From contig NZ_CP077369.1 in NCBI RefSeq assembly GCF_019048525.1, positions 1,178,001 through 1,242,000 of the forward strand: a DNA stretch of 64,000 nt, written 5' to 3'. Every line of letters starts with the position of its first letter. Position 1 is the stretch's first letter. Shown here piece by piece: positions 1 to 64,000 of this stretch. The stretch comes from Acinetobacter lwoffii (GTDB lineage: Bacteria > Pseudomonadota > Gammaproteobacteria > Pseudomonadales > Moraxellaceae). A model generated the notes under the pieces. It searched no databases. It had not been told where the DNA came from and saw only the letters and a program-made list of their open reading frames with translations. Both the position numbers and the translations under genes were made by a program.

Positions 1-14
1 ATTGATTTTTAGCA

Positions 15-49
15 AAATAAAAGCCCTGTTCTTAGACTAGAAACAAGGC
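15..49 (-). terminator. Rho-independent terminator of the lipoprotein gene at 57-446
   Basis: Read on the minus strand, a GCC-TTGT arm pairs with ACAGGGC across a short loop and is followed by a T-rich tract (CTTTTATTTT). It begins just past the stop codon of the upstream lipoprotein gene. Confidence 0.7.
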
Positions 50-56
50 GATTTTT

Positions 57-446
57 TTAGTCACATTGTGTCAGGGCATCTTTGGCGAAATGTTCGCGTA
101 AGCTGACAAAGTTCTTTTGTACGCCTGCATCGTGCAGGTCAAATTTTTGTGCAGTGCTAGTACCGTCGCGCTGGAAAGTCGCTGAGCCGGCATCGATTAG
201 AGTCATGCCTTTAAATGACCATTGTTCAATGGCACGATTATTGCCAATATCACCGGTGAATTCAATCACGCATTTATCGAGGAATTTGGTCAGTTTGGCC
301 TTGTTGTTGGTTGTGGCTGGAACCACTTCGAGGTTTTGGACTTCTTGCAAGACGCCAACCTGAAGCTGTGGGATTTTTGGTGCAGATGTACAAGCTGTAA
401 CTGCGATACTCGCAAGACCCGTCAAAATAAGAGCTTTAAATTTCAT
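57..446 (-). CDS. Small putative lipoprotein, function unknown
   Basis: A 129-residue protein with a short basic start, a hydrophobic stretch and a lipobox ending at Cys19 (VTAC), so it should be exported and lipid-anchored. The mature part is hydrophilic with two further cysteines (in DKCVIEF and at the C-terminal TQCD) that could form a disulfide. I do not recognise a family. It is followed by its own terminator and is separated from the gene at 514-1350 by a short spacer on the same strand, so it may have its own promoter. The ATG at 446 is preceded by an AAGAAAG purine stretch. Confidence 0.7.
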   Translation of the reverse strand: MKFKALILTGLASIAVTACTSAPKIPQLQVGVLQEVQNLEVVPATTNNKAKLTKFLDKCVIEFTGDIGNNRAIEQWSFKGMTLIDAGSATFQRDGTSTAQKFDLHDAGVQKNFVSLREHFAKDALTQCD

Positions 447-513
447 ATGATTCTTTCTTGTTGAGTGTTGTTAGGGTGAGTATAGGGATTTGAATGAAAA
501 ATGGCTATAAAAA

Positions 514-1350
514 CTAGTTTTCAATTAATTCAAATATCGCTTCACCATTGTTTACCTGAATTAGTATTCTTTCACCTTTAAGTGTAGGTTCGATTTTAAG
601 TAAGAATAGCCCTGTATTAATAATTAAATCATTAAGATTTTTAAATCCGTATTCCATTTTGATTTTTTGATTAGCATCAGGAAATTTTTTATTAATCGAT
701 ATGCCTACGGTTGTCAGTGAAATCCAACCATCATTTTTTTTATTATTAATGATTAAGCTTTCAATTTCTTTATAAATTTCATCTGCAGGGAAGAGGAAAC
801 GTGTTTTAAACAGATTGGATTTTAAAAAATTAATTTGAGTCTCTAAGCTTTTTTGAGCCGTCAAACAATATTGATCAAATTGATCTAAAAAAGGCTTATG
901 CTTTTTCTCCAAAGTTAATAAAAAATCAACAGCTGCTTTGGATTCATCGAGATTGGATAAATTATATTTTTCTTGAAAGTGATGTGTTATGAAATTTCGA
1001 TCTTTAACAAATTCTTGTAGGTGGCTGTTTAGCTTATGATGACTGTGTTCACATAAATTAAAAGATACTTTCATATCTAGACGAAGAGCATCTTCAGGTT
1101 CAGGAATGATCGTATCTTCCTCTGAGGGATTCACGAGAAACAATGAGTTTAAAGCTTTTGTAGTTAAACCACCTAATGTTTGATTTTGTACAGATGGTTC
1201 TATAATCAGTGGTAGATTATTGGGTTTAGAAATAATAGTTCTATTCATCTTCACGAGGCTTTTTAGTCCCATCTCTATTGTTTGAAAACGAATAAGGTGT
1301 TTTCCAAGTAAGGAATAAATTCTTTCTCTAATTTCGTCGATATTTTGCAT
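514..1350 (-). CDS. Putative RNA-directed protein: HEPN-like N-terminal part and C-terminal OST-HTH/LOTUS-like domain
   Basis: A 278-residue protein. Residues about 200-255 (DGWISL, then IKMEYGF, KNLNDLI) match the usual OST-HTH/LOTUS pattern: G-W-hydrophobic-L, later YGF-x-x-L-x-D-L. LOTUS domains bind RNA and in bacteria are often fused to NYN nucleases. Upstream is a mostly helical region with R118-N-F-I-T-H123, which fits the R-x4-6-H motif of HEPN ribonucleases. Seen: the motifs and AT-rich coding. Inferred: an RNA-binding protein, perhaps a nuclease. The gene stands alone behind the glyS terminator. No antitoxin-like partner is next to it. Family assignment is by eye and the HEPN part is the weaker half. 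Confidence 0.55.
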   Translation of the reverse strand: MQNIDEIRERIYSLLGKHLIRFQTIEMGLKSLVKMNRTIISKPNNLPLIIEPSVQNQTLGGLTTKALNSLFLVNPSEEDTIIPEPEDALRLDMKVSFNLCEHSHHKLNSHLQEFVKDRNFITHHFQEKYNLSNLDESKAAVDFLLTLEKKHKPFLDQFDQYCLTAQKSLETQINFLKSNLFKTRFLFPADEIYKEIESLIINNKKNDGWISLTTVGISINKKFPDANQKIKMEYGFKNLNDLIINTGLFLLKIEPTLKGERILIQVNNGEAIFELIEN

Positions 1351-1363
1351 TCTAAATATATTA

Positions 1364-1397
1364 AAAAAACCCCACTAATTTATAGCGGGGTTTTCTT
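1364..1397 (-). terminator. Terminator of the glyQS operon
   Basis: On the minus strand AAAACCCCGCT pairs with AGTGGGGTTTT around a short AT loop, followed by T7. It lies about 20 bases after the glyS stop codon and just before the start of the LOTUS-like gene. Confidence 0.85.
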
Positions 1398-1418
1398 TAA
1401 CTTACAAGAAGTTATGGA

Positions 1419-3488
1419 TTAGTGCTGAAGCACCGAAATATCAGCCACTTTGGTAAACAAATCACGAAGCTGAGCAAGCATTCGTAAACGGTTTGCTTTC
1501 AGGTCAGCATCATCAGCCATCACCATGACGCCGTCAAAGAACGCATCCACTGGCGCACGAAGTGCAGCAAGTGCAGACAACGCAGCAGTATAGTCTTTAG
1601 CAGCAAATAACGGCTCAACCACAGGCGTGATTTTCGCAAGTTCAGCGAACAATGCTTTCTCAGCATCTTCAACCAGATTCGCTTCAACCACAGCACCTTC
1701 AGGTGTTGCTTCTTTTGCAAGAATATTCGCAACACGCTTGTTGGCAGCAGCAAGCGCAGCCGCTTCAGGCAAGGCACGGAAGTGGTTGACTGCATTTACA
1801 CGCTTGTCAAAATCAAGCGGAGATTTTGGTGAAAGCGCTTGAACAGCTTGAATCACATCAACCGCAACGCCTTGGTCTTCGTATTTCGCACGGTAACGAC
1901 CTTCAAGGAATGCAACAGCATCTGCCAAAGTCTTGTCGTGATCTTTCAATACATCGCCATAAGCAGCAAGTGCAAGTTTGATCAAATCTTCAATTGAAAC
2001 ATCAAGCTCGTTTTCAGTCACAAGACGCAAAATACCAATTGCAGAACGACGTAGTGCAAATGGGTCTTTAGAACCTGTAGGCGCTTGACCAATACCGAAA
2101 ATACCTGTGAGCGTATCTAAACGATCCGCAAGAGCAATGGTTGTACCAGTTTTGGTTTTCGGTAAAACGTCACCCGCGAATTTAGGTAGATATTGCTCAC
2201 CTAAAGACTCAGCCACTTCCGCATTTTCACCTTCAAGACGTGCGTAGTAAGTACCTGCAATACCTTGAAGTTCAGGGAATTCACCCACAAGCTCAGAAGT
2301 TAAGTCACATTTTGCAAGAAGCGCCGCTTTTTCAGCATCTTCCGCTTTTGCACCTGTAATAGGCGCAAGTGCTACAGCCAATTTCGCAATACGTTCAGAC
2401 TTGTTCCAAAGCGTACCCAATTCAGCTTGGAATACCATGTTTGCAAGTTTCTCTTTACGAGATGCAAGCGGTTGCTTTTGATCTTGTAAGAAGAAGAATT
2501 CAGCATCTGACAAACGTGGACGAACCACTTTCTCGTTACCTTCAATAATTTGTGTCGGGTCTTTCGACTCGATGTTTGACACAGTAATGAAGTAAGGTTG
2601 AAGTTTATTGTCAGCGTTCACTAAGCAGAAGTACTTCTGGTTGTCCTGCATCGTGGTGATCAATGCTTCTTGAGGAACAGCAAGGAAGCGTTCTTCGAAG
2701 CTTGCACGAAGCGCAACAGGCCATTCAACGAGTGCAGTCACTTCGTCACGAAGATCCGCAGGGACAATTGCAATGGCATTCACTTCATCAGCAAGTGCTT
2801 TGACTTGTTGATCGATGATGGCTTGACGCTCTTCAAAAGACGCTACAACGTAAGCCGCTTTTAACTTCGCTAAGTATTCGTCTGCATGCGCTAAAGTGAT
2901 TGCTTCAGGTGCATGGAAACGGTGGCCATAAGTCACGTTACCTGCTTTGTGGTCTTGAATTGTTGCATCAACCACATCGTTGTCTTTCAACAACACAACC
3001 CATTTCACAGGACGTACGAATTCAGTACGGCTTGCCGCAGAACGCATACGTTTTGCGATTGGAAGATTATCCAATGCATTTTGTAAAATTTGTGGCAATA
3101 AAACGTCAAGGCTTTGACCTTTGACATCTTTTAAATAGCATACTTTTTCAACTTTACCTGCTTGGAAAGTTGATACTTGATCAACCGTGATGCCTTGACC
3201 ACGCATAAAGCCTTCAAGTGCTTTCGTCGGGTTGCCTTCAGCATCAAAGGCTGCCTGTTTGGCAGGGCCGTCAAAACGTTTTTGTGTGTCTGCTTGTGCA
3301 GCATCAACATTGACAATTTTAAGTGCAAGACGACGAGGTGCTGCATAGGCTTCGATTGAATCAAAAACAAGACCAGCATCTTTTAAGCCTTTTACTGTTT
3401 CTGCATGTAAGGCATCACGTAATTTTTTCAGGCTTTTTGGTGGAAGTTCTTCACAACCCAATTCGAACAAAACGGTATGTTTAGACAT
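1419..3488 (-). CDS. glyS: Glycine--tRNA ligase beta subunit
   Basis: 689 residues, the usual size of bacterial GlyS. The N-terminus ([14 protein letters not shown]) is the family signature, followed by tRNA-synthetase B and HD-type regions and a C-terminal anticodon-binding (DALR-like) helical domain. Together with GlyQ it forms the heterotetrameric glycyl-tRNA synthetase that charges tRNA-Gly in the cytoplasm. Its ATG overlaps the glyQ stop codon by one base (TAATG), so the two are translationally coupled. The pair ends at a strong terminator. Confidence 0.97.
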
Positions 3489-4477
3489 TATTTGCTCTCC
3501 TTGTTTGCTTCTTTCGCTTCTGCTTCAACTTGCGCTTTTAATTGTGCCAACACTTCATCACGTAATGCGGGTTCAGCCATTGGGAAACCAAGTTCCGCAC
3601 GTGCTGCTACATAACTTGTCGCAATAGAACGTGCCAAGGTACGTACACGTAAAATGTAACGTTGACGTTCAGTCACAGAAATCGCGCCACGCGCATCCAA
3701 TAAGTTGAAGCTGTGTGATGCTTTCACGACTTGCTCATATGCAGGAAGTGGAAGTTTCGCTTCGATCAAACGCGTTGCTTCAGCTTCGTAGAAATCGAAC
3801 AATTCAAACATTTTTTCAACGTTGGCATATTCAAAGTTATAGGTCGATTGTTCCACTTCATTTTGATGGAACACATCGCCATACGTTACCGTACCGAACT
3901 GACCTTTGGTCCAAACCAGATCATAAACTGAATCTACACCCTGCAAATACATGGCAAGACGTTCAAGACCGTAAGTGATTTCACCAGTCACTGGGTAGCA
4001 TTCAACACCACCGACTTGCTGGAAGTAGGTGAACTGAGTCACTTCCATACCGTTTAACCAAACTTCCCAACCTAAGCCCCAAGCACCCAGTGTTGGAGAT
4101 TCCCAGTTGTCTTCTACGAAACGAATATCGTGAACTAAAGGATCAATACCGATCGCTTTTAATGAGTCGAGGTAAAGCTGCTGGATATTGTCTGGGTTTG
4201 GCTTAAGCACCACCTGAAATTGGTAATAATGTTGCAAACGGTTCGGGTTTTCACCATAACGACCATCTTTCGGACGGCGTGATGGTTGGACATAAGCGGC
4301 ATTCCAGGTTTCAGGACCCAGTGCACGAAGGAAAGTCGCAGTGTGGAATGTCCCTGCACCCATTTCCATATCATAAGGTTGCAAAATGACGCAGCCTTGC
4401 TCCGCCCAGTAAGTTTGTAAGGCAAGAATTAAGCCTTGGAAGGTATCAATATGCGATATGGCGCGACTCATGGTCAT
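3488..4477 (-). CDS. glyQ: Glycine--tRNA ligase alpha subunit
   Basis: 329 residues; the class II catalytic subunit, with the characteristic [17 protein letters not shown] start, the [13 protein letters not shown] segment and the [16 protein letters not shown] motif 2 region that binds glycine and ATP. First gene of glyQS. Two in-frame ATGs (4477 and 4471) are possible; neither has a strong Shine-Dalgarno (AAGTGG precedes). The C-terminal tail is short, Lys/Glu-rich and variable. A near-consensus sigma-70 promoter sits 30-60 bases upstream. Confidence 0.97.
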
Positions 4478-4507
4478 CCACTTAAAATTAGAGAAAAATT
4501 GTGCTCA

Positions 4508-4536
4508 ATTATAAGGACTTTGCAGGGGAGTGGCAA
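4508..4536 (-). promoter_or_regulatory. Sigma-70 promoter of glyQS
   Basis: On the minus strand TTGCCA (4536-4531) and TATAAT (4513-4508) are separated by 17 bases and lie directly upstream of glyQ. No T-box or attenuator-like structure was seen in the short leader. Confidence 0.75.
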
Positions 4537-4783
4537 AGGGTTAATGTAGGGATACTTTTCTGAAAAAAATAAAACAGGCTTAAAGGATACGCGGCATTTA
4601 GAGGCTTACTGCGATTTTAGCTGTACTGGACGATACAGGCTGATCTGAAAATCAGGAATAAATCAGATGTATGGCGTGCTGTTAACCGGAGAGTCATAAA
4701 GTTCAACGGATCTCATACGATTGCCGCTCTAAAATTAGTTTAATATTCACGCAATATAATAATGCTTAAAAATAAGGAACTTC
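4537..4783. other. Intergenic region between divergent glyQ and the transglutaminase-like gene
   Basis: No ORF or RNA gene seen. A TATAAT-like hexamer at 4755-4760 may be the -10 of the plus-strand gene, but no convincing -35 is at the right distance. An AAGGA Shine-Dalgarno lies just before the ATG at 4784. Confidence 0.4.
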
Positions 4784-5590
4784 ATGACCACTTATCAAAT
4801 TCAATGCCATTTAAAATATAAGGTCGTGCAACCGACAGAATTTATTTTTATGCTTCAGGCGGCACATTATTCCGATCAGAAGATTCTTGAAGAACAACTC
4901 AGCTTTAGTCTGCCGGTGGCATGGCATGAATTTCAGGATGCTCAGCATCAAAATCGTCATGTTCGACTACAGGTCGAACCCTGTGACGCTTTTGAGCTGA
5001 ATTATACGGCGACAGTGGTTCGTCAACCGGGCCTCTCTCTGGAGCTTCAGCAAGGTCTGAAAGAAGTAGCCATTCCTGAGCTGCCCGATGAAGTATTACC
5101 TTATTTGCTGGCCAGCCGTTATTGCAATTCGGATTTATTGCTGGAAATGGCGAAACGCTCATTTGGCTGGATGACACCAGGCTATACGCGTGTCAAGGCG
5201 ATTGAACAGTGGATTTATAACAATATTTTTTATGTGTCTGGCAGTTCCGACCAGTTTACCACTGCCACAGATGTACTAGTGCATCGTGCAGGCGTATGCC
5301 GTGACTTTGCCCATTTAGGCATTGCGCTGTGCCGTGCCTTAGGAATTCCGGCACGCATGGTGGTCGGTTATGTGGAAATTGAAAAGTTTTTACCCGATTT
5401 TCATGCCATTTTTGAAGCTTATTTGGATGGAGGGTGGGTGCAGTTTGATCCGACCCGTCTAGCTCCGGTCGAAAATCTTATTCGGATCGGCACTGGAGTC
5501 GATGCCGGAGATGTGGCATTTTCAACTTATTATGGTCAGGTCGAACTGTTAAAAATCCAGCCTTTGATTCAACCTGAAATGAGCCATTAG
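4784..5590 (+). CDS. Transglutaminase-like family protein (cysteine protease fold)
   Basis: 268 residues. The N-terminal third is a beta-rich transglutaminase N-terminal-like region. The catalytic core has AGVCRDFAHLG (Cys nucleophile near residue 170), a later FHAIFEAY (His) and WVQFDPTR (Asp), the Cys-His-Asp triad of the transglutaminase/protease superfamily. Such bacterial proteins are generally cytoplasmic with unknown substrates; some sit beside peptide-ligating genes, but none is present here. No signal peptide. Monocistronic, with the HPP-CBS gene starting about 115 bases downstream. Confidence 0.85.
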   Translation: MTTYQIQCHLKYKVVQPTEFIFMLQAAHYSDQKILEEQLSFSLPVAWHEFQDAQHQNRHVRLQVEPCDAFELNYTATVVRQPGLSLELQQGLKEVAIPELPDEVLPYLLASRYCNSDLLLEMAKRSFGWMTPGYTRVKAIEQWIYNNIFYVSGSSDQFTTATDVLVHRAGVCRDFAHLGIALCRALGIPARMVVGYVEIEKFLPDFHAIFEAYLDGGWVQFDPTRLAPVENLIRIGTGVDAGDVAFSTYYGQVELLKIQPLIQPEMSH

Positions 5591-5705
5591 GTTGTTTTAA
5601 AAAGCATGTATTCGCGAATGGTGAAAAGATGTAAAACACAGATGCCTTTCATCGGGCTTGGTTCTATAATGCCCGAAATCTATAAACAATAAGATCAGGC
5701 GCATT

Positions 5706-6815
5706 GTGTTTCACTCCCATCTCGACTGGCTCAATACCTTAAAACCGAATTTCAAAGTCCTTCCACTCAAAGACCGTTTGCTCTGCGGAGCTGGAGCACT
5801 ATTGGGTTTGGTCGTCTCATCCTTGTTGAGTTTATGGATTCTGGGGGATTTTGAAGCCTGGTATATTGCCCCGATGGGTGCATCTTCGGTATTGCTGTTT
5901 GCTGTGCCGGCCAGTCCTCTGGCACAGCCCTGGAATATTCTGGTCGGGAATACGATTGCTGCGGTGATTGGCGTGAGTTGCGCTATATTCATAGTTAATC
6001 CGACCGAAGCCTTTAGTATAGCTGTGGCCTTGGCGATCGTTCTGATGATGACCACAGATTCCCTGCATCCACCGAGTGGCGCCGTGGCCATTACCGCAGT
6101 GCTGGGCGGCCAGCCGGTGCATGAACTCGGTTATGCCTTTGTATTTTATCCGGTACTACTCAATTCAATTTTACTGATGGTAATTGCCATTGTCTTTAAC
6201 CGGATGATTGGCAAGGATTATCCGCAGCAAGCCCAACTAAATACCCGCTCCAAGGATCCGACGCCGACCCAGAAAGTCACCATTCAACCGCAGGATATTC
6301 AGGAAGTGCTGGACCAGCGCACCGAGCTGCTGGACATCAGTGAATATGACCTGCAAAAAATTATTCTGGAGGCACAAAACCGCGCCAATGCGCGTGCAGT
6401 GCATGAATTTAGCTGCCAGGATATTATGACGAAGGATGTGGCAACGCTGCATGAAAATGATGACATTCAGCATGCACTGGACAAGTTCAAGCAAATGAAC
6501 CTGATGAGCCTGCCCGTTGTTAATGCCGATGAACAACTGGTCGGTACGCTGGCAATGTATCAGGTGGTGGAATGGTTCAAGCGCGCGGCTGATGTTCGCA
6601 GTAGCTGGGAACATCAGGTCAAACATATCATGACCCGTAAGGTGATCACGGTACAGCCTTTACAGCCCATTCAGGATCTGGTGCCATATTTTGTCGAACG
6701 TTCGTTCAACTATATTCCGGTGGTGAGTGAGCAGAAATTGGTGGGAATTATCAGTCGGGCAGACATGATTGCCGCACTGAATCAGGAACTGAATCATTTT
6801 AAAATGAAAGCTTAA
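5706..6815 (+). CDS. HPP-family membrane protein with two C-terminal CBS domains
   Basis: 369 residues. Residues about 20-170 hold the HPP transmembrane region (several hydrophobic helices, with DSLHPPSGAVA carrying the His-Pro-Pro motif). A linker follows, then two CBS domains (about 240-295 and 305-365) starting CQDIMTKDVATL and VKHIMTRKVITV, which usually sense adenine nucleotides. HPP proteins have been linked to nitrite transport in cyanobacteria and plants, but the substrate here is unknown. GTG start at 5706; a weak AGG is the only visible ribosome binding site. Confidence 0.85.
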   Translation: MFHSHLDWLNTLKPNFKVLPLKDRLLCGAGALLGLVVSSLLSLWILGDFEAWYIAPMGASSVLLFAVPASPLAQPWNILVGNTIAAVIGVSCAIFIVNPTEAFSIAVALAIVLMMTTDSLHPPSGAVAITAVLGGQPVHELGYAFVFYPVLLNSILLMVIAIVFNRMIGKDYPQQAQLNTRSKDPTPTQKVTIQPQDIQEVLDQRTELLDISEYDLQKIILEAQNRANARAVHEFSCQDIMTKDVATLHENDDIQHALDKFKQMNLMSLPVVNADEQLVGTLAMYQVVEWFKRAADVRSSWEHQVKHIMTRKVITVQPLQPIQDLVPYFVERSFNYIPVVSEQKLVGIISRADMIAALNQELNHFKMKA

Positions 6816-6852
6816 AACCGGATTAAAATGGAATATAAGCGACCATGCCTGA

Positions 6853-7206
6853 TCAGGTCTGGTCGGCTTGCCAGCTGAGAAAACTGTAAAACAGTGCCAT
6901 CGTCAGGGAAAAATACAGCAGAAACAAAAAATGAGTACTCAAAGCTTCGCTTGGAGGATGCGAGATGTAGGCCAGAATCAGGGTTCCCAGTATGCAGCTT
7001 AGTAAAATCGTGAGGATATTAAACAGCTGATAATGGCGTAGCAGCAGGTGAGTCACCAATAGGAAAGGGAAGACCATCATCCAGTAAGTCAGGCAGACAA
7101 AAAAGCTAATAAAAAGCGCTGAAAACAGGCTTCTGAAAATGGAGAAAACCCCATAGTTGGCTTCATGAAATAGCGCATAAGGGAATAAAATTACAGCGAT
7201 GATCAA
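6853..7206 (-). CDS. Small integral membrane protein, unknown
   Basis: 117 residues, very hydrophobic, with three to four predicted transmembrane helices (for example LFSALFISFFVCLTYWM and LTILLSCILGTLILAYI). No charged motif suggests a function. It is convergent with the HPP-CBS gene, 37 bases from that gene's stop. Coding character is plausible but not certain; the start may be further in. Confidence 0.5.
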   Translation of the reverse strand: MIIAVILFPYALFHEANYGVFSIFRSLFSALFISFFVCLTYWMMVFPFLLVTHLLLRHYQLFNILTILLSCILGTLILAYISHPPSEALSTHFLFLLYFSLTMALFYSFLSWQADQT

Positions 7207-7401
7207 AGAAAGGGGTAAGCGCGAGGTTAAGCGTCATTTTCCAGGGAGAATTCTGGATCGGTTGAGAGATTAAGTGAAATATCCTGTCCAATATCTGTTT
7301 GCCACTTTTTGATGTTTTTAATATAGGGACTTTATCTTTATCATTGTTAAATGCATATTATTTTTCGATGAGAGAAAGATTCAACATATAGGCGATTAAT
7401 A

Positions 7402-7431
7402 CGACAAAGCACACCGGAGTGTGCTTTGTCG
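7402..7431. terminator. Perfect 13-bp palindrome downstream of the DASS transporter gene
   Basis: CGACAAAGCACAC pairs perfectly with its inverted copy around a CGGA tetraloop. It lies about 30 bases after the stop codon of the minus-strand transporter at 7460. There is no T-run on either side, so it may be a transcript-stabilising 3' hairpin rather than a classic intrinsic terminator. Confidence 0.5.
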
Positions 7432-7459
7432 ATGGTGTGATGCTTAAAAGCTGTAATGA

Positions 7460-8872
7460 TTAAATAAAGAACCAGTAAATAAACAGGGAAATAATAAAGA
7501 TACACATGATATTCAGTACAAAACCAACTTTCATCATTTCGCTTTGCTGGATATGACCGGTTCCAAAAACAATCGCATTGGGCGGGGTAGCTACCGGCAG
7601 CATAAAGGCACATGAGGCACCAATACCAATGACGATGACCAGAATTTCTTTGGGCATGCCCATCTGATCCGCAATTGCGGCAAATACTGGTACCAGCAGG
7701 GCAGCCGAAGCGGTATTACTGGTAAATTCAGTCAGGAAGATAATAAAAGTAGCGACTACAAAAATAATCATCAGCGGGGAGGCATCACCAAAGGCATTGG
7801 CCAGAGTTTGACCCAGTACCAGCGAACTGCCTGAATCCTTCAGAATGGCACTCAAAGTCAGACCACCACCAAATAGGTACAAGACCCCCCAGTCGGTATT
7901 TTCTGCAATCTGTTTCCAGCTTGCGGTACCCAGAATCACCACCATACAGGCAGCCGAGATTGCAATCCAGGTATCCGGTTGTGAAACACCAAAAAATTCG
8001 GTGAATTTTTTACTGAAAATCCAGGCAATTGCAGTACAGAGAAAGAGGATCATGGTGGCTATACGGGTGCCGGTCCAGGGAATATCTTCGGTCACAAATT
8101 GTACTTTGTGATTTAGTTTTGGACGTAGTACTAGATATAAACTGACTAGCATGGCGGGAAGAATAATGAACATCATCGGCAAGCCGATTTTCATCCAGTC
8201 GGCAAAATCATAGCCGAGTGCCTTGGCGGCAATAGCATTCGGAGGTGAACCGACCATGGTGCCCAGTCCGCCAATACTGGCCGAATAGGCAATGCCGAGC
8301 AGGATAAAGACAAAAGTTTTACGATCCTTGCTGACATCCAGATGTGAAAGCAAGCCTAGGGCCAAAGGCAGCATCATGGCAGCAGTCGCCGTATTGGAAA
8401 TCCACATGGACAGCAGCGCCGTCACCACAAAAATCGCCAGTACAGAAATACCCAGATGCCCTCTGGACAGGGAAATGATCCACATGGCAATTTTCCGGTC
8501 CAGTTTTTGGATATGCAACGCCGTTGCCAGCGCAAAACCACCAAAAAACAGGAAAATGACAGGATCGGCAAAAGTGGCCAAAGCGGCTTGCGTGGTAATC
8601 GGAACCAGTTCTTCACCAGAGGCCATTGGCATGGCCAGCAATACCGCCATCACGGGGACGAGTAACGCTGTAATCGTGATATGAATGGCTTCAGTCAGCC
8701 ATAAAATACCGATAAAGGCTAAAAGGGCCAGTCCTTTATTGGCATTCTGGTCATAGGGCAGGTAAAGATATAAGCCATAGGCTACAATGGCTGCGACAAA
8801 AATAAGGATCCAGCCTTTCAGCAGTCCTTTGGGCATAGCATTGGTCGGGGTAGCTAGGTTGGTCTGAGTCAT
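7460..8872 (-). CDS. DASS/SLC13-family sodium:anion (dicarboxylate) symporter
   Basis: 470 residues from the ATG at 8872, which has an AAGGAG Shine-Dalgarno seven bases away; an ATG 15 bases further upstream lacks one. About 11-12 transmembrane segments. SLC13 landmarks include two substrate/Na+ loops: SNTATAAMMLPLALG in the first half and the matching TSNTASAALLVPV in the second, each followed by a conserved Pro-rich PPNAI segment (GSPPNAIA, ATPPNAIVFG). Imports a di- or tricarboxylate or sulfate with Na+; the substrate cannot be named. Preceded by another anion-type exporter gene on the same strand. Confidence 0.88.
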   Translation of the reverse strand: MTQTNLATPTNAMPKGLLKGWILIFVAAIVAYGLYLYLPYDQNANKGLALLAFIGILWLTEAIHITITALLVPVMAVLLAMPMASGEELVPITTQAALATFADPVIFLFFGGFALATALHIQKLDRKIAMWIISLSRGHLGISVLAIFVVTALLSMWISNTATAAMMLPLALGLLSHLDVSKDRKTFVFILLGIAYSASIGGLGTMVGSPPNAIAAKALGYDFADWMKIGLPMMFIILPAMLVSLYLVLRPKLNHKVQFVTEDIPWTGTRIATMILFLCTAIAWIFSKKFTEFFGVSQPDTWIAISAACMVVILGTASWKQIAENTDWGVLYLFGGGLTLSAILKDSGSSLVLGQTLANAFGDASPLMIIFVVATFIIFLTEFTSNTASAALLVPVFAAIADQMGMPKEILVIVIGIGASCAFMLPVATPPNAIVFGTGHIQQSEMMKVGFVLNIMCIFIISLFIYWFFI

Positions 8873-8955
8873 ATGCTCTCCTTGCAAGGTTTTTATTTAC
8901 GTCATTTTTTTATATCAGCTTTGAATTTGTAATTTTGCTTTGTTTAAAAAATACC

Positions 8956-9741
8956 CTATTTAAAGATACTATAACCAGATTGTTGCAATAATCCAGCACT
9001 TTGCCAGAGGGCAGACAGGCCCAAACCGAGAAGTAAAGCCAGGACAATCCATTTGAAGTGCTGCTGAGATAAACGATGGCGTATTTTGCCTCCAATCCAG
9101 ACACCAGCAAGGGCGAATAAGCTGATCCCGATCAAAATATGCTGTTGATGGGTTTCCAGTGTGATCAGAATTGGAAATAGTAAAATCAGCTGGATCAGTT
9201 TACCGGCAATGAAATTGAGATTACTGATAATGACAATATCTGTTTTAGACAGCTGGCAACTCATCAAATACATCATTAGAAAAGGTGCCATAGCATTGGT
9301 CGCACCTCCAATAATGCCGGCCAGTAAACCAAAACAGAGCATGCTGGAAATATGCGGACTAACTTGTAAGGGGCGTGCCCGTAACTGGTCCAAGACATAA
9401 AATACAATTACCAGACCCAATAACAATTTTAAATAAGCCTCATTGAGCCAAAGTAGCAGCTTGACCCCGAGTACACTGCCGATCAGGCTACTAAGCATTA
9501 ATGGCCAATAGCGTTTTATATAATAGCCCATACTATTCAACAGACTATGTGCAGGATCGGCATTCAGCATGATCAGATTCAGCAGCAAACAGGGCAGAAT
9601 GACAAGGGTAACCGCGATGCTAAGCGGATATGCGCTGGACAGAACAGCCGTACTCATCATGGGAAAGCCAAAGCCGCTTAAACCATACAGCAGGGCTGCT
9701 ACGGCACAGAGCCACAGCATCATCCATTCTGCCTGAGTCAT
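8956..9741 (-). CDS. TSUP (TauE/SafE) family permease
   Basis: 261 residues with about eight transmembrane helices in two repeated halves, typical of the TauE/SafE sulfite/sulfoacetate exporter family (GLLAGIIGGATNAMAPFLMMYL is the second-half signature). Probably moves a sulfur-containing or other organic anion across the inner membrane. It lies upstream of the DASS gene on the same strand with a spacer of about 80 bases, so co-transcription is possible. Confidence 0.85.
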   Translation of the reverse strand: MTQAEWMMLWLCAVAALLYGLSGFGFPMMSTAVLSSAYPLSIAVTLVILPCLLLNLIMLNADPAHSLLNSMGYYIKRYWPLMLSSLIGSVLGVKLLLWLNEAYLKLLLGLVIVFYVLDQLRARPLQVSPHISSMLCFGLLAGIIGGATNAMAPFLMMYLMSCQLSKTDIVIISNLNFIAGKLIQLILLFPILITLETHQQHILIGISLFALAGVWIGGKIRHRLSQQHFKWIVLALLLGLGLSALWQSAGLLQQSGYSIFK

Positions 9742-9846
9742 GTGAAATCCATTTCAAAAATTAGAATATTGAACTTATCGTGAATTCAACTGAGAAAGAA
9801 AGTGAAAAGCTATAATACAGCAAATAAATCACAAAAAAGTATAGGC

Positions 9847-9883
9847 AAAAAAAGCCACGATAACTTGGGGAAATTACTGTGGC
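9847..9883 (-). terminator. Terminator of the PspC-domain gene
   Basis: On the minus strand GCCAC pairs with GTGGC at the ends of a longer imperfect hairpin, directly followed by T7. It lies about 90 bases after the PspC gene stop. Confidence 0.65.
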
Positions 9884-9973
9884 ATCAAAATTTCATCCCA
9901 TTTAACCGGGGTGAAAGAGGAAGCTCTGCGATGAAACTGGTTTAAGAACTCTTGTTAAAAATGACTGTACAAC

Positions 9974-10249
9974 TTAATAGCGTTTATCTTGATTTACTGT
10001 ACGCACAGGATTTTGATAGCCCTGAGGTTGATGAACGCTGTCATGATCAATTCTGTACTGTTTTTTCGGCATGATTAACCACAGCACCAAATAAACCAAA
10101 ATACCCGGGAATGCGGCACTCATGATTGAAATCACCACAAAAATCAGACGTAATAAATTCGCGTTCCAACCAAAACGTTCAGCAATACCACCCATCACAC
10201 CTGCAATCATGTTTGAGCGGTTAGAGCGATATAAACCAACATTGGCCAT
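9974..10249 (-). CDS. PspC-domain inner-membrane protein
   Basis: 91 residues from the ATG at 10249, which is preceded by AGGAG; an upstream ATG lacks a ribosome binding site. Residues about 5-62 form the PspC domain: LYRSNRSNMIAGVMGGIAERFGWN followed by a single hydrophobic helix ending in LWLIMPKK. In enterobacteria PspC helps regulate the phage-shock envelope response; no pspA, pspB or pspF is adjacent, so this is a stand-alone PspC-like protein, common in Acinetobacter-type genomes. The C-terminal tail is hydrophilic. Confidence 0.85.
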   Translation of the reverse strand: MANVGLYRSNRSNMIAGVMGGIAERFGWNANLLRLIFVVISIMSAAFPGILVYLVLWLIMPKKQYRIDHDSVHQPQGYQNPVRTVNQDKRY

Positions 10250-10493
10250 TAAAATCTCCTGATTAAAAATAGGTGTGAATCCTAAAACTAGATCCATACT
10301 TAAAGAAATGGAGTTTGCTTAAGCTTTTTAAAGTGCTGATTAAAAATAAAATCGTTAAGTAATGTTAATAAAGATTAAAACCAGATCTAAGAGCTACTAA
10401 CATAGTGAAAATTCTATTGAACTCTTGTGTAAAGTTCAGCAGCTTTGCTGTGTGCTTTTTGCTCGCCATTTTTCCTATTTAGGTTTATTAAAA

Positions 10494-11183
10494 ATGAAAT
10501 TGGATGTATCACGTTGTACATTAAGCAGTTTTTTTAAATGTAGCCTGGTGTTGGGGAGTATGGTGATTTTGCAGGCTTGTGATCAGCAGCAAGTCAAACC
10601 TGAACAGGAAAGTCAGGCGACCTCAGAAGAGGGCGTTAAAATTTCCGCTGCCAATACAAAGGCCGATGTAGTGACCGTCAGTGCCAAATCCTTAACTCAG
10701 GTCGCAGGGCAGGCGACTCTTCCGGCAGAAGCTGATTTAAACCCGGCAACTGTACCAGAGGATGCCAAGGCGTTTATAGGCCGCTATCATACTGAAATCG
10801 ACTGTGATGGCCGCTTTGCGCCTTGTACTGAAGGCAAGGCAGAATTTATTTTGACTTTACTACCGGACGGTACGGTGCATCGCAGCATTTTACAGTATGG
10901 CAAAGTATTTATTGATAATACCAAAAACAGCACGGCTCACAATATCACCTACCGTAAAGACCGCTGGTTTATCAATCCGGAACGTACCGATGTGGTGGTG
11001 AATCTCAAAGAAGGGGCGAGCTTTTACTATAAGATTAAAGATTCAAATCACTTGGTCATGAATCTGGAAAAAATCTATAGTGAAAAGGAAAGAACCAACC
11101 GGGAACTATTTGATCGCGGCTATCCGGCACCTTCAAAAGCCTATGAACTGGTCAAAGACACATCCTTTCATATTCAAAAATAA
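10494..11183 (+). CDS. Putative outer-membrane lipoprotein
   Basis: 229 residues from the ATG at 10494; the reading frame continues upstream without a better start. Signal peptide with a lipobox LQAC at Cys29. A Gln/Glu-rich linker is followed by a globular part with a DCDGRFAPC segment (paired cysteines) and beta-strand pattern (AEFILTLLPDGTVHRS, FYYKIKDSNHLVMNLE). This layout is reminiscent of NlpE-like copper-stress lipoproteins, but the resemblance is weak. It stands alone upstream of the tRNA-Lys cluster, which is on the other strand. Confidence 0.7.
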   Translation: MKLDVSRCTLSSFFKCSLVLGSMVILQACDQQQVKPEQESQATSEEGVKISAANTKADVVTVSAKSLTQVAGQATLPAEADLNPATVPEDAKAFIGRYHTEIDCDGRFAPCTEGKAEFILTLLPDGTVHRSILQYGKVFIDNTKNSTAHNITYRKDRWFINPERTDVVVNLKEGASFYYKIKDSNHLVMNLEKIYSEKERTNRELFDRGYPAPSKAYELVKDTSFHIQK

Positions 11184-11365
11184 TGCCCGATAAAAATCGG
11201 CTGATCTGGTCGAAAGCTTAATTCAAATACGATTTAGATTAGACAATAAAGGCGAGTGGTGGGGACGCGTGAGCATAAAATCTAGGCGCAGAAATACACG
11301 ACCAAAACATCGCAATTTAATTAAAATATCATGAGGGAAATCAGAGAAACATTCTAAGGGAAGAA

Positions 11366-11441
11366 TGGTGGGTCGTCCGCGATTCGAACGCGGGACCAAC
11401 GGATTAAAAGTCCGCTGCTCTACCAGCTGAGCTAACGACCC
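11366..11441 (-). tRNA. tRNA-Lys (anticodon TTT), copy 3 in transcription order
   Basis: 76 bases including the encoded CCA. Seven-base acceptor arms GGGTCGT/ACGACCC, T-loop TTCGAAT, D-loop AGCTGGTAGA, anticodon loop CTTTTAA with anticodon TTT. Identical in sequence to the two copies upstream. Confidence 0.97.
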
Positions 11442-11516
11442 TGAGGAATAAAAATGATAATGACCATTTTTATGACGCAAGAGTGTGGTGTACTTTTACG
11501 TGATCCTTTCGGAAGA

Positions 11517-11592
11517 TGGTGGGTCGTCCGCGATTCGAACGCGGGACCAACGGATTAAAAGTCCGCTGCTCTACCAGCTGAGCTAACGACCC
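11517..11592 (-). tRNA. tRNA-Lys (anticodon TTT), copy 2
   Basis: Identical to the other two copies over 76 bases with encoded CCA. Separated from copy 3 by a 75-base spacer and from copy 1 by 20 bases; presumably processed from one transcript. Confidence 0.97.
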
Positions 11593-11612
11593 ATCAAGGA
11601 ATATCAAATAAG

Positions 11613-11688
11613 TGGTGGGTCGTCCGCGATTCGAACGCGGGACCAACGGATTAAAAGTCCGCTGCTCTACCAGCTGAGCTAACGACCC
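11613..11688 (-). tRNA. tRNA-Lys (anticodon TTT), copy 1
   Basis: First of the three on the minus strand, identical to the others with encoded CCA. A sigma-70 promoter with a GC-rich discriminator lies about 85 bases upstream. Confidence 0.97.
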
Positions 11689-11771
11689 TGAACCATCATT
11701 CAAACCAGGTTTGAATGTGCAGTGCAAGTCAAGCTAAATAGCTTAAAGCACCACTTTGTTTGATGGAGCGT

Positions 11772-11799
11772 ATTGTAGCAAGATCTCATTTCAGCGCAA
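11772..11799 (-). promoter_or_regulatory. Promoter of the tRNA-Lys cluster
   Basis: Minus strand: TTGCGC (11799-11794) and TACAAT (11777-11772) with a 16-base spacer, followed by the GC-rich ACGCTCC, as usual for stringently controlled stable-RNA promoters. Confidence 0.65.
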
Positions 11800-11883
11800 G
11801 CAAAAAATAACAAAGTTGCCCATGTTTGATTATAAATACAACAATTATGCTTTATCTAAACAAAAAATAGGCAACTTCAGTAC

Positions 11884-13725
11884 TTAGAAGCGATATTGAT
11901 AGGCCTGAATATTGGCAAAAATCTCTGCGGTGAGCTCGAAATATGCCGTTGCACCTGGCAATAACACCAGCAGGCGTTCATCGGTTTTACTCGGATCAAA
12001 TGCTTGCTCTTTCAATTTATTTTTCTGATATTTAAAGGTGCCTGTGGTTTCAACTTGCTGTTGTACGCGTAAAAATACTGGTACTGCATAAGCTGGTAAG
12101 CATTTTTTAAAGCAAGCGGCCATGGCTGCTAAATCTGCATCATCCAATTTTACATCGGGTTGCAGGGTAATCGCGGCCATACCGGCACGACCATTGGTAT
12201 TGGGAATTTCTACGCCATACACCACCGCTTCAACGATTTTGTCATACTCGGTCAGCATGTTTTCCACTTCAGTTGTAGAAACATTTTCCCCTTTCCAGCG
12301 GAAAGTATCACCCAGACGATCGACAAACTGCGCATGACGGAAGCCGATATTACGCATCAGATCCCCGGTATTGAAGTAAGCATCACCTTTGGTAAATACA
12401 TTCTGCATGATGACTGACTTGTTTTTTTCGAGGTCGGTATAGCCATCAAAAGGTGAACGACGGGTGATTTTACCAATCAGTAAACCAGTCTCGCCCTTTT
12501 TCACCCGTTTACAACGGCCTTTAAGGTCTCGTACCGGCTCATTTTTATCTTTATCAAAGGCAATAATGGCATACGGTGTGGGTGAGAAACCGACGGTATT
12601 GTCAAAATTGAAAATATTGCTAAAACCGACATTGCCTTCACTGGAGGCATATAGTTCCAGCACTTCCTGAATGCCAAAACGGAATTTAAATTTATCCCAG
12701 ATATTTGGGCGCATCCCATTTCCAATCATCTTGGTCACGCGGTGGCCTTTTTCCAGTTCAGATGAGGGAGCATCCATCAGATAGCGGCACAGCTCACCGA
12801 CATAACCAATCGCAGAGGCATCAAATTTTTGTACATCCTTCCAGAAAGAGGAGGTCGAAAATTTACGCCGAATCGCCAGGGTGCTGCTACCTGCAATGAC
12901 ACCGCACCAGCACACCACCATGCCTGTGGCATGATAAAGCGGCAGGGTACAGTACATCACATCATCTTGATTGAGGTTTAGCACATGCCCATAGGTGCCA
13001 TAAGCGAGCGTCCAGCGGCCATTGGTAAAGATCACCGCTTTAGGTAGGCCCGTCGTGCCCGAGGTGTAAATATAGAACAGCCCGTCTTTGCCCTGCACCG
13101 AATGGGTGGTTGATGGATTGAATTTGGGAGCAAGATCGGTTTTTTCAGCCAGGTTGATAAAGCCTTCAGGCGCCTGACCCGGATCGGCTTGAGTATTTTG
13201 ATCCGCAAACCAGTGTAAGCGGTCACTGCTAATATTCAGGTCATTACGAATCTCGTTAACTGCATGACGGCACTCTTCGCCGACAATCAGGGCAATCGGT
13301 TTGACCAGATTGATACTGTGCGTCAGCACCTTGCCGACTTGAGAGGTATTCACTAAAGCGGTCGTCACACCCAGTTTGGCCAGACCAATTACACTGGCAA
13401 TCAGTTCAGGACGGTTCTCGACCATCACGGCAACGACATCACCTTTCTTGGCACCCAAGGATAGATAGAAATGGGCAATCTGGTTGGCCCAGGCATTGAG
13501 AGCAGCATAGCTATAGCTTTGCTCTTCAAAACGCAAGGCAATGCCTTCCGGGTTACGCTTGGTGGCTTTTTCAAAAGCCAGACCCAGGCCGGCCGGTGTG
13601 TTCGGAGTACGTAAATATGCCTGTCTTAGACCAGTGAGCAAATTGGGCACTTTGGTCAAGAAAGCCGGGATTTTGGCAGCGACATCTGCAATCCCAATCA
13701 GATCGTGTGGTTTCATTTGGGTCAT
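11884..13725 (-). CDS. Long-chain acyl-CoA synthetase (AMP-binding, FATP/VLACS-like)
   Basis: 613 residues. The adenylate-forming P-loop is YTSGTTGLPKA, with a later YASSEGN motif and FNTGDLM / DRLGDTFRWKGENVST hinge and C-terminal signature. The FATP-like features (length about 610, GDTFRWKGENV) set it apart from classic FadD. It activates long- or very-long-chain fatty acids to CoA thioesters for beta-oxidation or lipid remodelling. Monocistronic, downstream of rne on the same strand but beyond a bidirectional terminator. The ATG start lies behind a weak purine stretch (GAGAATCCT on the complementary side). Confidence 0.9.
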   Translation of the reverse strand: MTQMKPHDLIGIADVAAKIPAFLTKVPNLLTGLRQAYLRTPNTPAGLGLAFEKATKRNPEGIALRFEEQSYSYAALNAWANQIAHFYLSLGAKKGDVVAVMVENRPELIASVIGLAKLGVTTALVNTSQVGKVLTHSINLVKPIALIVGEECRHAVNEIRNDLNISSDRLHWFADQNTQADPGQAPEGFINLAEKTDLAPKFNPSTTHSVQGKDGLFYIYTSGTTGLPKAVIFTNGRWTLAYGTYGHVLNLNQDDVMYCTLPLYHATGMVVCWCGVIAGSSTLAIRRKFSTSSFWKDVQKFDASAIGYVGELCRYLMDAPSSELEKGHRVTKMIGNGMRPNIWDKFKFRFGIQEVLELYASSEGNVGFSNIFNFDNTVGFSPTPYAIIAFDKDKNEPVRDLKGRCKRVKKGETGLLIGKITRRSPFDGYTDLEKNKSVIMQNVFTKGDAYFNTGDLMRNIGFRHAQFVDRLGDTFRWKGENVSTTEVENMLTEYDKIVEAVVYGVEIPNTNGRAGMAAITLQPDVKLDDADLAAMAACFKKCLPAYAVPVFLRVQQQVETTGTFKYQKNKLKEQAFDPSKTDERLLVLLPGATAYFELTAEIFANIQAYQYRF

Positions 13726-13840
13726 GAGAATCCTATTTATTTTTCGTATCCGATGCGTTCAATTTATATACAGTAGACGAGCTATCCATCTTTTAGCGTT
13801 AAAACACTAGTGCAATCAACCTATTCTGACTAAATCTAGC

Positions 13841-13877
13841 AAAAAAAACCTAGTCACCGAAATGACTAGGTTTTTTT
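13841..13877. terminator. Bidirectional terminator after rne
   Basis: A perfect 8-bp stem CCTAGTCA/TGACTAGG with a 6-base loop, flanked by A8 on one side and T7 on the other, so it works as a rho-independent terminator for rne on the minus strand. Confidence 0.9.
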
Positions 13878-13898
13878 AGATGACTGCAATTGAGCAAA

Positions 13899-16800
13899 TT
13901 ATGATTCAGTTGCAGTATTGGCTTTTTTCGGTGGACGACCACGTGGACGACGTGGACGGGCAGCCTGTTTCTCTGCTTTTTCAGCTTCGCTGGCTTCAGT
14001 GTCTTCTGTTGTTACTTCGGCCTGATCCTGGGCTTCTGTAACAGGAGCTTCTGATTCAGCATTTGCTTCAACTGGCGCAGCATCTTCAGGTTGAGCTTCA
14101 GTCACTGGAGCCTCTTCTGCAGGAGCTGTATCTACTGGTGCCGTAGTTTCAGTCGCTTGTTCAGCTGGCTGAGCATTTACGGTTTCTTCAATAGCGATTT
14201 CAGTGGCTACTGGAGTTTCAGTTGCTGCTGCTTCAGCTGACTCTGCTTGCGCTTCTGCTGCTACAGGTGCTTCTGGCGCAGTTTCAACTGCCGGAGCCGG
14301 AGCTGCTTCTACTTTAGCCTGTTGCTTGGCTTGTTGCAGGGCCTGTTCTGCAGCCTGTTTAGCCAGACGGCGACGCTCACGTGGATCGTTTGCGACACGT
14401 TTGTCCGACACCGGTTTTGGTGGAGTCAGGTCCAGCACTGGAGCAGGCTCTGCTTCAACCTTGGCTACGGTCACTTGAACATCACGGGTGACCGGTTTTT
14501 TCTCTGCGGCAGGCGTTGCTGCAGCCACCAGACTCGCGTTGTACTCTTTTGTGAACTTCTCTAGAGCACGGTTGAAGGTTGGCAATAAACCAAACTGTTC
14601 AATCAGTACGGAGCAGTCTTCACCATAAACATGGCGAATCAGGCTACCAATGGTGAACTGACCAAATGTTGGTACTTGTGACGGAGTCAACTTCTGAACT
14701 GTGGCCTGTTGAGGCTGGCCTTCACGCTGCTGACGGCGACGCTGACGCGGATCGTTGCTGGCACGTGGTTTTTCAGCACTTGATTCTTCAGTTGGCACAA
14801 CTTCTTCAACAGGGGCTGTCAGTGCAGCTTCCACTACATTTTCAGCCGCGGCTTCTTCAACTGGCGCATCTGCCAGTGCAGTAACTTCAACCGCTGGCGT
14901 TGCAACTGCAGCATTGTCATTCAATGCCACGATTTCGCTTTTCGCCTGGTCAATATTCACGACCATAGCTGTTGGCATCACGTCTTGACGGGGTGCATCG
15001 ACCAATTCAACACGAAGCTGCTTGTCGTTGACTGTCGGAGCTTCAACGACTGCAGGTGCTGCTTGTTGAGCCTGCTCATTCAGCACGCTTGGATCGCGGT
15101 GGCGATTTGGACGTTCCTGACGTGGCTGGTTACGGCGGTCACGACGTGGAATTGCCTGTTGTGGCTGTTGTTCATTGTTTTGAACATCATTTTGCTGAGA
15201 TGGCTCGTTGTGGTGCTGACGGCGAGAATTACGCTTGTTTTCACGTGCTTCATGACGTTGCTCTTGACGAGATACCTGAACCACTTCTTCATGCACCTGA
15301 TGTTGCTGAGGCGCGGAAGCTTCAGACTGAACCTGCTCACGCGGTTCTTTGTGCTTCGGATTGCGTGGTTTTTTGTTGTTATGACGCGGCGCTCTTTCAT
15401 CACGCTCTGCCGGTTTTTCAGCATCACGTTCCTGTTTTTGCGCTACAGTCGATGGTGCCAGGTAAGCATTGCTGCTTGCCGGAGCAACCGGTTGAGACAC
15501 TTGCTGTGGAGCAGGTTGTGCCACTGGTGTAGACAATTGACCGAACTGACCACGGCTCACCGCACCGCCATTGATCATTTGCTCAATTGCTGCAGCTGCA
15601 TTGTTGGCAGTACGCGATTGATCAACAGTCGCAGCCTGTTTTTGAACAAAGAGGTTTTCTAACCAGGCACATGGGCTAGATGCAGGAGCAGCAACTTGTG
15701 CTTGGGCAGGAGCTTGTTGCGCAACAGGTACTTGCTGTGCATTTTGGTTTTGCTGGTTACGGCGTTTATTGTTTCTGCCGTTGTTTTGCTGTTGAGCAGG
15801 CGCTGGTGCAGCAGCATGCGTATGTTGTTCTTCTTCTAAATGCCATTCAGATGACTCATAGCCCAACTCTTTTTCACTTGAACGAGTTGCTTCAGTACGT
15901 TCATAGCTGGTTGGTGCAAAGCCTTCGGCATTATAAGTGATTTCATAATGCGGTGTTTCCAGATGCGGATGCGGCAGCACAGTGACACGTACATTTGAAG
16001 TCTGTTCTAAATAGACCAAGGTGTGACGTTTTTCATTCAATAAGAAGGCAGCAATTTCGACTGGAACTTCGACTTGAACTTCACCATGACGTTCACGTAA
16101 CGCGATCTCTTCCACTTTACGCATAATCGAAAGTGATAAAGAACGAAGATCACGAACCATGCCGGTACCATGGCAGCGTGGGCAAACGTAGCCAGTCGCT
16201 TCTTCAAGAGAAGGACGCAGACGTTGACGGCTCATTTCCATCAAACCAAAACGTGACAATTGACCGAACTGAATACGGGCACGGTCACTTTGCGTAGCTT
16301 CGCGTAGCTTCGCTTCCACCATACGCTGGTTGCGGTCTTTGGTCATGTCGATAAAGTCGATCACCACCAGGCCACCGATATCGCGTAAACGTAATTGACG
16401 CGCGATTTCTTCTGCCGCTTCAATGTTGGTGTTCAACGCGGTGTCTTCAACGTCGCTACCGCGAGTCGATTTTGCTGAGTTAATGTCAATTGACACTAAA
16501 GCTTCAGTTTGGTCGATCACGATCGAACCGCCAGAAGGTAATTTTACTTCACGTTCATAAGCGGTTTGAATTTGACTTTCAATCGCGAAATGCGCGAATA
16601 AAGGTTCATTTAAGGTATAAGTTTTCAGTTTTTCTAACTGACGTGGCATTACCGCTTTTACGAAGTTATAAGCTTCGTTATAAGCTTGTTCTGAGTCAAT
16701 CAGGATTTCAGCAACATCATCACGCAGGTAGTCACGAATGGCACGTGTCACTACGCCCGCTTCCTGATGTACCAACATTGGCGATGGACCTGAACTTGCA

Positions 16801-17384
16801 GTGCTCTGGATTTGTGCCCAAAGGTCTAACAAGTGCTGTAAGTCGAGTTGCAATTCTTCTTGTGAACGACCGATCCCGGCAGTACGCACAATCACACTCA
16901 TACCACGTGGCACGTTCAGTGTTGCCAGCATTTCTTTCAGTTCTTCACGCACTGAACCAGAAATCTGACGGCTGATACCACCACCTTTAGGGTTGTTTGG
17001 CATCAAGACCAGGTAACGGCCAGCAAGTGAGATAAAAGTAGACAAGGCAGCGCCTTTATTGCCACGCTCTTCTTTTTCCACCTGAACCAGAAGTTCGGTG
17101 CCTTCAGTGATCAGTTCACGGATATTTGAAGTTTGGCGAGGGTCGGCTTTGTAATATGAATTTGCGATTTCACGCATTGACAGGAAGCCTTGGCGACCTG
17201 CACCGTATTCAACGAATACAGCTTCTAAAGAAGGTTCAACGCGAGTCACGTGACCTTTGTAGATATTGGATTTTTTTTGTTCACGGGTACGATTTTCTAA
17301 ATCAAAATCGTAAAGACGCTGACCAGTGACAAGTGCAACGCGAATTTCTTCGGCATGTGTTGCATTAATCAACATACGTTTCAT
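13899..17384 (-). CDS. rne: Ribonuclease E
   Basis: 1161 residues. The N-terminal catalytic half begins MKRMLINAT and holds the S1 domain (about 35-125), the RNase H-like and DNase I-like parts ([21 protein letters not shown] with the Mg-binding Asp residues), and the Zn-link CPRCHGTG near residue 404. The long C-terminal half is low-complexity: Gln/Asn/Arg-rich, with [13 protein letters not shown] as a likely RNA-binding site, two NDPR(Q/E)RRR copies, Ala/Glu/Pro tracts, and a C-terminal [11 protein letters not shown]-hook-like end. It is the endonuclease of bulk mRNA decay and rRNA/tRNA processing and the degradosome scaffold. A long leader probably mediates autoregulation, as in E. coli. 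Confidence 0.97.
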
Positions 17385-18150
17385 GGGTGTAACACCTTAT
17401 AGTGATACACAGCAAAAAATCGCTATACACGTAGCGAACATCACACATCACGGATCAATGGCTCAAATCTGCAATGAATTTCATTGTGGTTTGAGTCTTT
17501 TATGACCGAGCTCTATTTAATATAGATGGGCTTCGGTTTTTGATTCACGTATTGATGATGGCAATACGGCTTCAATCTTTAAACGGATTAAAGTCACCTG
17601 AACGCTTCACTGGCGGACGAGCGGTGCATTGGATGTGTGTAACTTTCACTGTCACATTGCTCGAAGATCATCCCTTCTTTATAGAAAGTGTCTTGATACG
17701 GAATTGTCGTCGTATCTTTACAAACTGTGCAGATCCAATGCATCAACGCTGTAGCCTGAAGTCGTCTTCAGGTTGCGACTAATCTGATGTGTATCAGTTT
17801 ACGTTTAAAAACCAACAAAGTTGGCGACATATTTTTTAAGACAAACTGATTTATGTACCTGAGGTACAATTAAACGCAACAGTTTGCTTTGTTTGCCGAT
17901 ATAATAAGCCTTCGGCGTGGCATAATTCTTTGGGGACCTTCCCGTATCATGTGAGTCTTTAATTAAACAATCAAGTTCAGAAAAATCTGAAATGATTCAA
18001 CTTTTACTCACAAACGATGGTTTCCGTGCGCTGACTATATCAAACCTTGCATCATCTGCCTATGGGCTAAGCTTATGTTTCTTGTGTAAAGCATAACCTA
18101 AGTGATCAGTTTTTAATCAATTTTAGTATTTTTTGGGTCATAGTAACTGT
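17385..18150. promoter_or_regulatory. Long structured leader/promoter region between divergent rne and rluC
   Basis: 766 bases without a gene. Several inverted repeats: CAATGAATTTCATTG (near 17472); GCATTGGAT (near 17621) paired with ATCCAATGC (near 17730); GATAC...GTATC (near 17695-17715); CCTGAAG-TCGT-CTTCAGG (near 17756-17775); GTACCTGAGGTAC (near 17856) nested inside CAAACTG...CAGTTTG. The E. coli rne 5' leader folds into hairpins bound by RNase E itself; conserved gene order suggests the same role here, though the sequences were not compared. No promoter is certain; a TATAAT-like ATAATA lies near 17900. Confidence 0.6.
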
Positions 18151-19107
18151 ATGAATTCTACGCAACAATGGCAAAACGTCACTTGGTTTGAAGTGGATGA
18201 ACATCAAGATGGACAACGCATCGATAATTTCCTGTTTAGTCGTCTGAAAGGTGTGCCAAAAAGCCGTATCTATCGTCTGATTCGTGAAGGCCAGGTTCGC
18301 GTTAATAAAAAACGCATTAAAGCAGAAACCAAACTCGCAATCGGCGATCAGATTCGTGTTGCGCCGATTCGCTATGAACAAAAAGATGAGTCTGCTGCAC
18401 CGGTTTCCGACAAAGTGGCACAAGGCTTATTGGCCCGTGTCATTTATGAAGATGAAGGTCTGATGGTCGTCAACAAACCATCTGGTATTGCTGTGCATGG
18501 TGGTAGCGGTGTGGCCTATGGCCTGATTGAAGGCTTACGTGCAGCGACCGGTAAAAAGTATCTGGAACTGATTCACCGTATTGACCGTGATACTTCCGGT
18601 CTGGTGATGATTTCTAAAAAGCGTAGCGTGTTGAAAACATTACAAGATATGTTGCGTGAACATAAAATCAAAAAAACCTATGCTGCTGTGGTAAAAGGGC
18701 AGGTTACTTTAGACAAGCAGTTGATTGATGCGCCTTTACATCGTTACGAGCTGGCCAATGGTGAACGTCGTGTCTGTGTGTCACCAAAAGAAGGCAAAGA
18801 GTCTAAAACCCAGTGGAATGTGCAAGAGCGTTTTATGCATGCCACACTGGTATATGCATCTCCGCTTTCTGGTCGTACCCATCAGATTCGTGTACACGGT
18901 TTGAGTATTGGACATCCGCTCGTAGGCGATGAAAAGTATGGACATGAAACGGAATATCGTGGGCCAAAACCACGCCGTTTGTGTTTACATGCCATGCGTC
19001 TGGACATTCCGGGTTATCCGACCATTGAAGCGCCATTGCCAGAAGATATGCAGAGTCTGGTGGCGCAGTTAAGAGCGCAGAAAGCGGATAAACCGGCTGC
19101 TCAGTAA
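18151..19107 (+). CDS. rluC: 23S rRNA pseudouridine synthase RluC
   Basis: 318 residues from the ATG at 18151; a TTG start 18 bases earlier is possible but has no ribosome binding site advantage. An N-terminal S4 RNA-binding domain (QRIDNFLFSRLKGVPKSRIYRLIREGQVRVN) precedes the catalytic domain with the HRIDRDTSGLV motif carrying the catalytic Asp, and the TGRTHQIRVH-type SGRTHQIRVH near the end. Isomerises U955, U2504 and U2580 (E. coli numbering) in 23S rRNA. Divergent from rne, the same arrangement as in E. coli. Confidence 0.93.
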   Translation: MNSTQQWQNVTWFEVDEHQDGQRIDNFLFSRLKGVPKSRIYRLIREGQVRVNKKRIKAETKLAIGDQIRVAPIRYEQKDESAAPVSDKVAQGLLARVIYEDEGLMVVNKPSGIAVHGGSGVAYGLIEGLRAATGKKYLELIHRIDRDTSGLVMISKKRSVLKTLQDMLREHKIKKTYAAVVKGQVTLDKQLIDAPLHRYELANGERRVCVSPKEGKESKTQWNVQERFMHATLVYASPLSGRTHQIRVHGLSIGHPLVGDEKYGHETEYRGPKPRRLCLHAMRLDIPGYPTIEAPLPEDMQSLVAQLRAQKADKPAAQ

Positions 19108-19136
19108 GGACTTATTTTTTTCTTTTAATAAATTCA

Positions 19137-19330
19137 ATCCACCCTCATCCTCCTTTGAAAAGGAGTGAATTCCCTTCTTTCTTAAAGATGAGGAACACTG
19201 TTCCGCAAGAGGGGAGATTAAATTTCGAAAGAATCCTCTCCCTGAGCAGCACTGCTGAGCAAGTCTCCTTTCTTGCACGTCGTTTAAAGCAGTGTTTTAA
19301 ACTCGTTCAGGAGAGGGAACACTACTTATT
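19137..19330. repeat. REP-like intergenic repeat, locus A
   Basis: CCACCCTCATCCTCC, the hairpin CTCCTTT-GAA-AAGGAG and a central GAATTCCC followed by a partly decayed right arm (TTAAAGATGAGG). Then CCTCTCCCTGA pairs with TCAGGAGAGG around a further internal hairpin (GCAG-CACT-GCTG). Same CCTC..ACCYCTCC theme as at 51961-52032 and 57073-58420. Confidence 0.6.
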
Positions 19331-19418
19331 AAAGAGCAATGTTGAATTAAAACTAAACTGATAATTCGACTTTATTGGTTCTTTTAGTAAAGTCATTTGC
19401 TTAAGAATGAAAAAAGCT

Positions 19419-19437
19419 CTCTCCTAAAAGGAGAGGG
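19419..19437. repeat. Short perfect hairpin of the REP-like family
   Basis: CTCTCCT-AAA-AGGAGAG, seven perfect base pairs, just upstream of the HAD gene. It carries no T-run and may be part of the locus A repeat cluster. The gap 19331-19418 between them shows nothing else. Confidence 0.55.
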
Positions 19438-19470
19438 TTTCAAGACTGAATCAAATCCAGGAAACCTTAT

Positions 19471-20139
19471 ATGAACTCAGCTGTAAAATTGGTCATTTTC
19501 GATTGGGATGGCACTTTATTTGATTCAGTCGGTCAAATCGTAGCGAGTTTGCAGTTTGCCGCACAGCAATTTCAGCAGCCTTTAACGGATGCAGATGCCA
19601 AAAGTATTATTGGCCTGGGTTTGCCAGAAGTCGCACAGCGACTTTTCCCAACCGTGCCAGATTTACATGCAGATATTTTGCAGGCTTATTCAGATCATTA
19701 TGTTGCCAACTCATCAGGAGATTCCTGGTTTGAAGGCGTAGCGCACATGCTCGCAGATTTACAGCAGCAAGGCGTGAAGCTGGCTGTTGCTACAGGGAAA
19801 AGCCGTAAAGGTCTGGATCGTGTATTGAAACAGACGAATAGTGAAGAGCTGTTTGTGACCACGCGTGCTGCCAGCGAAACCCGTTCTAAACCTCATCCAT
19901 TAATGTTAGAAGAAATTCTGGCGGAAACCGGTGTGCAGGCTGAACATGCCATCATGGTCGGTGATACGTCTTATGATCTGGAAATGGCGCAAAATATTGC
20001 CATGCCAAGTGTTGGTGTAGGTTATGGTGTGCATGAGCCTGAACTTTTAGCTCAATTTAATCCAGTCTGTATCGTGGATGATGTGGCTGCTTTGCATAGC
20101 GCATTGTTGGCTAAAGTCCAATGGAAACAAGCAGTTTAA
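19471..20139 (+). CDS. HAD-IA family phosphatase (phosphoglycolate phosphatase-like)
   Basis: 222 residues. Motif I FDWDGTLFDS holds the nucleophile and acid Asp residues; VATGKSRKGL carries motif II; the Lys of motif III is in SKPHP; motif IV is MVGDTSYDLEMA. The cap lies between residues 15 and 85. Similar proteins are annotated Gph/YqaB-like, but the substrate cannot be fixed. It follows rluC on the same strand across a 363-base gap with repeats. Confidence 0.85.
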   Translation: MNSAVKLVIFDWDGTLFDSVGQIVASLQFAAQQFQQPLTDADAKSIIGLGLPEVAQRLFPTVPDLHADILQAYSDHYVANSSGDSWFEGVAHMLADLQQQGVKLAVATGKSRKGLDRVLKQTNSEELFVTTRAASETRSKPHPLMLEEILAETGVQAEHAIMVGDTSYDLEMAQNIAMPSVGVGYGVHEPELLAQFNPVCIVDDVAALHSALLAKVQWKQAV

Positions 20140-20546
20140 TCCAGTATCTTGGTTGTAATGAAAAACAAGTATTTCCCCGGTTTAAATTGGCTGGGGAATG
20201 CGGCAGATTTAAGCGCTGGTTCTTATCTTTTAGTCTAAAGTCGTAATTGTACTGATTTTATTCGGTCATATTACGGCAGTTATTTTGCTAAATAGAGATG
20301 TGTTTTAAATAATAAGATTTTGTTTTATTTCGTTTTTTATAAATTATTCTTATAGATAATAGCTATAGCAAAAAATAAAATAACTATTGGCACAAACGCC
20401 AGATTTTTCCCATCCTAAAACTGTTTATTCCTATGCTCGCTCTGAGAAAGGCAGTCCATGCGGATGATCAGCCTGATCATGTCCCTATTTTCTGTCCCTC
20501 TTAGATCTCGGCATAAGCCTAATTTTTGCAGTTTAAGGAAACATTG
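20140..20546. other. Intergenic region upstream of the mhpDFE operon
   Basis: No ORF or RNA gene seen. AT-rich, with an inverted repeat ATTAT-N8-ATAAT near 20346 and a TGGC/GCCA dyad near 20390 that could be regulator sites; both are weak. An AAGGA Shine-Dalgarno lies at about 20535. Confidence 0.35.
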
Positions 20547-21344
20547 ATGTCGAATTCTGCTGTTGTTGAATCAGTTGCACAAGCACTTCGTAGCGCTGAA
20601 TTATCACAAACTGCGATTGCACCGATTCGCCCAGAACTTGGCGGTGAAAGTGCTGACGTAGATATCGCCTATGCCGTTCAGGAAGTGAATACCGAGCGTG
20701 CTTTGTCTGAAGGTCGCCGTCTGGTGGGTCGTAAAATCGGTTTGACGTCTAAAGTCGTTCAAGCGCAACTGGGTGTAGATCAGCCGGATTTCGGTATGTT
20801 ATTTGCCGATATGGCTTATGGCGATGGTGAAGCAATTCCAGCCGGCCTTCTGATTCAGCCGAAAGTTGAAGCAGAAATCGCATTGGTGATTAACCAGGAT
20901 TTAACCAAAGAAAAACACACGTATGCAGACATTATCAGCGCAACTGATTATGCACTGCCTGCAATTGAAGTGGTCGATAGCCGTATCGAAAACTGGAAAA
21001 TTAGCCTGATTGATACTGTGGCGGATAACGCATCTTCTGCTGCATTTGTCTTGGGTTCTCAGCCGGTTAAGTTAGAAAAACTTGATCTTGTGAACTGCAA
21101 GATGGTGATGACGCGCGGTGAGGAAGTCGTTTCTCAAGGCGTGGGTAAAGCATGTCTTGCAAACCCATTGAATGCTGCTGTTTGGCTTGCAGATGAAATG
21201 GTGCGTCGTGGCCGTCCGCTTTTAAAAGGCGACATCATCTTGACGGGTGCTTTAGGTCCAATGGTTGTGGCGCAACCAGGTGATGAATTCAAGGTTGAAA
21301 TTGAAGGCTTCGGTTCAGTAACCGCTGCATTCGCTGCTGAATAA
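20547..21344 (+). CDS. mhpD: 2-keto-4-pentenoate hydratase
   Basis: 265 residues from the ATG at 20547 (AAGGA upstream; the TTG at 20526 only extends the frame). Clear match by eye to E. coli MhpD: GRRLVGRKIGLTSK, VQAQLGVDQPDFG, LFADMAYGD, QPKVEAEIALV, TVADNASS and GDIILTGALGPMV. It hydrates 2-hydroxypenta-2,4-dienoate to 4-hydroxy-2-oxovalerate in meta-cleavage catabolism, with a divalent metal bound by the Glu residues of PKVEAE. First of three tightly spaced genes. Confidence 0.93.
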   Translation: MSNSAVVESVAQALRSAELSQTAIAPIRPELGGESADVDIAYAVQEVNTERALSEGRRLVGRKIGLTSKVVQAQLGVDQPDFGMLFADMAYGDGEAIPAGLLIQPKVEAEIALVINQDLTKEKHTYADIISATDYALPAIEVVDSRIENWKISLIDTVADNASSAAFVLGSQPVKLEKLDLVNCKMVMTRGEEVVSQGVGKACLANPLNAAVWLADEMVRRGRPLLKGDIILTGALGPMVVAQPGDEFKVEIEGFGSVTAAFAAE

Positions 21345-21368
21345 TCAAGATTCCAAGAGAGTACATTC

Positions 21369-22265
21369 ATGAAAAAGATTAAATGTGCAATGATCGGTCC
21401 AGGGAATATTGGTACTGATTTGCTTTATAAATTACAACGTAGCGAATGGTTAGAGCCTGTTTGGATGGTGGGGATTGACCCGACTTCTGAAGGTTTGGCG
21501 CGTGCTGCGAAAATGGGTTTAAAAACCACAGCTGAAGGTGTCGATGGTCTGCTTCCTCATGTGATTGCTGATGACATCAAAATTGCATTCGATGCAACTT
21601 CTGCCTATGTCCATGCTGAAAACAGCCGCAAGCTGAATGAACTTGGCGTGTTGATGATCGACTTAACGCCTGCTGCGATTGGTCCATTTTGTGTACCACC
21701 AGTCAACCTTGAAGCATTGCTACAAGCGGGCGAAGTACCAAACGTGAACATGGTGACATGTGGCGGTCAGGCAACGATTCCGATGGTGGCTGCGGTTTCT
21801 CGCGTTCAACCTGTTGAATACGGCGAAATCATTGCAACTGTATCGACTAAGTCGGTTGGTCCGGGAACGCGTAAAAACATTGATGAATTCACACGTACCA
21901 CTGCGGGTGCAATCGAGAAAGTCGGCGGCGCGAAACAAGGTAAAGCGATCATTATCATTAATCCGGCTGAGCCACCTTTAATGATGCGTGACACAGTACA
22001 TTGCTTGGTTGAAGGTGAGCCGGATCAGGCAGCGATTACTGAATCTGTACATGCCATGATCAAGGAAGTTCAAAAATACGTACCAGGTTACAAGCTGGTA
22101 AATGGTCCGGTATTTGATGGCAACCGCGTATCAATTTACTTGGAAGTTGAAGGTCTGGGTGACTTCCTGCCGAAATACGCAGGCAACCTGGATATTATGA
22201 CTGCAGCAGCTGCACGTACTGCAGAAATGTTCGCAGAACACGTGTTCAACACCGCTGAAGCTTAA
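21369..22265 (+). CDS. mhpF: Acetaldehyde dehydrogenase (acylating)
   Basis: 298 residues. An N-terminal Rossmann motif (GPGNIGTDL), catalytic Cys131 in [12 protein letters not shown], and a [18 protein letters not shown] segment are MhpF/DmpF hallmarks. It oxidises acetaldehyde to acetyl-CoA with NAD+ and CoA, normally in a channelled complex with MhpE. Slightly shorter than E. coli MhpF (316) at the C-terminus. The start has GAGAGT upstream and 24 bases after the mhpD stop. Confidence 0.95.
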
Positions 22266-22277
22266 AGGAATACCAAA

Positions 22278-23297
22278 ATGTCTAAGATTATTGTTCATGA
22301 TATGACTTTACGTGATGGTATGCACCCGCAGCGCCATCAAACGACTGTTGAGCAAATGATTGCAATTTCAACAGCACTTGATGATGCCGGCGTACCTTTA
22401 ATTGAAGTAACGCACGGTGACGGCCTTGGCGGTTCATCAGTGAACTACGGTTTTGCTGCTGCAACGGATGAAGAATATTTATCCGCTGTTGTGCCACGTA
22501 TGAAAAATGCAAAAATTTCTGCATTGCTTTTACCTGGTATCGGTACGGTTGACCATTTGAAAATGGCACATGAAATTGGTGTCTCTACCATTCGTGTGGC
22601 GACGCATTGTACTGAAGCGGATTGTTCTGAGCAGCACATCACCGCTGCACGTAAACTAGAAATGGACACCGTCGGTTTCTTAATGTTGGCGCATATGGCA
22701 TCTCCTGAAAAATTGCTTGAAGAAGCAAACAAGATGGTGTCTTACGGTGCAAACTGTATCTATGTGACAGATTCAGCAGGTTATATGCTTCCTCAAGACG
22801 TTATTGATCGCGTAGGTCACTTACGTCAACACTTGGACCCAAGCATTGAGCTTGGTTTCCACGGTCACCACAACTTAGGTATGGGTGTATCGAATACTGT
22901 TGCTGCTGTTCAAGCAGGTGCAGTACGTGTTGACTTGGCATCTGCAGGTTTGGGTGCTGGCGCAGGTAATACGCCACTTGAACTGTTTATCGCTGTGGCA
23001 AACCGTATGGGTATGGACACTGGCGTTGACTTGTTCAAAGTACAAGATGTTGCTGAAGATCTAGTGATTCCAATGATGCACAACCCAATTCGTGCAGACC
23101 GTGATGCGGCTACTTTAGGTTATGCGGGTGTTTACTCTTCATTCCTGTTGTTTGCTAAACGCGCTGAAGCGAAATATGGCGTATCTGCACGTGAAATCCT
23201 GATGGAACTTGGTCGCCGTGGTACGGTAGGTGGTCAGGAAGACATGATTGAAGACCTGGCATTAACCATGTCTAAAGCGCGCGAGTTACAAGCTTAA
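22278..23297 (+). CDS. mhpE: 4-hydroxy-2-oxovalerate aldolase
   Basis: 339 residues. An N-terminal HMGL-like TIM barrel with [13 protein letters not shown], the metal ligands in HGDGLGGSS and [11 protein letters not shown], and the C-terminal communication domain (GGQEDMI near the end). Cleaves 4-hydroxy-2-oxovalerate to pyruvate and acetaldehyde, handed to MhpF. AAGGAA precedes the ATG. Followed by a strong terminator, so mhpDFE is one transcription unit. Confidence 0.95.
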
Positions 23298-23330
23298 TTT
23301 TTAATGCATTCGTATTAAAATAAGGCTAAT

Positions 23331-23361
23331 AAAAAAGCATCCGATTTGGATGCTTTTTTAT
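23331..23361 (+). terminator. Terminator of mhpDFE
   Basis: AAAAAAGCATCC-GATTT-GGATGCTTTTTT, 12 perfect pairs, 34 bases after the mhpE stop. Confidence 0.93.
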
Positions 23362-23510
23362 TATTAAGTAGATTTAATAATATATTAAAACTCTGATCTC
23401 AGATATTTTAGTTATAGTGCTATGTGAAGATTATTTCAGTTTAATTTTTTCCTTAAACATAAAAACGATAAATAAAAAATATTAGACTTCCTTCATAAAT
23501 CATTTTTCAA

Positions 23511-23975
23511 TCAATTTAATTGTTTATCTTTCACCCAATCTAAATTGTATATGCCAGCAAGTAAATTAAACCGCAGGTTTAATCTTTTACGACGATTTCT
23601 ATATACACAAGATAAAATCTTAAAACATTTCATCCTTCCAAATACATGCTCTACTTGAATTCGTCTACGACCAATCTCTTTATTTAACTTTTTTAATTCA
23701 GAATCTAGTTTTTCAGTTTTCTTTGCTTTAGATGGCATGAGGCATCCAAAACCCAATTTCTTTATCCCTAAATAACCCTTATCAACGATAAAAAAGGGCT
23801 TAAATTTTAATTTCCTCATGCTTTTTTTAAATATTTTAAAATCATGCATGCTTCCATGACTTCCACATACACTCAGTATTTCACCTGTTATATAGTGCAT
23901 AGATAGCTGAAATTTAAAGGTATGTCGCTTTTTTTTACCGCTATACCATTTCTTCTGTTTTTTTTGGACGTTGAA
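23511..23975 (-). CDS. IS5 transposase, downstream frame (orfB)
   Basis: The open frame starting after the A8 tract at 23965-23958 continues QKKWYSGKKKRHT and includes the second Asp (IVDKGYLG) and the final Glu (RRRIQVEHVFGRMK) of the DDE triad. It has no start codon of its own until an internal ATG at 23900, which would miss the essential region. It is expected to be made by a +1 shift from orfA. It ends 27 bases before the left inverted repeat. Confidence 0.8.
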   Translation of the reverse strand, partial: FNVQKKQKKWYSGKKKRHTFKFQLSMHYITGEILSVCGSHGSMHDFKIFKKSMRKLKFKPFFIVDKGYLGIKKLGFGCLMPSKAKKTEKLDSELKKLNKEIGRRRIQVEHVFGRMKCFKILSCVYRNRRKRLNLRFNLLAGIYNLDWVKDKQLN

Positions 23976-24345
23976 CTAATATTTCAGTGGCATCAATCAC
24001 AACAACTTCCCAATCCACTTCATCTCGATTAGGAAGTTGTTTTGGCAAGTTGAATTTTCCAGAACGGATTAAGGTATCTTCAATAACACGTGTGATACGA
24101 ATTGCACTCGTTTCAGATACACCGTAACTCATACCAAGATGGAAAAATGTTCGATATTCTCTCCAATATTCTATACATAAGAGCAAACGATCTTCCAACG
24201 GTAATTTATGCGGTCGTCCTTTACCAATATGACGAGGTAAATGCTTATTTAGCTCGGCCAACATGAGGTTAAATGTAGCCCAACTAACACCGGTAAGCCT
24301 ACGAAACTTAACGTTTGATAATTTTTGAATATCTTTGAATTTCAT
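23941..24345 (-). CDS. IS5 transposase, upstream frame (orfA)
   Basis: 134 residues with the DUF4096-like N-terminal region and the first catalytic Asp in VVVIDATEI. The frame runs P-K-K over an A8 tract (23965-23958) and stops at 23941, while the rest of the transposase continues in the +1 frame. This layout is common in IS5-family elements and could allow regulated recoding rather than be a defect. Confidence 0.85.
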   Translation of the reverse strand: MKFKDIQKLSNVKFRRLTGVSWATFNLMLAELNKHLPRHIGKGRPHKLPLEDRLLLCIEYWREYRTFFHLGMSYGVSETSAIRITRVIEDTLIRSGKFNLPKQLPNRDEVDWEVVVIDATEILVQRPKKTEEMV

Positions 24346-24432
24346 CCAAGGATTATCTCTTGAATTAAATAATTTTGCTGATTAATTTAAGATCAAATAA
24401 ATTGTACGTTTTTTGATTTATGACGGAAGTCT

Positions 24433-24678
24433 ATTATCTTAAAGTTTTTAAAAAAATTGCGCTTATTAATAAAGGAAACAGAAATTTGAATTAAATATCT
24501 GGTCAAATTTTTATTTTCTTTAATCGGTTTAAAATCTAAGAGATTGAGTGCTTAAATCTGGGCTTGGAATATGCAGAGCTAAAAGAGCAAAAGTTTAATA
24601 CTGTGGTCGGATTTTTTATTTAAACCGACTTGCGCATGATGGCTGCATGGATTTTATCAGCTGAATGGGGAACTCATC
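24433..24678. other. Intergenic region between the IS5 element and the porin gene
   Basis: 246 bases. No ORF or RNA gene; AT-rich. A promoter for the porin was not identified with confidence. The porin ATG at 24679 is preceded by a GGGGA Shine-Dalgarno. Confidence 0.35.
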
Positions 24679-25938
24679 ATGCGTCGTCACAATTTATGGA
24701 TTGCAATGCTTACTGCGACAGCAACTTTAGGGACAACTGCAACGAATGCAGACTTTATTGACGACAGCAATGTTCAACTCAAATTTAAAAACTTTTATCT
24801 AGACCGTCAGTATCAAGATGACTACTCATCACGTAATTGGGGTTCTTGGTCACAAGGGGTGACTCTGGATGCCAAGTCCGGTTATCACGATATCGGTGGT
24901 GGTGTGCAGGTTGGTGCTGATGTACTGGTGCAACATGCAGTCAAACTCAATGGCCGTGATAAAAATCCGGACTGGGTTTTACCGCACGATGGCAAAGAGT
25001 CAAAAGACCATTTCGGTAAAGTCGGCGCGACCTTAAAAGCCAAAGTGTCACAAACTGAACTGAAAGTCGGTGAGTTATTGCCGGTATCTCCAGTCTTGGT
25101 ATTCGATCCATCGCGTCAGTTATTGACGACTTATAGTGGTGCCTGGTTAGAGTCTAAAGACCTTAAAGATACCAAGTTAACTTTGGCGTATATTGATGGT
25201 ATTAACAATCGTTATGATAATCAATTCCGTGATTTAACTAAATTTAATCCACCACAATTTGATAATGGCGCTGAATCAGATGGTATGTGGATTGCTGGTG
25301 TAGATCATCAACTAACAAAAGAGTTGGGTGCAAGTTATTGGTATGCCGATGTTCAAGACATTTATCAACAGCATTATCTAGGTGTGAATTACAAAACTGC
25401 GCTTGGTGAAAAAACCAAATTAGATAGCCATATTCGTTACTTCGATAACTCGGAGTCAGGTGACAAGCTATATGGTGAGATCGATAACCAGGCTGTGTCT
25501 GTCGCCGCAAAAGTGAATCATGGTGCACATAGCGTAGGTGTGGGTTACCAGCAAATGTTTGGTGATAGCGCATTCCCGACATTGGGTGGCTGGGTGCCAC
25601 AGCCTTATCTGGCGAACTGGGGGGTAGCGACCTTTACCGCGCCAGAAGAAAAGTCATGGAGTGTTTCTTATGGCTATGACTTCTCTGAAATGGGTGCAAA
25701 AGGCTTAAACGCAACAGCCGTATATTTCAAAGGTTATGATCAGAAAGGTACTGGGGCGTATCAAGGTCAAAACTTCAACACAGATGAAGTAAATGCAATT
25801 GTTAATTACACTGTGCCAGAAGGTAAATTAAAAGGTTTGGGTATACAGGGAATGTATATTGATGTGAATTTTGCCAATCCAGCAAAACCAGACCTGCAAG
25901 AATACCGTGTCGCCACCACTTATACGCATAAATTCTAA
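24679..25938 (+). CDS. OprD-family outer-membrane porin
   Basis: 419 residues. Signal peptide cleaved near residue 24 (ATNA|DF). The mature part has the alternating pattern of an 18-strand barrel, with an N-terminal LKFKNFYLDR and ends in a C-terminal aromatic (YTHKF), the usual sorting signal. OprD/Occ porins pass small carboxylates. Position next to mhpC and hca genes makes uptake of phenylpropionate-type acids a reasonable guess. Own terminator downstream. Confidence 0.88.
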   Translation: MRRHNLWIAMLTATATLGTTATNADFIDDSNVQLKFKNFYLDRQYQDDYSSRNWGSWSQGVTLDAKSGYHDIGGGVQVGADVLVQHAVKLNGRDKNPDWVLPHDGKESKDHFGKVGATLKAKVSQTELKVGELLPVSPVLVFDPSRQLLTTYSGAWLESKDLKDTKLTLAYIDGINNRYDNQFRDLTKFNPPQFDNGAESDGMWIAGVDHQLTKELGASYWYADVQDIYQQHYLGVNYKTALGEKTKLDSHIRYFDNSESGDKLYGEIDNQAVSVAAKVNHGAHSVGVGYQQMFGDSAFPTLGGWVPQPYLANWGVATFTAPEEKSWSVSYGYDFSEMGAKGLNATAVYFKGYDQKGTGAYQGQNFNTDEVNAIVNYTVPEGKLKGLGIQGMYIDVNFANPAKPDLQEYRVATTYTHKF

Positions 25939-25952
25939 TACCCGTATATTTT

Positions 25953-25981
25953 AAAAGCAGTCAGTCTTCTGGCTGCTTTTT
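25953..25981 (+). terminator. Terminator after the OprD-like gene
   Basis: AAAAGCAGTCA pairs with TGGCTGCTTTT (one G-T wobble) and is followed by T. Just after the porin stop codon. Confidence 0.8.
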
Positions 25982-26224
25982 GGTTTAAGCGTTGCATTGT
26001 TTCATTAAAGGCTTAGATTGAGTAGTGTTTTATTTTAAATTAATATATAAAACAAATACTTAAATTATATCTATTTTGTAGGGTGCAATCGTAATTTTGT
26101 ATCAGTTTGCTGCGGCTGAGCGGTTAATATAAGGGTGTACACAAGTCATTTTAATGAGTCAACTTGACGTCGAATTCTTGAAAATAGAGGGACACGCAAG
26201 CGAAAGACTGTAAGAGGAAGCAAT

Positions 26225-27085
26225 ATGAGCACTGTTCAAATCCCTGACTATCAAACAGATCCATTCTTTGGCTTAGAAGACAAATGGATTGAAACCGCTG
26301 AAGGCGAGTTGACCCATTACCACGAAATTGGTGAAGGTACGCCTATTCTATTTTTACACGGTTCAGGTACAGGTGTATCGGCTGCAGCAAACTGGTGGTT
26401 AAACCTGCCACAAATTGGCGAGCAGGCGCGTTGTATCGCGATTGATACCGTTGGTTATGGCCAAACTGTGGTTGCGCCGGGTACTGAATATGGTATCCGT
26501 GCCTGGGTAGATCATGCGATTCGTACGCTAGACGCTTTGGGTATCGAAAAAACCTGGTTGGTCGGTAACTCTCTGGGTGGCTGGTTAGCATTCCAGATGG
26601 CATTGGATTATCCAGATCGTATTTTGGGTATCGTGTCTATGGGTACGGGCGGTGCGAAACAGACAGCTGCACTTAAAGCTCACGCAAACCCAGTTCTTAC
26701 AGAAGAAGGAATCAAGAAAACCCTTTCTATGTTTGTCGTAAACAAAGACCTGATTACAGATGAACTGGTAAAAGTACGTTTTGCTTCTGCTGCAAATGAC
26801 TATGCATCAAATCGTTTAATGGATGTGGTTGGCGCACGTGACCGTGACCGTTTCGAATTCCCATTAGACTTCGAAAAAATGAAAGACATTACTGTGCCTG
26901 TACTATTGATTCATGGTACGCAAGACGTGGTGATTCCGGTTTCTCGTACTTGGGACATCCTGAACATCGTGCCAAATGCTGATGCACATATCTTCAGCCA
27001 ATGCGGTCACTGGTCTCAAGTTGAAAAAGCAGATGAGTTCAACACTGTGATCAAAAACTACCTGGCTGTTCACGGCGTAAAATAA
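26225..27085 (+). CDS. mhpC: Meta-cleavage product hydrolase (alpha/beta hydrolase)
   Basis: 286 residues; E. coli MhpC is 288. Alpha/beta-hydrolase hallmarks: oxyanion HGSGTG, nucleophile Ser116 in GNSLGG, acid Asp in HGTQDVVIP, and catalytic His in QCGHWSQVEK. Hydrolyses the ring-fission product to succinate (or fumarate) and 2-hydroxypenta-2,4-dienoate. A strong GAGGAAG Shine-Dalgarno precedes the ATG. Placed alone on its own unit between porin and hcaR; the same reaction in E. coli sits inside the mhp operon. A related enzyme for other aromatics cannot be excluded. Confidence 0.88.
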   Translation: MSTVQIPDYQTDPFFGLEDKWIETAEGELTHYHEIGEGTPILFLHGSGTGVSAAANWWLNLPQIGEQARCIAIDTVGYGQTVVAPGTEYGIRAWVDHAIRTLDALGIEKTWLVGNSLGGWLAFQMALDYPDRILGIVSMGTGGAKQTAALKAHANPVLTEEGIKKTLSMFVVNKDLITDELVKVRFASAANDYASNRLMDVVGARDRDRFEFPLDFEKMKDITVPVLLIHGTQDVVIPVSRTWDILNIVPNADAHIFSQCGHWSQVEKADEFNTVIKNYLAVHGVK

Positions 27086-27100
27086 GTTTGATATAGTTTT

Positions 27101-27130
27101 AAAAAAGGATGGCTTTGGTCATCCTTTTTT
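27101..27130 (+). terminator. Terminator of mhpC
   Basis: AAAAAAGGATG-GCTTTGGT-CATCCTTTTTT, perfect stem, followed by T6. Confidence 0.9.
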
Positions 27131-27404
27131 ATATCGGAAATATTTAAGGTAGCGCACCTAAGTGAGTTTGATTCTCATTTATTTGAATAAATATAAAAAT
27201 CTAATAATTTTTATAGGCTTGAGCTATTTAAACTGAGAAAAATCCGAATGAAACTTTATTAGACTTAAGTGGTAAATGCAGTACATTTAGAGCTAAAAAT
27301 ACACAATTTGGGTCAAGGGCAAGTGAAAAATTTAAGCGCCAGAAATAGATTCTTTATTATAAAATAGAATTAAAAATGGATTCTTAAGCATAAAATAATA
27401 AAAC
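27131..27404. other. Intergenic region between convergent mhpC and hcaR
   Basis: 274 bases of very AT-rich sequence between the two opposed terminators (27101-27130 and 27405-27444). No gene, RNA or recognisable repeat seen. Confidence 0.4.
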
Positions 27405-27444
27405 AAAAAAAGCACATGCCTATCATAAGTTGAATGGCATATGC
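27405..27444 (-). terminator. Terminator of hcaR
   Basis: On the minus strand GCATATGCC pairs with GGCATGTGC (one G-T pair) across a 15-base loop and is followed by T7. Confidence 0.75.
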
Positions 27445-27466
27445 CTAATGCAGGGAAGAAATAGGA

Positions 27467-28375
27467 TTAATTTTGTTCGCTACGGTTAATATCCAGATAG
27501 AACACACGGGTCAAAAGCTCAAGAAATTTGCTCACGACATAGGATTTGTTGTTTTTATGGTAGCTGACATACAGGTCTAAATAGGGCAACTCCACGTCCA
27601 GCGGACGAATCACGGTATTATCCATGGTTAGTGGTGCAATATAGCCAGGCAAAATGGTACAGCCTAGGCCCATTCCGATCGAGTTGATATTAAATAAAAT
27701 ATTATCGGCCTTTTGCACGATATTGAGTTCAATGCCGTTGGCTTTGGCAAAGTCCAGAATAGCCTGGTTCAGGGTCAAGGACTGCTCTGCTGATGGAATA
27801 ATAAAATCAATACCATTCAATGCTTTAACAGGAATTCTTTCGTATTTTGCTAAGGGATGATCTTTAGGCAGGAGAAAAATCAGCGGTTCACGAATCACGA
27901 ACTGGCTTTCAATTTCATCACTATTGAAATTATGACGGGTAAATGTCAGATCTAGATCACCTTTTTTTAACAAACGCATTTGCTCATTGTTGTTCAGGCT
28001 GAGCAGTTCAATTTTTAAATCCGAGTTCTGTACACGTAGATTTGGCAAGATATACGGGAAGATTTTCATCTCGGCCACCGGTACAAAACCGATGCGGAGC
28101 ATTTGCTGCTTGGCCTGTGACACCTGACGTGCCATGGCAACGGCTTTGTCCGCCTGTGCCAGGGTGAGACGAGCCTGTTCCAGGAATACGGCGCCTTCTT
28201 CGGTCAGCTCTACTTTACGTTTGGTTCGGTTGAGTAGCTTTACCCCGACATCTTCTTCCAGGTCTTTGATTTGCTGGCTAAGTGAGGGTTGAGCCGTATA
28301 AAGTTTAAGTGCTGCCTTACTAAAATTGAGCTCTTCAGCAACGGTGATAAAGTAGCGAAGGTGTCGTAATTCCAT
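27467..28375 (-). CDS. hcaR: LysR-type regulator of the hca genes
   Basis: 302 residues. N-terminal winged helix (MELRHLRYFITVAEELNFSKAALKLYTAQPSLSQQIKDLE) and a periplasmic-binding-like effector domain (about 90-290). Matches E. coli HcaR by eye: the first 40 residues, LRIGFVP, the GMGLGCTILPGY segment and total length. Expected to activate the divergently read hcaE operon in response to phenylpropionate or cinnamate and to repress itself. It sits between mhpC and hcaE, the normal hcaR position relative to hcaE. Confidence 0.88.
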   Translation of the reverse strand: MELRHLRYFITVAEELNFSKAALKLYTAQPSLSQQIKDLEEDVGVKLLNRTKRKVELTEEGAVFLEQARLTLAQADKAVAMARQVSQAKQQMLRIGFVPVAEMKIFPYILPNLRVQNSDLKIELLSLNNNEQMRLLKKGDLDLTFTRHNFNSDEIESQFVIREPLIFLLPKDHPLAKYERIPVKALNGIDFIIPSAEQSLTLNQAILDFAKANGIELNIVQKADNILFNINSIGMGLGCTILPGYIAPLTMDNTVIRPLDVELPYLDLYVSYHKNNKSYVVSKFLELLTRVFYLDINRSEQN

Positions 28376-28656
28376 GTCATCAACCCAAAGAGTAATCCAA
28401 AAAATGTCTTACTATAATTTCCTCAAAGTATAATCTATAAACAACTATGTCGTGAAGATTATTTTCCCATTCATAAACTAAATGCTCTGGCGGAATTAAT
28501 AGATGTTTTAATATAAAAATTCACGTGCTTAATAATTGCTTTAAGCTCTTAATTGAAACAAAAAAAATATTTCCCGAAAAACGCTGTCAAATCCATCATC
28601 GTTGAAAAGTTGAGTCTATTACTTTGTGCCAAAGATAGGTCACAGGAGAGCTTTTC
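28376..28656. promoter_or_regulatory. hcaR-hcaE divergent regulatory region
   Basis: 281 bases, AT-rich, no gene. An imperfect dyad TATAATTTCCTCAAAGTATA at 28413-28432, close to the hcaR start, has the T-N-A spacing of LysR boxes and may be an autoregulatory site (weak). A GGAGAG Shine-Dalgarno lies before hcaE at about 28644. A sigma-70 promoter for hcaE was not located with confidence. Confidence 0.4.
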
Positions 28657-30024
28657 ATGAGTGGAAAAATTGATGTGCGCGAAATCGATGCTTTAGTCGA
28701 TGCACAAAATGGACGTATTACGCCATCTATTTATACAGATCCTGACATTTACGAATTAGAACTCGAACGTGTTTTCGGTCGTACTTGGTTATTCCTTTGC
28801 CATGAAAGCCAAATTCCTAAGGCTGGTGATTTCTTCAACACCTACATGGGCGAAGATCCAATCATTGTGGCACGTCAAAAAGATGGCTCAATCAAAGCAT
28901 TTTTAAACCAGTGCCGTCACCGTTCTATGCGTGTAAGCTTCGCTGACTGTGGTAATACCCGTGCATTTACTTGCCCGTACCACGGCTGGTCATACGGCAT
29001 TGACGGTTCTTTAAAAGATATCCCGCTTGAAGATCGTGCTTACCCACATGGTGCATGTAAAGAGCAATGGGGTCTGGTTGAAGTGAATCGTGTGAAGTCT
29101 TACAAAGGCTTGGTATTCGCTTGTTGGGATGAAACCACACCTGATCTTGAAGAATACATGGGCGATATCGCTTGGTACTTAGATGGCGTTGTTGACCGTC
29201 GTCCAGGTGGTACAGAAATTATCGGTGGTGTCCACAAGTGGGAAATCGAGTGTAACTGGAAATTTGCGGCTGAACAGTTCGCATCTGACCAATACCACGC
29301 CTTGTTCTCTCACGCTTCTGCGATCCAAGTATTGGGCGCGAAACCAGACGACGAATCTTCTAAGAAATTAGGTGCTGCACAAACGGCTCGTCCAGTTTGG
29401 GAAACTGCCAAAGACGCGATCCAGTACGGTTCACGTGGTCATGGTTCAGGCTTCTTCTTCACAGAGAAACCAGACGCAAACGTATGGGTTGACGGTGAAG
29501 TTGCCAACTACTTCCGTGAAACTTACGACGAAGTTAAAGAGCGCCTAGGCGAGACTCGTGCACTGCGTCTTGCAGGTCACAACACCATGTTCCCAACTTT
29601 GTCTTGGTTGAACGGTACTGCAACACTTCGCGTATGGCATCCACGTGGTCCAAACAAAACCGAAGTATGGGCATTCTGTATTGCGGATGCTGAAGCATCT
29701 CAAGAAGTGAAAGAAGCATTTGAACGTTCTGCAACGCGTGCCTTTGGTCCAGCCGGTTTCCTCGAGCAAGATGACTCTGAGAACTGGATTGAAATTCAAA
29801 AAGTTTTACGTGGTTACAAAGCGCGTCAAAATAAACTCATTATGGAAATGGGTAAAGGCAACGAAAAAGTACGTGAAGATGGTATCCCGGGTATCACCAA
29901 CTACATTTTCTCTGAAACTGCAGCACGTGGTATGTACCGCCGCTGGGCAGATTTATTGATCCATGAAAAATGGGAAGACGTGGAAAAAGCAGCTGACGAA
30001 TATGAGAAGGAGCTTATGAAATGA
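28657..30024 (+). CDS. hcaE: 3-phenylpropionate/cinnamate dioxygenase, alpha (oxygenase large) subunit
   Basis: 455 residues (E. coli 453), nearly collinear with E. coli HcaE: Rieske ligands C86-x-H88 and C106-x2-H109 (QCRHR, CPYHGW); the mononuclear-iron motif in [31 protein letters not shown]-terminal [21 protein letters not shown]. Catalyses the 2,3-dihydroxylation of 3-phenylpropionate or cinnamate with HcaF, fed by HcaC and HcaD. First gene of a six-gene run; it overlaps hcaF by four bases (ATGA). Confidence 0.97.
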
Positions 30025-30539
30025 GTCAAATCAGCTTAGAACTTCATCACCAAATTAGTCAGTTCCTGTATCGCGAAGCAAAATTGCTAGACGATTGGAA
30101 ATTCCGCGAATGGTTGGATACGTTAGCTGAAGATATTTCTTACACGCTACGTACCACACCAAACGCACAAACCCGTGACCGTCGTCGTTCAGTTGAACCA
30201 CCTACCACTTGGGTGTTCAACGATTCAAAAGACCTTTTAGAGCGTCGTGTAGCGCGTCTGGAAACCGGTATGGCTTGGGCTGAAGAGCCTCCGTCACGTA
30301 CCACCCACATGGTGAGCAACGTGATCGTAGAGCCAACTGAAGTTGAAGGCGAATACGACGTGTACGTAACCTATTTGCTATATCGTACGCAAAAAGAGAA
30401 AGACATTGTCATTTACTGCGGTAAACGTCATGACAAGATCCGTAAAGTTGAAGGCGGCCTCGGCTTCCAGATCTTCAACCGTAAGATCACGCTTGATCAA
30501 GCGACATATAGCTCACATAATCTGAGTGTGTTCTTCTAA
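30021..30539 (+). CDS. hcaF: 3-phenylpropionate/cinnamate dioxygenase, beta (small) subunit
   Basis: 172 residues, exactly the E. coli length. Ring-hydroxylating dioxygenase beta fold (NTF2-like): [21 protein letters not shown] near the N-terminus, [15 protein letters not shown], and C-terminal [20 protein letters not shown]. Structural partner of HcaE in an alpha3beta3 oxygenase. Overlaps hcaE at its start; its stop overlaps the hcaC start by one base (TAATG). Confidence 0.95.
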
Positions 30540-30865
30540 TGAATAAGATTTTTGTTTGCCAAGTTGACGAATTAGACGAAGGCGAAGCGTTAAAAGTAGA
30601 TTGTGGCGTAAACGGTATCGAAGCGCTGGCTGTATTTAACAATGGCGGTGAATTCTTCGCTATGAACGATAAATGCAGTCATGGTAATGCGTCAATGTCT
30701 GAAGGTTACCTTGAAGATGACGGTACTGTTGAATGTCCATTGCATTCAGCACGTTTCTGTTTAAAAACAGGTGAAGCATTGTGTTTACCTGCAACTGATC
30801 CAATCAAAACATTCCCAGTGATTGTTGAAGATGGTCAATTGTTTGTAGAGATGGCAGGAGAGTAA
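30539..30865 (+). CDS. hcaC: Rieske-type ferredoxin of the dioxygenase
   Basis: 108 residues (E. coli 106). Rieske [2Fe-2S] ligands C46-x-H48 (KCSHGN) and C66-x2-H69 (ECPLHSARF). Carries electrons from HcaD to HcaE. No signal peptide, cytoplasmic. Overlaps hcaF and is 2 bases from hcaB. Confidence 0.95.
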   Translation: MNKIFVCQVDELDEGEALKVDCGVNGIEALAVFNNGGEFFAMNDKCSHGNASMSEGYLEDDGTVECPLHSARFCLKTGEALCLPATDPIKTFPVIVEDGQLFVEMAGE

Positions 30866-30867
30866 GC

Positions 30868-31683
30868 ATGGGTTGGCTACAAGGCGAAGTTGCACTTATT
30901 ACTGGTGGTGGTTCAGGCTTAGGCTGGGCTTTGGTAGAACGTTTTATTGAGGAAGGTGCGCAAGTCGCTGTTCTTCAACGTTCAAAAGCTAAAGTAGATG
31001 CATTAAATGAACACTTCGGTGGAAAAGTTCTTGCGATCGAAGGTGATGTAGCCAGCTATGCAGATAACGTTCGTGCAGTTCAAGCAACTGTGGAACGTTT
31101 CGGTAAACTCGATTGTTTCGTTGGTAATGCCGGTATCTGGGATCACTATGCCGATATCGTCAATACCTCTGGTGAGCAGCTGGAGAAAGCCTTTGACGAG
31201 ATTATGGGGATTAATACCAAATCTCTGATCCTTGGTGCGAAGGCTGCACTGGATGCATTGATCGCTTCTGAAGGTTCTATCATATTTACTTTGTCTAATT
31301 CGGCACTGTACTCCGCTGGCGGAGGCCCTGTATATACTGCATCTAAGCATGCGGGTGTCGGGATTATGAAAGAATTGGCTTATGAGCTTGCGCCTAAAGT
31401 ACGAGTGAACGCGGTTGCGCCGTCAGGTATGAATGTGAATATCAAAGGCGCGGCATCGCTCGGTCAGGAAAATGTGGGCCTGCTCGATGCACGTGATCCT
31501 GAGAAAATTGCACGTGGCATGCCACTGAATTTCTTGCCTGAACCGGAAGATATGACCGGCTCATACGTGCTGTTGGCATCTCGTCAAAATAACCGTCCTC
31601 TGACTGGTGTTCTGATCAATGCAGAATGCGGTTTGGGTATTCGTGGCCTACGTCAGCCACGTGCAGGTTTCTTTGACGAATAA
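30868..31683 (+). CDS. hcaB: cis-Dihydrodiol dehydrogenase (SDR)
   Basis: 271 residues (E. coli 270). Short-chain dehydrogenase with NAD-binding GGGSGLGWA, the NAG motif (VGNAGIWD), active-site S (TLSNSALYSAGG) and YTASKHAG (Tyr-x3-Lys). Oxidises cis-3-(dihydroxycyclohexadienyl)propanoate to 2,3-dihydroxyphenylpropionate. AGGAGAG Shine-Dalgarno lies inside the hcaC end. A hairpin in the gap after it separates it from mhpB. Confidence 0.95.
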   Translation: MGWLQGEVALITGGGSGLGWALVERFIEEGAQVAVLQRSKAKVDALNEHFGGKVLAIEGDVASYADNVRAVQATVERFGKLDCFVGNAGIWDHYADIVNTSGEQLEKAFDEIMGINTKSLILGAKAALDALIASEGSIIFTLSNSALYSAGGGPVYTASKHAGVGIMKELAYELAPKVRVNAVAPSGMNVNIKGAASLGQENVGLLDARDPEKIARGMPLNFLPEPEDMTGSYVLLASRQNNRPLTGVLINAECGLGIRGLRQPRAGFFDE

Positions 31684-31712
31684 ACATCTAGTCTCATTCA
31701 AATGGACTTACC

Positions 31713-31742
31713 GGCAGCCTCTTCTCTCAGGGCTGCTTTCCT
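31713..31742 (+). terminator. Possible internal attenuator between hcaB and mhpB
   Basis: GCAGCC pairs with GGCTGC across an 11-base loop and is followed by TTTCCTT. Weak U-tract, so partial termination or an mRNA-processing hairpin is as likely as a true terminator. mhpB has its own GGAG Shine-Dalgarno after it. Confidence 0.35.
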
Positions 31743-31756
31743 TCTAGGAGTCTCTC

Positions 31757-32722
31757 ATGGCCGTTAAACTTATTTGTGCATCGCACAGTCCTTTAATGGA
31801 ATTTGCTTCGCCTCAAGATCAATCAAAAGAGCAAAAAGTTCATGCTGCTTTTGAAAAACTCTCTGCTGAAGTAAAAGCTTACGACCCAACCCTGATCATC
31901 ACTTTTGGTCCTGACCATTTTAATGGTTTCTTCTATGACCTGATGCCAAGTTTCTGCGTGGGTATTCGTGCCAAAGCCGCAGGTGACTGGGATTATGGCA
32001 AGGACAATGACCATATTGATGTACCTGAAGACAAGGCATTAGATCTGGTTCGACGTGTACTGGATGAAGGCGTAGATGTTGCCTACTCATACCGTATGCA
32101 GGCTGACCATGGCGTGACTCAGCCCTTACATTTCCTGTGTGAAGGTAAACTTGATCGTTACCCAACGATTCCAATTTTTATTAATGGCGCTGCTGCACCG
32201 ATGCCAACCACCAAGCGTACCATCGCTTTGGGCCGTGCTGTGGGTCAATACATCAAATCTTTAAATCTTGAAAATGAGCGTGTGCTTGTTTTAGGTACCG
32301 GTGGTCTGTCACATGATCCACCTACACCACAAATGGGTGCAGTACCACCAGAAGTAGAAGAGTTCCTGATTGCAGGCCGTTATCCAACACCTGAAGCACG
32401 TCATGCACGTCAATCCAAGATTATTGCAGTGGGTCAAAAGCTGGCAGCAGGGGATACGTCAGTTGCCGTGCCTTTGAATGCTGAATGGGATATTGCCCTG
32501 CTAGAAACCTTCAAGCATGCTGATTTTGCAACATTAGAAGCGATGACTGAAGCTGAAATCCGCCATGATGGTGGTCGTGGTGGTCAGGAAGTCCGTTCTT
32601 GGATGGCTGCCTTCGCTGCCTTAAGCGAAATGGGTGAGTATGAAATGACCACACATTGCTATGAAGACATCAGCGAATGGATTGCCGGCTTCGGTATCGT
32701 ATCTGCAGAGTTAAAAGGTTAA
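31757..32722 (+). CDS. mhpB: 2,3-Dihydroxyphenylpropionate 1,2-dioxygenase (extradiol, class III)
   Basis: 321 residues (E. coli MhpB 314). LigB-type extradiol fold with conserved HSPLM start, GPDHFNGFFYD, YRMQADHGVTQPLHF, FINGAAAPMPTTKR, GTGGLSHDPPTPQ and C-terminal EWIAGFG. The His residues of these blocks bind Fe(II) and act in catalysis. Opens the aromatic ring to 2-hydroxy-6-oxonona-2,4-dienedioate. Its place inside the hca genes means one operon carries ring activation and ring opening. Confidence 0.95.
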   Translation: MAVKLICASHSPLMEFASPQDQSKEQKVHAAFEKLSAEVKAYDPTLIITFGPDHFNGFFYDLMPSFCVGIRAKAAGDWDYGKDNDHIDVPEDKALDLVRRVLDEGVDVAYSYRMQADHGVTQPLHFLCEGKLDRYPTIPIFINGAAAPMPTTKRTIALGRAVGQYIKSLNLENERVLVLGTGGLSHDPPTPQMGAVPPEVEEFLIAGRYPTPEARHARQSKIIAVGQKLAAGDTSVAVPLNAEWDIALLETFKHADFATLEAMTEAEIRHDGGRGGQEVRSWMAAFAALSEMGEYEMTTHCYEDISEWIAGFGIVSAELKG

Positions 32723-32726
32723 GAAA

Positions 32727-33953
32727 ATGAGCAACGTAAACAACATCGTGATCGTGGGTGCTGGCCAGGCAGGTGCGAGCGCAATTTTAGAACTTCGTGG
32801 CAACAAGTATGAAGGCAAAATTACCTTAATTGGTGATGAAAGCCATCTTCCTTATGAGCGTCCACCGTTGTCTAAAGATGTGATTCTAAAACCTGAAGAA
32901 ACCAAGATCGAAATCCTGTCGGAACAGAAACTGGCAGATTTAGGCGTAGAAACGATTCGCGGCAATGGCGTAGCGAAAATTAATGCCGAAGCGAAAACGG
33001 TTGAACTCCTGAACGGTGATGTTGTTGCTTACGACAAGCTCTTGCTTGCAACAGGTGGTGCCGCGCGCCGTTTGCCTAATTTCGATGCTTTGGGCAAACA
33101 CGTCTATACCCTGCGTAACTTGGAAGATTCACAGGCACTGGTGCCTGTACTTCAAGCCGGTCGCCGTATCATCCTGATCGGTGGTGGCGTGATTGGTCTT
33201 GAGTTGGCATCATCTGCACGTTACAAAGACTGTCAGGTGACTGTGATCGAAATGGGTCCGATGGTTATGGGTCGTTGTTCACCACAAATCCTGAGCGAAT
33301 TCCTGCTAGAGCAGCATCGTCAAAACCAGGTCGATGTGCGTCTTGAAACCAAGATTACAGATTGCCGTTTAGATGGTGAAGAAGTCGTGGTAACGCTGGA
33401 AGGCGGTGAAGAACTGCGTGCTGATGCTGTAGTTTACGGAATCGGAATCGTGCCAAATGCACAGCTTGCGCTAGATGTAGGTCTGGATGTTGATGTTGCG
33501 ATCAAAGTGAATGAACACTGCCAAACCTCGAATGCTGATATTTATGCAGCGGGCGATGTTGCGACCCAGTTACGTGACTGTGGCAATCACCGCCGTGTGG
33601 AAACCTGGGAAAATGCCAACCTTCAGGCAGGCATCTTCGCGCGTCACGTGATGGGTGTGGAACATCCGAAAGCCAATCCGGCCTGGTTCTGGACGGATCA
33701 GCTGAATATCAACTTCCAGTTTGTCGGCGATATGGCCGCAGCTGAATGGCATATCCGTGGTGAAATGGATGCAGCCAAAGGTGCAGACAATTCATTCGTG
33801 ATGTACGGTGTGACTGATGGTCAGATCGTTGGCGGGATTACCGTGAATGCAGCCAAAGAAATGCGTCATTTGAAAAAAATGATCAGCAAAAATACGGCGT
33901 TTGATGTTGAAAAACATTTAGATATCGCGCAAGACTTACGCAAAATTGCTTAA
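32727..33953 (+). CDS. hcaD: Ferredoxin--NAD+ reductase of the dioxygenase
   Basis: 408 residues (E. coli HcaD 400). FAD-binding GxGxxG near the start (VGAGQAGASA), NAD-binding IGGGVIGLELASS in the middle, and the DIYAAGDVA FAD signature, then a reductase C-terminal domain. Transfers NADH electrons to HcaC. Last gene of the operon, four bases after mhpB, followed by a strong terminator. Confidence 0.95.
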   Translation: MSNVNNIVIVGAGQAGASAILELRGNKYEGKITLIGDESHLPYERPPLSKDVILKPEETKIEILSEQKLADLGVETIRGNGVAKINAEAKTVELLNGDVVAYDKLLLATGGAARRLPNFDALGKHVYTLRNLEDSQALVPVLQAGRRIILIGGGVIGLELASSARYKDCQVTVIEMGPMVMGRCSPQILSEFLLEQHRQNQVDVRLETKITDCRLDGEEVVVTLEGGEELRADAVVYGIGIVPNAQLALDVGLDVDVAIKVNEHCQTSNADIYAAGDVATQLRDCGNHRRVETWENANLQAGIFARHVMGVEHPKANPAWFWTDQLNINFQFVGDMAAAEWHIRGEMDAAKGADNSFVMYGVTDGQIVGGITVNAAKEMRHLKKMISKNTAFDVEKHLDIAQDLRKIA

Positions 33954-33974
33954 GTCGTATTGAGATATCTTGGG

Positions 33975-34006
33975 ACAGACCTATGTTTTGCATAGGTCTG
34001 TTTTTT
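33975..34006 (+). terminator. Terminator of the hca operon
   Basis: ACAGACCTATG pairs perfectly with CATAGGTCTGT across TTTTG and is followed by T5. Confidence 0.95.
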
Positions 34007-34121
34007 ATGCACGAAACTTGATGAATTTATCAAAAATTAAAACTTCATCTCAGCATGAATTCGCTATACGCTATTTTTGAAGTTGCTGATCCAGAACTTC
34101 TTGGCCTCGTTTAGGAGACTT

Positions 34122-35027
34122 ATGAGTTCTTCATCTTCATTGCCGGTCACGGCAAGTATTTACGCTTTATTGGTGCTGATCTGGGCGGCAACGCCACTGG
34201 CGATTGTCTGGAGCGTGGCCGAGATTCACCCGATGTGGGTGCTGATCATTCGCTATTTTGGTGCCTCGATTATTGCGTTGTTCCTGCTGAAGATCATGCG
34301 CGACCCGCTGCCTTTTGACCGCACTTCAATGAAAAGTTATCTGGCAGGCAGTTTGAATTTAATCGGTGCGCAGCTGTTTATTTATCTGGCGGCCAATTAT
34401 CTGACCTCAGGTTTGATGGCGCTAATTTTTGGTTTTTCACCGCTGATCGCCGGTTTAATCGGTCATGTGATTTTAAAAACCCATAAACTGATCTGGCTGC
34501 AATGGCTCGGCATGGCAGTGGCCGTCGCCGGTTTATGTTTTGTTTTTGCCGACTCGGCAGACAGCAAGATTAATCCTTGGGGTGTGGTACTGATGCTGAT
34601 CAGTATGGTGTCTTATATCAGCTCAATCTTCTGGGTTAAACAGATTAGTGCACCCTTGAGTCCGATGTCGCAAGCGACGGGGTCATTGCTGGTCTCCGCG
34701 GCTGGTTCAGTCATTTTAGTGCCGTTTATCTGGCAACATATGCCGACTCAGTTGCCTAGCACACAGGCAATGATCGGTTTTGTATTTACCATGATCATGT
34801 CTTCGATTGTGGCAATGCTGTGTTATTTCTGGCTGATTCGCCGTCTAAATGCTTCGACCGTTTCATTGAGTAATGTGATGACGCCGGTGATCGCTCTGGT
34901 ATTGGGAGCAACCTTAAATCATGAAATTATCAGCAGTCATGCTTTTGCGGGAATTGCTGTGGTGATGTTCGGGATCATCATGTATTTCTGGAAAGAGTGG
35001 CGCGAGCAGTATTTTTCCAAGCATTAA
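34122..35027 (+). CDS. EamA/DMT-family permease
   Basis: 301 residues from the ATG at 34122, which has AGGAG six bases upstream; a TTG start further upstream only extends the frame. Ten transmembrane helices in two EamA repeats (each about 140 residues, with the Pro/Gly patterns typical of the family). Exporter of metabolites or amino acids; substrate unknown. The strong hcaD terminator separates it from the hca operon, so it is not part of it by transcription. Confidence 0.85.
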   Translation: MSSSSSLPVTASIYALLVLIWAATPLAIVWSVAEIHPMWVLIIRYFGASIIALFLLKIMRDPLPFDRTSMKSYLAGSLNLIGAQLFIYLAANYLTSGLMALIFGFSPLIAGLIGHVILKTHKLIWLQWLGMAVAVAGLCFVFADSADSKINPWGVVLMLISMVSYISSIFWVKQISAPLSPMSQATGSLLVSAAGSVILVPFIWQHMPTQLPSTQAMIGFVFTMIMSSIVAMLCYFWLIRRLNASTVSLSNVMTPVIALVLGATLNHEIISSHAFAGIAVVMFGIIMYFWKEWREQYFSKH

Positions 35028-35040
35028 AACTGTAAAAACC

Positions 35041-35067
35041 AAAAGGGCGAAAGCCCTTTTATTATTT
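35041..35067 (+). terminator. Terminator of the EamA gene
   Basis: AAAAGGGC-GAAA-GCCCTTTT then ATTATTTT, a stable GNRA-loop hairpin. Confidence 0.9.
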
Positions 35068-35208
35068 TAGTGGAGAGTAAAGTGATTCAACAACGTGAGA
35101 GATCACGACTAAGCAACAATTTGTAAAACAACTTTCAAAAATAAATGATTAAGATTTTGATACATAAATCATTCAAGCTTGCACAAGCTTATTTAGGACA
35201 GTGTCAGG

Positions 35209-36144
35209 ATGTCTGAATCCAATAAAATCGTAGTTTATGCAGCCCTGTTTGGTAATCTGGCGATTGCGCTGGTGAAATTTGTTGCGTCCTATATAACCAA
35301 TAGTTCTGCCATGTTCAGTGAGGCAATTCATTCCGTAGTAGATACCTTGAATGAAATTTTACTGTTATATGGCATGAAAAAATCAGAAAAACCGGCAAAT
35401 GCCAAACATCCTTTTGGTTATGGGCGTGAACTGTATTTTTGGGCCTTTATTGTGGCACTGATGGTTTTTGCCCTAGGTGCGATTGTGTCCATCTATCAAG
35501 GGATACAGCATATTCTTCAGCCTGAAGTCATGCAGGATCCATTGATCAATTATATTGTGCTGGGTCTGGCGATTCTTTTTGAAGGATTTTCATGGTCAGT
35601 GGCTTTAAAAACCTTTCGTAAACAAAAGGGAAATCTGGGATATTTTGAAGCCTTTCGACACAGTAAAGATCCAACGACCTTTACCGTGTTATTTGAAGAT
35701 ACTGCCGCCCTGGTCGGCTTGGTGATTGCTCTGGTCGGTATCTTTCTGGCGCATCAACTGAATATTCCTGAATTGGACGGTGCCGCATCGATTTTAATTG
35801 GTATTGTTCTGGCGGTTTCTGCCTGGTTTCTGGCACGTGAAACCAAAGGTTTGTTACTGGGTGAAACGGCAGATCCAAAACTGCGTGAAGATGTATTGAA
35901 CATTGCTCAACAGGATGCGGCAGTTTTTAGTGCTAATGGGGTATTGACTGAGCAGATGGGTGCTCAGCAAGTCATTGCATCATTGAGTCTGGAATTTAAA
36001 GATGATTTAACTTCTGATGAAATTGAAGCCTGTGTCAACCGGATCGAAGCGCAGATTAAACAGCTGCACCCGGAAATTATTGCTTTATTTGTGAAACCCC
36101 AAACCAAGGCCGTATGGCTGGAACGAACTCAAGGTCGTGTATAA
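35209..36144 (+). CDS. Cation diffusion facilitator (CDF) family transporter
   Basis: 311 residues. Six transmembrane helices (1-210) with the family motif AIHSVVDTLNE in helix 2 (metal-binding His and Asp) and FEDTAALVG in helix 5, then a cytoplasmic dimerisation domain (about 220-305). Exports a divalent metal (Zn, Fe, Mn or Co) by proton antiport. The helix 5 site lacks the His of the E. coli Zn exporters (E-D replaces H-x3-D), so metal specificity is uncertain. Confidence 0.87.
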   Translation: MSESNKIVVYAALFGNLAIALVKFVASYITNSSAMFSEAIHSVVDTLNEILLLYGMKKSEKPANAKHPFGYGRELYFWAFIVALMVFALGAIVSIYQGIQHILQPEVMQDPLINYIVLGLAILFEGFSWSVALKTFRKQKGNLGYFEAFRHSKDPTTFTVLFEDTAALVGLVIALVGIFLAHQLNIPELDGAASILIGIVLAVSAWFLARETKGLLLGETADPKLREDVLNIAQQDAAVFSANGVLTEQMGAQQVIASLSLEFKDDLTSDEIEACVNRIEAQIKQLHPEIIALFVKPQTKAVWLERTQGRV

Positions 36145-36240
36145 AGATCTAAAAAACGCTTGAGGTTGGTATTTTGATCTCAACTTGCCTTTCTCGCACA
36201 ATTGATGTGATGATACTGAGGTATGGCGAATTTCATCATA

Positions 36241-36340
36241 AAATCATCAATGGGCAGACATGCTTTTGTCAGCATGGGCTTATAAATATTGAGTATCATT
36301 TTGTATTTTTAGACAGAAGGGCGCGAGCGATATTTTTCTA
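36241..36340 (+). pseudogene. Relic of an EamA transporter 3' end
   Basis: Compared with the end of the intact EamA gene (34919-35020), this stretch shares CATGCTTTT at the left, then an equal 27-base spacer, ATCAT, TGTATTT, and the identical GGCGCGAGC and TATTTTTC near the end. By eye, the last 55 bases agree at roughly 80%; the middle is more diverged. There is no complete frame. The rest of the 400-base gap (36145-36240 and 36341-36544) holds no other gene. Confidence 0.6.
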
Positions 36341-36544
36341 GATAATCCAAGGCTTCAGCCAGCCATAAGGTCGATGAAATGCCATTTTTTTGCTAAAAAT
36401 AACAAAAACATACATGATTTTCTGTGACGGATTTCATACTATGTTGTAGTGTGCCTGTTTTTAGTTTGTATGCTCATTAAAAGATGCACCGCTTGACCAT
36501 TTCAAGAGGTTGTTGTCTTGCATATAGCGAATAATAAATAGTGG

Positions 36545-37606
36545 ATGTTTATGCAAGATCTTCTCAAAACTAAAAAATTCCAGTTAATCACGGAATCCAG
36601 TTGGAAACATCTCTGGTCTAAGCCAGTGTTTGAGTATCTGCATTCAGATCATTTCGACGGAAAACAGTTTCGTAATCTTGAGCATGCTTCTCTATCGCGC
36701 GGTCGCTTTGATTTATACAAATGGCTCATTACCCGAAAATCCAAGACCTGGAATGTCAATCTTGACGAAGAGCGTGCCGAGTTTTTTTCTCGTCCGCGCG
36801 CATTGCCACAGCAGCGTCCAGATGCAGCTCTGGATGACTGGCAAGTCTGGTTTATTGGTCACGCCACCACATTAATTCAGATCGGCCCCTATAACTTCCT
36901 GACTGATCCGGTTTGGGCTGAATATGCCAGTCCATCGGCTTCCACAGGGCCGCAGCGGGTCATTCCGGCTGGCATTGCTCTGGATGAGTTACCCCAGATT
37001 GATGCTGTACTACTTAGCCATAACCATTATGATCATATGGATCTGGCCAGTCTGGAATGGCTGTACAACACTTTTGAGATGCCTATTTATACCGGTCTGG
37101 GTAATGCCTGGTATTTGCCAGAACATTATACCGTGCATGAAATGGACTGGTGGGAAAGTGCCTTTTTTGAAGAGATCCGGATTGTCTATACGCCGGCTCA
37201 ACATGCCTCAGGGCGCGGCATGCGCGATCAGAACTGTGCACTTTGGGGAGGATTTTCTTTATTACATGGCAAGGAACATTGTTTTTTTGCCGGAGATAGT
37301 GGCTACGCCTCACATTTTAAAGAAATTCGTAAACGTCTGGGTGCACCGCGAATTGCCTTACTCCCGATAGGAGCGTATGAACCGCGTGAACTGATGCGCG
37401 CGATCCATATGAATCCGGAAGATGCCTTTCATGCCCATCATGACTTGCAGGCCAAATGTTCACTGGCGATTCATTACCGTACTTTTCAGCTCACAGATGA
37501 AGACCGGGATGCACCGGAACATGAGTTGCATGAGATCATCAAGCATTCTTCCAAATTGATTAATCCGTTTTACTGCATACGGGAAGGCAAACGGATTATT
37601 GTTTAA
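36545..37606 (+). CDS. Metallo-beta-lactamase-fold hydrolase (NAPE-PLD/UlaG-like)
   Basis: 353 residues. MBL core with VLLSHNHYDHMD (HxHxDH metal motif), AGDSGYASHF (Asp ligand) and HHDLQAKCSLAIHYRTF (final His), plus the FLTDPVWAEYASP segment and PLxxGAYEPR of the family. Such proteins hydrolyse phosphodiesters or lactones; no substrate can be named. Two adjacent ATGs (36545 and 36551), neither with a clear Shine-Dalgarno. Monocistronic. Confidence 0.85.
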   Translation: MFMQDLLKTKKFQLITESSWKHLWSKPVFEYLHSDHFDGKQFRNLEHASLSRGRFDLYKWLITRKSKTWNVNLDEERAEFFSRPRALPQQRPDAALDDWQVWFIGHATTLIQIGPYNFLTDPVWAEYASPSASTGPQRVIPAGIALDELPQIDAVLLSHNHYDHMDLASLEWLYNTFEMPIYTGLGNAWYLPEHYTVHEMDWWESAFFEEIRIVYTPAQHASGRGMRDQNCALWGGFSLLHGKEHCFFAGDSGYASHFKEIRKRLGAPRIALLPIGAYEPRELMRAIHMNPEDAFHAHHDLQAKCSLAIHYRTFQLTDEDRDAPEHELHEIIKHSSKLINPFYCIREGKRIIV

Positions 37607-38006
37607 GTACTTCCTGTTGTTCCTCTTGGATGAGTTGAATGGCCACTACAGAAAGCATCAGCATGGCGGTATTCATTACCACAGGATTGAATGCTGCAGT
37701 AAGTTGCAACGGGGCTGTGAATGCAATCAGCAGTAGTAATCCAGCAAGTCCGATAATATTCAACCTATGCAAGAGTATGGACCGGTTCCATTTCAGAAAG
37801 CATAAGCCAAATAGCATTTCACATCCTCCGGAAAGTCCAACCAAGACTTTGGCCAGTGCCAGCTCAAAACCCATATTTTGCCAAATGCTAATTTCAGCGG
37901 GTGATTGGAACAGAATTTTTGGAATGAGTCCCTGATAGAGCCATAGTATGACCAAAGTCAGCTGGATAGTACGCAGTGATTGTAGGAATACAGGTTTAGG
38001 ATTCAC
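37596..38006 (-). CDS. DoxX-like integral membrane protein
   Basis: 136 residues with four transmembrane helices (LTLVILWLYQGLIPKI, LVGLSGGCEMLFGLCFL, and two more near the C-terminus), consistent with the DoxX-like family. Overlaps the preceding DCC gene by 11 bases, so the two are coupled. Its 3' end overlaps the MBL-fold gene on the other strand by 11 bases. Confidence 0.7.
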   Translation of the reverse strand: MNPKPVFLQSLRTIQLTLVILWLYQGLIPKILFQSPAEISIWQNMGFELALAKVLVGLSGGCEMLFGLCFLKWNRSILLHRLNIIGLAGLLLLIAFTAPLQLTAAFNPVVMNTAMLMLSVVAIQLIQEEQQEVLKQ

Positions 38007-38439
38007 GGACAGCTTCTTCCAGAAAATGGCGTTTATTTTCGCTGGATGGAATCAGGCAATACTCGGTTTTACCAAATAGCTTGTAACGATTTAAAGCGAC
38101 CACACGATACAGAAAATCTCGGATAAAACGTGGAACAAAATAACCTGCGCTCATTAAATTAAAGGGAAAACCAAGATGCTGCAGCGCCTTCAGTAATGCA
38201 GTCGATTCCGTATAGAGTGTGCCATCTTGAATGACGAGCATCGTGGTGTAATGTTCGGTTGGCATCTGATAATGTTCGAGCAGTGCCGTACCTAAAGGCG
38301 ATTGGGCGGAAACCAGTTTAAACTGTATCTTCTTATCGTATTGAATCAGAAACCGTGCCCAGCCATTGCAGATCACGCAAACAGCATCAAATAAAACAAT
38401 GTCGTGTTGTTGAATGATGTCTTCAATATTTGGATGCAT
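37996..38439 (-). CDS. DCC-family thiol-disulfide-type protein (DUF393)
   Basis: 147 residues. The defining D-x-x-C-x-x-C motif is in FDAVCVICNGW near the N-terminus, followed by a thioredoxin-like region and an FLYRVVALNRYKLFG segment typical of DUF393. Possibly a redox-active protein working with the DoxX-like membrane protein with which it is overlapped. Function unproven in the family. Confidence 0.82.
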   Translation of the reverse strand: MHPNIEDIIQQHDIVLFDAVCVICNGWARFLIQYDKKIQFKLVSAQSPLGTALLEHYQMPTEHYTTMLVIQDGTLYTESTALLKALQHLGFPFNLMSAGYFVPRFIRDFLYRVVALNRYKLFGKTEYCLIPSSENKRHFLEEAVRES

Positions 38440-38490
38440 TGTTGTATTTCTTTTTGTGCCAGCTTGTTTCTATAGTGCTTGATGCTGCAA

Positions 38491-38514
38491 TAAAAAACCA
38501 CCCGAAGGTGGTTT
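38491..38514 (-). terminator. Terminator of the catalase gene
   Basis: On the minus strand AAACCACC-TTCG-GGTGGTTT followed by TTTATT; a UUCG tetraloop on an 8-bp stem. Confidence 0.93.
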
Positions 38515-38534
38515 CTATACATGTCTAAACTGGC

Positions 38535-40055
38535 TTAGAGAAAGCTAGGCAAACCTTTGGCTGGATCGCTTTCACGTGCTGCTTGGGCATCTGCTACAGT
38601 CATACCTAAGGCCTTAGCAACGCCTTGCCCATAAGCTGGATCGCAAGCGTAACAGTTGCGGATGTGACGGTATTTAATGAAATCTAGCGCATCACCCATC
38701 GCTCCGGCCGTGTTATTAAACAGAGCCTGTTTCTGCTGGTCATTCATCAGGTTAAACAGGGCGCGTGGCTGGCTGAAGTAATCATTGTCATCTTCACGGA
38801 AATCCCAGAAATCGGCATCACCGGTGATTTTCAGTGGCGGTTCTCTGAATTCCGGTTGTTCCTGCCACTGGCTAAAACTGTTCGGCTCGTAATGTGGCAA
38901 TGAACCATAGTTGCCATCCATGCGGCCTTGACCATCACGGCGGTTCGAATGTACAGGACAACGTGCAGCATTGACTGGAACCTGTGAATGATTCACGCCA
39001 ACACGGTAACGCGCTGCGTCGGCATAGTTCACTAAACGTGCCTGTAACATACGGTCCGGTGAGTAGCTGATACCCGGTACAAGATTGCTTGGTGCAAAGG
39101 CTGCTTGTTCTACATCCTGGAAATAGTTTTCCGGATTGCGGTTCAGTTCGAATTCACCGACTTCAATCAGTGGATAATCGCCCTTTGGCCAGACTTTGGT
39201 CAGGTCAAATGGATGATAAGGCACTGTTTCGGCTTCCAGTTCCGGCATGATCTGAACGTACATTTTCCATTTTGGATAGTCACCACGTTCGATGGCATCA
39301 AACAGGTCGGTCTGGCTGCTTTCACGGTCTTTGGCGATCAAGTCTGCAGCTTCAGCATCGGTCAGGTTCTGGATGCCTTGCTGGGTACGCATATGGAATT
39401 TTACCCAGAAGCGTTCATTTTTGGCATTGATAAAACTGAAGGTGTGACTGCCAAAACCATGCATATGACGGTAACCGGTCGGAATCCCGCGGTCGGACAT
39501 GACAATGGTCACTTGATGCAAAGCTTCAGGCAACAGTGTCCAGAAATCCCAGTTATTGGTGGCGCTGCGCTTGTTGGTTTTCGGGTCGCGTTTGACTGCT
39601 TTATTCAGGTCAGGGAACTTGCGCGCATCCCGCAGGAAAAACACCGGGGTGTTATTGCCGACCAGATCCCAGTTGCCTTCTTCAGTATAGAATTTTAAGG
39701 CAAAACCGCGAATATCACGTTCTGCATCGGCTGCGCCACGTTCACCTGCCACCGTTGAGAAACGCGCAAACATTTCGGTTTTTTTGCCGACTTCAGAGAA
39801 AATTTTAGCGCGGCTATATTGGGTAATATCATTGGTCACGGTAAAGGTACCAAAAGCACCTGAACCTTTGGCATGCATACGACGCTCTGGAATCACTTCG
39901 CGGACAAAGTTGGCCAGTTTTTCATTCAGCCATAAATCCTGGGCAAGTAAAGGTCCACGCGCCCCTGCCGTCATACTGTTCTGGTTGTCGACCACAGGGG
40001 CACCAGCTTCAGTGGTCAGGTGGGTGACAGGGCATTTTTTAAAATCTTGGCTCAT
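38535..40055 (-). CDS. katA: Monofunctional heme catalase (small subunit, clade 3)
   Basis: 506 residues. Catalytic His61 in [12 protein letters not shown], the distal Asn in the [14 protein letters not shown] region, and heme-ligand Tyr in [14 protein letters not shown]. The [15 protein letters not shown] signature is clear. Decomposes hydrogen peroxide in the cytoplasm. A GGAGAGGA Shine-Dalgarno precedes the ATG. The symbol reflects the usual name for this type and is not certain. No OxyR site was recognised in the upstream region. Confidence 0.95.
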
Positions 40056-40370
40056 CTTTCCTCTCCAAGTTTTGAATATCTTATGTCGTTTACCTAGTAT
40101 TCATAAAATATTGAGATATATGCTAATCAGATCAGGTTTCGCTATATTTACAATATCTTTAAATAAAGGGTGTTACAGCACAAAACGGAATTCAGGGTAT
40201 AATTGAGTGAGCTCACTCAAAAAATATTTTTAAATTTAATAAAGTTTAAAATGTTGAAAATTAAATGGTTACTCTTAAAAAGTAACGGGTTTTCCACTCT
40301 GTGACAATATCAAATTCTATATATTTTGAATAACTCGAATAATGAATGGGATTAAACGAAAATAACAATA
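40056..40370. other. Intergenic region upstream of catalase, up to the IS630 element
   Basis: No gene. Carries an 18-bp perfect palindrome (40203-40220) just after a TATAAT at 40198-40203 read on the plus strand. No plus-strand gene follows before the IS630 element. Confidence 0.4.
40203..40220. promoter_or_regulatory. 18-bp perfect palindrome, possible operator
   Basis: TTGAGTGAGCTCACTCAA reads identically on both strands. It lies about 150 bases upstream of the catalase start and overlaps the end of a TATAAT hexamer (40198-40203). An operator for a dimeric repressor (for example TetR-like) is one possibility; the protein is not in the window by recognition. Confidence 0.45.
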
Positions 40371-40428
40371 AGTTGACAAAAATAACTAATGATGCGAAAA
40401 GGTTTTTTTAGTTAACAGATGTTCACAC

Positions 40429-40884
40429 ATGCCTAGAATTGTTTCTGTACCACTTAGTTTAGAACAGCGAGAACGACTCATTTTTCTGGTCAAGCATGCA
40501 AAACATTGGCGTGAAAGGCAACGTGCCCAAACTATTCTCTGGCTTTCCGAAGGTAAAAGTGTTGCGGAAGTTGCCACTCTACAAGAACGTATCCCAGAAA
40601 CCATAAGGCTACAACGCCGACGTTGGGAATTGTATGAGTTTGAATCGATTAAAGAAGGTCATCGCTCAGGTCGACCCAATACATTGATCTCAGACTATCA
40701 GGCGAAAATCCTAGATTGGGTCAATACAAGTCCACTCAATGCAGAACAAATCCGAGTCAAACTACATGAAGAATACGAAGTGTCCGTGTCTGTTGAAACC
40801 ATTCGTAAGTTTTTACGTGATTCAGGTATGGTCTTCAAGCGTACCCGTCATAGCTTGAAAAAAAAGAGATCCGATTGCATTTGA
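40429..40884 (+). CDS. IS630 transposase, upstream frame (orfA)
   Basis: 151 residues. HTH region (LIFLVKHAKHWRERQRAQTILWLSEGKSVAEVA) and a second winged-helix part up to KRTRHSLKKKR. The frame stops at 40884, just after an A8 tract (40858-40865), after which the rest of the transposase is in the +1 frame. The start ATG may be at 40429. Confidence 0.85.
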   Translation: MPRIVSVPLSLEQRERLIFLVKHAKHWRERQRAQTILWLSEGKSVAEVATLQERIPETIRLQRRRWELYEFESIKEGHRSGRPNTLISDYQAKILDWVNTSPLNAEQIRVKLHEEYEVSVSVETIRKFLRDSGMVFKRTRHSLKKKRSDCI

Positions 40885-41440
40885 ACAAGCAACACAGCAG
40901 ATTGAAGAATTACGAGAGCAAGCGGCACGTGGTGAAATTATATTAGGTTATGTTGATGAAACAGGATTTTCATCTACACCTGATAACCGCTATGCGTGGA
41001 CAAAGATAGGTGATGTTCATGCGGTTGATGCAATAAGATTAAAACGAGTTAATGTCATGGGGTGTTTGCTTTCAACGGGGAAACTGGTGACAAGCTGTTT
41101 ACAAGAGTCAGTGAAAAGCACTTGGTTTTATGCCTATTTAACTGGAATAGCTCAACAAGTAAAACAGATGTATAACCTTCCATTGGTTCTTATTGTTGAT
41201 AATGCCTCGATTCATAGAAGTAAAAAGATGGCTGATTACAGAGAGCTACTTAAAACTAACTTTTCGACGAATCTGTATTTTATTCCAGCTTATAGCCCTG
41301 AGTTAAATCGAATCGAGATGGTATGGAAGCAGATGAAATATTATTGGCGAGATTTTCAAGTCATGACAGCTGACAAAATAGAGCAATGGGTGGAGAAAGT
41401 ATCAAACCAATTCGGAAAAGAATACATGTTTACTTTTTAA
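40868..41440 (+). CDS. IS630 transposase, downstream frame (orfB)
   Basis: The +1 frame from the A8 tract encodes DPIAFEQATQQIEELREQ and then the catalytic part: ILGYVDETGFS (Asp), LIVDNASIHRS (Asp) and SPELNRIEMVWKQMKYY (Glu). It has no suitable start; the first ATG (41057) falls after the first catalytic Asp. Production probably needs a +1 shift from orfA at the A8 run, as in other two-frame IS630 elements, or the element is defective. Confidence 0.8.
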   Translation, partial: DPIAFEQATQQIEELREQAARGEIILGYVDETGFSSTPDNRYAWTKIGDVHAVDAIRLKRVNVMGCLLSTGKLVTSCLQESVKSTWFYAYLTGIAQQVKQMYNLPLVLIVDNASIHRSKKMADYRELLKTNFSTNLYFIPAYSPELNRIEMVWKQMKYYWRDFQVMTADKIEQWVEKVSNQFGKEYMFTF

Positions 41441-41448
41441 TGACAACT

Positions 41449-41754
41449 TATCTAAGTCGATAATATGTTTTTATCAAAGGATAAAAATAATAAGTGAATA
41501 GTATTGTTTAAAATAAATTTTATAACTGATTTATTTTAAACGTTTTTTTAATCGAGTTTTGTTGGGCTGAAGAAACCCATAAAAATAATGAATGAAATAA
41601 GGGTGTTTCCTGGCTATAACTCCCATTTTTGCATATAGAAAATCCTGGCTAAATGGGCTTTATTTTTGAAAAAGCATTGGCAAATATGCTTGAAAATTAG
41701 TCAGTCGGCCCTATAATTATCTCACTCCTTCCTCCAAATTATATAGAGAGCAAG
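41449..41754. other. Intergenic region between IS630 and the small ORF
   Basis: 306 bases, AT-rich, no ORF. Contains the promoter of the small ORF at 41690-41717. Nothing else recognised. Confidence 0.4.
41690..41717 (+). promoter_or_regulatory. Sigma-70 promoter of the small non-stop ORF
   Basis: TTGAAA (41690-41695), 16-base spacer, TATAAT (41712-41717); predicted start about 30 bases before the ATG at 41755. Confidence 0.8.
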
Positions 41755-41934
41755 ATGGCCAAGAAAAAAACAGCCGAGCAGGTAGTGATCCACAATTTTG
41801 TGGCAAAACACATGCATGAAGTCAACAAAAGCCAGGTTTTTGTAGATCGAAAGAAAAATTCAAAACGTGGCTACAACAAGCACAGACAAGGGCGATATTC
41901 CATGGAAGATCGCCCTTTTTTAATGGCCGCTTAA
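41755..41934 (+). CDS. Small basic protein; stop codon lies beyond its own terminator (ArfA-like arrangement)
   Basis: A 59-codon ORF. Start MAKKKTAEQVV, then VAKHMHEVNKSQVF, VDRKKNSKRGYNKHRQ, and C-terminal EDRPFLMAA. Strongly basic in the middle. A complete rho-independent terminator (41890-41921) falls inside the ORF and ends before the TAA (41932-41934), so most transcripts would lack the stop codon. Non-stop mRNAs made this way are the established hallmark of arfA (ribosome rescue factor A), whose truncated product is destroyed by tmRNA tagging and rescues stalled ribosomes when tmRNA is short. The protein does not show the KGKGSY block of E. coli ArfA, so homology is not proven; it may be another small conserved family. 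GAGAG precedes the ATG. Confidence 0.7.
   Translation: MAKKKTAEQVVIHNFVAKHMHEVNKSQVFVDRKKNSKRGYNKHRQGRYSMEDRPFLMAA
41890..41921 (+). terminator. Intrinsic terminator inside the small ORF
   Basis: GGGCGAT pairs with ATCGCCC around a 12-base loop that itself contains TTCC/GGAA, followed by T6. The T-run ends 11 bases before the stop codon of the ORF containing it. Confidence 0.88.
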
Positions 41935-42431
41935 GGTCTGTAAGGTGGCTGGGGACGACGTGGGGGCTGCTTAGGATTAGTTTTAACTGGAGAGAGCGGG
42001 GCGACAGGCCGGTTGTTACGAGTTTGCGAATATTGATTTGGATACCGGGATGATGTTGTCGATTCATCCGCGATTAAGTCATTAAAGAATTTATTGAGTT
42101 TGCTTTGCACTGGTGCTTTGTGGTGAGGGGAATGAGGCTGTGGTCTGGCCTGCTGAAAACTGGAAAATTGATCTTTTTGTTGGTGATAGAGTCTGGCAGC
42201 AATGACGGAGGGGTCATCTCTGCCTAAACGCCGCCGTTGCGATGCCGAAATTTCAATGCCCAATAATGGAATCATTTTAGGCCGATCGGCATAGCTCATT
42301 GCTCGATTGCTGGCGGGGCGTATATAAGATGAACCGGAATTATGAGCTTCTTTGCGGGCAGCCAAGGCCGGTGCAAGAATGACCACATAGAACACCGCAA
42401 CAATCATGAACAGGATGACCAGAAATTCCAT
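41931..42431 (-). CDS. Hypothetical protein with one N-terminal transmembrane segment
   Basis: 166 residues from the ATG at 42431, which follows AGAGGTGG; an upstream GTG/ATG extension lacks a ribosome binding site. One N-terminal hydrophobic helix (FLVILFMIVAVFYVVILAPALAA), then a basic, Ser/Gln/Pro-rich, probably disordered region. A bitopic inner-membrane protein; no domain recognised. It is read toward the small ORF and overlaps its last few bases. Confidence 0.75.
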   Translation of the reverse strand: MEFLVILFMIVAVFYVVILAPALAARKEAHNSGSSYIRPASNRAMSYADRPKMIPLLGIEISASQRRRLGRDDPSVIAARLYHQQKDQFSSFQQARPQPHSPHHKAPVQSKLNKFFNDLIADESTTSSRYPNQYSQTRNNRPVAPLSPVKTNPKQPPRRPQPPYRP

Positions 42432-42473
42432 AACCACCTCTACCACTGTCGAGGGACTGGAAAAAGTCCCGTA

Positions 42474-44771
42474 TTAGGCACTCACCATACGTGATGCAGA
42501 TTTCACCATATCCCCTAAACCATGGGTTCTGAAATAATATTCTAACCAGCTTTTTACCATGAGCGGATTGTCCATTTTTAACACATGTTGCAGCAATTCT
42601 TGTGCATCACTCATCGGAACATGACAAATGGTTTTACGTACCCGCAAAATATTACTGGAACTCATCGACAGGGTATTAAAGCCCATGGCCATGAGCAAAA
42701 CTGCAGACAGCGGATCGCCCGCCATTTCACCGCAGATACTGACCGGTTTTTCATTACGATGACAGTCCTGCACCAGACGGGTCAGGGCACGCAGTACTGC
42801 AGGGTGTAAATGTGAATAGACATTGGCTACCCGTGGATTATTGCGATCCACAGCCAACAGATATTGGGTCAGATCGTTGGAGCCGACCGAGAAGAAATCC
42901 ACCAGTTCGGAAAATTCATCAATCTGATGAAGCACACTCGGCACTTCCACCATGATGCCGAGTTTTGGTTTATTTACCTTGACCTGTTCTTCTTCTTGAA
43001 TCGCCGCATGGTCACGTTCCAGCAGATAGAGCGCTTCCTCGACCTCGCTGACACTGGTCACCATCGGCAGCAGAATATGCAGGTTATTCAGTCCGATACT
43101 GGCTTTGAGCATGGCGCGAATCTGTGAAGAAAAAATTTCCGGATGATCCAGGGTAAAACGAATGCCACGCCAGCCGAGTGCCGAGTTTTCTTCTTCAATC
43201 GAGAAATACGGCAGGTCTTTGTCTGCACCAATGTCCAACGTTCGCATCACCACCGGTTTATTGGCAAAGTGACTGAGCTGCTGACGATAAATCGCACGTT
43301 GTTCTTCCTCGCCCGGGAAGCGGTCACGCAACATAAACGGAATTTCAGAACGGTATAAACCGACACCTTTGGCACCACGCTGCACGCCACGCACCACATC
43401 AATCATCAGGCCGGTGTTGACGTAGAGTTTGACCGCCACGCCATCCGGGGTAATCGCATCTTTGGTTTCGTACTGGCGCAGATCTTTAGCAAGCTGTTCT
43501 TCTTCTTTTTGAATTTCTTTATAGCGACTGCGCAGGCGACGTGGGGGATTAATAAAGACCCGGCCCTGATGTGCATCGACAATCATCTCTACATCATCGA
43601 GGGTGTTGATCGGCAGTTCGGTCACGCCGACCACGGTCGGAATACCAAGAGCACGCGCCACAATCACCATATGTGAGTTCATGGCGCCTTCGGTAGTGAC
43701 AATCGCGGCAATTTTATCTACAGGTAGTTCAACCAGTGCAGCCGTCGAAATTTCCTCACCAATCAGAATACTTTCATCGGTCAATTCACGGTGACTGGCA
43801 TCGGCTTCCTGTAAGCGCGCCAGAATACGGCGGCCCAGATCTTTTAAGTCCGCTACCCGCTCACGTAAATAATCATCTTCCATTTGGGAAAATTGTGCCA
43901 CATGATTGTCAATAACAATTCGCACGGCGCCTTGTGCCCAGTGACCTTCACGAATAAAAGCCTTGATTTCTGCAGGCAGGGCATTTTCATCCAGCATACG
44001 CAAGAACACGCTAAACAGTGCGCGTTCCTCGGCCATTAACGCATCCTGCATTTTGTCATCCAGTGACTGGATTTCTTCACGGACTGAATTTAGCGCGTTA
44101 TCTAAGAGCTGCAGTTCTTCGCTGATGTCATCTGCTTCACGGTCAGGGACTGCGGCAAGATCTGCTGGCGGATAGAGAATCACTGCACGACCTAAGGCAA
44201 TGCCACCGGAGCCAGAAACTCCCTGAAAGGTTTTATAGGCGGGCAGGTTGCTCGGCTTACGGAATACATCGATATTGCCAACGGCATGGGCATGGGCGAT
44301 GACGCCAGAAAGCTGCGCGCAGAGTGTGACCAGAAAGGATTCAGCAGCTTCAGAAAAGTCCTGTGATTCTTTATTCTGAACCACCAGTACACCCATGACC
44401 TTACGGCGGTACATCACCGGCACACCGAGGAAGGAGTTATAAATTTCCTCACCGGTTTCAGGTAAAAACAGGAAGCGCTCATGTTTAGGGGCATTGTCCA
44501 GATTGACAATTTCTTCACGTTGTCCAACCAGGCCCACCAGACCCTCACCGGTCTGCAAAGACACATGGCCGACAGATTCTGCATTCAGGCCTTTAGACGC
44601 CATGAGCAGATAACGCTGATTGCGTTCATCGAGGAGATAGATCGAGCAGACATCAACCTGCATGGCCTCGGCCACATGCTTGACCATAATGTCGAGTGAT
44701 TCATGCAAACTGGTGGACGCATTGATCTCCTGAACAATACGTCTCAAGGTGTCCAGTTGCATATTCGACAT
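42474..44771 (-). CDS. ptsP: PtsP: nitrogen-PTS phosphoenolpyruvate-protein phosphotransferase
   Basis: 765 residues. An N-terminal GAF domain (about 5-150, SICY-like DVCSIYLLDERNQ) then the EI-type PEP-utilising region with the phospho-His in GAMNSHMVIVARALGIP, the PEP-binding RSEIPFMLRDRFP and C-terminal GSNDLTQYLLAVDRNNP and CGEMAGDP. First phosphoryl donor of the nitrogen PTS (EINtr) that feeds HPr-like NPr and EIIANtr; those are not in this window. Downstream of rppH with an 89-base gap, the order also found in E. coli. Confidence 0.96.
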   Translation of the reverse strand: MSNMQLDTLRRIVQEINASTSLHESLDIMVKHVAEAMQVDVCSIYLLDERNQRYLLMASKGLNAESVGHVSLQTGEGLVGLVGQREEIVNLDNAPKHERFLFLPETGEEIYNSFLGVPVMYRRKVMGVLVVQNKESQDFSEAAESFLVTLCAQLSGVIAHAHAVGNIDVFRKPSNLPAYKTFQGVSGSGGIALGRAVILYPPADLAAVPDREADDISEELQLLDNALNSVREEIQSLDDKMQDALMAEERALFSVFLRMLDENALPAEIKAFIREGHWAQGAVRIVIDNHVAQFSQMEDDYLRERVADLKDLGRRILARLQEADASHRELTDESILIGEEISTAALVELPVDKIAAIVTTEGAMNSHMVIVARALGIPTVVGVTELPINTLDDVEMIVDAHQGRVFINPPRRLRSRYKEIQKEEEQLAKDLRQYETKDAITPDGVAVKLYVNTGLMIDVVRGVQRGAKGVGLYRSEIPFMLRDRFPGEEEQRAIYRQQLSHFANKPVVMRTLDIGADKDLPYFSIEEENSALGWRGIRFTLDHPEIFSSQIRAMLKASIGLNNLHILLPMVTSVSEVEEALYLLERDHAAIQEEEQVKVNKPKLGIMVEVPSVLHQIDEFSELVDFFSVGSNDLTQYLLAVDRNNPRVANVYSHLHPAVLRALTRLVQDCHRNEKPVSICGEMAGDPLSAVLLMAMGFNTLSMSSSNILRVRKTICHVPMSDAQELLQHVLKMDNPLMVKSWLEYYFRTHGLGDMVKSASRMVSA

Positions 44772-44860
44772 AAGGTCTGCTCCGTCTATTCAGAATTTCA
44801 GTGATTAAGTTTATTTATAACAATAGCCGCGTAAAAAATCTGCATTATTTATGCGATTTT

Positions 44861-45343
44861 TTAAGGTTTTTGCTGGGGTAGTTGCTGACACAACTCCACC
44901 AGGGCTTTGCGGTAAACATCACGTTTGAAATTCACGACTTGACCGAGTGGGTACCAGTAACTGACCCATTGCCATTGATCAAATTCGGGCGGATCAGACA
45001 GATTCAACTGAATATGCTGAACGGGGGCCGTGAGTTTGAGTAAAAACCACTTTTGTTTTTGACCGATACAGACCGGATCAGAGTCCGTACGAATGTATCG
45101 ATGCGGCAAACGATAGCGCAACCAGCCTTTGGTTTGCGCGACTATCTGGACGTGTTCGGGCAATAAGCCAACTTCTTCTCTCAGCTCACGATAGAGTGCC
45201 TGCTCAGGGGTTTCTCCATATTGGATTCCGCCTTGTGGAAATTGCCATGCATTATGACCAATGCGTTTTGCCCATAAAACCTGTCCAGCATCGTTTGCCA
45301 AAATGATCCCGACATTCGGTCGGAAACCTTCAGAGTCGATCAT
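44861..45343 (-). CDS. rppH: RNA pyrophosphohydrolase
   Basis: 160 residues, typical for RppH. Full Nudix box [23 protein letters not shown] (G-x5-E-x7-REUxEE-xGU). Start [11 protein letters not shown] and C-terminal [20 protein letters not shown] are family blocks. Converts the 5' triphosphate of mRNA to monophosphate, which stimulates RNase E cleavage (rne is also in this window). Operon-like with ptsP downstream. Confidence 0.96.
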
Positions 45344-45525
45344 TTGGCTACCTAAAAATTGTTTAATTTATGCCTTTGCCATCGGGGAGCATTATTTCGT
45401 TATCCAACTCGAAAAAAGCAAAGTTTAAAAATGTTAAAATTGCTATGATCTTAACGAATTTCTATCGACTAGCGGAGATAGATTTACAATTTTTTTCTTA
45501 AATTTCAGTTTTAACGAGTATTTTC

Positions 45526-46176
45526 ATGAAATTGGCGCTATTTGATCTCGATCACACCTTGTTAAACACGGATTCGGATCATTCTTGGGGAGAGTTTTTG
45601 GTCAGTGAGGGCCTGGTCGATCCAGTTCAGCATCGCGCCATGAATGACAAGTTCTATGACGATTATAAAAAAGGTCAGCTGGATCCTTATGCCTATAATG
45701 AATTTGTGTTCCAGTTTCTGACCAAACATGACAATCATTATTTGACTGAATTACATCAACTGTTCATGCAAAAAGTCATTCGTCCACAAATGCGTCCTGA
45801 AGGTTTTAAAGCCATTGAGCGCCACCGTGAAGCAGGGCATGCCTTAGTGGGGATTACCGCAACTTCAGACTTTATTACCGCACCCATTTTTCGTGAATTC
45901 GGAATTACTGAAATTATTGCCACCAATGCTGAAGTCATTGATGGGAAATATACTGGTAAAGTCATCAATACCGCATGCTATCAGCAAGGCAAGCTGGTGC
46001 GTCTGGAACAATGGCTGGAAGGCCGCGACGTAACCGAGTCTTGGGCTTATTCAGATTCTATTAATGACCGTTTCTTGCTGGAATATGCGGATCATGCGAT
46101 TGCAGTCAATCCGGATGATCGCTTGGAAACTTTAGCCCAAGAACAGGGTTGGAAAATACAGGACTGGTCGATCTAA
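45526..46176 (+). CDS. HAD-IB family hydrolase (SerB/CicA-like)
   Basis: 216 residues. Motif I FDLDHTLLNTDSDHSW with the two catalytic Asp residues, motif II GITATSDF, motif III Lys near GKLVRLEQW, and motif IV AYSDSINDRFLLEYADHAIAVNP. HAD-IB proteins of this type are often phosphoserine phosphatase-like; the substrate is unknown. Divergent from rppH with a 182-base space that shows no gene. Confidence 0.88.
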   Translation: MKLALFDLDHTLLNTDSDHSWGEFLVSEGLVDPVQHRAMNDKFYDDYKKGQLDPYAYNEFVFQFLTKHDNHYLTELHQLFMQKVIRPQMRPEGFKAIERHREAGHALVGITATSDFITAPIFREFGITEIIATNAEVIDGKYTGKVINTACYQQGKLVRLEQWLEGRDVTESWAYSDSINDRFLLEYADHAIAVNPDDRLETLAQEQGWKIQDWSI

Positions 46177-46336
46177 TCACTCCGAACTCATTGATGTGAT
46201 TATTAAGTACAACTTCGGTTGTGCTTTTTATTTGCCTCATTTGAATATTAATGTTTTTTCACAGTCCAGCTGAATCAGACATGCTATGCTCGAAAAACAG
46301 GACATGATAACAATAGTAGATTCTGAGGTATGAGAT

Positions 46337-46585
46337 ATGACTCACGTTCGACCACGTATGACACATCTGTTCCAACAGCTTGGCTTGGATGCCAGTGCAG
46401 AAGGTATTGAAACATTTATTCACGAGCATCAATTGCATAAAGATCTGACTTTACTGGATGCGCCGTATTGGTCAGAGGCACAACGTCAATTTTTAAGCGA
46501 GAAAATAGCCTCTGATGGCGAATGGGCGATTGTGGTAGATCAACTCAATGAATCCTTGCATGAAAATTCAACCAGTGAAGGATAA
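46337..46585 (+). CDS. DUF2789 family protein
   Basis: 82 residues. Matches the DUF2789 pattern: LFQQLGLDAS, FIHEHQ, L-x-x-APYWSEAQRQFLSEKI and DGEWAIVVDQLNESL. Small, acidic and soluble. Function unknown. Own GAGGTATGAGAT-type Shine-Dalgarno and its own terminator. Confidence 0.85.
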   Translation: MTHVRPRMTHLFQQLGLDASAEGIETFIHEHQLHKDLTLLDAPYWSEAQRQFLSEKIASDGEWAIVVDQLNESLHENSTSEG

Positions 46586-46590
46586 GATAT

Positions 46591-46617
46591 AAAGCCAATC
46601 GTATGATTGGCTTTTTA
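46591..46617. terminator. Terminator between convergent DUF2789 and ovoA
   Basis: AAAGCCAATC-GTAT-GATTGGCTTTTT, ten perfect base pairs with T-run; serves the plus-strand gene and, with A-rich flank, possibly also ovoA. Confidence 0.85.
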
Positions 46618-46633
46618 GACTATGACCTTACCT

Positions 46634-48808
46634 TTAGCGAATCCGTTTCCAGATCGTGACTTGTGACAGGGTATGTTGATACTTTCTGGCCGTTTCTCGA
46701 ATCACAAAAGGCACATCTTGGGGTTCGGCCACCAATTCAAAGTGCTGGGTTAAAATGTTGGAAATACCAGCCAAAGTCGTGATCTTTTCCCCATCCTGCT
46801 GAAAACCGCCCAGCCATTCGCTACGCGCCGTATGTTCTTCCAGCCAGGTATAGGGCGAACTCAGCATTAAAATTCCACCTATATTGATACGTTTATGAAT
46901 CTGCAATAAAAAGTCTTTCGGATGATGCAGCCGGTCAATCAGGTTCGCTGCCAGAATAAAATCATAGTCGCTAAAATGTGCTTTCAGGTTGCAGGCATCG
47001 GCCTGAAAAAATTCCGTTTTTGACGCAAACTGTTCCAAAGCGACATCTTCAAGTGAACAGCTTTTTTCTTCGCTTAATTCACCTTCTAGCGGCAGCTGAT
47101 AACGTACCATATTGCCTTGAGCCAAATAGACTGCCTGCTGGATAAAACGTGCTGAGAAGTCCAGACCGGTCACCTGATCAAAATAGTGTGCCAGTTCAAA
47201 GCTGGCGCGGCCGGTAGCACAGCCAATATCTAAGGCACGATGACATGGCACTTGCTGAAAATAGGGTTGTGCCAGATCGACCAGTGTTTTGGCAAAATTA
47301 GCGATACCAAAATATTCGGGGCCGTACTGGAATTCCAGATATTGGGAGACCAGCTGGTCGCTTTCATAGTTCGAAGGGAAATGTTGCAGTGCCTGATCAG
47401 AGGCGACGTAGCGAAAACCAGCGTGCTGAAAGAAATGCCGTCTGAAGGCGTAGCGGGAACTATATAAAGCTTCATTGCCCGCCGAAATCCAGGAGCCACC
47501 TTTCATCAGGTTATGGCGACCGTCAAAGGTTGGTGTACTGAAATCATCATAAAGCGGATGCACCTGAAAACCCTGAAATGGATAGATCGGAGTTTCAGTC
47601 CACTGCCAGACATTGCCCTGAATATCATAAAAATCGCCCTGCTTGAAATGATCGACCGGACAGGAGCTGGTGCCGTATTTCAACTCGATATTGGCCTGTT
47701 CAGGGCTCGGTAAATCTGAATCCAGATCGGAAACTGCATACAGGCGATACCATTCATCTTCAGTCGGCAAGCGAATGGTTTTTCCCAGCAGTTGGGATTT
47801 CCACTGACAAAAGGCCTTGGCTTCATGATAATTCACTTCTACCGGCCAGTCCCAAGGCATCGGCACTTCTTCTAGCATCAATCGCAGTGACCAGCCTAAT
47901 TCAGTTTTGCGCCAGAAACAGGGATGAGCAGCTTGTGAAAATTGCAGCCAGCCTAGACCTTCTTCACTCCAGTAGTGTTCGGTCTGATAGCCATCAGCTT
48001 CGACAAAGGCCAGAAATTCCTGATTCGATACCAGATATTTGGAGGCTGCAAAAGCTGCAACCTCGGCTTCATGCCGGCCGTATTCATTGTCCCAGCCATA
48101 AAATGGATGGTTAAAATCTTTCTGTAAATGCACTTTGCCTTCCGGCACATCCAGCAAAATATTATCCGGGGCCATGCCGGTAATAATATTGGCACGCCAT
48201 TGCGGATGCTGGCGTACATGTTCCAAAGCATGCTGGCGGATCAGCACAGAAGAAGTTTCCAGATGGATCCGTTCATGTTCGATGTCCATGATGATGGTCC
48301 ACCAAGGGTTTTGCCAGTTTAAGGGTAGAGTTAGCGGAGCATGTTCAAGGATGTTCAGGATCAGGGCGCGTACCTGATGCCGATAATCACGGACTTCCTG
48401 CACACTGGGCCAGTCATAGTGCACTTCATCCAGGTCATCCCAGCTCATCTCGTCTACACCGATCGCGAAGATACTTTCAAAATGCGGATTTACGCGTTCG
48501 CTAATTAGCTTGCTGAGCAGCAGTTTATTGACAAAAAAAGTGGCGGTATGGGCAAAATAAAAAATTAGCGGATGACGTAAAGTAATCGGCTTGATGAAAA
48601 ATGCATCTTCATGTTTGAGGCATTCAAACAGTTGTTCATAGGTGTCAAAGGTGTTCAGGAAATATTCGCGCAGGCAGTGCCGGGCAGTCTGTTCATCGGC
48701 AAAATCAAGTGCCGGCGTGGGCAGCAGCATCGGTTTGGCCGAAAGCCACAGGCTGCTTGTATTGGTTTTATCTTGAGAGTGGGATTTTAAGGGAGAATCG
48801 AGCTGCAT
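46634..48808 (-). CDS. ovoA: OvoA: 5-histidylcysteine sulfoxide synthase with C-terminal methyltransferase
   Basis: 724 residues, three parts. A DinB-like N-terminal domain (about 30-200) with the non-heme iron motif H178-x3-H182-x-E184 (HERIHLE), a sulfatase-modifying-factor (FGE-like) domain about 200-460 with KGGSWISAGNEALYSSRYAFRR, and a class I methyltransferase from about 540 with RALDIGCATGRASFELA. Fused OvoA couples histidine and cysteine with oxygen, and the methyltransferase N1-methylates the thiol-histidine to ovothiol A. The methyltransferase has the glycine-rich SAM motif, so both steps may be present. No ovothiol-related gene is adjacent except a LysR regulator. Confidence 0.9.
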   Translation of the reverse strand: MQLDSPLKSHSQDKTNTSSLWLSAKPMLLPTPALDFADEQTARHCLREYFLNTFDTYEQLFECLKHEDAFFIKPITLRHPLIFYFAHTATFFVNKLLLSKLISERVNPHFESIFAIGVDEMSWDDLDEVHYDWPSVQEVRDYRHQVRALILNILEHAPLTLPLNWQNPWWTIIMDIEHERIHLETSSVLIRQHALEHVRQHPQWRANIITGMAPDNILLDVPEGKVHLQKDFNHPFYGWDNEYGRHEAEVAAFAASKYLVSNQEFLAFVEADGYQTEHYWSEEGLGWLQFSQAAHPCFWRKTELGWSLRLMLEEVPMPWDWPVEVNYHEAKAFCQWKSQLLGKTIRLPTEDEWYRLYAVSDLDSDLPSPEQANIELKYGTSSCPVDHFKQGDFYDIQGNVWQWTETPIYPFQGFQVHPLYDDFSTPTFDGRHNLMKGGSWISAGNEALYSSRYAFRRHFFQHAGFRYVASDQALQHFPSNYESDQLVSQYLEFQYGPEYFGIANFAKTLVDLAQPYFQQVPCHRALDIGCATGRASFELAHYFDQVTGLDFSARFIQQAVYLAQGNMVRYQLPLEGELSEEKSCSLEDVALEQFASKTEFFQADACNLKAHFSDYDFILAANLIDRLHHPKDFLLQIHKRINIGGILMLSSPYTWLEEHTARSEWLGGFQQDGEKITTLAGISNILTQHFELVAEPQDVPFVIRETARKYQHTLSQVTIWKRIR

Positions 48809-48915
48809 CCGTCAGGCTCCATCGAATAGTTTTAAGCATTCCTCTGCACTGCAAAAGAATGGAATTGTCTTAAAAATACTCGAAAGATATCGCCAGATGG
48901 GGTGTATTTAGGTAA

Positions 48916-48945
48916 CAAAATGCTGCACCGTTTTGGATGCAGCAT
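48916..48945 (-). terminator. Terminator of the LysR gene
   Basis: ATGCTGCA/TGCAGCAT, eight perfect base pairs, followed on the minus strand by TTTTGTT. About 15 bases after the stop codon. Confidence 0.75.
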
Positions 48946-48958
48946 GTTCAGGAACGGC

Positions 48959-49834
48959 TTAAATAGACAGCGAGGCACCCTGCATGAGCTGAACCAGAGC
49001 CTGAGCTGCTTTGGACTGAGTACGACCGGGATGCCAGACCATGCCCAAACGACGGTTCATTTCCAGATTAATATCCAGCTGGTGCAGGTCATGATTGACC
49101 AAAGTTTTTGGCAGTACCGACCAGCCTAAGCCAATCGATACCAGCATCCGGATCGATTCCAGCGGATTGTTACTCATACTGACTTTCGGTTTGATGCCCT
49201 GTTTCTCAAATTCGGCCAAAGTAATTTGCGAGGTATAGGTCTGTGATGAGGGCAACAGGCTTGGATAGTCGAGCAAATCTTCCAGACACAGATTTTTTTG
49301 CTGCGCCAGCGGATGAAACGGTGCCACCACAAAGACTAGAGGATCATTCCAAATAGTCACATAATTCAGACGCGCATCACCCCGTGGCGGCAAGGTTAAA
49401 AATGCCAGTTCCAGATCGCCGGCAATCACTTGTTCATGCGCCTGCTCGGAATCGACAAAATGCACATCCAGAGTCACGTCAGGATATTCCTGAACATAAC
49501 GGCGCAAATGACTCGGCAGATGATGCAGGCCAATATGATGACTGGTACCAATTTTTAGTTTGCCCTGTACCTGACCCTGTTCATGGCTCAAGGTATAATG
49601 AATATCACCGAGTTCATTCAGCCAGTTTTTCACTTTAGGCAACAGAGAGTGCGCCGCGTGGGTGGCCTGTACACCACGTCCGGCAGATTCAAACAGCTTG
49701 ACCCCAAAGTATTCTTCCAGACTGTGAATACGTTTGGTGACAGCAGGCTGGGTAATGAAGAGCTGATCTGCGGCCAGAGAAATCGAACCGGTTTCCATGA
49801 CTTTTACGAAGGCTTCAAAGGCTGCGAGATTCAT
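48959..49834 (-). CDS. LysR-family transcriptional regulator
   Basis: 291 residues from the ATG at 49834 with AGGTGG upstream; an earlier GTG is less likely. N-terminal HTH (AAFEAFVKVMETGSISLAADQLFITQPAVTKRIHSLE) and an effector-binding domain. It lies upstream of ovoA on the same strand with a 150-base gap and its own terminator, so control of ovoA is only a guess. The regulated genes cannot be named. Confidence 0.88.
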   Translation of the reverse strand: MNLAAFEAFVKVMETGSISLAADQLFITQPAVTKRIHSLEEYFGVKLFESAGRGVQATHAAHSLLPKVKNWLNELGDIHYTLSHEQGQVQGKLKIGTSHHIGLHHLPSHLRRYVQEYPDVTLDVHFVDSEQAHEQVIAGDLELAFLTLPPRGDARLNYVTIWNDPLVFVVAPFHPLAQQKNLCLEDLLDYPSLLPSSQTYTSQITLAEFEKQGIKPKVSMSNNPLESIRMLVSIGLGWSVLPKTLVNHDLHQLDINLEMNRRLGMVWHPGRTQSKAAQALVQLMQGASLSI

Positions 49835-49971
49835 CTTAACCACCTATAAAGAATTTTTATGTGTAAATATATTATTGTTATATTTTAAGAATAAATCAAA
49901 GCAAAATTAGCTCATCTATGTTGCAGTGCTGAATTACTATACATTTTCAAAGCCTTGGCATTTTTAAAACT

Positions 49972-50001
49972 AAAAAAGACCACCTATAAAGGTAGTCTTT
50001 T
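49972..50001 (-). terminator. Terminator of the DUF2061 gene
   Basis: AAAGAC-ACCT arms with one mismatch and an AT loop, flanked by A and T runs on both sides. Confidence 0.75.
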
Positions 50002-50024
50002 ATCAGGAACCTCGACCGAAGAGT

Positions 50025-50261
50025 TTAGACGGTAATGTCCTCATTCTGCTGTTGGTTATTACGCTCCCAGATTTTTTCATGGAAGAAGAAAGCCACTGCC
50101 TGTACCGTTGGTTCTAATAAACTCAAGGCAATCGCCATCGTCAGACTGCCAGTCACCAAATAACCCACAATCATCGCTACGGTAATATGCATAATGTAGT
50201 AGCTGAAAGTCTTTTTAAACATGCGCTGGTTATTGTCTACAAAGCGTTGAATATGTGCCAT
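50025..50261 (-). CDS. DUF2061 family small membrane protein
   Basis: 78 residues from the ATG at 50261 (GAGGA seven to eight bases upstream). Two transmembrane helices with the family pattern: KTFSYYIMHITVAMIVGYLVTGSL, and SLLEPTVQAVAFFFHEKIWER. Function unknown. A Fur-box-like sequence lies about 40-60 bases upstream, suggesting iron control. Confidence 0.85.
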   Translation of the reverse strand: MAHIQRFVDNNQRMFKKTFSYYIMHITVAMIVGYLVTGSLTMAIALSLLEPTVQAVAFFFHEKIWERNNQQQNEDITV

Positions 50262-50300
50262 GTCGAAGTTCCTCAAAATCATCATCTCTGTCGATGAAGA

Positions 50301-50319
50301 AATAATAATAATTCTCATT
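50301..50319 (-). promoter_or_regulatory. Candidate Fur box upstream of the DUF2061 gene
   Basis: AATAATAATAATTCTCATT agrees at 13 of 19 positions with the GATAATGATAATCATTATC consensus by eye, and repeats the AATAAT hexamer. It sits just upstream of the minus-strand gene start. Confidence 0.4.
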
Positions 50320-50522
50320 TAATTTGTAAAAACGAATATTTTTAATAAATTAATCGGAAAATTAGATTGATGAAAATAAAGTGAAAGTCTGATTTGATTC
50401 AGCTTTTAAAAGATTCCAAAAAGTTTTTTAACTGATAAAAATGATAAATTAGATTTATGTGATTGCAGCGATATAATCAAAATCAGAGAAAGAATTTACC
50501 CAGTCCAGTGGAGTACATCGAC

Positions 50523-51956
50523 ATGGCAGGCGCAACCCAAACAGCAAAAACATTATATGACAAATTGTGGGACGACCATTTAGTAACGCAACGTGATGAT
50601 GGTTCTGCCTTACTGTACATCGACCGTCACTTATTACATGAAGTGACTTCTCCACAGGCCTTTGAAGGTTTGCAACTGGCCGGGCGCCAGCCATGGCGTT
50701 TAAGCGCGAATATTGCCACACCGGATCATAACGTACCGACCTCGAAAAAAGAGCGTGAGCAGGGTGTTGCCGGAATTGAAGATGAAACCTCGCGCATCCA
50801 GGTGCAAACTTTGGATGACAACTGCAAGACCTTTAATATTGTTGAATTTGATATTAATGATATCCGTCAGGGCATCGCGCATGTGGTCGGGCCGGAGCAA
50901 GGCTTGACCTTACCGGGCATGACGGTGGTGTGTGGTGACTCGCATACTGCAACACACGGTGCTTTTGGCTGTTTGGCGCATGGGATCGGGACATCAGAAG
51001 TTGAACATGTATTGGCGACCCAATGCCTGGTTCAAAAGAAGATGAAAAACATGTTGGTGCGCGTTGACGGAAAATTAGGTCAGGGCGTGACACCGAAAGA
51101 TGTGGTCTTGGCGATTATCGGCAAGATTGGTACGGCAGGTGGTACAGGTCACGCGATTGAATTCGGTGGTCAGGTGTTCCGTGATATGTCGATCGAAGGC
51201 CGTATGACGGTATGTAATATGGCGATCGAAGGCGGTGCCCGTGTAGGGATGGTTGCTGTCGATGACAAGACTATTGAATACGTGAAAAACCGTCCATATG
51301 CACCGAAAGGCGAGCAGTGGGATCAAGCTATTGCTTACTGGAATACCTTGCATTCTGATGAAGGCGCGCACTTCGATACCGTTGTGGTCTTGCAAGGTGA
51401 AGAGATTGAGCCACAAGTATCTTGGGGTACTTCTCCTGAAATGGTGATTCCAGTCTCTCAAGCAGTTCCAACGTTGGAACAGGCGAAAGATGACGTACAG
51501 CGCAATGACTGGACACGTGCTTATCAATATATGGGCTTAACTGCCGGTCAGGCCTTGGCTGAGATTCAGCTGGATCGTGTCTTTATCGGTTCGTGCACCA
51601 ACTCACGTATTGAAGATATCCGTGCAGCGGCTGAAGTGGCGAAAGGCAAGAAGGTGGCATCCACCATTAAACAGGCGATGGTCGTTCCAGGTTCTGGTTT
51701 GGTGAAAGCACAAGCTGAAGCGGAAGGTTTAGATAAAATCCTGATCGAAGCGGGCTTTGAATGGCGTGAACCAGGCTGCTCTATGTGTTTGGCAATGAAT
51801 GCTGACAAATTGCAACCAGGCGAGCACTGTGCTTCAACATCGAACCGTAACTTTGAAGGTCGTCAGGGCAATGGCGGTCGTACCCACTTGGTGAGCCCCG
51901 CAATGGCAGCGGCAGCGGCAATTGCTGGTCACTTTGTTGATGTTCGTTCATTCTAG
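50523..51956 (+). CDS. leuC: 3-isopropylmalate dehydratase large subunit
   Basis: 477 residues from the ATG at 50523 (GGAGT upstream; an earlier ATG 60 bases upstream has no support). Aconitase fold with the three cluster Cys residues in [11 protein letters not shown] and GCSMCLAMN. Isomerises 2- to 3-isopropylmalate with LeuD in leucine synthesis. Followed by a REP-like repeat before leuD, so the two are unusually spaced. Confidence 0.96.
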
Positions 51957-51960
51957 TTTA

Positions 51961-52032
51961 AGCCCTCATCCCGACCTTCTCCCAGAGGGAGAAGGAGTTC
52001 CCTCTCTTTGTAGGAGAGGGGTAGGGAGAGGT
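51961..52032. repeat. REP-like intergenic repeat, locus B (between leuC and leuD)
   Basis: Two hairpins, CCTTCTCCC-AGA-GGGAGAAGG and CCCTCTC-TTTGTAG-GAGAGGG, around a central AGTTCC, bounded by CCCTCATCCCGACC at the left and GGGGTAGGGAGAGG at the right. Confidence 0.8.
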
Positions 52033-52055
52033 TACGAATTCGTTGGGAAATAAAT

Positions 52056-52706
52056 ATGAAAGCTTATACCGTTGAACAAGGTATCGTTGCACCTTTAGAC
52101 CGTGCCAATGTCGATACCGATTTAATTATTCCAAAACAGTTTTTGAAATCGATCAAACGTACCGGTTTTGGTGAAAATTTATTTGATGAATTGCGTTACT
52201 TGGATGAAGGTTATCCAGGTCAGGACAATTCAGTTCGTCCGATCAATCCGGACTTTGTCTTGAACCAGCCACGTTATCAGGGCGCATCTATTTTAATTTC
52301 ACGTGCCAACTTTGGTTGTGGTTCTAGCCGTGAACATGCGCCGTGGGCCTTGAGCGAATATGGTTTGCGTACCGTGATTGCGCCAAGCTTTGCTGATATT
52401 TTCTTTAATAACTGTTTTAAAAACGGTATGTTGCCTGTGATTTTGGCTGAAGATATTGTTGAGCAGTTATTTAAGGAATGTGCGGAAGATGAAGGTTATC
52501 AACTGACCATTGACTTGCAAGCACAAGAAGTTCGTACCCCTACGGGTGAAAGCTTTAAGTTTGAAGTCGATCCATTTCGCAAGCATTGCCTGTTAAATGG
52601 TCTGGATGATATTGGCTTAACTTTGCAGGTGGCGGATGATATTCGTGCCTATGAAGAAAAAACCAAACAATCGCGTCCTTGGGTATTTGCCGAAATTCAT
52701 GGATAA
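52056..52706 (+). CDS. leuD: 3-isopropylmalate dehydratase small subunit
   Basis: 216 residues, usual length. [26 protein letters not shown] and the [11 protein letters not shown] swivel-domain motif that carries the substrate-binding loop are clear. Partner of LeuC. AAATAAAT precedes the ATG, with no strong Shine-Dalgarno, and the repeat directly upstream may form mRNA structure. A small lipoprotein gene follows before leuB. Confidence 0.96.
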
Positions 52707-52793
52707 ATCAGTAAAAATTGTCATGGCATGACTGCGATGCCCTTGCTAATATCGGAAGATTATTGAGTTTTTTGATTAGGTAAGACAGACATT

Positions 52794-53357
52794 ATGGCGA
52801 ATTATTGGAAACAGTGGCTTGCTTTAAGTTCAGTATCGGTGCTGTTGACTGCATGTCAAAGCATCGACACGATGAAACTCAAACATGCCAAAGAAAATAC
52901 TGAGAGCAAAAGCAATGCCCTGATCTACTGTACAGGGACGCCAGATTGCCAGTTCGAACGCTTCAATCAGACCATTATTGTCAACGCCGACAATGGCCGC
53001 ATCAGTGATGAGGCGCTGAAGCAGAAACTGGTGCGCTTGCAGGCCAAAAATTTAAATCAGGCCAATCCGATTTATTTATCTGTGCCGGCAGGACAGCATG
53101 AACTGGTCGTGCGTTTTTATCCGATCAGTAAGGATAAAGCGGAAACTTTACATGTATTCCATCGTTTTCAGGCCAATAACCGCTATAGCTTAAAAATGTT
53201 TCGTGACCGTAGTGCGCGTAGCAGCAGTTTATTAAATTCTTCGGCGCCGGATCCGCTTTGCGTAGATCTGGTACAAGAGCAAAAAACCATTCGTCGTTTT
53301 TGCAAACCCTATAATGCAGTCACCGGGATTGCAGAGTTTGTAGAAAAGAAAATTTAA
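52794..53357 (+). CDS. Putative lipoprotein between leuD and leuB
   Basis: 187 residues. Signal sequence with lipobox LTAC at Cys21, then a hydrophilic mature part with several Cys residues (YCTGTPDC, DPLCVDL, RRFCKPYN). Not a known leucine-pathway protein. It is embedded in the leu operon by position, with a 42-base gap to leuB, so it is probably co-transcribed. No family recognised. Confidence 0.75.
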   Translation: MANYWKQWLALSSVSVLLTACQSIDTMKLKHAKENTESKSNALIYCTGTPDCQFERFNQTIIVNADNGRISDEALKQKLVRLQAKNLNQANPIYLSVPAGQHELVVRFYPISKDKAETLHVFHRFQANNRYSLKMFRDRSARSSSLLNSSAPDPLCVDLVQEQKTIRRFCKPYNAVTGIAEFVEKKI

Positions 53358-53399
53358 CCTCTGTCAGGTCTGAATCTGACGTTTTAAACGGAAAATCTC

Positions 53400-54479
53400 A
53401 TGTCTAAACAAATTTTGATTTTAGCTGGTGACGGCATCGGCCCTGAAATTGTAAAAGCCGCAGAGCAAGTACTCACACGCGTAAATGAAAAATTTAATCT
53501 CGATTTGACATGGGAACAGGGCTTACTCGGTGGTGCAGCCATTGATGCACATGGTTCACCGTATCCTGAAGTGACCTCTGAACAGGCTAAAAAAGCTGAT
53601 GCGATTTTACTCGGTGCCGTGGGCGGTCCAAAATGGGATACGATTGAGCGCTCAATTCGTCCGGAACGTGGTTTATTGAAATTGCGTAGTGAACTGAACC
53701 TGTTTGCTAACTTGCGTCCAGCCATTCTTTATCCGCAATTGGCTGATGCTTCAAGTTTAAAGCCTGAAATCGTAGCAGGTCTGGATATTCTGATTGTGCG
53801 TGAATTGACCGGTGGTATTTACTTCGGTCAGCCACGCGGTATCCGTGAACTGGAAAATGGCGAGAAACAAGGCTATAACACTGACGTTTATTCAGAATCT
53901 GAAATCAAGCGTATCGCCAAAGTCGCTTTTGAAATGGCCAACTTGCGCGGTGGTAAAGTATGTTCAGTGGATAAAGCCAACGTGCTTGAAGTAACTGAAC
54001 TGTGGAAACAGACAGTGACTGCGCTGAAAGATGCCGAATACCCTGAAATTAATTTATCGCATATGTATGTCGACAATGCCGCAATGCAACTGGTGCGTGC
54101 GCCAAAGCAGTTTGACGTGATTGTCACCTCGAATCTGTTCGGTGATATCCTGTCTGATGAAGCTGCGATGTTGACCGGTTCAATCGGCATGTTGCCATCG
54201 GCATCTCTGGATGAAAATGGCAAGGGCATGTATGAGCCTTGTCATGGTTCTGCACCAGATATCGCCGGTCAAAACCTGGCAAATCCATTAGCGACGATTC
54301 TTTCGGTGGCGATGATGTTGCGTTATACCTTCCGTGAAGAAGCGGCTGCTAAAGCGATTGAAGATGCAGTAGGTCAGGTCTTGGATCAAGGCTTGCGTAC
54401 GGCAGATATCATGTCTGAAGGCATGCAAAAAGTCGGTACGGTTGAAATGGGTCAAGCAGTCGTTGCTGCATTGAACTAA
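53400..54479 (+). CDS. leuB: 3-isopropylmalate dehydrogenase
   Basis: 359 residues. Typical start [14 protein letters not shown], substrate-binding [21 protein letters not shown], the metal-binding [18 protein letters not shown] and the [19 protein letters not shown] [15 protein letters not shown] segment. Oxidatively decarboxylates 3-isopropylmalate to 2-oxoisocaproate. Last of the leu genes; strong terminator follows. Confidence 0.97.
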
Positions 54480-54493
54480 GCCTGTTTTGATTC

Positions 54494-54524
54494 AAAAAAA
54501 CGCAGCCTTGAGCTGCGTTTTTTT
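54494..54524 (+). terminator. Terminator of leuB
   Basis: AAAAAACGCAGC-CTTGA-GCTGCGTTTTTTT. Confidence 0.95.
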
Positions 54525-54552
54525 ATAATAGAAATTCCAAAGCTTAAACCCC

Positions 54553-54951
54553 TTAACAGGTTCGGCCTGTGGTGCGTACCGCGGTCGCAATATTATCTTT
54601 GAGTAAGAAGGTGATTTTACATTGCAATTTGACGTCGTAGCCGCCGGCAGGACTTACTGAGACAGGAATCGGTACAGTGCCTGTCCCTGTGGCAGGAAAC
54701 TGCGCTACAGGCAAAGGAATGGTAATGGGGCGTTGTACCACATAGCTTAATTGCTTGGCGCTGCGTTCAGGCCCACTGATCTGCTGGTAACCTAAACGTT
54801 TTAGATCCAAAGTTTGATCGATCAGTTGGCTGCTTTGCCCAATGAACTGTTGTAAATAGGCATCACACTGTGCAGTCGTTGAGGAGGTGGTGGTGCATGC
54901 ACTAAGCAAACCCAAGGCTGTGCAGCATGCTAAAATCAGTGTGAACTTCAT
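54553..54951 (-). CDS. Small putative lipoprotein, paralogue of 55096-55476
   Basis: 132 residues. Lipobox LSAC at Cys19; mature part ends in RTTGRTC. Shares the layout of its neighbour: central SYVVQRPITIPLP, a Pro-rich stretch, a GGYDVKLQCKITFLLKDNIATAV block and the terminal TGR(T/A)C. Cysteines in QC and at the C-terminus could pair. Function unknown. Confidence 0.75.
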   Translation of the reverse strand: MKFTLILACCTALGLLSACTTTSSTTAQCDAYLQQFIGQSSQLIDQTLDLKRLGYQQISGPERSAKQLSYVVQRPITIPLPVAQFPATGTGTVPIPVSVSPAGGYDVKLQCKITFLLKDNIATAVRTTGRTC

Positions 54952-55095
54952 GAGTTGTCCTCACACCAAATAAAATGAGTGTAAGCGCATTCCATGCAAA
55001 AATACTGTTGTGATTTGATACACGGTAGAAGTTTAGCGTGGTGAGGTTGATCCCTGATTTAATTAGATACAGGCTTTGAACTCGATGAGTACAGC

Positions 55096-55476
55096 TTAGC
55101 AAGCTCTACCGGTATAGCGGATGGCTTGAACAATTTCATTTTTTAGGTCAAACCAGATTTGGCATTTCATCTCAATGTTATAACCACCATTTGAGGGCAT
55201 CGGCATTGGTGCACCGATCGAGATACTCTGACTAATATTCGGCGTGGCCATCGGAATATTCATATCCCGAAAAATAGTGTAGCTGAGAGATTCTGCGGTT
55301 TGAATCGGTTGCTGGGAGGTCTTGAATCCCGTTGCGCGAAGATCAAGCTGGCTACGAACCTGTGCTGCAGTTTGACCCACATAAGGTTGTAGAGACTGAT
55401 GCAGATGCTGATTGCCGCCGGTAGCGCACGCAACGAGAAACAAGCTGGAAAGTAGGGGTAAGCATTTCATATTCAT
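55096..55476 (-). CDS. Small putative lipoprotein, paralogue of 54553-54951
   Basis: 126 residues. Lipobox LVAC at Cys17. Shared with its neighbour: LSYTIFRDMNIPM, Pro/Met-rich centre, GGYNIEMKCQIWFDLKNEIVQAI and C-terminal YTGRAC. The pair looks like an old tandem duplication. The ATG is preceded by an AAACAATG purine-poor region. Confidence 0.75.
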   Translation of the reverse strand: MNMKCLPLLSSLFLVACATGGNQHLHQSLQPYVGQTAAQVRSQLDLRATGFKTSQQPIQTAESLSYTIFRDMNIPMATPNISQSISIGAPMPMPSNGGYNIEMKCQIWFDLKNEIVQAIRYTGRAC

Positions 55477-55570
55477 TGTTTTTATACGTGTTGTTTTAAT
55501 TCAATGAATAGTTGTGAATTTATAGGCCTGTGTCAAATTATTTTATTGATTGATAAATAATTCAAGTAAT

Positions 55571-55595
55571 AAAAAAGCCACTAAAAGTGGCTTTT
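55571..55595 (-). terminator. Terminator of infA
   Basis: AAAAGCCACT-AAA-AGTGGCTTTT, flanked by A and T; on the minus strand just after the infA stop. Confidence 0.85.
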
Positions 55596-55609
55596 GCTTG
55601 CGCTAAAAC

Positions 55610-55831
55610 TTAGCGTGCACGATATGTGATACGACCTTTAGTCAAATCATAAGGTGTCATTTCAACCTTCACACTGTCGCCAGTCAAAATACGGATATAG
55701 TGTTTACGCATTTTACCAGAGATGTGGGCAATCACTTCGTGACCGTTCTCTAAACGTACACGGAACATAGTATTAGGAAGCGTCTCGGTGACAACGCCTT
55801 CGAACTCGATGAGTTCCTCTTTATTGGCCAT
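55610..55831 (-). CDS. infA: Translation initiation factor IF-1
   Basis: 73 residues, the usual length. OB fold: [49 protein letters not shown] in segments, with the conserved RKHYIRI and C-terminal [12 protein letters not shown]. Binds the 30S A site with IF2 and IF3. Monocistronic here, preceded by an AGG-containing leader. Confidence 0.98.
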
Positions 55832-56062
55832 AGCCTACCTGAATGAATAAATTGGAAAGGCGCAAATTATAGTCAATTTTTTTGCAAAATACAAGACGAA
55901 ACGGGCGTTAGACTGATCATCTGCCAGTAAAATAGGCGAACTGTCACGATAATTTTTTTAACTAAAAAGACACCTGTTTCTGTTGTCAGTTTGGTCAATC
56001 ACAGTTAATCTAAAATTAATCTTTTTAAGTATAAATGAAGTACATACAAGGAAGGCTTTTGA

Positions 56063-57070
56063 GTGAGTCAGCTAACGGATGCATCAGTCGTATTGCGTTT
56101 AGGCTATCAGGCGATTCGTCGTGCGGGGTTGCCAACAGAAGAACTTTTGACCAAAGCAGGAGTGGCTTTAAATCAGGTGGAAGCCAATGACCGTACCCCG
56201 CTGAGTGCCCAATATGCCTTTTGGGTGGCGGCAGAGGAAGTCAGCAAGGACCCGGACATTGGATTGCATCTGGGTGAGCACCTGCCACTTTATCGTGGTC
56301 AGGTCATTGAACACCTGTTTGTTTCATCTGAAAATTTTGGTGAGGGACTGAAACGTGCTTTGGCTTATCAGCGACTGATCAGCGATGCCTTTGCTGCCAA
56401 ATTAGTGATTGAAGATGATCGCTGCTATTTAACCAATGGTGAACAGCCTTTTGCTGAGAGTCTGGTCAATCGTCATTTTACTGAATGTGCTATGTCAGGT
56501 GTACTGCGTTTCTTTAAATTTATTACCGAAGGGCGTTTTGAGCCGATTTATATCGATTTTAATTTTTATAAAGGGGCACCTGATGATGAATACTTCCGGG
56601 TTTATGAGTGTCCGGTCAGTCTAGGTCAGAAAGAAACTCGTTTGTATTTCGATCCGACTATCCTGGAATATCCGCTGTGGCAGGCTGAACCTGAGCTGTT
56701 GCAGCTGCATGAGCAACTGGCCATTGAAAAGCTACAGGAACTGGCAAGATATGATCTGGTCGGTGAAGTCCGTCGTGCGATCGGCTCTACTTTGGAGAGT
56801 GGTGAAACCACACTGGAAACTGTAGCAGCACAACTGAATATCACGCCACGCCGTTTGAGAACGCAACTGAGTGAGGCACATACCAGTTTTCAGCAGATTC
56901 TCTCGGATTATCGTTGTCGTCTGGCCAAGCGTTTGCTGGCGAGTACCAATGAGAGCGTCGAGCGGATTGTCTATCTGACCGGTTTTTCCGAGCCAAGTAC
57001 CTTCTATCGTGCCTTTAAACGCTGGACCAATGAAACGCCAGTGGAATATCGGAAGCGGAAGCAGCGTTAA
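56063..57070 (+). CDS. AraC-family regulator with arabinose-binding-like N-terminal domain
   Basis: 335 residues, GTG start with AAGGAAGG a few bases upstream. The N-terminal domain (about 20-200) is of the Arabinose_bd type seen in OruR/ArgR-like regulators, and the C-terminal HTH_18 includes VAAQLNITPRRLRTQLSEAHTSFQQILSDYRCRLAKRLL and FSEPSTFYRAFKRWTNETPVEYR. Ligand and targets unknown. It is followed by the REP-like repeat and IS4 element, with no gene of an obvious pathway beside it. Confidence 0.9.
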   Translation: MSQLTDASVVLRLGYQAIRRAGLPTEELLTKAGVALNQVEANDRTPLSAQYAFWVAAEEVSKDPDIGLHLGEHLPLYRGQVIEHLFVSSENFGEGLKRALAYQRLISDAFAAKLVIEDDRCYLTNGEQPFAESLVNRHFTECAMSGVLRFFKFITEGRFEPIYIDFNFYKGAPDDEYFRVYECPVSLGQKETRLYFDPTILEYPLWQAEPELLQLHEQLAIEKLQELARYDLVGEVRRAIGSTLESGETTLETVAAQLNITPRRLRTQLSEAHTSFQQILSDYRCRLAKRLLASTNESVERIVYLTGFSEPSTFYRAFKRWTNETPVEYRKRKQR

Positions 57071-57112
57071 AAATCCCTCCTAACCTCTCTTTAAAAAAGG
57101 GAGGAATTCCCC

Positions 57113-58381
57113 CATTGCTGTCCCACAATTTTTCACAAGAGGAAGCTCATTTGAGCTTCCTCTTGTTTTATGGGTATTTTATCGGGTGAAAATAAAGCTT
57201 TTAAAGTTCTTCTTTCAAACAAATTCACTTGAATTATTCTGAGTAAACGTTGAACTGTCCAACCTGTTTTCCCTAAATGTTGAGCGAAACTCACCAATAA
57301 ATAGGCGATCATCGCAATCCAGATTTGTGTCTGAATTGCGTTCCTGCTGCGGCCTAGAAACGCTTTTAATTTGAGATTCTGCTTAATCGCCTTAAAGAAC
57401 AGCTCAACTTTCCAACGATCTTTATAAATCGCCGCAATGGTGGAGGCGGCTAAATGAAAGTTATTGCTGAGAAAGCTAAAGTGCTTGCCACTTTGCTGAT
57501 CTCTATATTCAATTCTTCTTAACACTGGGGCTTTTCTTTTTAGGGCATGTGCGCTATTCAGCTGAATGGTTTCATCTTTTAGAATACCTTTGGATTCAAG
57601 CACTGGATGTTGCTGGATCACCTGATACACAGATTTAGGCCTAAAACGTGTGACAAATCCAATGTTTTGAGCAGTCAGATTTGCATACCATTGGTAATCG
57701 ACATAGCCTTTATCAAAAACTACAATGCTGCCAGCAGGAAACTGGAATTTGCGGCCTTGTACCATGTCATTTTCTTTGCCATTTTCAACTGCAACAAACT
57801 CAGGAATATCATTGCTGTGATTCAATCCTATGCTGAGTTTCATGCTGGCTTTTGAGTCGTGAACTTTGGCCCATTCACATAAGGAAAGCGACAGGTCAAT
57901 ATGACTGGCATCCAAGGAATACAAGGGATTCTTAAAGCGAAATTTATGAGCTACTTTCGAGTGTTCATAGTATTTAAGCAACTTGTAAAATAGCTGTTGA
58001 TACAAGGCAGCAGGCTGCTGCTCATTGATTCGTGCCAGCGTGCTTCGGGGAATAGATTTTGCTCCGAGATGACTTAGCTTTTCCTGTTGGCACTCCAAAT
58101 TGGATTGAATATCTCTCAGACTTTGCCTACAAGAGAATTGAGACATCAATATGGCAATAAACTGATCCCACCGGGAAGCCGCTCTAAATTTCTGTCCAAC
58201 ATGGTGTACTTTAGCAAGTTGTTCAAAATCCTGTCGCACAACAGGTTTAATTAGCTCATGAAATACGGTATTCTGATGTAACAAAACCTGAATCCTGGTC
58301 GTTAAAGTGTTTGTTTGCACTCATATTTTAACTGTTAGGACTCAGGTTTTTTTATTTAAAGCAAACTATGGGACAGCAGTG
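57113..58381 (-). mobile_element. IS4-family insertion sequence, 1269 bp
   Basis: Terminal repeats CATTGCTGTCCCACAATTTT and CACTGCTGTCCCATAGTTTG (17 of 20 identical by eye), flanked by the 10-base direct repeat GGAATTCCCC (57103-57112 and 58382-58391). One complete transposase gene on the minus strand. The element is intact and sits exactly in the centre of a REP-like palindrome. Confidence 0.92.
57133..58320 (-). CDS. IS4-family transposase
   Basis: 395 residues. An N-terminal DUF4372-like region (FHELIKPVVRQDFEQLAKVHHV), then the DDE_Tnp_1 catalytic region: SLDASHIDLSL (Asp), IVVFDKGYVDYQ (Asp) and the Y-(2)-R-(3)-E-(6)-K signature in IYKDRWKVELFFKAIKQNLK with the final Glu. Full length with no frameshift, so it may be active. 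Confidence 0.92.
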   Translation of the reverse strand: MQTNTLTTRIQVLLHQNTVFHELIKPVVRQDFEQLAKVHHVGQKFRAASRWDQFIAILMSQFSCRQSLRDIQSNLECQQEKLSHLGAKSIPRSTLARINEQQPAALYQQLFYKLLKYYEHSKVAHKFRFKNPLYSLDASHIDLSLSLCEWAKVHDSKASMKLSIGLNHSNDIPEFVAVENGKENDMVQGRKFQFPAGSIVVFDKGYVDYQWYANLTAQNIGFVTRFRPKSVYQVIQQHPVLESKGILKDETIQLNSAHALKRKAPVLRRIEYRDQQSGKHFSFLSNNFHLAASTIAAIYKDRWKVELFFKAIKQNLKLKAFLGRSRNAIQTQIWIAMIAYLLVSFAQHLGKTGWTVQRLLRIIQVNLFERRTLKALFSPDKIPIKQEEAQMSFLL

Positions 58382-58440
58382 GGAATTCCCCTCCTTTTAG
58401 GAGGGGTTAGGGGAGGTAAATATTCTAAAAAATTTAAAAA

Positions 58441-59238
58441 CTATTCCGGCATATTCAGCCAATGTGGACCTAAGGGTAACTCCGGTAATTCAAACTGCGC
58501 CGGATAGTCAGCATGAATAAAATACAAACCATCTGCTGGTGCAGTCACGCCTGCGGCTTTACGATCTTCGGCAGCGAAAATAGTATCAATATGATCGGCA
58601 GCGTACATACCCTGACCAATTTCCAGTAAACAGCCCATGATATTGCGCACCATATGGTGCAGAAAGCCATCGGCTTGAATATCCAATACCAGATATTGAC
58701 CATGCTGAATCAGGTGGCAATGGCTGACATGACGAACGGGCTGATTGGACTGACAGGCTGCGGCGCGGAAGCTTTCAAAGTTATGCGTGCCTTCAAACTT
58801 TTTCGCGGCGTATATCATCTGTTCAACATCAAGCGGTGCATAGACATGGGTGACCTGTTTATGCAGCAATGCCGGGCGTACAGGGTGGTTGTAGACCACA
58901 TAGCGATAGCGGCGCGCCTGTGCCTTAAAACGGGCATGGAAGCTGTGATCCATTTCTTTGATCCACTGGATCGAGATGTCTTTAGGGAGTTGGCTATTGC
59001 AGCCCATCAGCCAGCCACGTTCAGAACGCACGGCATCAGTATCAAAATGTGCCACCATGTTGGTCGCATGTACCCCGGCATCCGTGCGGCCGGCACCCTG
59101 TAGGCTAATCGGTTGATCGGCAACTCGGCTCAGGACCCTTTCAATGGTTTCCTGTACGCTTGCAACTCCCGGCTGTTGAGTCTGCCATCCCCGATAATGC
59201 ATCCCACAAAACTCAATTCCCACCGCAAAACGCTGCAT
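58441..59238 (-). CDS. truA: tRNA pseudouridine(38-40) synthase
   Basis: 265 residues from the ATG at 59238 with GAGGT five bases upstream; an earlier in-frame start is less likely. Catalytic Asp in GAGRTDAGVHATNMVAHF, plus RYRYVVYNHP and FLHHMVRNIMG. Modifies U38-40 of many tRNAs. It starts 14 bases after the asparaginase stop, so the two may be coupled. The 3' end has the REP-like arm directly downstream. Confidence 0.96.
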   Translation of the reverse strand: MQRFAVGIEFCGMHYRGWQTQQPGVASVQETIERVLSRVADQPISLQGAGRTDAGVHATNMVAHFDTDAVRSERGWLMGCNSQLPKDISIQWIKEMDHSFHARFKAQARRYRYVVYNHPVRPALLHKQVTHVYAPLDVEQMIYAAKKFEGTHNFESFRAAACQSNQPVRHVSHCHLIQHGQYLVLDIQADGFLHHMVRNIMGCLLEIGQGMYAADHIDTIFAAEDRKAAGVTAPADGLYFIHADYPAQFELPELPLGPHWLNMPE

Positions 59239-59252
59239 AATGACCTCAAACC

Positions 59253-60221
59253 TTATTGATCGTACCAATGACGATGCCATTGCTCTACAGTGTCGTATTG
59301 TAAATACATTTTCAGGGCTTTTGCATACAGATCCGCATGTCCATAACTTTCATTCAGCAAAATTTTGCAGTGATTGACCCATTCGGCAATAGCATAGCGC
59401 TGATCCGTCGCACCAAAAGGCACTTGGGTGGTCAAGACGGAAATGCAGCCCTGCTCATAGAGTTGATCAATGAGCGCAATCATGGTGTCATTGACCGCCA
59501 GGTTGCCAGTGCCAAAACCTTGCAAAAATAGAAAATGCGGTGGTCGAGCCAAGAGGTTGTTCAAGTTATTCAGCTGCTGAGCCAGATCAATCGGCTGCAT
59601 CATGATGCTCATGCAGTTGAATTCAGCCGCTTTCGCAATATCTTCTACCTTGACCTGATAACACGGTTGATGGGTCTGGATTGCGATATTGGCCTCAAGA
59701 CCTGCAAAGGCATTTAACTCGGTAGTATGCTGTTTCAGTGCAGTTTGCGCATGTAGCAGCTGATGATGGAATGCCAGATAGACTCCGGCGCTACAGGTGC
59801 TGACCGAATCTAATGCAAATTTCAGGTTATCCAGGGCATCGCTAAATTCACGCTGTTCATTGTCTTGAGCATTCAGCAACGGATATTGGCTACCGGTCAA
59901 CACCACATGCGCCGAGTTTCCAATAAAATGTGCCAGTACTGCACTGGCATAACTCAGTGTATCTGTACCGTGAATAATCACAAAATGCTGGATCTGCCGC
60001 GATTGCAATTGCTGAATAAACTGTACCAGTTGCAACCAGTCGGTTGCTGTACAGGCACTACTGTCCTTAATAGCGGGTGCATGATAGCATTCGACGAAAT
60101 AATGCTCTGCGAGTATCTGTTCGAGCTTTGGAATAAATAAATCAGCAGGCATCGGTGCAAGAGGGTCTCCCACACAGCCGAATGTGCCGCCCATATAAAT
60201 TAATGCAATATTTTTTATCAT
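59253..60221 (-). CDS. ansA: Asparaginase (type I-like)
   Basis: 322 residues from ATG at 60221. Two Thr motifs: GGTFGC near the start (nucleophile Thr) and HGTDTLSYASAVLAHF (second Thr and Asp), as in the asparaginase/glutaminase family; no signal peptide, so cytoplasmic. Symbol is tentative. The ATG directly follows the T-run of the upstream fimV terminator and has no visible Shine-Dalgarno; an in-frame TTG 15 bases upstream is inside the terminator stem. It precedes truA by 14 bases. Confidence 0.85.
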   Translation of the reverse strand: MIKNIALIYMGGTFGCVGDPLAPMPADLFIPKLEQILAEHYFVECYHAPAIKDSSACTATDWLQLVQFIQQLQSRQIQHFVIIHGTDTLSYASAVLAHFIGNSAHVVLTGSQYPLLNAQDNEQREFSDALDNLKFALDSVSTCSAGVYLAFHHQLLHAQTALKQHTTELNAFAGLEANIAIQTHQPCYQVKVEDIAKAAEFNCMSIMMQPIDLAQQLNNLNNLLARPPHFLFLQGFGTGNLAVNDTMIALIDQLYEQGCISVLTTQVPFGATDQRYAIAEWVNHCKILLNESYGHADLYAKALKMYLQYDTVEQWHRHWYDQ

Positions 60222-60250
60222 AAAAAAAGCAGCCAATTATTGACTGCTTT
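60222..60250 (-). terminator. Terminator of the fimV unit, abutting the asparaginase start codon
   Basis: Minus strand: AAAGCAGTCA-ATAAT-TGGCTGCTTT then T7 and immediately ATG of the next gene. One G-T pair in the stem. Confidence 0.82.
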
Positions 60251-60268
60251 AGTGTAAATCGAAATGCA

Positions 60269-61585
60269 TCAAGATGCGATTTGATTCAGTAATTGCTCGG
60301 CGCGTTGTTGTTGCTCAGGAGTATATTCAGCTTCTCGCTCCGCAATGACTTCACGAGCAGCGGTATAGGCACCGAGTTGAATATATTGCTGGGCAAGATC
60401 CAGGTTAAGACTTGCTTCATTAACATCCAGTAATTCCGGGAAAGATTGCACCAGCGGATCATGCTGGTCTATCGTTGCCTGAGCTGGTGTAGCAGGAAGA
60501 TCGAAATTCATCGCTGTCGCAGCAGGTGCTTCTGGCGTGGTTTCCAAATGATCTAATTTAAAATCCATGCCTGATAGATTGGTTTGTGACGCTGGTTCTG
60601 CCACAGGTGCTGCAGCTGTCAAGCTAGACAGGTCAAACTCAGTCGCTGGCACAGCCGTTTTTTCAGCTGCTGGTACAGGTGTGTCAAGTGAGAATGAAAA
60701 ATCGAGAGGCTTGATTTCCTCAGTCACAGTTGGTGCTGTTTCTACTGGAGCAGATTGTTCCAAATCCAGTTTAAAGTCTAAGACAGGTGCCGTTTCTGTT
60801 ACTGCTGTAGTTTGAATATCTGTAGATGTACTCTGAAATTCAAAATCTACAGAAGGAGCAGCAGGTACAGGAGCCTCTTCAGCTTTTGGTGTTTCTACTG
60901 GGGTAGTCTTTGGTTCAAAATTAAATTCAAGTGGCTGAATATCTGTTACAGGTTCTGCAACAGGGGCCGGCTTGCTTGATTGAAAGTCCTGCTGCAATTG
61001 TTCAAATGCCAGTTCATTTGAAGGGGCCGGTGCAACCAGATCGGCAAAAGCATCTGAAGTTGAAGTAGCTTCCTGCGCAGAAGAAGTTTTAGGCTGGGCA
61101 CTTGGGAAATCAATGGTATCTTGTACAGCAGATGAAGATTTTTCAAATTCACGCTGTTTCGCTTCAGCTTGCGCCAGAATCTCATCTAAATGCAAAGAGC
61201 GGATATGGTTGAGCAGCTGTGAAATCGCAAACTCATCTTTTTGTAAGATATGAATATCCAATAACAACAGATAGAGTTCATGCTGGGAATTATCCCGATT
61301 CAGTGCCTGATTAATCTGTGCTTCGGCCGCAAAAAAATTACGTTCCTGAATCAGGCCTTCAATTTTCTTGCATGTTTCTGCTGATAATGGCGTTGCTGAT
61401 TTTTTTGTGACCCCGACTGGCTCCACTACTTTGGTTCTTTGTGGAGCAGCTTTTGAAGCAGAGCCAGGTTTTTTCGCTTTTACCGTTTTAGTTTTTGCTT
61501 TATCTGATTCTTGAGCATCTTGTCGTTTTTTAAAGACAATTAATACGATGATCAATATCACTAATGGAATCACATAAATCAGCAT
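60269..61585 (-). CDS. fimV: FimV C-terminal module (transmembrane plus TPR-rich cytoplasmic part)
   Basis: 438 residues. Begins with a transmembrane helix (LIYVIPLVILIIVLIVF), then Lys/Ala-rich, a TPR-like helical region (AETCKKIEGLIQERNFFAAEAQINQAL...), a long acidic Glu/Thr/Ala/Pro-rich segment, and a C-terminal FimV domain (DPLVQSFPELLDVNEASLNLDLAQQYIQLGAYTAAREVI). In frame with the upstream LysM part but separated by 22 codons that contain three in-frame stops, and it has its own ATG with GGGGT upstream. Expected to act with the upstream protein at the cell pole in type IV pilus function. Confidence 0.85.
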   Translation of the reverse strand: MLIYVIPLVILIIVLIVFKKRQDAQESDKAKTKTVKAKKPGSASKAAPQRTKVVEPVGVTKKSATPLSAETCKKIEGLIQERNFFAAEAQINQALNRDNSQHELYLLLLDIHILQKDEFAISQLLNHIRSLHLDEILAQAEAKQREFEKSSSAVQDTIDFPSAQPKTSSAQEATSTSDAFADLVAPAPSNELAFEQLQQDFQSSKPAPVAEPVTDIQPLEFNFEPKTTPVETPKAEEAPVPAAPSVDFEFQSTSTDIQTTAVTETAPVLDFKLDLEQSAPVETAPTVTEEIKPLDFSFSLDTPVPAAEKTAVPATEFDLSSLTAAAPVAEPASQTNLSGMDFKLDHLETTPEAPAATAMNFDLPATPAQATIDQHDPLVQSFPELLDVNEASLNLDLAQQYIQLGAYTAAREVIAEREAEYTPEQQQRAEQLLNQIAS

Positions 61586-61651
61586 GTTTTACCCCTTGGG
61601 GATAGAGTAGTTTAAGTTCGCCTATCCCAATAAATCGTCATGTGTAACTTT

Positions 61652-63238
61652 TTAATTAATTGGCTTCTTATCTGCTTGTTGGGCTTTGAGCTGTTGTTGT
61701 AGCTGGGCCAGACGCGCATTTAATAACTGAATTCTGTGATCCTTCTGATTGAGTGCCAATTCTAATTCAGTTACGTTTCTCTGTAATTTAACGGTTTTTT
61801 CTCGGGCTGTCATAACTTTTAATGACAATTCCTTTGATGTTTGATTGCGTTCTGTGTTCTGGTTTGCAGAAACTTGCCCGGAATCGCGCTGGTTCTCAGC
61901 CACTAGGCTCATTTCTGCCTGATTCAGGCGGTATTTAGTCTTGCCAGTAGGCTTAGACGGTAGCTCGGTTTGCTTTGCCGCAGTGACTTTAATAGGCGCA
62001 GGTGTAGGATGAGTCGTATTTAAGTTCAATGCAGCACCTTTACGTAGACGATTGGCATTTCCTCCAATAAAAGCATGCTCATTGTCTTTTTTAATTTGTT
62101 GCATGACTTCATTGACCGGGCGCTGCTGCTGTTGAGCAATTCGTGAGGCAATTCCCCACAGTGACTCATTGGATTGAACTACATAAGTAGGTTGAGTCTG
62201 ATTCGGAGTTGCTTTGACTGGTGAAGCTTTTGTAGTAACTGGAGCTGGAGTTTTCACCGGATTAGCTGATCCAGTTGATTTTCTGGCTTGTTCCTCAGCA
62301 AATTTTTTCACCAATGGATCACTGGAAGCAGTTTGATGATCAGAATGGGACTCTACAGCTTTCTGCATATTTGCTTTATTTGGTGCTGATGCACTTTGAT
62401 TTGCTGGTATCGTACTGGTTGGTTTGTTTGTAGTCGAGGCTGCTGCAGGAGCCGGCGATGCAAGAGTTGCTTGTGAGGTCTTTACTGAATCTGAAAGCGC
62501 CGCTGCAGTTTTAACTGGGGCTTGAATATCGGGTGCAGTTACAGCCTCGCTTTTAAGCACAGGCGCAATCGCTTGCGCCTGAATCGCTGGACTTGATGTC
62601 ATTACAGCTGGTGCAAATGCAGTTTTAGGAATGGAAATATTCGATAATACAGGTGGTGCTGTGCGTTGCAATGCCAATGGCTTTTCTAAAACCGGTGGCT
62701 TATTTGAGGCAGCGGAAGCTGCTGTACTGTAATGGCTACTTACGGGTAAGTTGAGTGCAATATCTTTTTCACTGACGACGACAACTGGTGCAAGCGGGCG
62801 TTCATTCTGTTTGAGACTAGCTTTTAATAAATCAGTTTTAGCTTGTAAGGGCGTACGGATATGTTGCAGACGTGCAGCATTGCCTTCCTTGATTTTGACA
62901 ATAATATTCAGCTCGCGCTCTGTCATGGGGCGAGAAGAAGTAATAGTAATAACCCCGGTGCCATTATTGCTGCGCCGAGTAAAAAAGTTCAGATGACCAG
63001 GTGGCTGATGCGATGCACCTATCGAGAGTAAATCTTCAGGTGAAGCCAGACTGACTTCAATCGGCAAATTGATATCAGACTGCCGAAAAGTCATTTCTGC
63101 GTAGAGTAATTCCCCTGGGGCAGACTGAATCTGAACCGGATCTACATTAATCGCATAAATATTTTGTGAAGCGACAATGGCTAAAATGGCAAGCTTTAAT
63201 TTGTTATATACAGTCATCTTAATCGTGAGCTCAGTCAT
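61652..63238 (-). CDS. fimV: FimV N-terminal module (secreted, LysM)
   Basis: 528 residues. Signal peptide (LAILAIVASQNIYA), then the FimV N-terminal beta domain (AEMTFRQSDINLPIEVSLASPEDLLSIG), a long Pro/Ala/Thr linker, a LysM domain near residue 360-405 (YVVQSNESLWGIASRIAQQ) for peptidoglycan binding, and a C-terminal coiled coil ending QADKKPIN. Lacks the transmembrane segment and cytoplasmic domain, which the next gene supplies. Two ATG starts (63238 and 63217) are possible; the second gives a cleaner signal peptide. Polar landmark for type IV pili in relatives. Confidence 0.85.
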   Translation of the reverse strand: MTELTIKMTVYNKLKLAILAIVASQNIYAINVDPVQIQSAPGELLYAEMTFRQSDINLPIEVSLASPEDLLSIGASHQPPGHLNFFTRRSNNGTGVITITSSRPMTERELNIIVKIKEGNAARLQHIRTPLQAKTDLLKASLKQNERPLAPVVVVSEKDIALNLPVSSHYSTAASAASNKPPVLEKPLALQRTAPPVLSNISIPKTAFAPAVMTSSPAIQAQAIAPVLKSEAVTAPDIQAPVKTAAALSDSVKTSQATLASPAPAAASTTNKPTSTIPANQSASAPNKANMQKAVESHSDHQTASSDPLVKKFAEEQARKSTGSANPVKTPAPVTTKASPVKATPNQTQPTYVVQSNESLWGIASRIAQQQQRPVNEVMQQIKKDNEHAFIGGNANRLRKGAALNLNTTHPTPAPIKVTAAKQTELPSKPTGKTKYRLNQAEMSLVAENQRDSGQVSANQNTERNQTSKELSLKVMTAREKTVKLQRNVTELELALNQKDHRIQLLNARLAQLQQQLKAQQADKKPIN

Positions 63239-63308
63239 TATCGCATAGCGAAAATTATAGATTAACGGGATGTTTGTTTTTTGTAAAATACTTACGCAAT
63301 AGTTACAT

Positions 63309-63338
63309 AAAAAAGCCGATCAATAAAGATCGGCTTTT
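63309..63338 (-). terminator. Terminator of asd
   Basis: AAAAGCCGATC-AATAAA-GATCGGCTTTT, 11 perfect pairs flanked by A/T, about 20 bases after the asd stop. Confidence 0.92.
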
Positions 63339-63358
63339 GGCTTTATATCCAAAGGATA

Positions 63359-64000
63359 TTAGGCATTTTTATAATCAATCAGAATACGCAGCATACGGCG
63401 TAACGGCTCAGCGGCACCCCAAAGCAACTGGTCACCTACAGTGAATGCACCCAGATATTCTTTACCCATGTTCAGCTTGCGCAGACGGCCTACTGGAACG
63501 CTTAAAGTACCTGTTACAGCAACAGGCGTCAGATCAGTCATCGATGCTTCACGAGTATTTGGAACCACTTTAGACCAGTCATTGGCACGTGCAATGATGT
63601 CTTCGATTTCATCCAAAGGTACATCTTTTTTCAATTTCAGGGTTAATGCCTGAGAGTGACAACGCATGGCACCAATACGCACACAGTGACCATCAATCGG
63701 TACGATCTGCTGATTGCCCAGAATCTTGTTGGTTTCAACCTGACCTTTCCATTCTTCTTTCGACTGGCCGCTTTCCAGCTGCTTGTCGATATAAGGAATG
63801 AGTGAGCCAGCCAAAGGAACGCCAAAGTTTGCAGACGGGAAGCCTTCACCACGTTGTAATTCAGCAATTCTAGAGTCGATATCCAGAATTGGAGAACGCG
63901 GATCATCTAGCAACTCTTTGGTATTGTTATATAAATAACCCATACCATTGATCAGTTCACGCATGTTCTGTGCGCCTGCACCTGAAGCGGCCTGATAGGT
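63359..64000 (-). CDS. asd: Aspartate-semialdehyde dehydrogenase, partial (5' end beyond the window)
   Basis: Only the C-terminal part is in the window; the frame is open to its right edge, where [16 protein letters not shown] is encoded, a conserved Asd block. Further on are [23 protein letters not shown] (substrate-binding Arg and His) and [22 protein letters not shown] at the end. Reduces aspartyl phosphate in lysine, threonine and methionine synthesis. Upstream of fimV, the order common in gammaproteobacteria. Confidence 0.95.

Follow-up and report, generated by a model that had tools for sequence, protein, structure and literature searches.

A DUF7230 gene of Acinetobacter lwoffii with a terminator ahead of its stop codon: a probable ArfA-like backup ribosome-rescue gene outside the ArfA family

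The described systems that come closest to the gene reported here are arfA of Escherichia coli and brfA of Bacillus subtilis, which share the same nonstop layout (PMC3989581, PMC6881298). ArfA (YhdL, PF03889), known from E. coli and other proteobacteria, is a short, basic protein with a KH within its basic C-terminal part, active at a length of 52-55 amino acids (PMC6299226). A hairpin inside its frame, or over the end of it, leads to nonstop mRNA, and the full-length product bears a hydrophobic C-terminal tail; in E. coli this hydrophobic end destabilises full-length ArfA, while two aspartates stabilise it (PMC3989581). In the case of BrfA (YqkK), a KH-containing product of about 62 residues repressed by trans-translation, a rho-independent terminator lies ahead of the stop codon, and the Lys-His motif common to ArfA and BrfA contacts 16S rRNA (PMC6881298). 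ArfT of Francisella tularensis, in turn, is a small release-factor (RF)-dependent rescue factor from a gammaproteobacterium devoid of ArfA and ArfB; its gene reportedly carries neither a terminator nor an RNase III site ahead of the stop codon, and the protein has a KKGGSTNKK stretch (PMC6299226). According to one review, more rescue factors are to be expected beyond the reach of sequence similarity (PMC8012679). Since trans-translation has been proposed as an antibiotic target (PMC7979765), backup factors would decide whether its inhibitors kill.

Here we describe a gene of A. lwoffii that quite probably encodes a tmRNA-repressed backup ribosome-rescue factor, similar to ArfA and BrfA in its way of working and placed outside PF03889. 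Like ArfA, its product is short and basic, has a KH within the basic C-terminal part and a hydrophobic tail on the full-length form, and would be about 54 residues long when made from a nonstop mRNA, which is here predicted from the layout of the sequence. Unlike ArfA, it has neither a PF03889 match nor the KGKGSY block; conserved NxVAK and F.D(R/K) motifs are found instead. The terminator ahead of the stop codon, the size of the product and the KH motif are shared with BrfA, a likeness that we draw from the published description, the host of BrfA being Gram-positive. ArfT, also compared by description, differs in its gene layout, and a KKGGS-type motif is absent from the A. lwoffii protein.

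The DUF7230 gene and its internal terminator

We analysed a stretch of 64,000 nucleotides of A. lwoffii DNA (contig NZ_CP077369.1), hereafter the window, in which the following features matter.

41690..41717, + strand: promoter-like TTGAAA-16-TATAAT, 11/12 consensus positions
41745..41750, + strand: putative Shine-Dalgarno-like AGAGAG, 4 nt 5' of the ATG, from reading of the sequence
41755..41934, + strand: DUF7230 (PF23876) gene, 59 codons and TAA, from the list of open reading frames (ORFs) and the Pfam match
41794..41883, + strand: conserved core N14 to H43, NFVAKHMHEVNKSQVFVDRKKNSKRGYNKH, from invariant columns in alignments
41888..41917, + strand: terminator hairpin within the coding frame, from folding and orthologue conservation
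41916..41921, + strand: T6 run, from the sequence; predicted 3' end of most transcripts, 5' of the stop codon
41920..41931, + strand: read-through tail LMAA, predicted to be made only on failed termination; assessed by the composition of 67 distinct orthologous tails
41932..41934, + strand: stop codon TAA, 10 nt past the T-run
41931..42446, - strand: convergent 171-aa ORF from the ORF list, its stop overlapping that of the DUF7230 gene
42474..44771, - strand: convergent neighbour, ptsP-like

A previous reading of the window, made from the letters without database searches (the sequence-only reading), had proposed a 59-codon ORF at 41755-41934, and it is present as stated, encoding MAKKKTAEQVVIHNFVAKHMHEVNKSQVFVDRKKNSKRGYNKHRQGRYSMEDRPFLMAA (59 aa). 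The sole Pfam match of this protein is DUF7230 (PF23876; score 58.8 bits, cut-off 27, E 5.7e-16), and an NCBIfam search with it gave no match. A protein search with the single sequence found 196 relatives, and one with a 15-sequence profile found 725. The core from N14 to H43 contains many columns that are invariant among 14 Acinetobacter proteins, the KH motif being invariant in all of them, and N14 and A17 are invariant across 20 diverse members of the family. It might be argued that so short an ORF, lacking an NCBIfam match, is spurious and non-coding, but a PF23876 match of this strength, together with conservation of the protein in 87/149 Acinetobacter genomes and beyond the genus, leaves this idea with a negligible chance of being right. 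The Pfam entry for PF23876 reads only 'family of unknown function', with the layout and role undescribed there, and we found no open-licence paper on DUF7230 or PF23876. Open-licence papers on Acinetobacter ribosome rescue or ArfA, judged by title and the start of the abstract, likewise contained nothing on this gene.

Upstream of the gene, the promoter-like site at 41690-41717 ranks first among the 7 sites found within 3 kb; shuffled sequences average 5.6 sites. Among the 110-nt upstream regions of the orthologues (n=87, the window included), a site with at least 9/12 consensus positions occurs in 33 vs 15 after shuffling, and one with at least 10/12 in 16 vs 2. The promoter, which the sequence-only reading had called a good sigma-70 promoter, is thus plausible and, as far as this crude consensus test shows, conserved only in part.

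The hairpin at 41888-41917 has a predicted free energy of -15.8 kcal/mol in a 42-nt stretch (z -4.0), which none of 200 shuffles equalled, and a 206-nt fold contains it again, in the minimum-energy structure as well as in the centroid. The claim that its T6 ends before the stop codon of the ORF proved correct, the hairpin and T6 spanning 41888-41921 and the stop codon following 10 nt later. A stock terminator scan missed this hairpin and gave two others, while dedicated folding and our own scan detected it. The latter, run over the window (T4 or longer, dG -11 or lower, 54 ORFs of 100 aa or more kept, each on the same strand as the site), returned 7 other hairpin-plus-T sites within such ORFs, all with imperfect stems and with T-runs that end at least 220 nt before the stop codon, and one further imperfect site that overlaps a stop codon (54445-54488). 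When the gene was recoded synonymously with the codon usage of the window's long frames, 4/5000 recodings were as stable as the window stem.

Conservation of the layout in Acinetobacter

The DUF7230 gene was found in 87 of 149 Acinetobacter genomes, with a single match in each, and in 85 of the 144 more complete and clean ones. In all 87 orthologues the frame is open through a hairpin of dG -9 or lower, and none has a stop codon ahead of it. A T-run of at least four ends ahead of the stop codon in 85/87, at a distance of 7 to 147 nt, and abuts the stem in 80/87; the two exceptions (L064, L079) keep the hairpin and have a broken T-run. These 87 rows, which correspond to 56 distinct 39-mers, are not independent, because several belong to strains that are almost identical or to sister species. 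Taken with the rare recodings of equal stability, the hairpin in 87/87 and the T-run in 85/87 argue that this layout is more than chance.

Selection at the RNA level was assessed on the 56 distinct 39-mers and 12 pairs of the stem. Across the orthologues, 96.1% of stem cells pair, compared with 39-66% in slid-partner controls. Double-sided changes occur in 4/12 stem pairs, a count that alone says little because slid structures give 1 to 3. One of these pairs is C-G in 32 rows, A-T in 18 and G-T in 6; its 5' arm mostly exchanges CGA for AGA, both of them Arg codons (or Gly GGA), and in its 3' arm CGC (Arg) becomes CTC (Leu). In a second pair, which lies at synonymous Gly and Arg codons, 48 rows have G-C, 5 T-A, 2 T-G and 1 G-T. 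Synonymous recodings over the 56 distinct rows were equally stable in 45/16800 cases. As recoded stems are rarely as stable and the arms covary, the RNA partly dictates the amino acids GRYSxxYxPF.

The codons behind the terminator show no sequence conservation (67 distinct tails), and their composition is unusual. Charged residues make up 2.8% of the tails (75 distinct tail DNAs). The two alternative frames reach 5.4 and 6.9%, the DNA further downstream, when translated, 18%, and the C-terminal eight residues of 229 long ORFs 23%. Because the other frames are low in charge as well, the hydrophobicity of the tails is partly due to T-rich DNA. The last tail residue is Ala in 23/67 and Cys in 14/67. 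A Cys end is thus found in 14/67 tails vs 1/229 long ORFs (p 4e-9) and an AA end in 9/67 vs 5/229 (p 0.0007), both p values being optimistic for related sequences. The tmRNA tag encoded in the genome is ANDESYALAA, and the gene's own read-through end is LMAA.

Taken together, the conservation in Acinetobacter, the covariation and the tail composition support the ArfA-like nonstop control logic put forward in the sequence-only reading; on comparative evidence, such control is well founded. A simpler account has nonetheless to be weighed, in which convergent genes merely share the hairpin as a bidirectional terminator and the stop codon lies behind it by accident. The gene is indeed convergent with a neighbour in 82/86 orthologues, beside which lies either a ptsP-like gene (70) or the 171-aa ORF (12 more), and many of the hairpins have 5' A-runs, so that they could terminate both strands. 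On the other hand, 87/87 frames cross the hairpin and 0 stop ahead of it, the tails keep their unusual composition, and in 20 distant DUF7230 loci, covered with flanks of up to 1.5 kb, ptsP had no match. Of these loci, 8 retain a hairpin before or across the stop codon, some without a T-run. We therefore regard a mere shared terminator as very improbable.

With respect to this neighbourhood, ORFs similar to the 171-aa ORF (31-99% identity) adjoin 20/86 orthologues. In 30 of the 62 DUF7230-negative genomes the ptsP slot was searched; a ptsP match of 81-88% identity was present in 29, and no DUF7230-like frame was found among the ORFs listed there. Just 5' of the DUF7230 gene of the window lie two frames, 40429-40884 and 41057-41440, which to us look like a split IS630-type transposase.

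DUF7230 outside the genus and its relation to ArfA

Beyond Acinetobacter, a sample of 370 genomes of the class yielded 12 loci (10 over the cut-off, with L099 and L100 below it), and one of 195 genomes of the order yielded 8 further DUF7230 loci. Over both samples, DUF7230 occurs in 15 gammaproteobacterial families. In 10/20 of these distant loci the 50-nt fold beats all 100 shuffles: the significant hairpin lies wholly before the stop codon in L088, L089 and L096, across it in L091, L092, L108, L113 and L114, and mainly after it in L093 and L098. The other 10/20 have no significant hairpin by this 100-shuffle test. Since 10/20 are without a hairpin and 2/20 have it mainly after the stop codon, nonstop control is not universal in DUF7230, and it needs to be mentioned that the 20-locus counts are not independent, as some pairs share one genus. 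Frames ending before the hairpin, which would speak against the proposed control, are thus absent from Acinetobacter (0/87), and the picture is mixed among the distant loci.

The form of the hairpin also varies. RNase III cleavage is one of the two known routes for arfA, and the long stems of L088, L091, L092 and L108 (-31 to -38 kcal/mol, no T-run) resemble RNase III sites. In L089 a hairpin of -38.5 is followed by TTTTATTTTA. L111 fails the shuffle test and has a perfect 12-bp hairpin of -21.3 kcal/mol; its DUF7230 gene has no stop codon of its own, and the frame runs past the hairpin into the next gene, a coding region that resembles one for a signal peptide and a dehydrogenase.

The sequence-only reading offered two possibilities, a diverged ArfA and a protein without kinship to it that senses tmRNA in the same way. 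The control logic common to both has strong support from conservation; as to the family, the HMM search against ArfA (PF03889) that it had named as a check gave no match to the 59-aa protein up to E 10, and DUF7230 was matched instead. As the PF03889 profile fails to match, the protein is not a member of the ArfA family, and PF03889 was found in 0 of the 149 Acinetobacter genomes at E 0.01. It had also been right that the KGKGSY block is missing, with KKNSKRGYNKH in its place; in 14 ArfA sequences, G, K, S and Y of this block are invariant and the first K and second G nearly so.

Could the two families still be remote homologues, DUF7230 being a diverged ArfA that has lost KGKGSY? Such descent would be compatible with the role that we propose. 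We compared an alignment of 20 DUF7230 proteins (the window, 2 other Acinetobacter and 17/20 distant loci, L092, L095 and L099 being left out) with one of 14/19 ArfA loci over the cut-off. The best pairwise score (20 DUF7230 x 14 ArfA), 60, was reached by 2/300 regional shuffles, and the mean pairwise score was 26.8 vs 24.3 (sd 0.28) after shuffling (0/300) and 22.8 for reversed sequences, although these means are overstated because independent shuffling ignores relatedness within each set. Besides, N14, H21, Q27, K33 and K34 stand at the same residue numbers in E. coli ArfA, KH is at 42-43 in the window protein and at 44-45 in E. coli ArfA, and two DUF7230 loci (L113, L115) and one ArfA locus (L116) all end in YRQAA with near-identical codons. 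Against this, hhalign gave DUF7230 vs ArfA a probability of 1.3%, and both families are short and lysine-rich. Without realignment, the hhalign score was 10.8, reached by 1/100 column shuffles and thus near the threshold; this result and the pairwise scores, which are weaker tests, lean towards kinship. Ungapped identity of the window protein to residues 8-54 of E. coli ArfA is low overall, and a solved-structure search with the DUF7230 profile returned no ArfA and only two unrelated hits (E 1.6). Kinship with ArfA is therefore, at the level of sequence, possible, and we hold descent from a common ancestor to be somewhat less probable than its absence.

Two short genes at the edge of the DUF7230 score, L098 and L100, have an RTPRF stretch like that of the order's ArfA. 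Both carry NPxAKxVRTPRF, similar to NALKAQLRTPRF of ArfA L103 (shuffle p 0.003 and 0.016; other pairs gave p 0.002 to 0.09 in the same test), and may possibly be DUF7230/ArfA intermediates. A protein search with the intermediate-looking L100 found nothing. An apparent mutual exclusion of the two families was also considered: DUF7230 occurs in 13 and ArfA in 7 genomes of the class sample (370), and in 9 and 15, respectively, of the order sample (195), with both in 0 of either; as less than one co-occurrence is expected by chance over both samples, this proves nothing.

Rescue setting and proposed role

The A. lwoffii genome has tmRNA. A search for ArfA in it gave nothing over the cut-off and one chance-level hit (E 0.91). 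Two of its genes have an RF-1 domain, and from the size of their frames, 363 and 351 codons, we take them for RF1 and RF2; ArfB, looked for as a stand-alone PF00472 protein, was not found, and the DUF7230 protein itself is without an RF-1 domain. KGG, presumably the family that Burroughs and Aravind treat as a broad ArfT family (PMC6514570), had no match in the genome and is not among the Pfam hits of the 59-aa protein.

Across the genus, 62/149 genomes are without DUF7230 (a few of them incomplete). Because no ArfA and no third RF-1-domain gene was found in these 62 either, a backup of one of these known types is not obligatory in the genus, and many Acinetobacter seem to be without ArfA, ArfB and DUF7230 alike. 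A third RF-1-domain gene, ArfB and PrfH not being distinguished here, is present in 15 genomes (G005, G034, G043, G047, G050, G062, G063, G072, G078, G086, G092, G093, G122, G126, G140), all DUF7230-positive. KGG proteins occur in 23/149 genomes, and KGG as a replacement for DUF7230 was rejected, as 15 DUF7230-negative vs 8 positive genomes form no clear pattern. In A. baumannii AB5075, smpB is reported to be dispensable in vitro (not essential in the input pool) and essential in spleen, liver and kidney (PMC12604733). A. baumannii is probably without the DUF7230 gene, and one record with this label (ACIN00150) carries it. If AB5075 lacks the gene, then either rescue is dispensable there or another factor exists, which would argue against any simple either-or rule for Acinetobacter as a whole.

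We propose the following course of events. The mRNA would usually end at the internal terminator, so that ribosomes reach its 3' end without a stop codon. With trans-translation working, tmRNA-SmpB would free the ribosome, and the product of about 54 residues would be tagged and destroyed. With trans-translation overloaded or absent, the untagged product would accumulate and serve as a backup rescue factor. Its C-terminal part, basic and with the KH motif, would then occupy the vacant mRNA channel, and its N-terminal part would assist a release factor in freeing the peptide. Read-through of the terminator would yield a product whose tail bears hardly any charge and frequently ends in Ala or Cys, and which would probably be degraded. 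The actual 3' ends, the tagging, the dependence on a release factor and the action of the tail as a degron are what we infer from the layout and from the systems described above.

The rescue activity itself would follow by analogy, and we consider it the best inference because the characterised genes of the same layout considered here, arfA and brfA, encode rescue factors, the size, charge and KH motif fit, and the known backups are missing. One objection is that the gene is regulated by tmRNA through its nonstop mRNA and has some other task, for example a ribosome- or RNA-binding stress role that reports trans-translation capacity. The lack of a significant profile match to ArfA and the absence of the gene from 62/149 genomes would suit such a role, but arfA and brfA, with the same layout, encode rescue factors (PMC3989581, PMC6881298), and the size of the protein, its basic C-terminus, its KH motif and the absent known backups fit rescue. 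We find another role unlikely, and the backup rescue factor remains the reading that we favour. On this reading the family is probably a new spare of the stopless kind, and DUF7230, a Pfam family of unknown function, gains a testable role. A terminator maintained in evolution before the stop codon could then serve as a way to find rescue factors that are missed by sequence similarity.

A wider and more tentative scheme can also be drawn, to which we would give rather less than an even chance. In it, DUF7230 would be a further family of nonstop-encoded, RF-dependent rescue factors, remotely akin to ArfA and spread over many gammaproteobacterial families, whose genes change with ease among layouts with an intrinsic terminator, with an RNase III-type site and with no stop codon. 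The rare read-through product would have a C-terminus mimicking SsrA (-AA in the group of A. lwoffii), and the protein would meet the same proteolysis whichever way it is completed.

Ends in -AA were also seen elsewhere in the order of the window. Full-length ArfA frames end in this way in 11/14 loci over the cut-off (L103, L104, L116-L127), and DUF7230 frames outside Acinetobacter (L108-L115) in 5/8. Constraints of the hairpin could be an alternative cause of these ends; it is also possible that they form an SsrA-like degron on read-through products.
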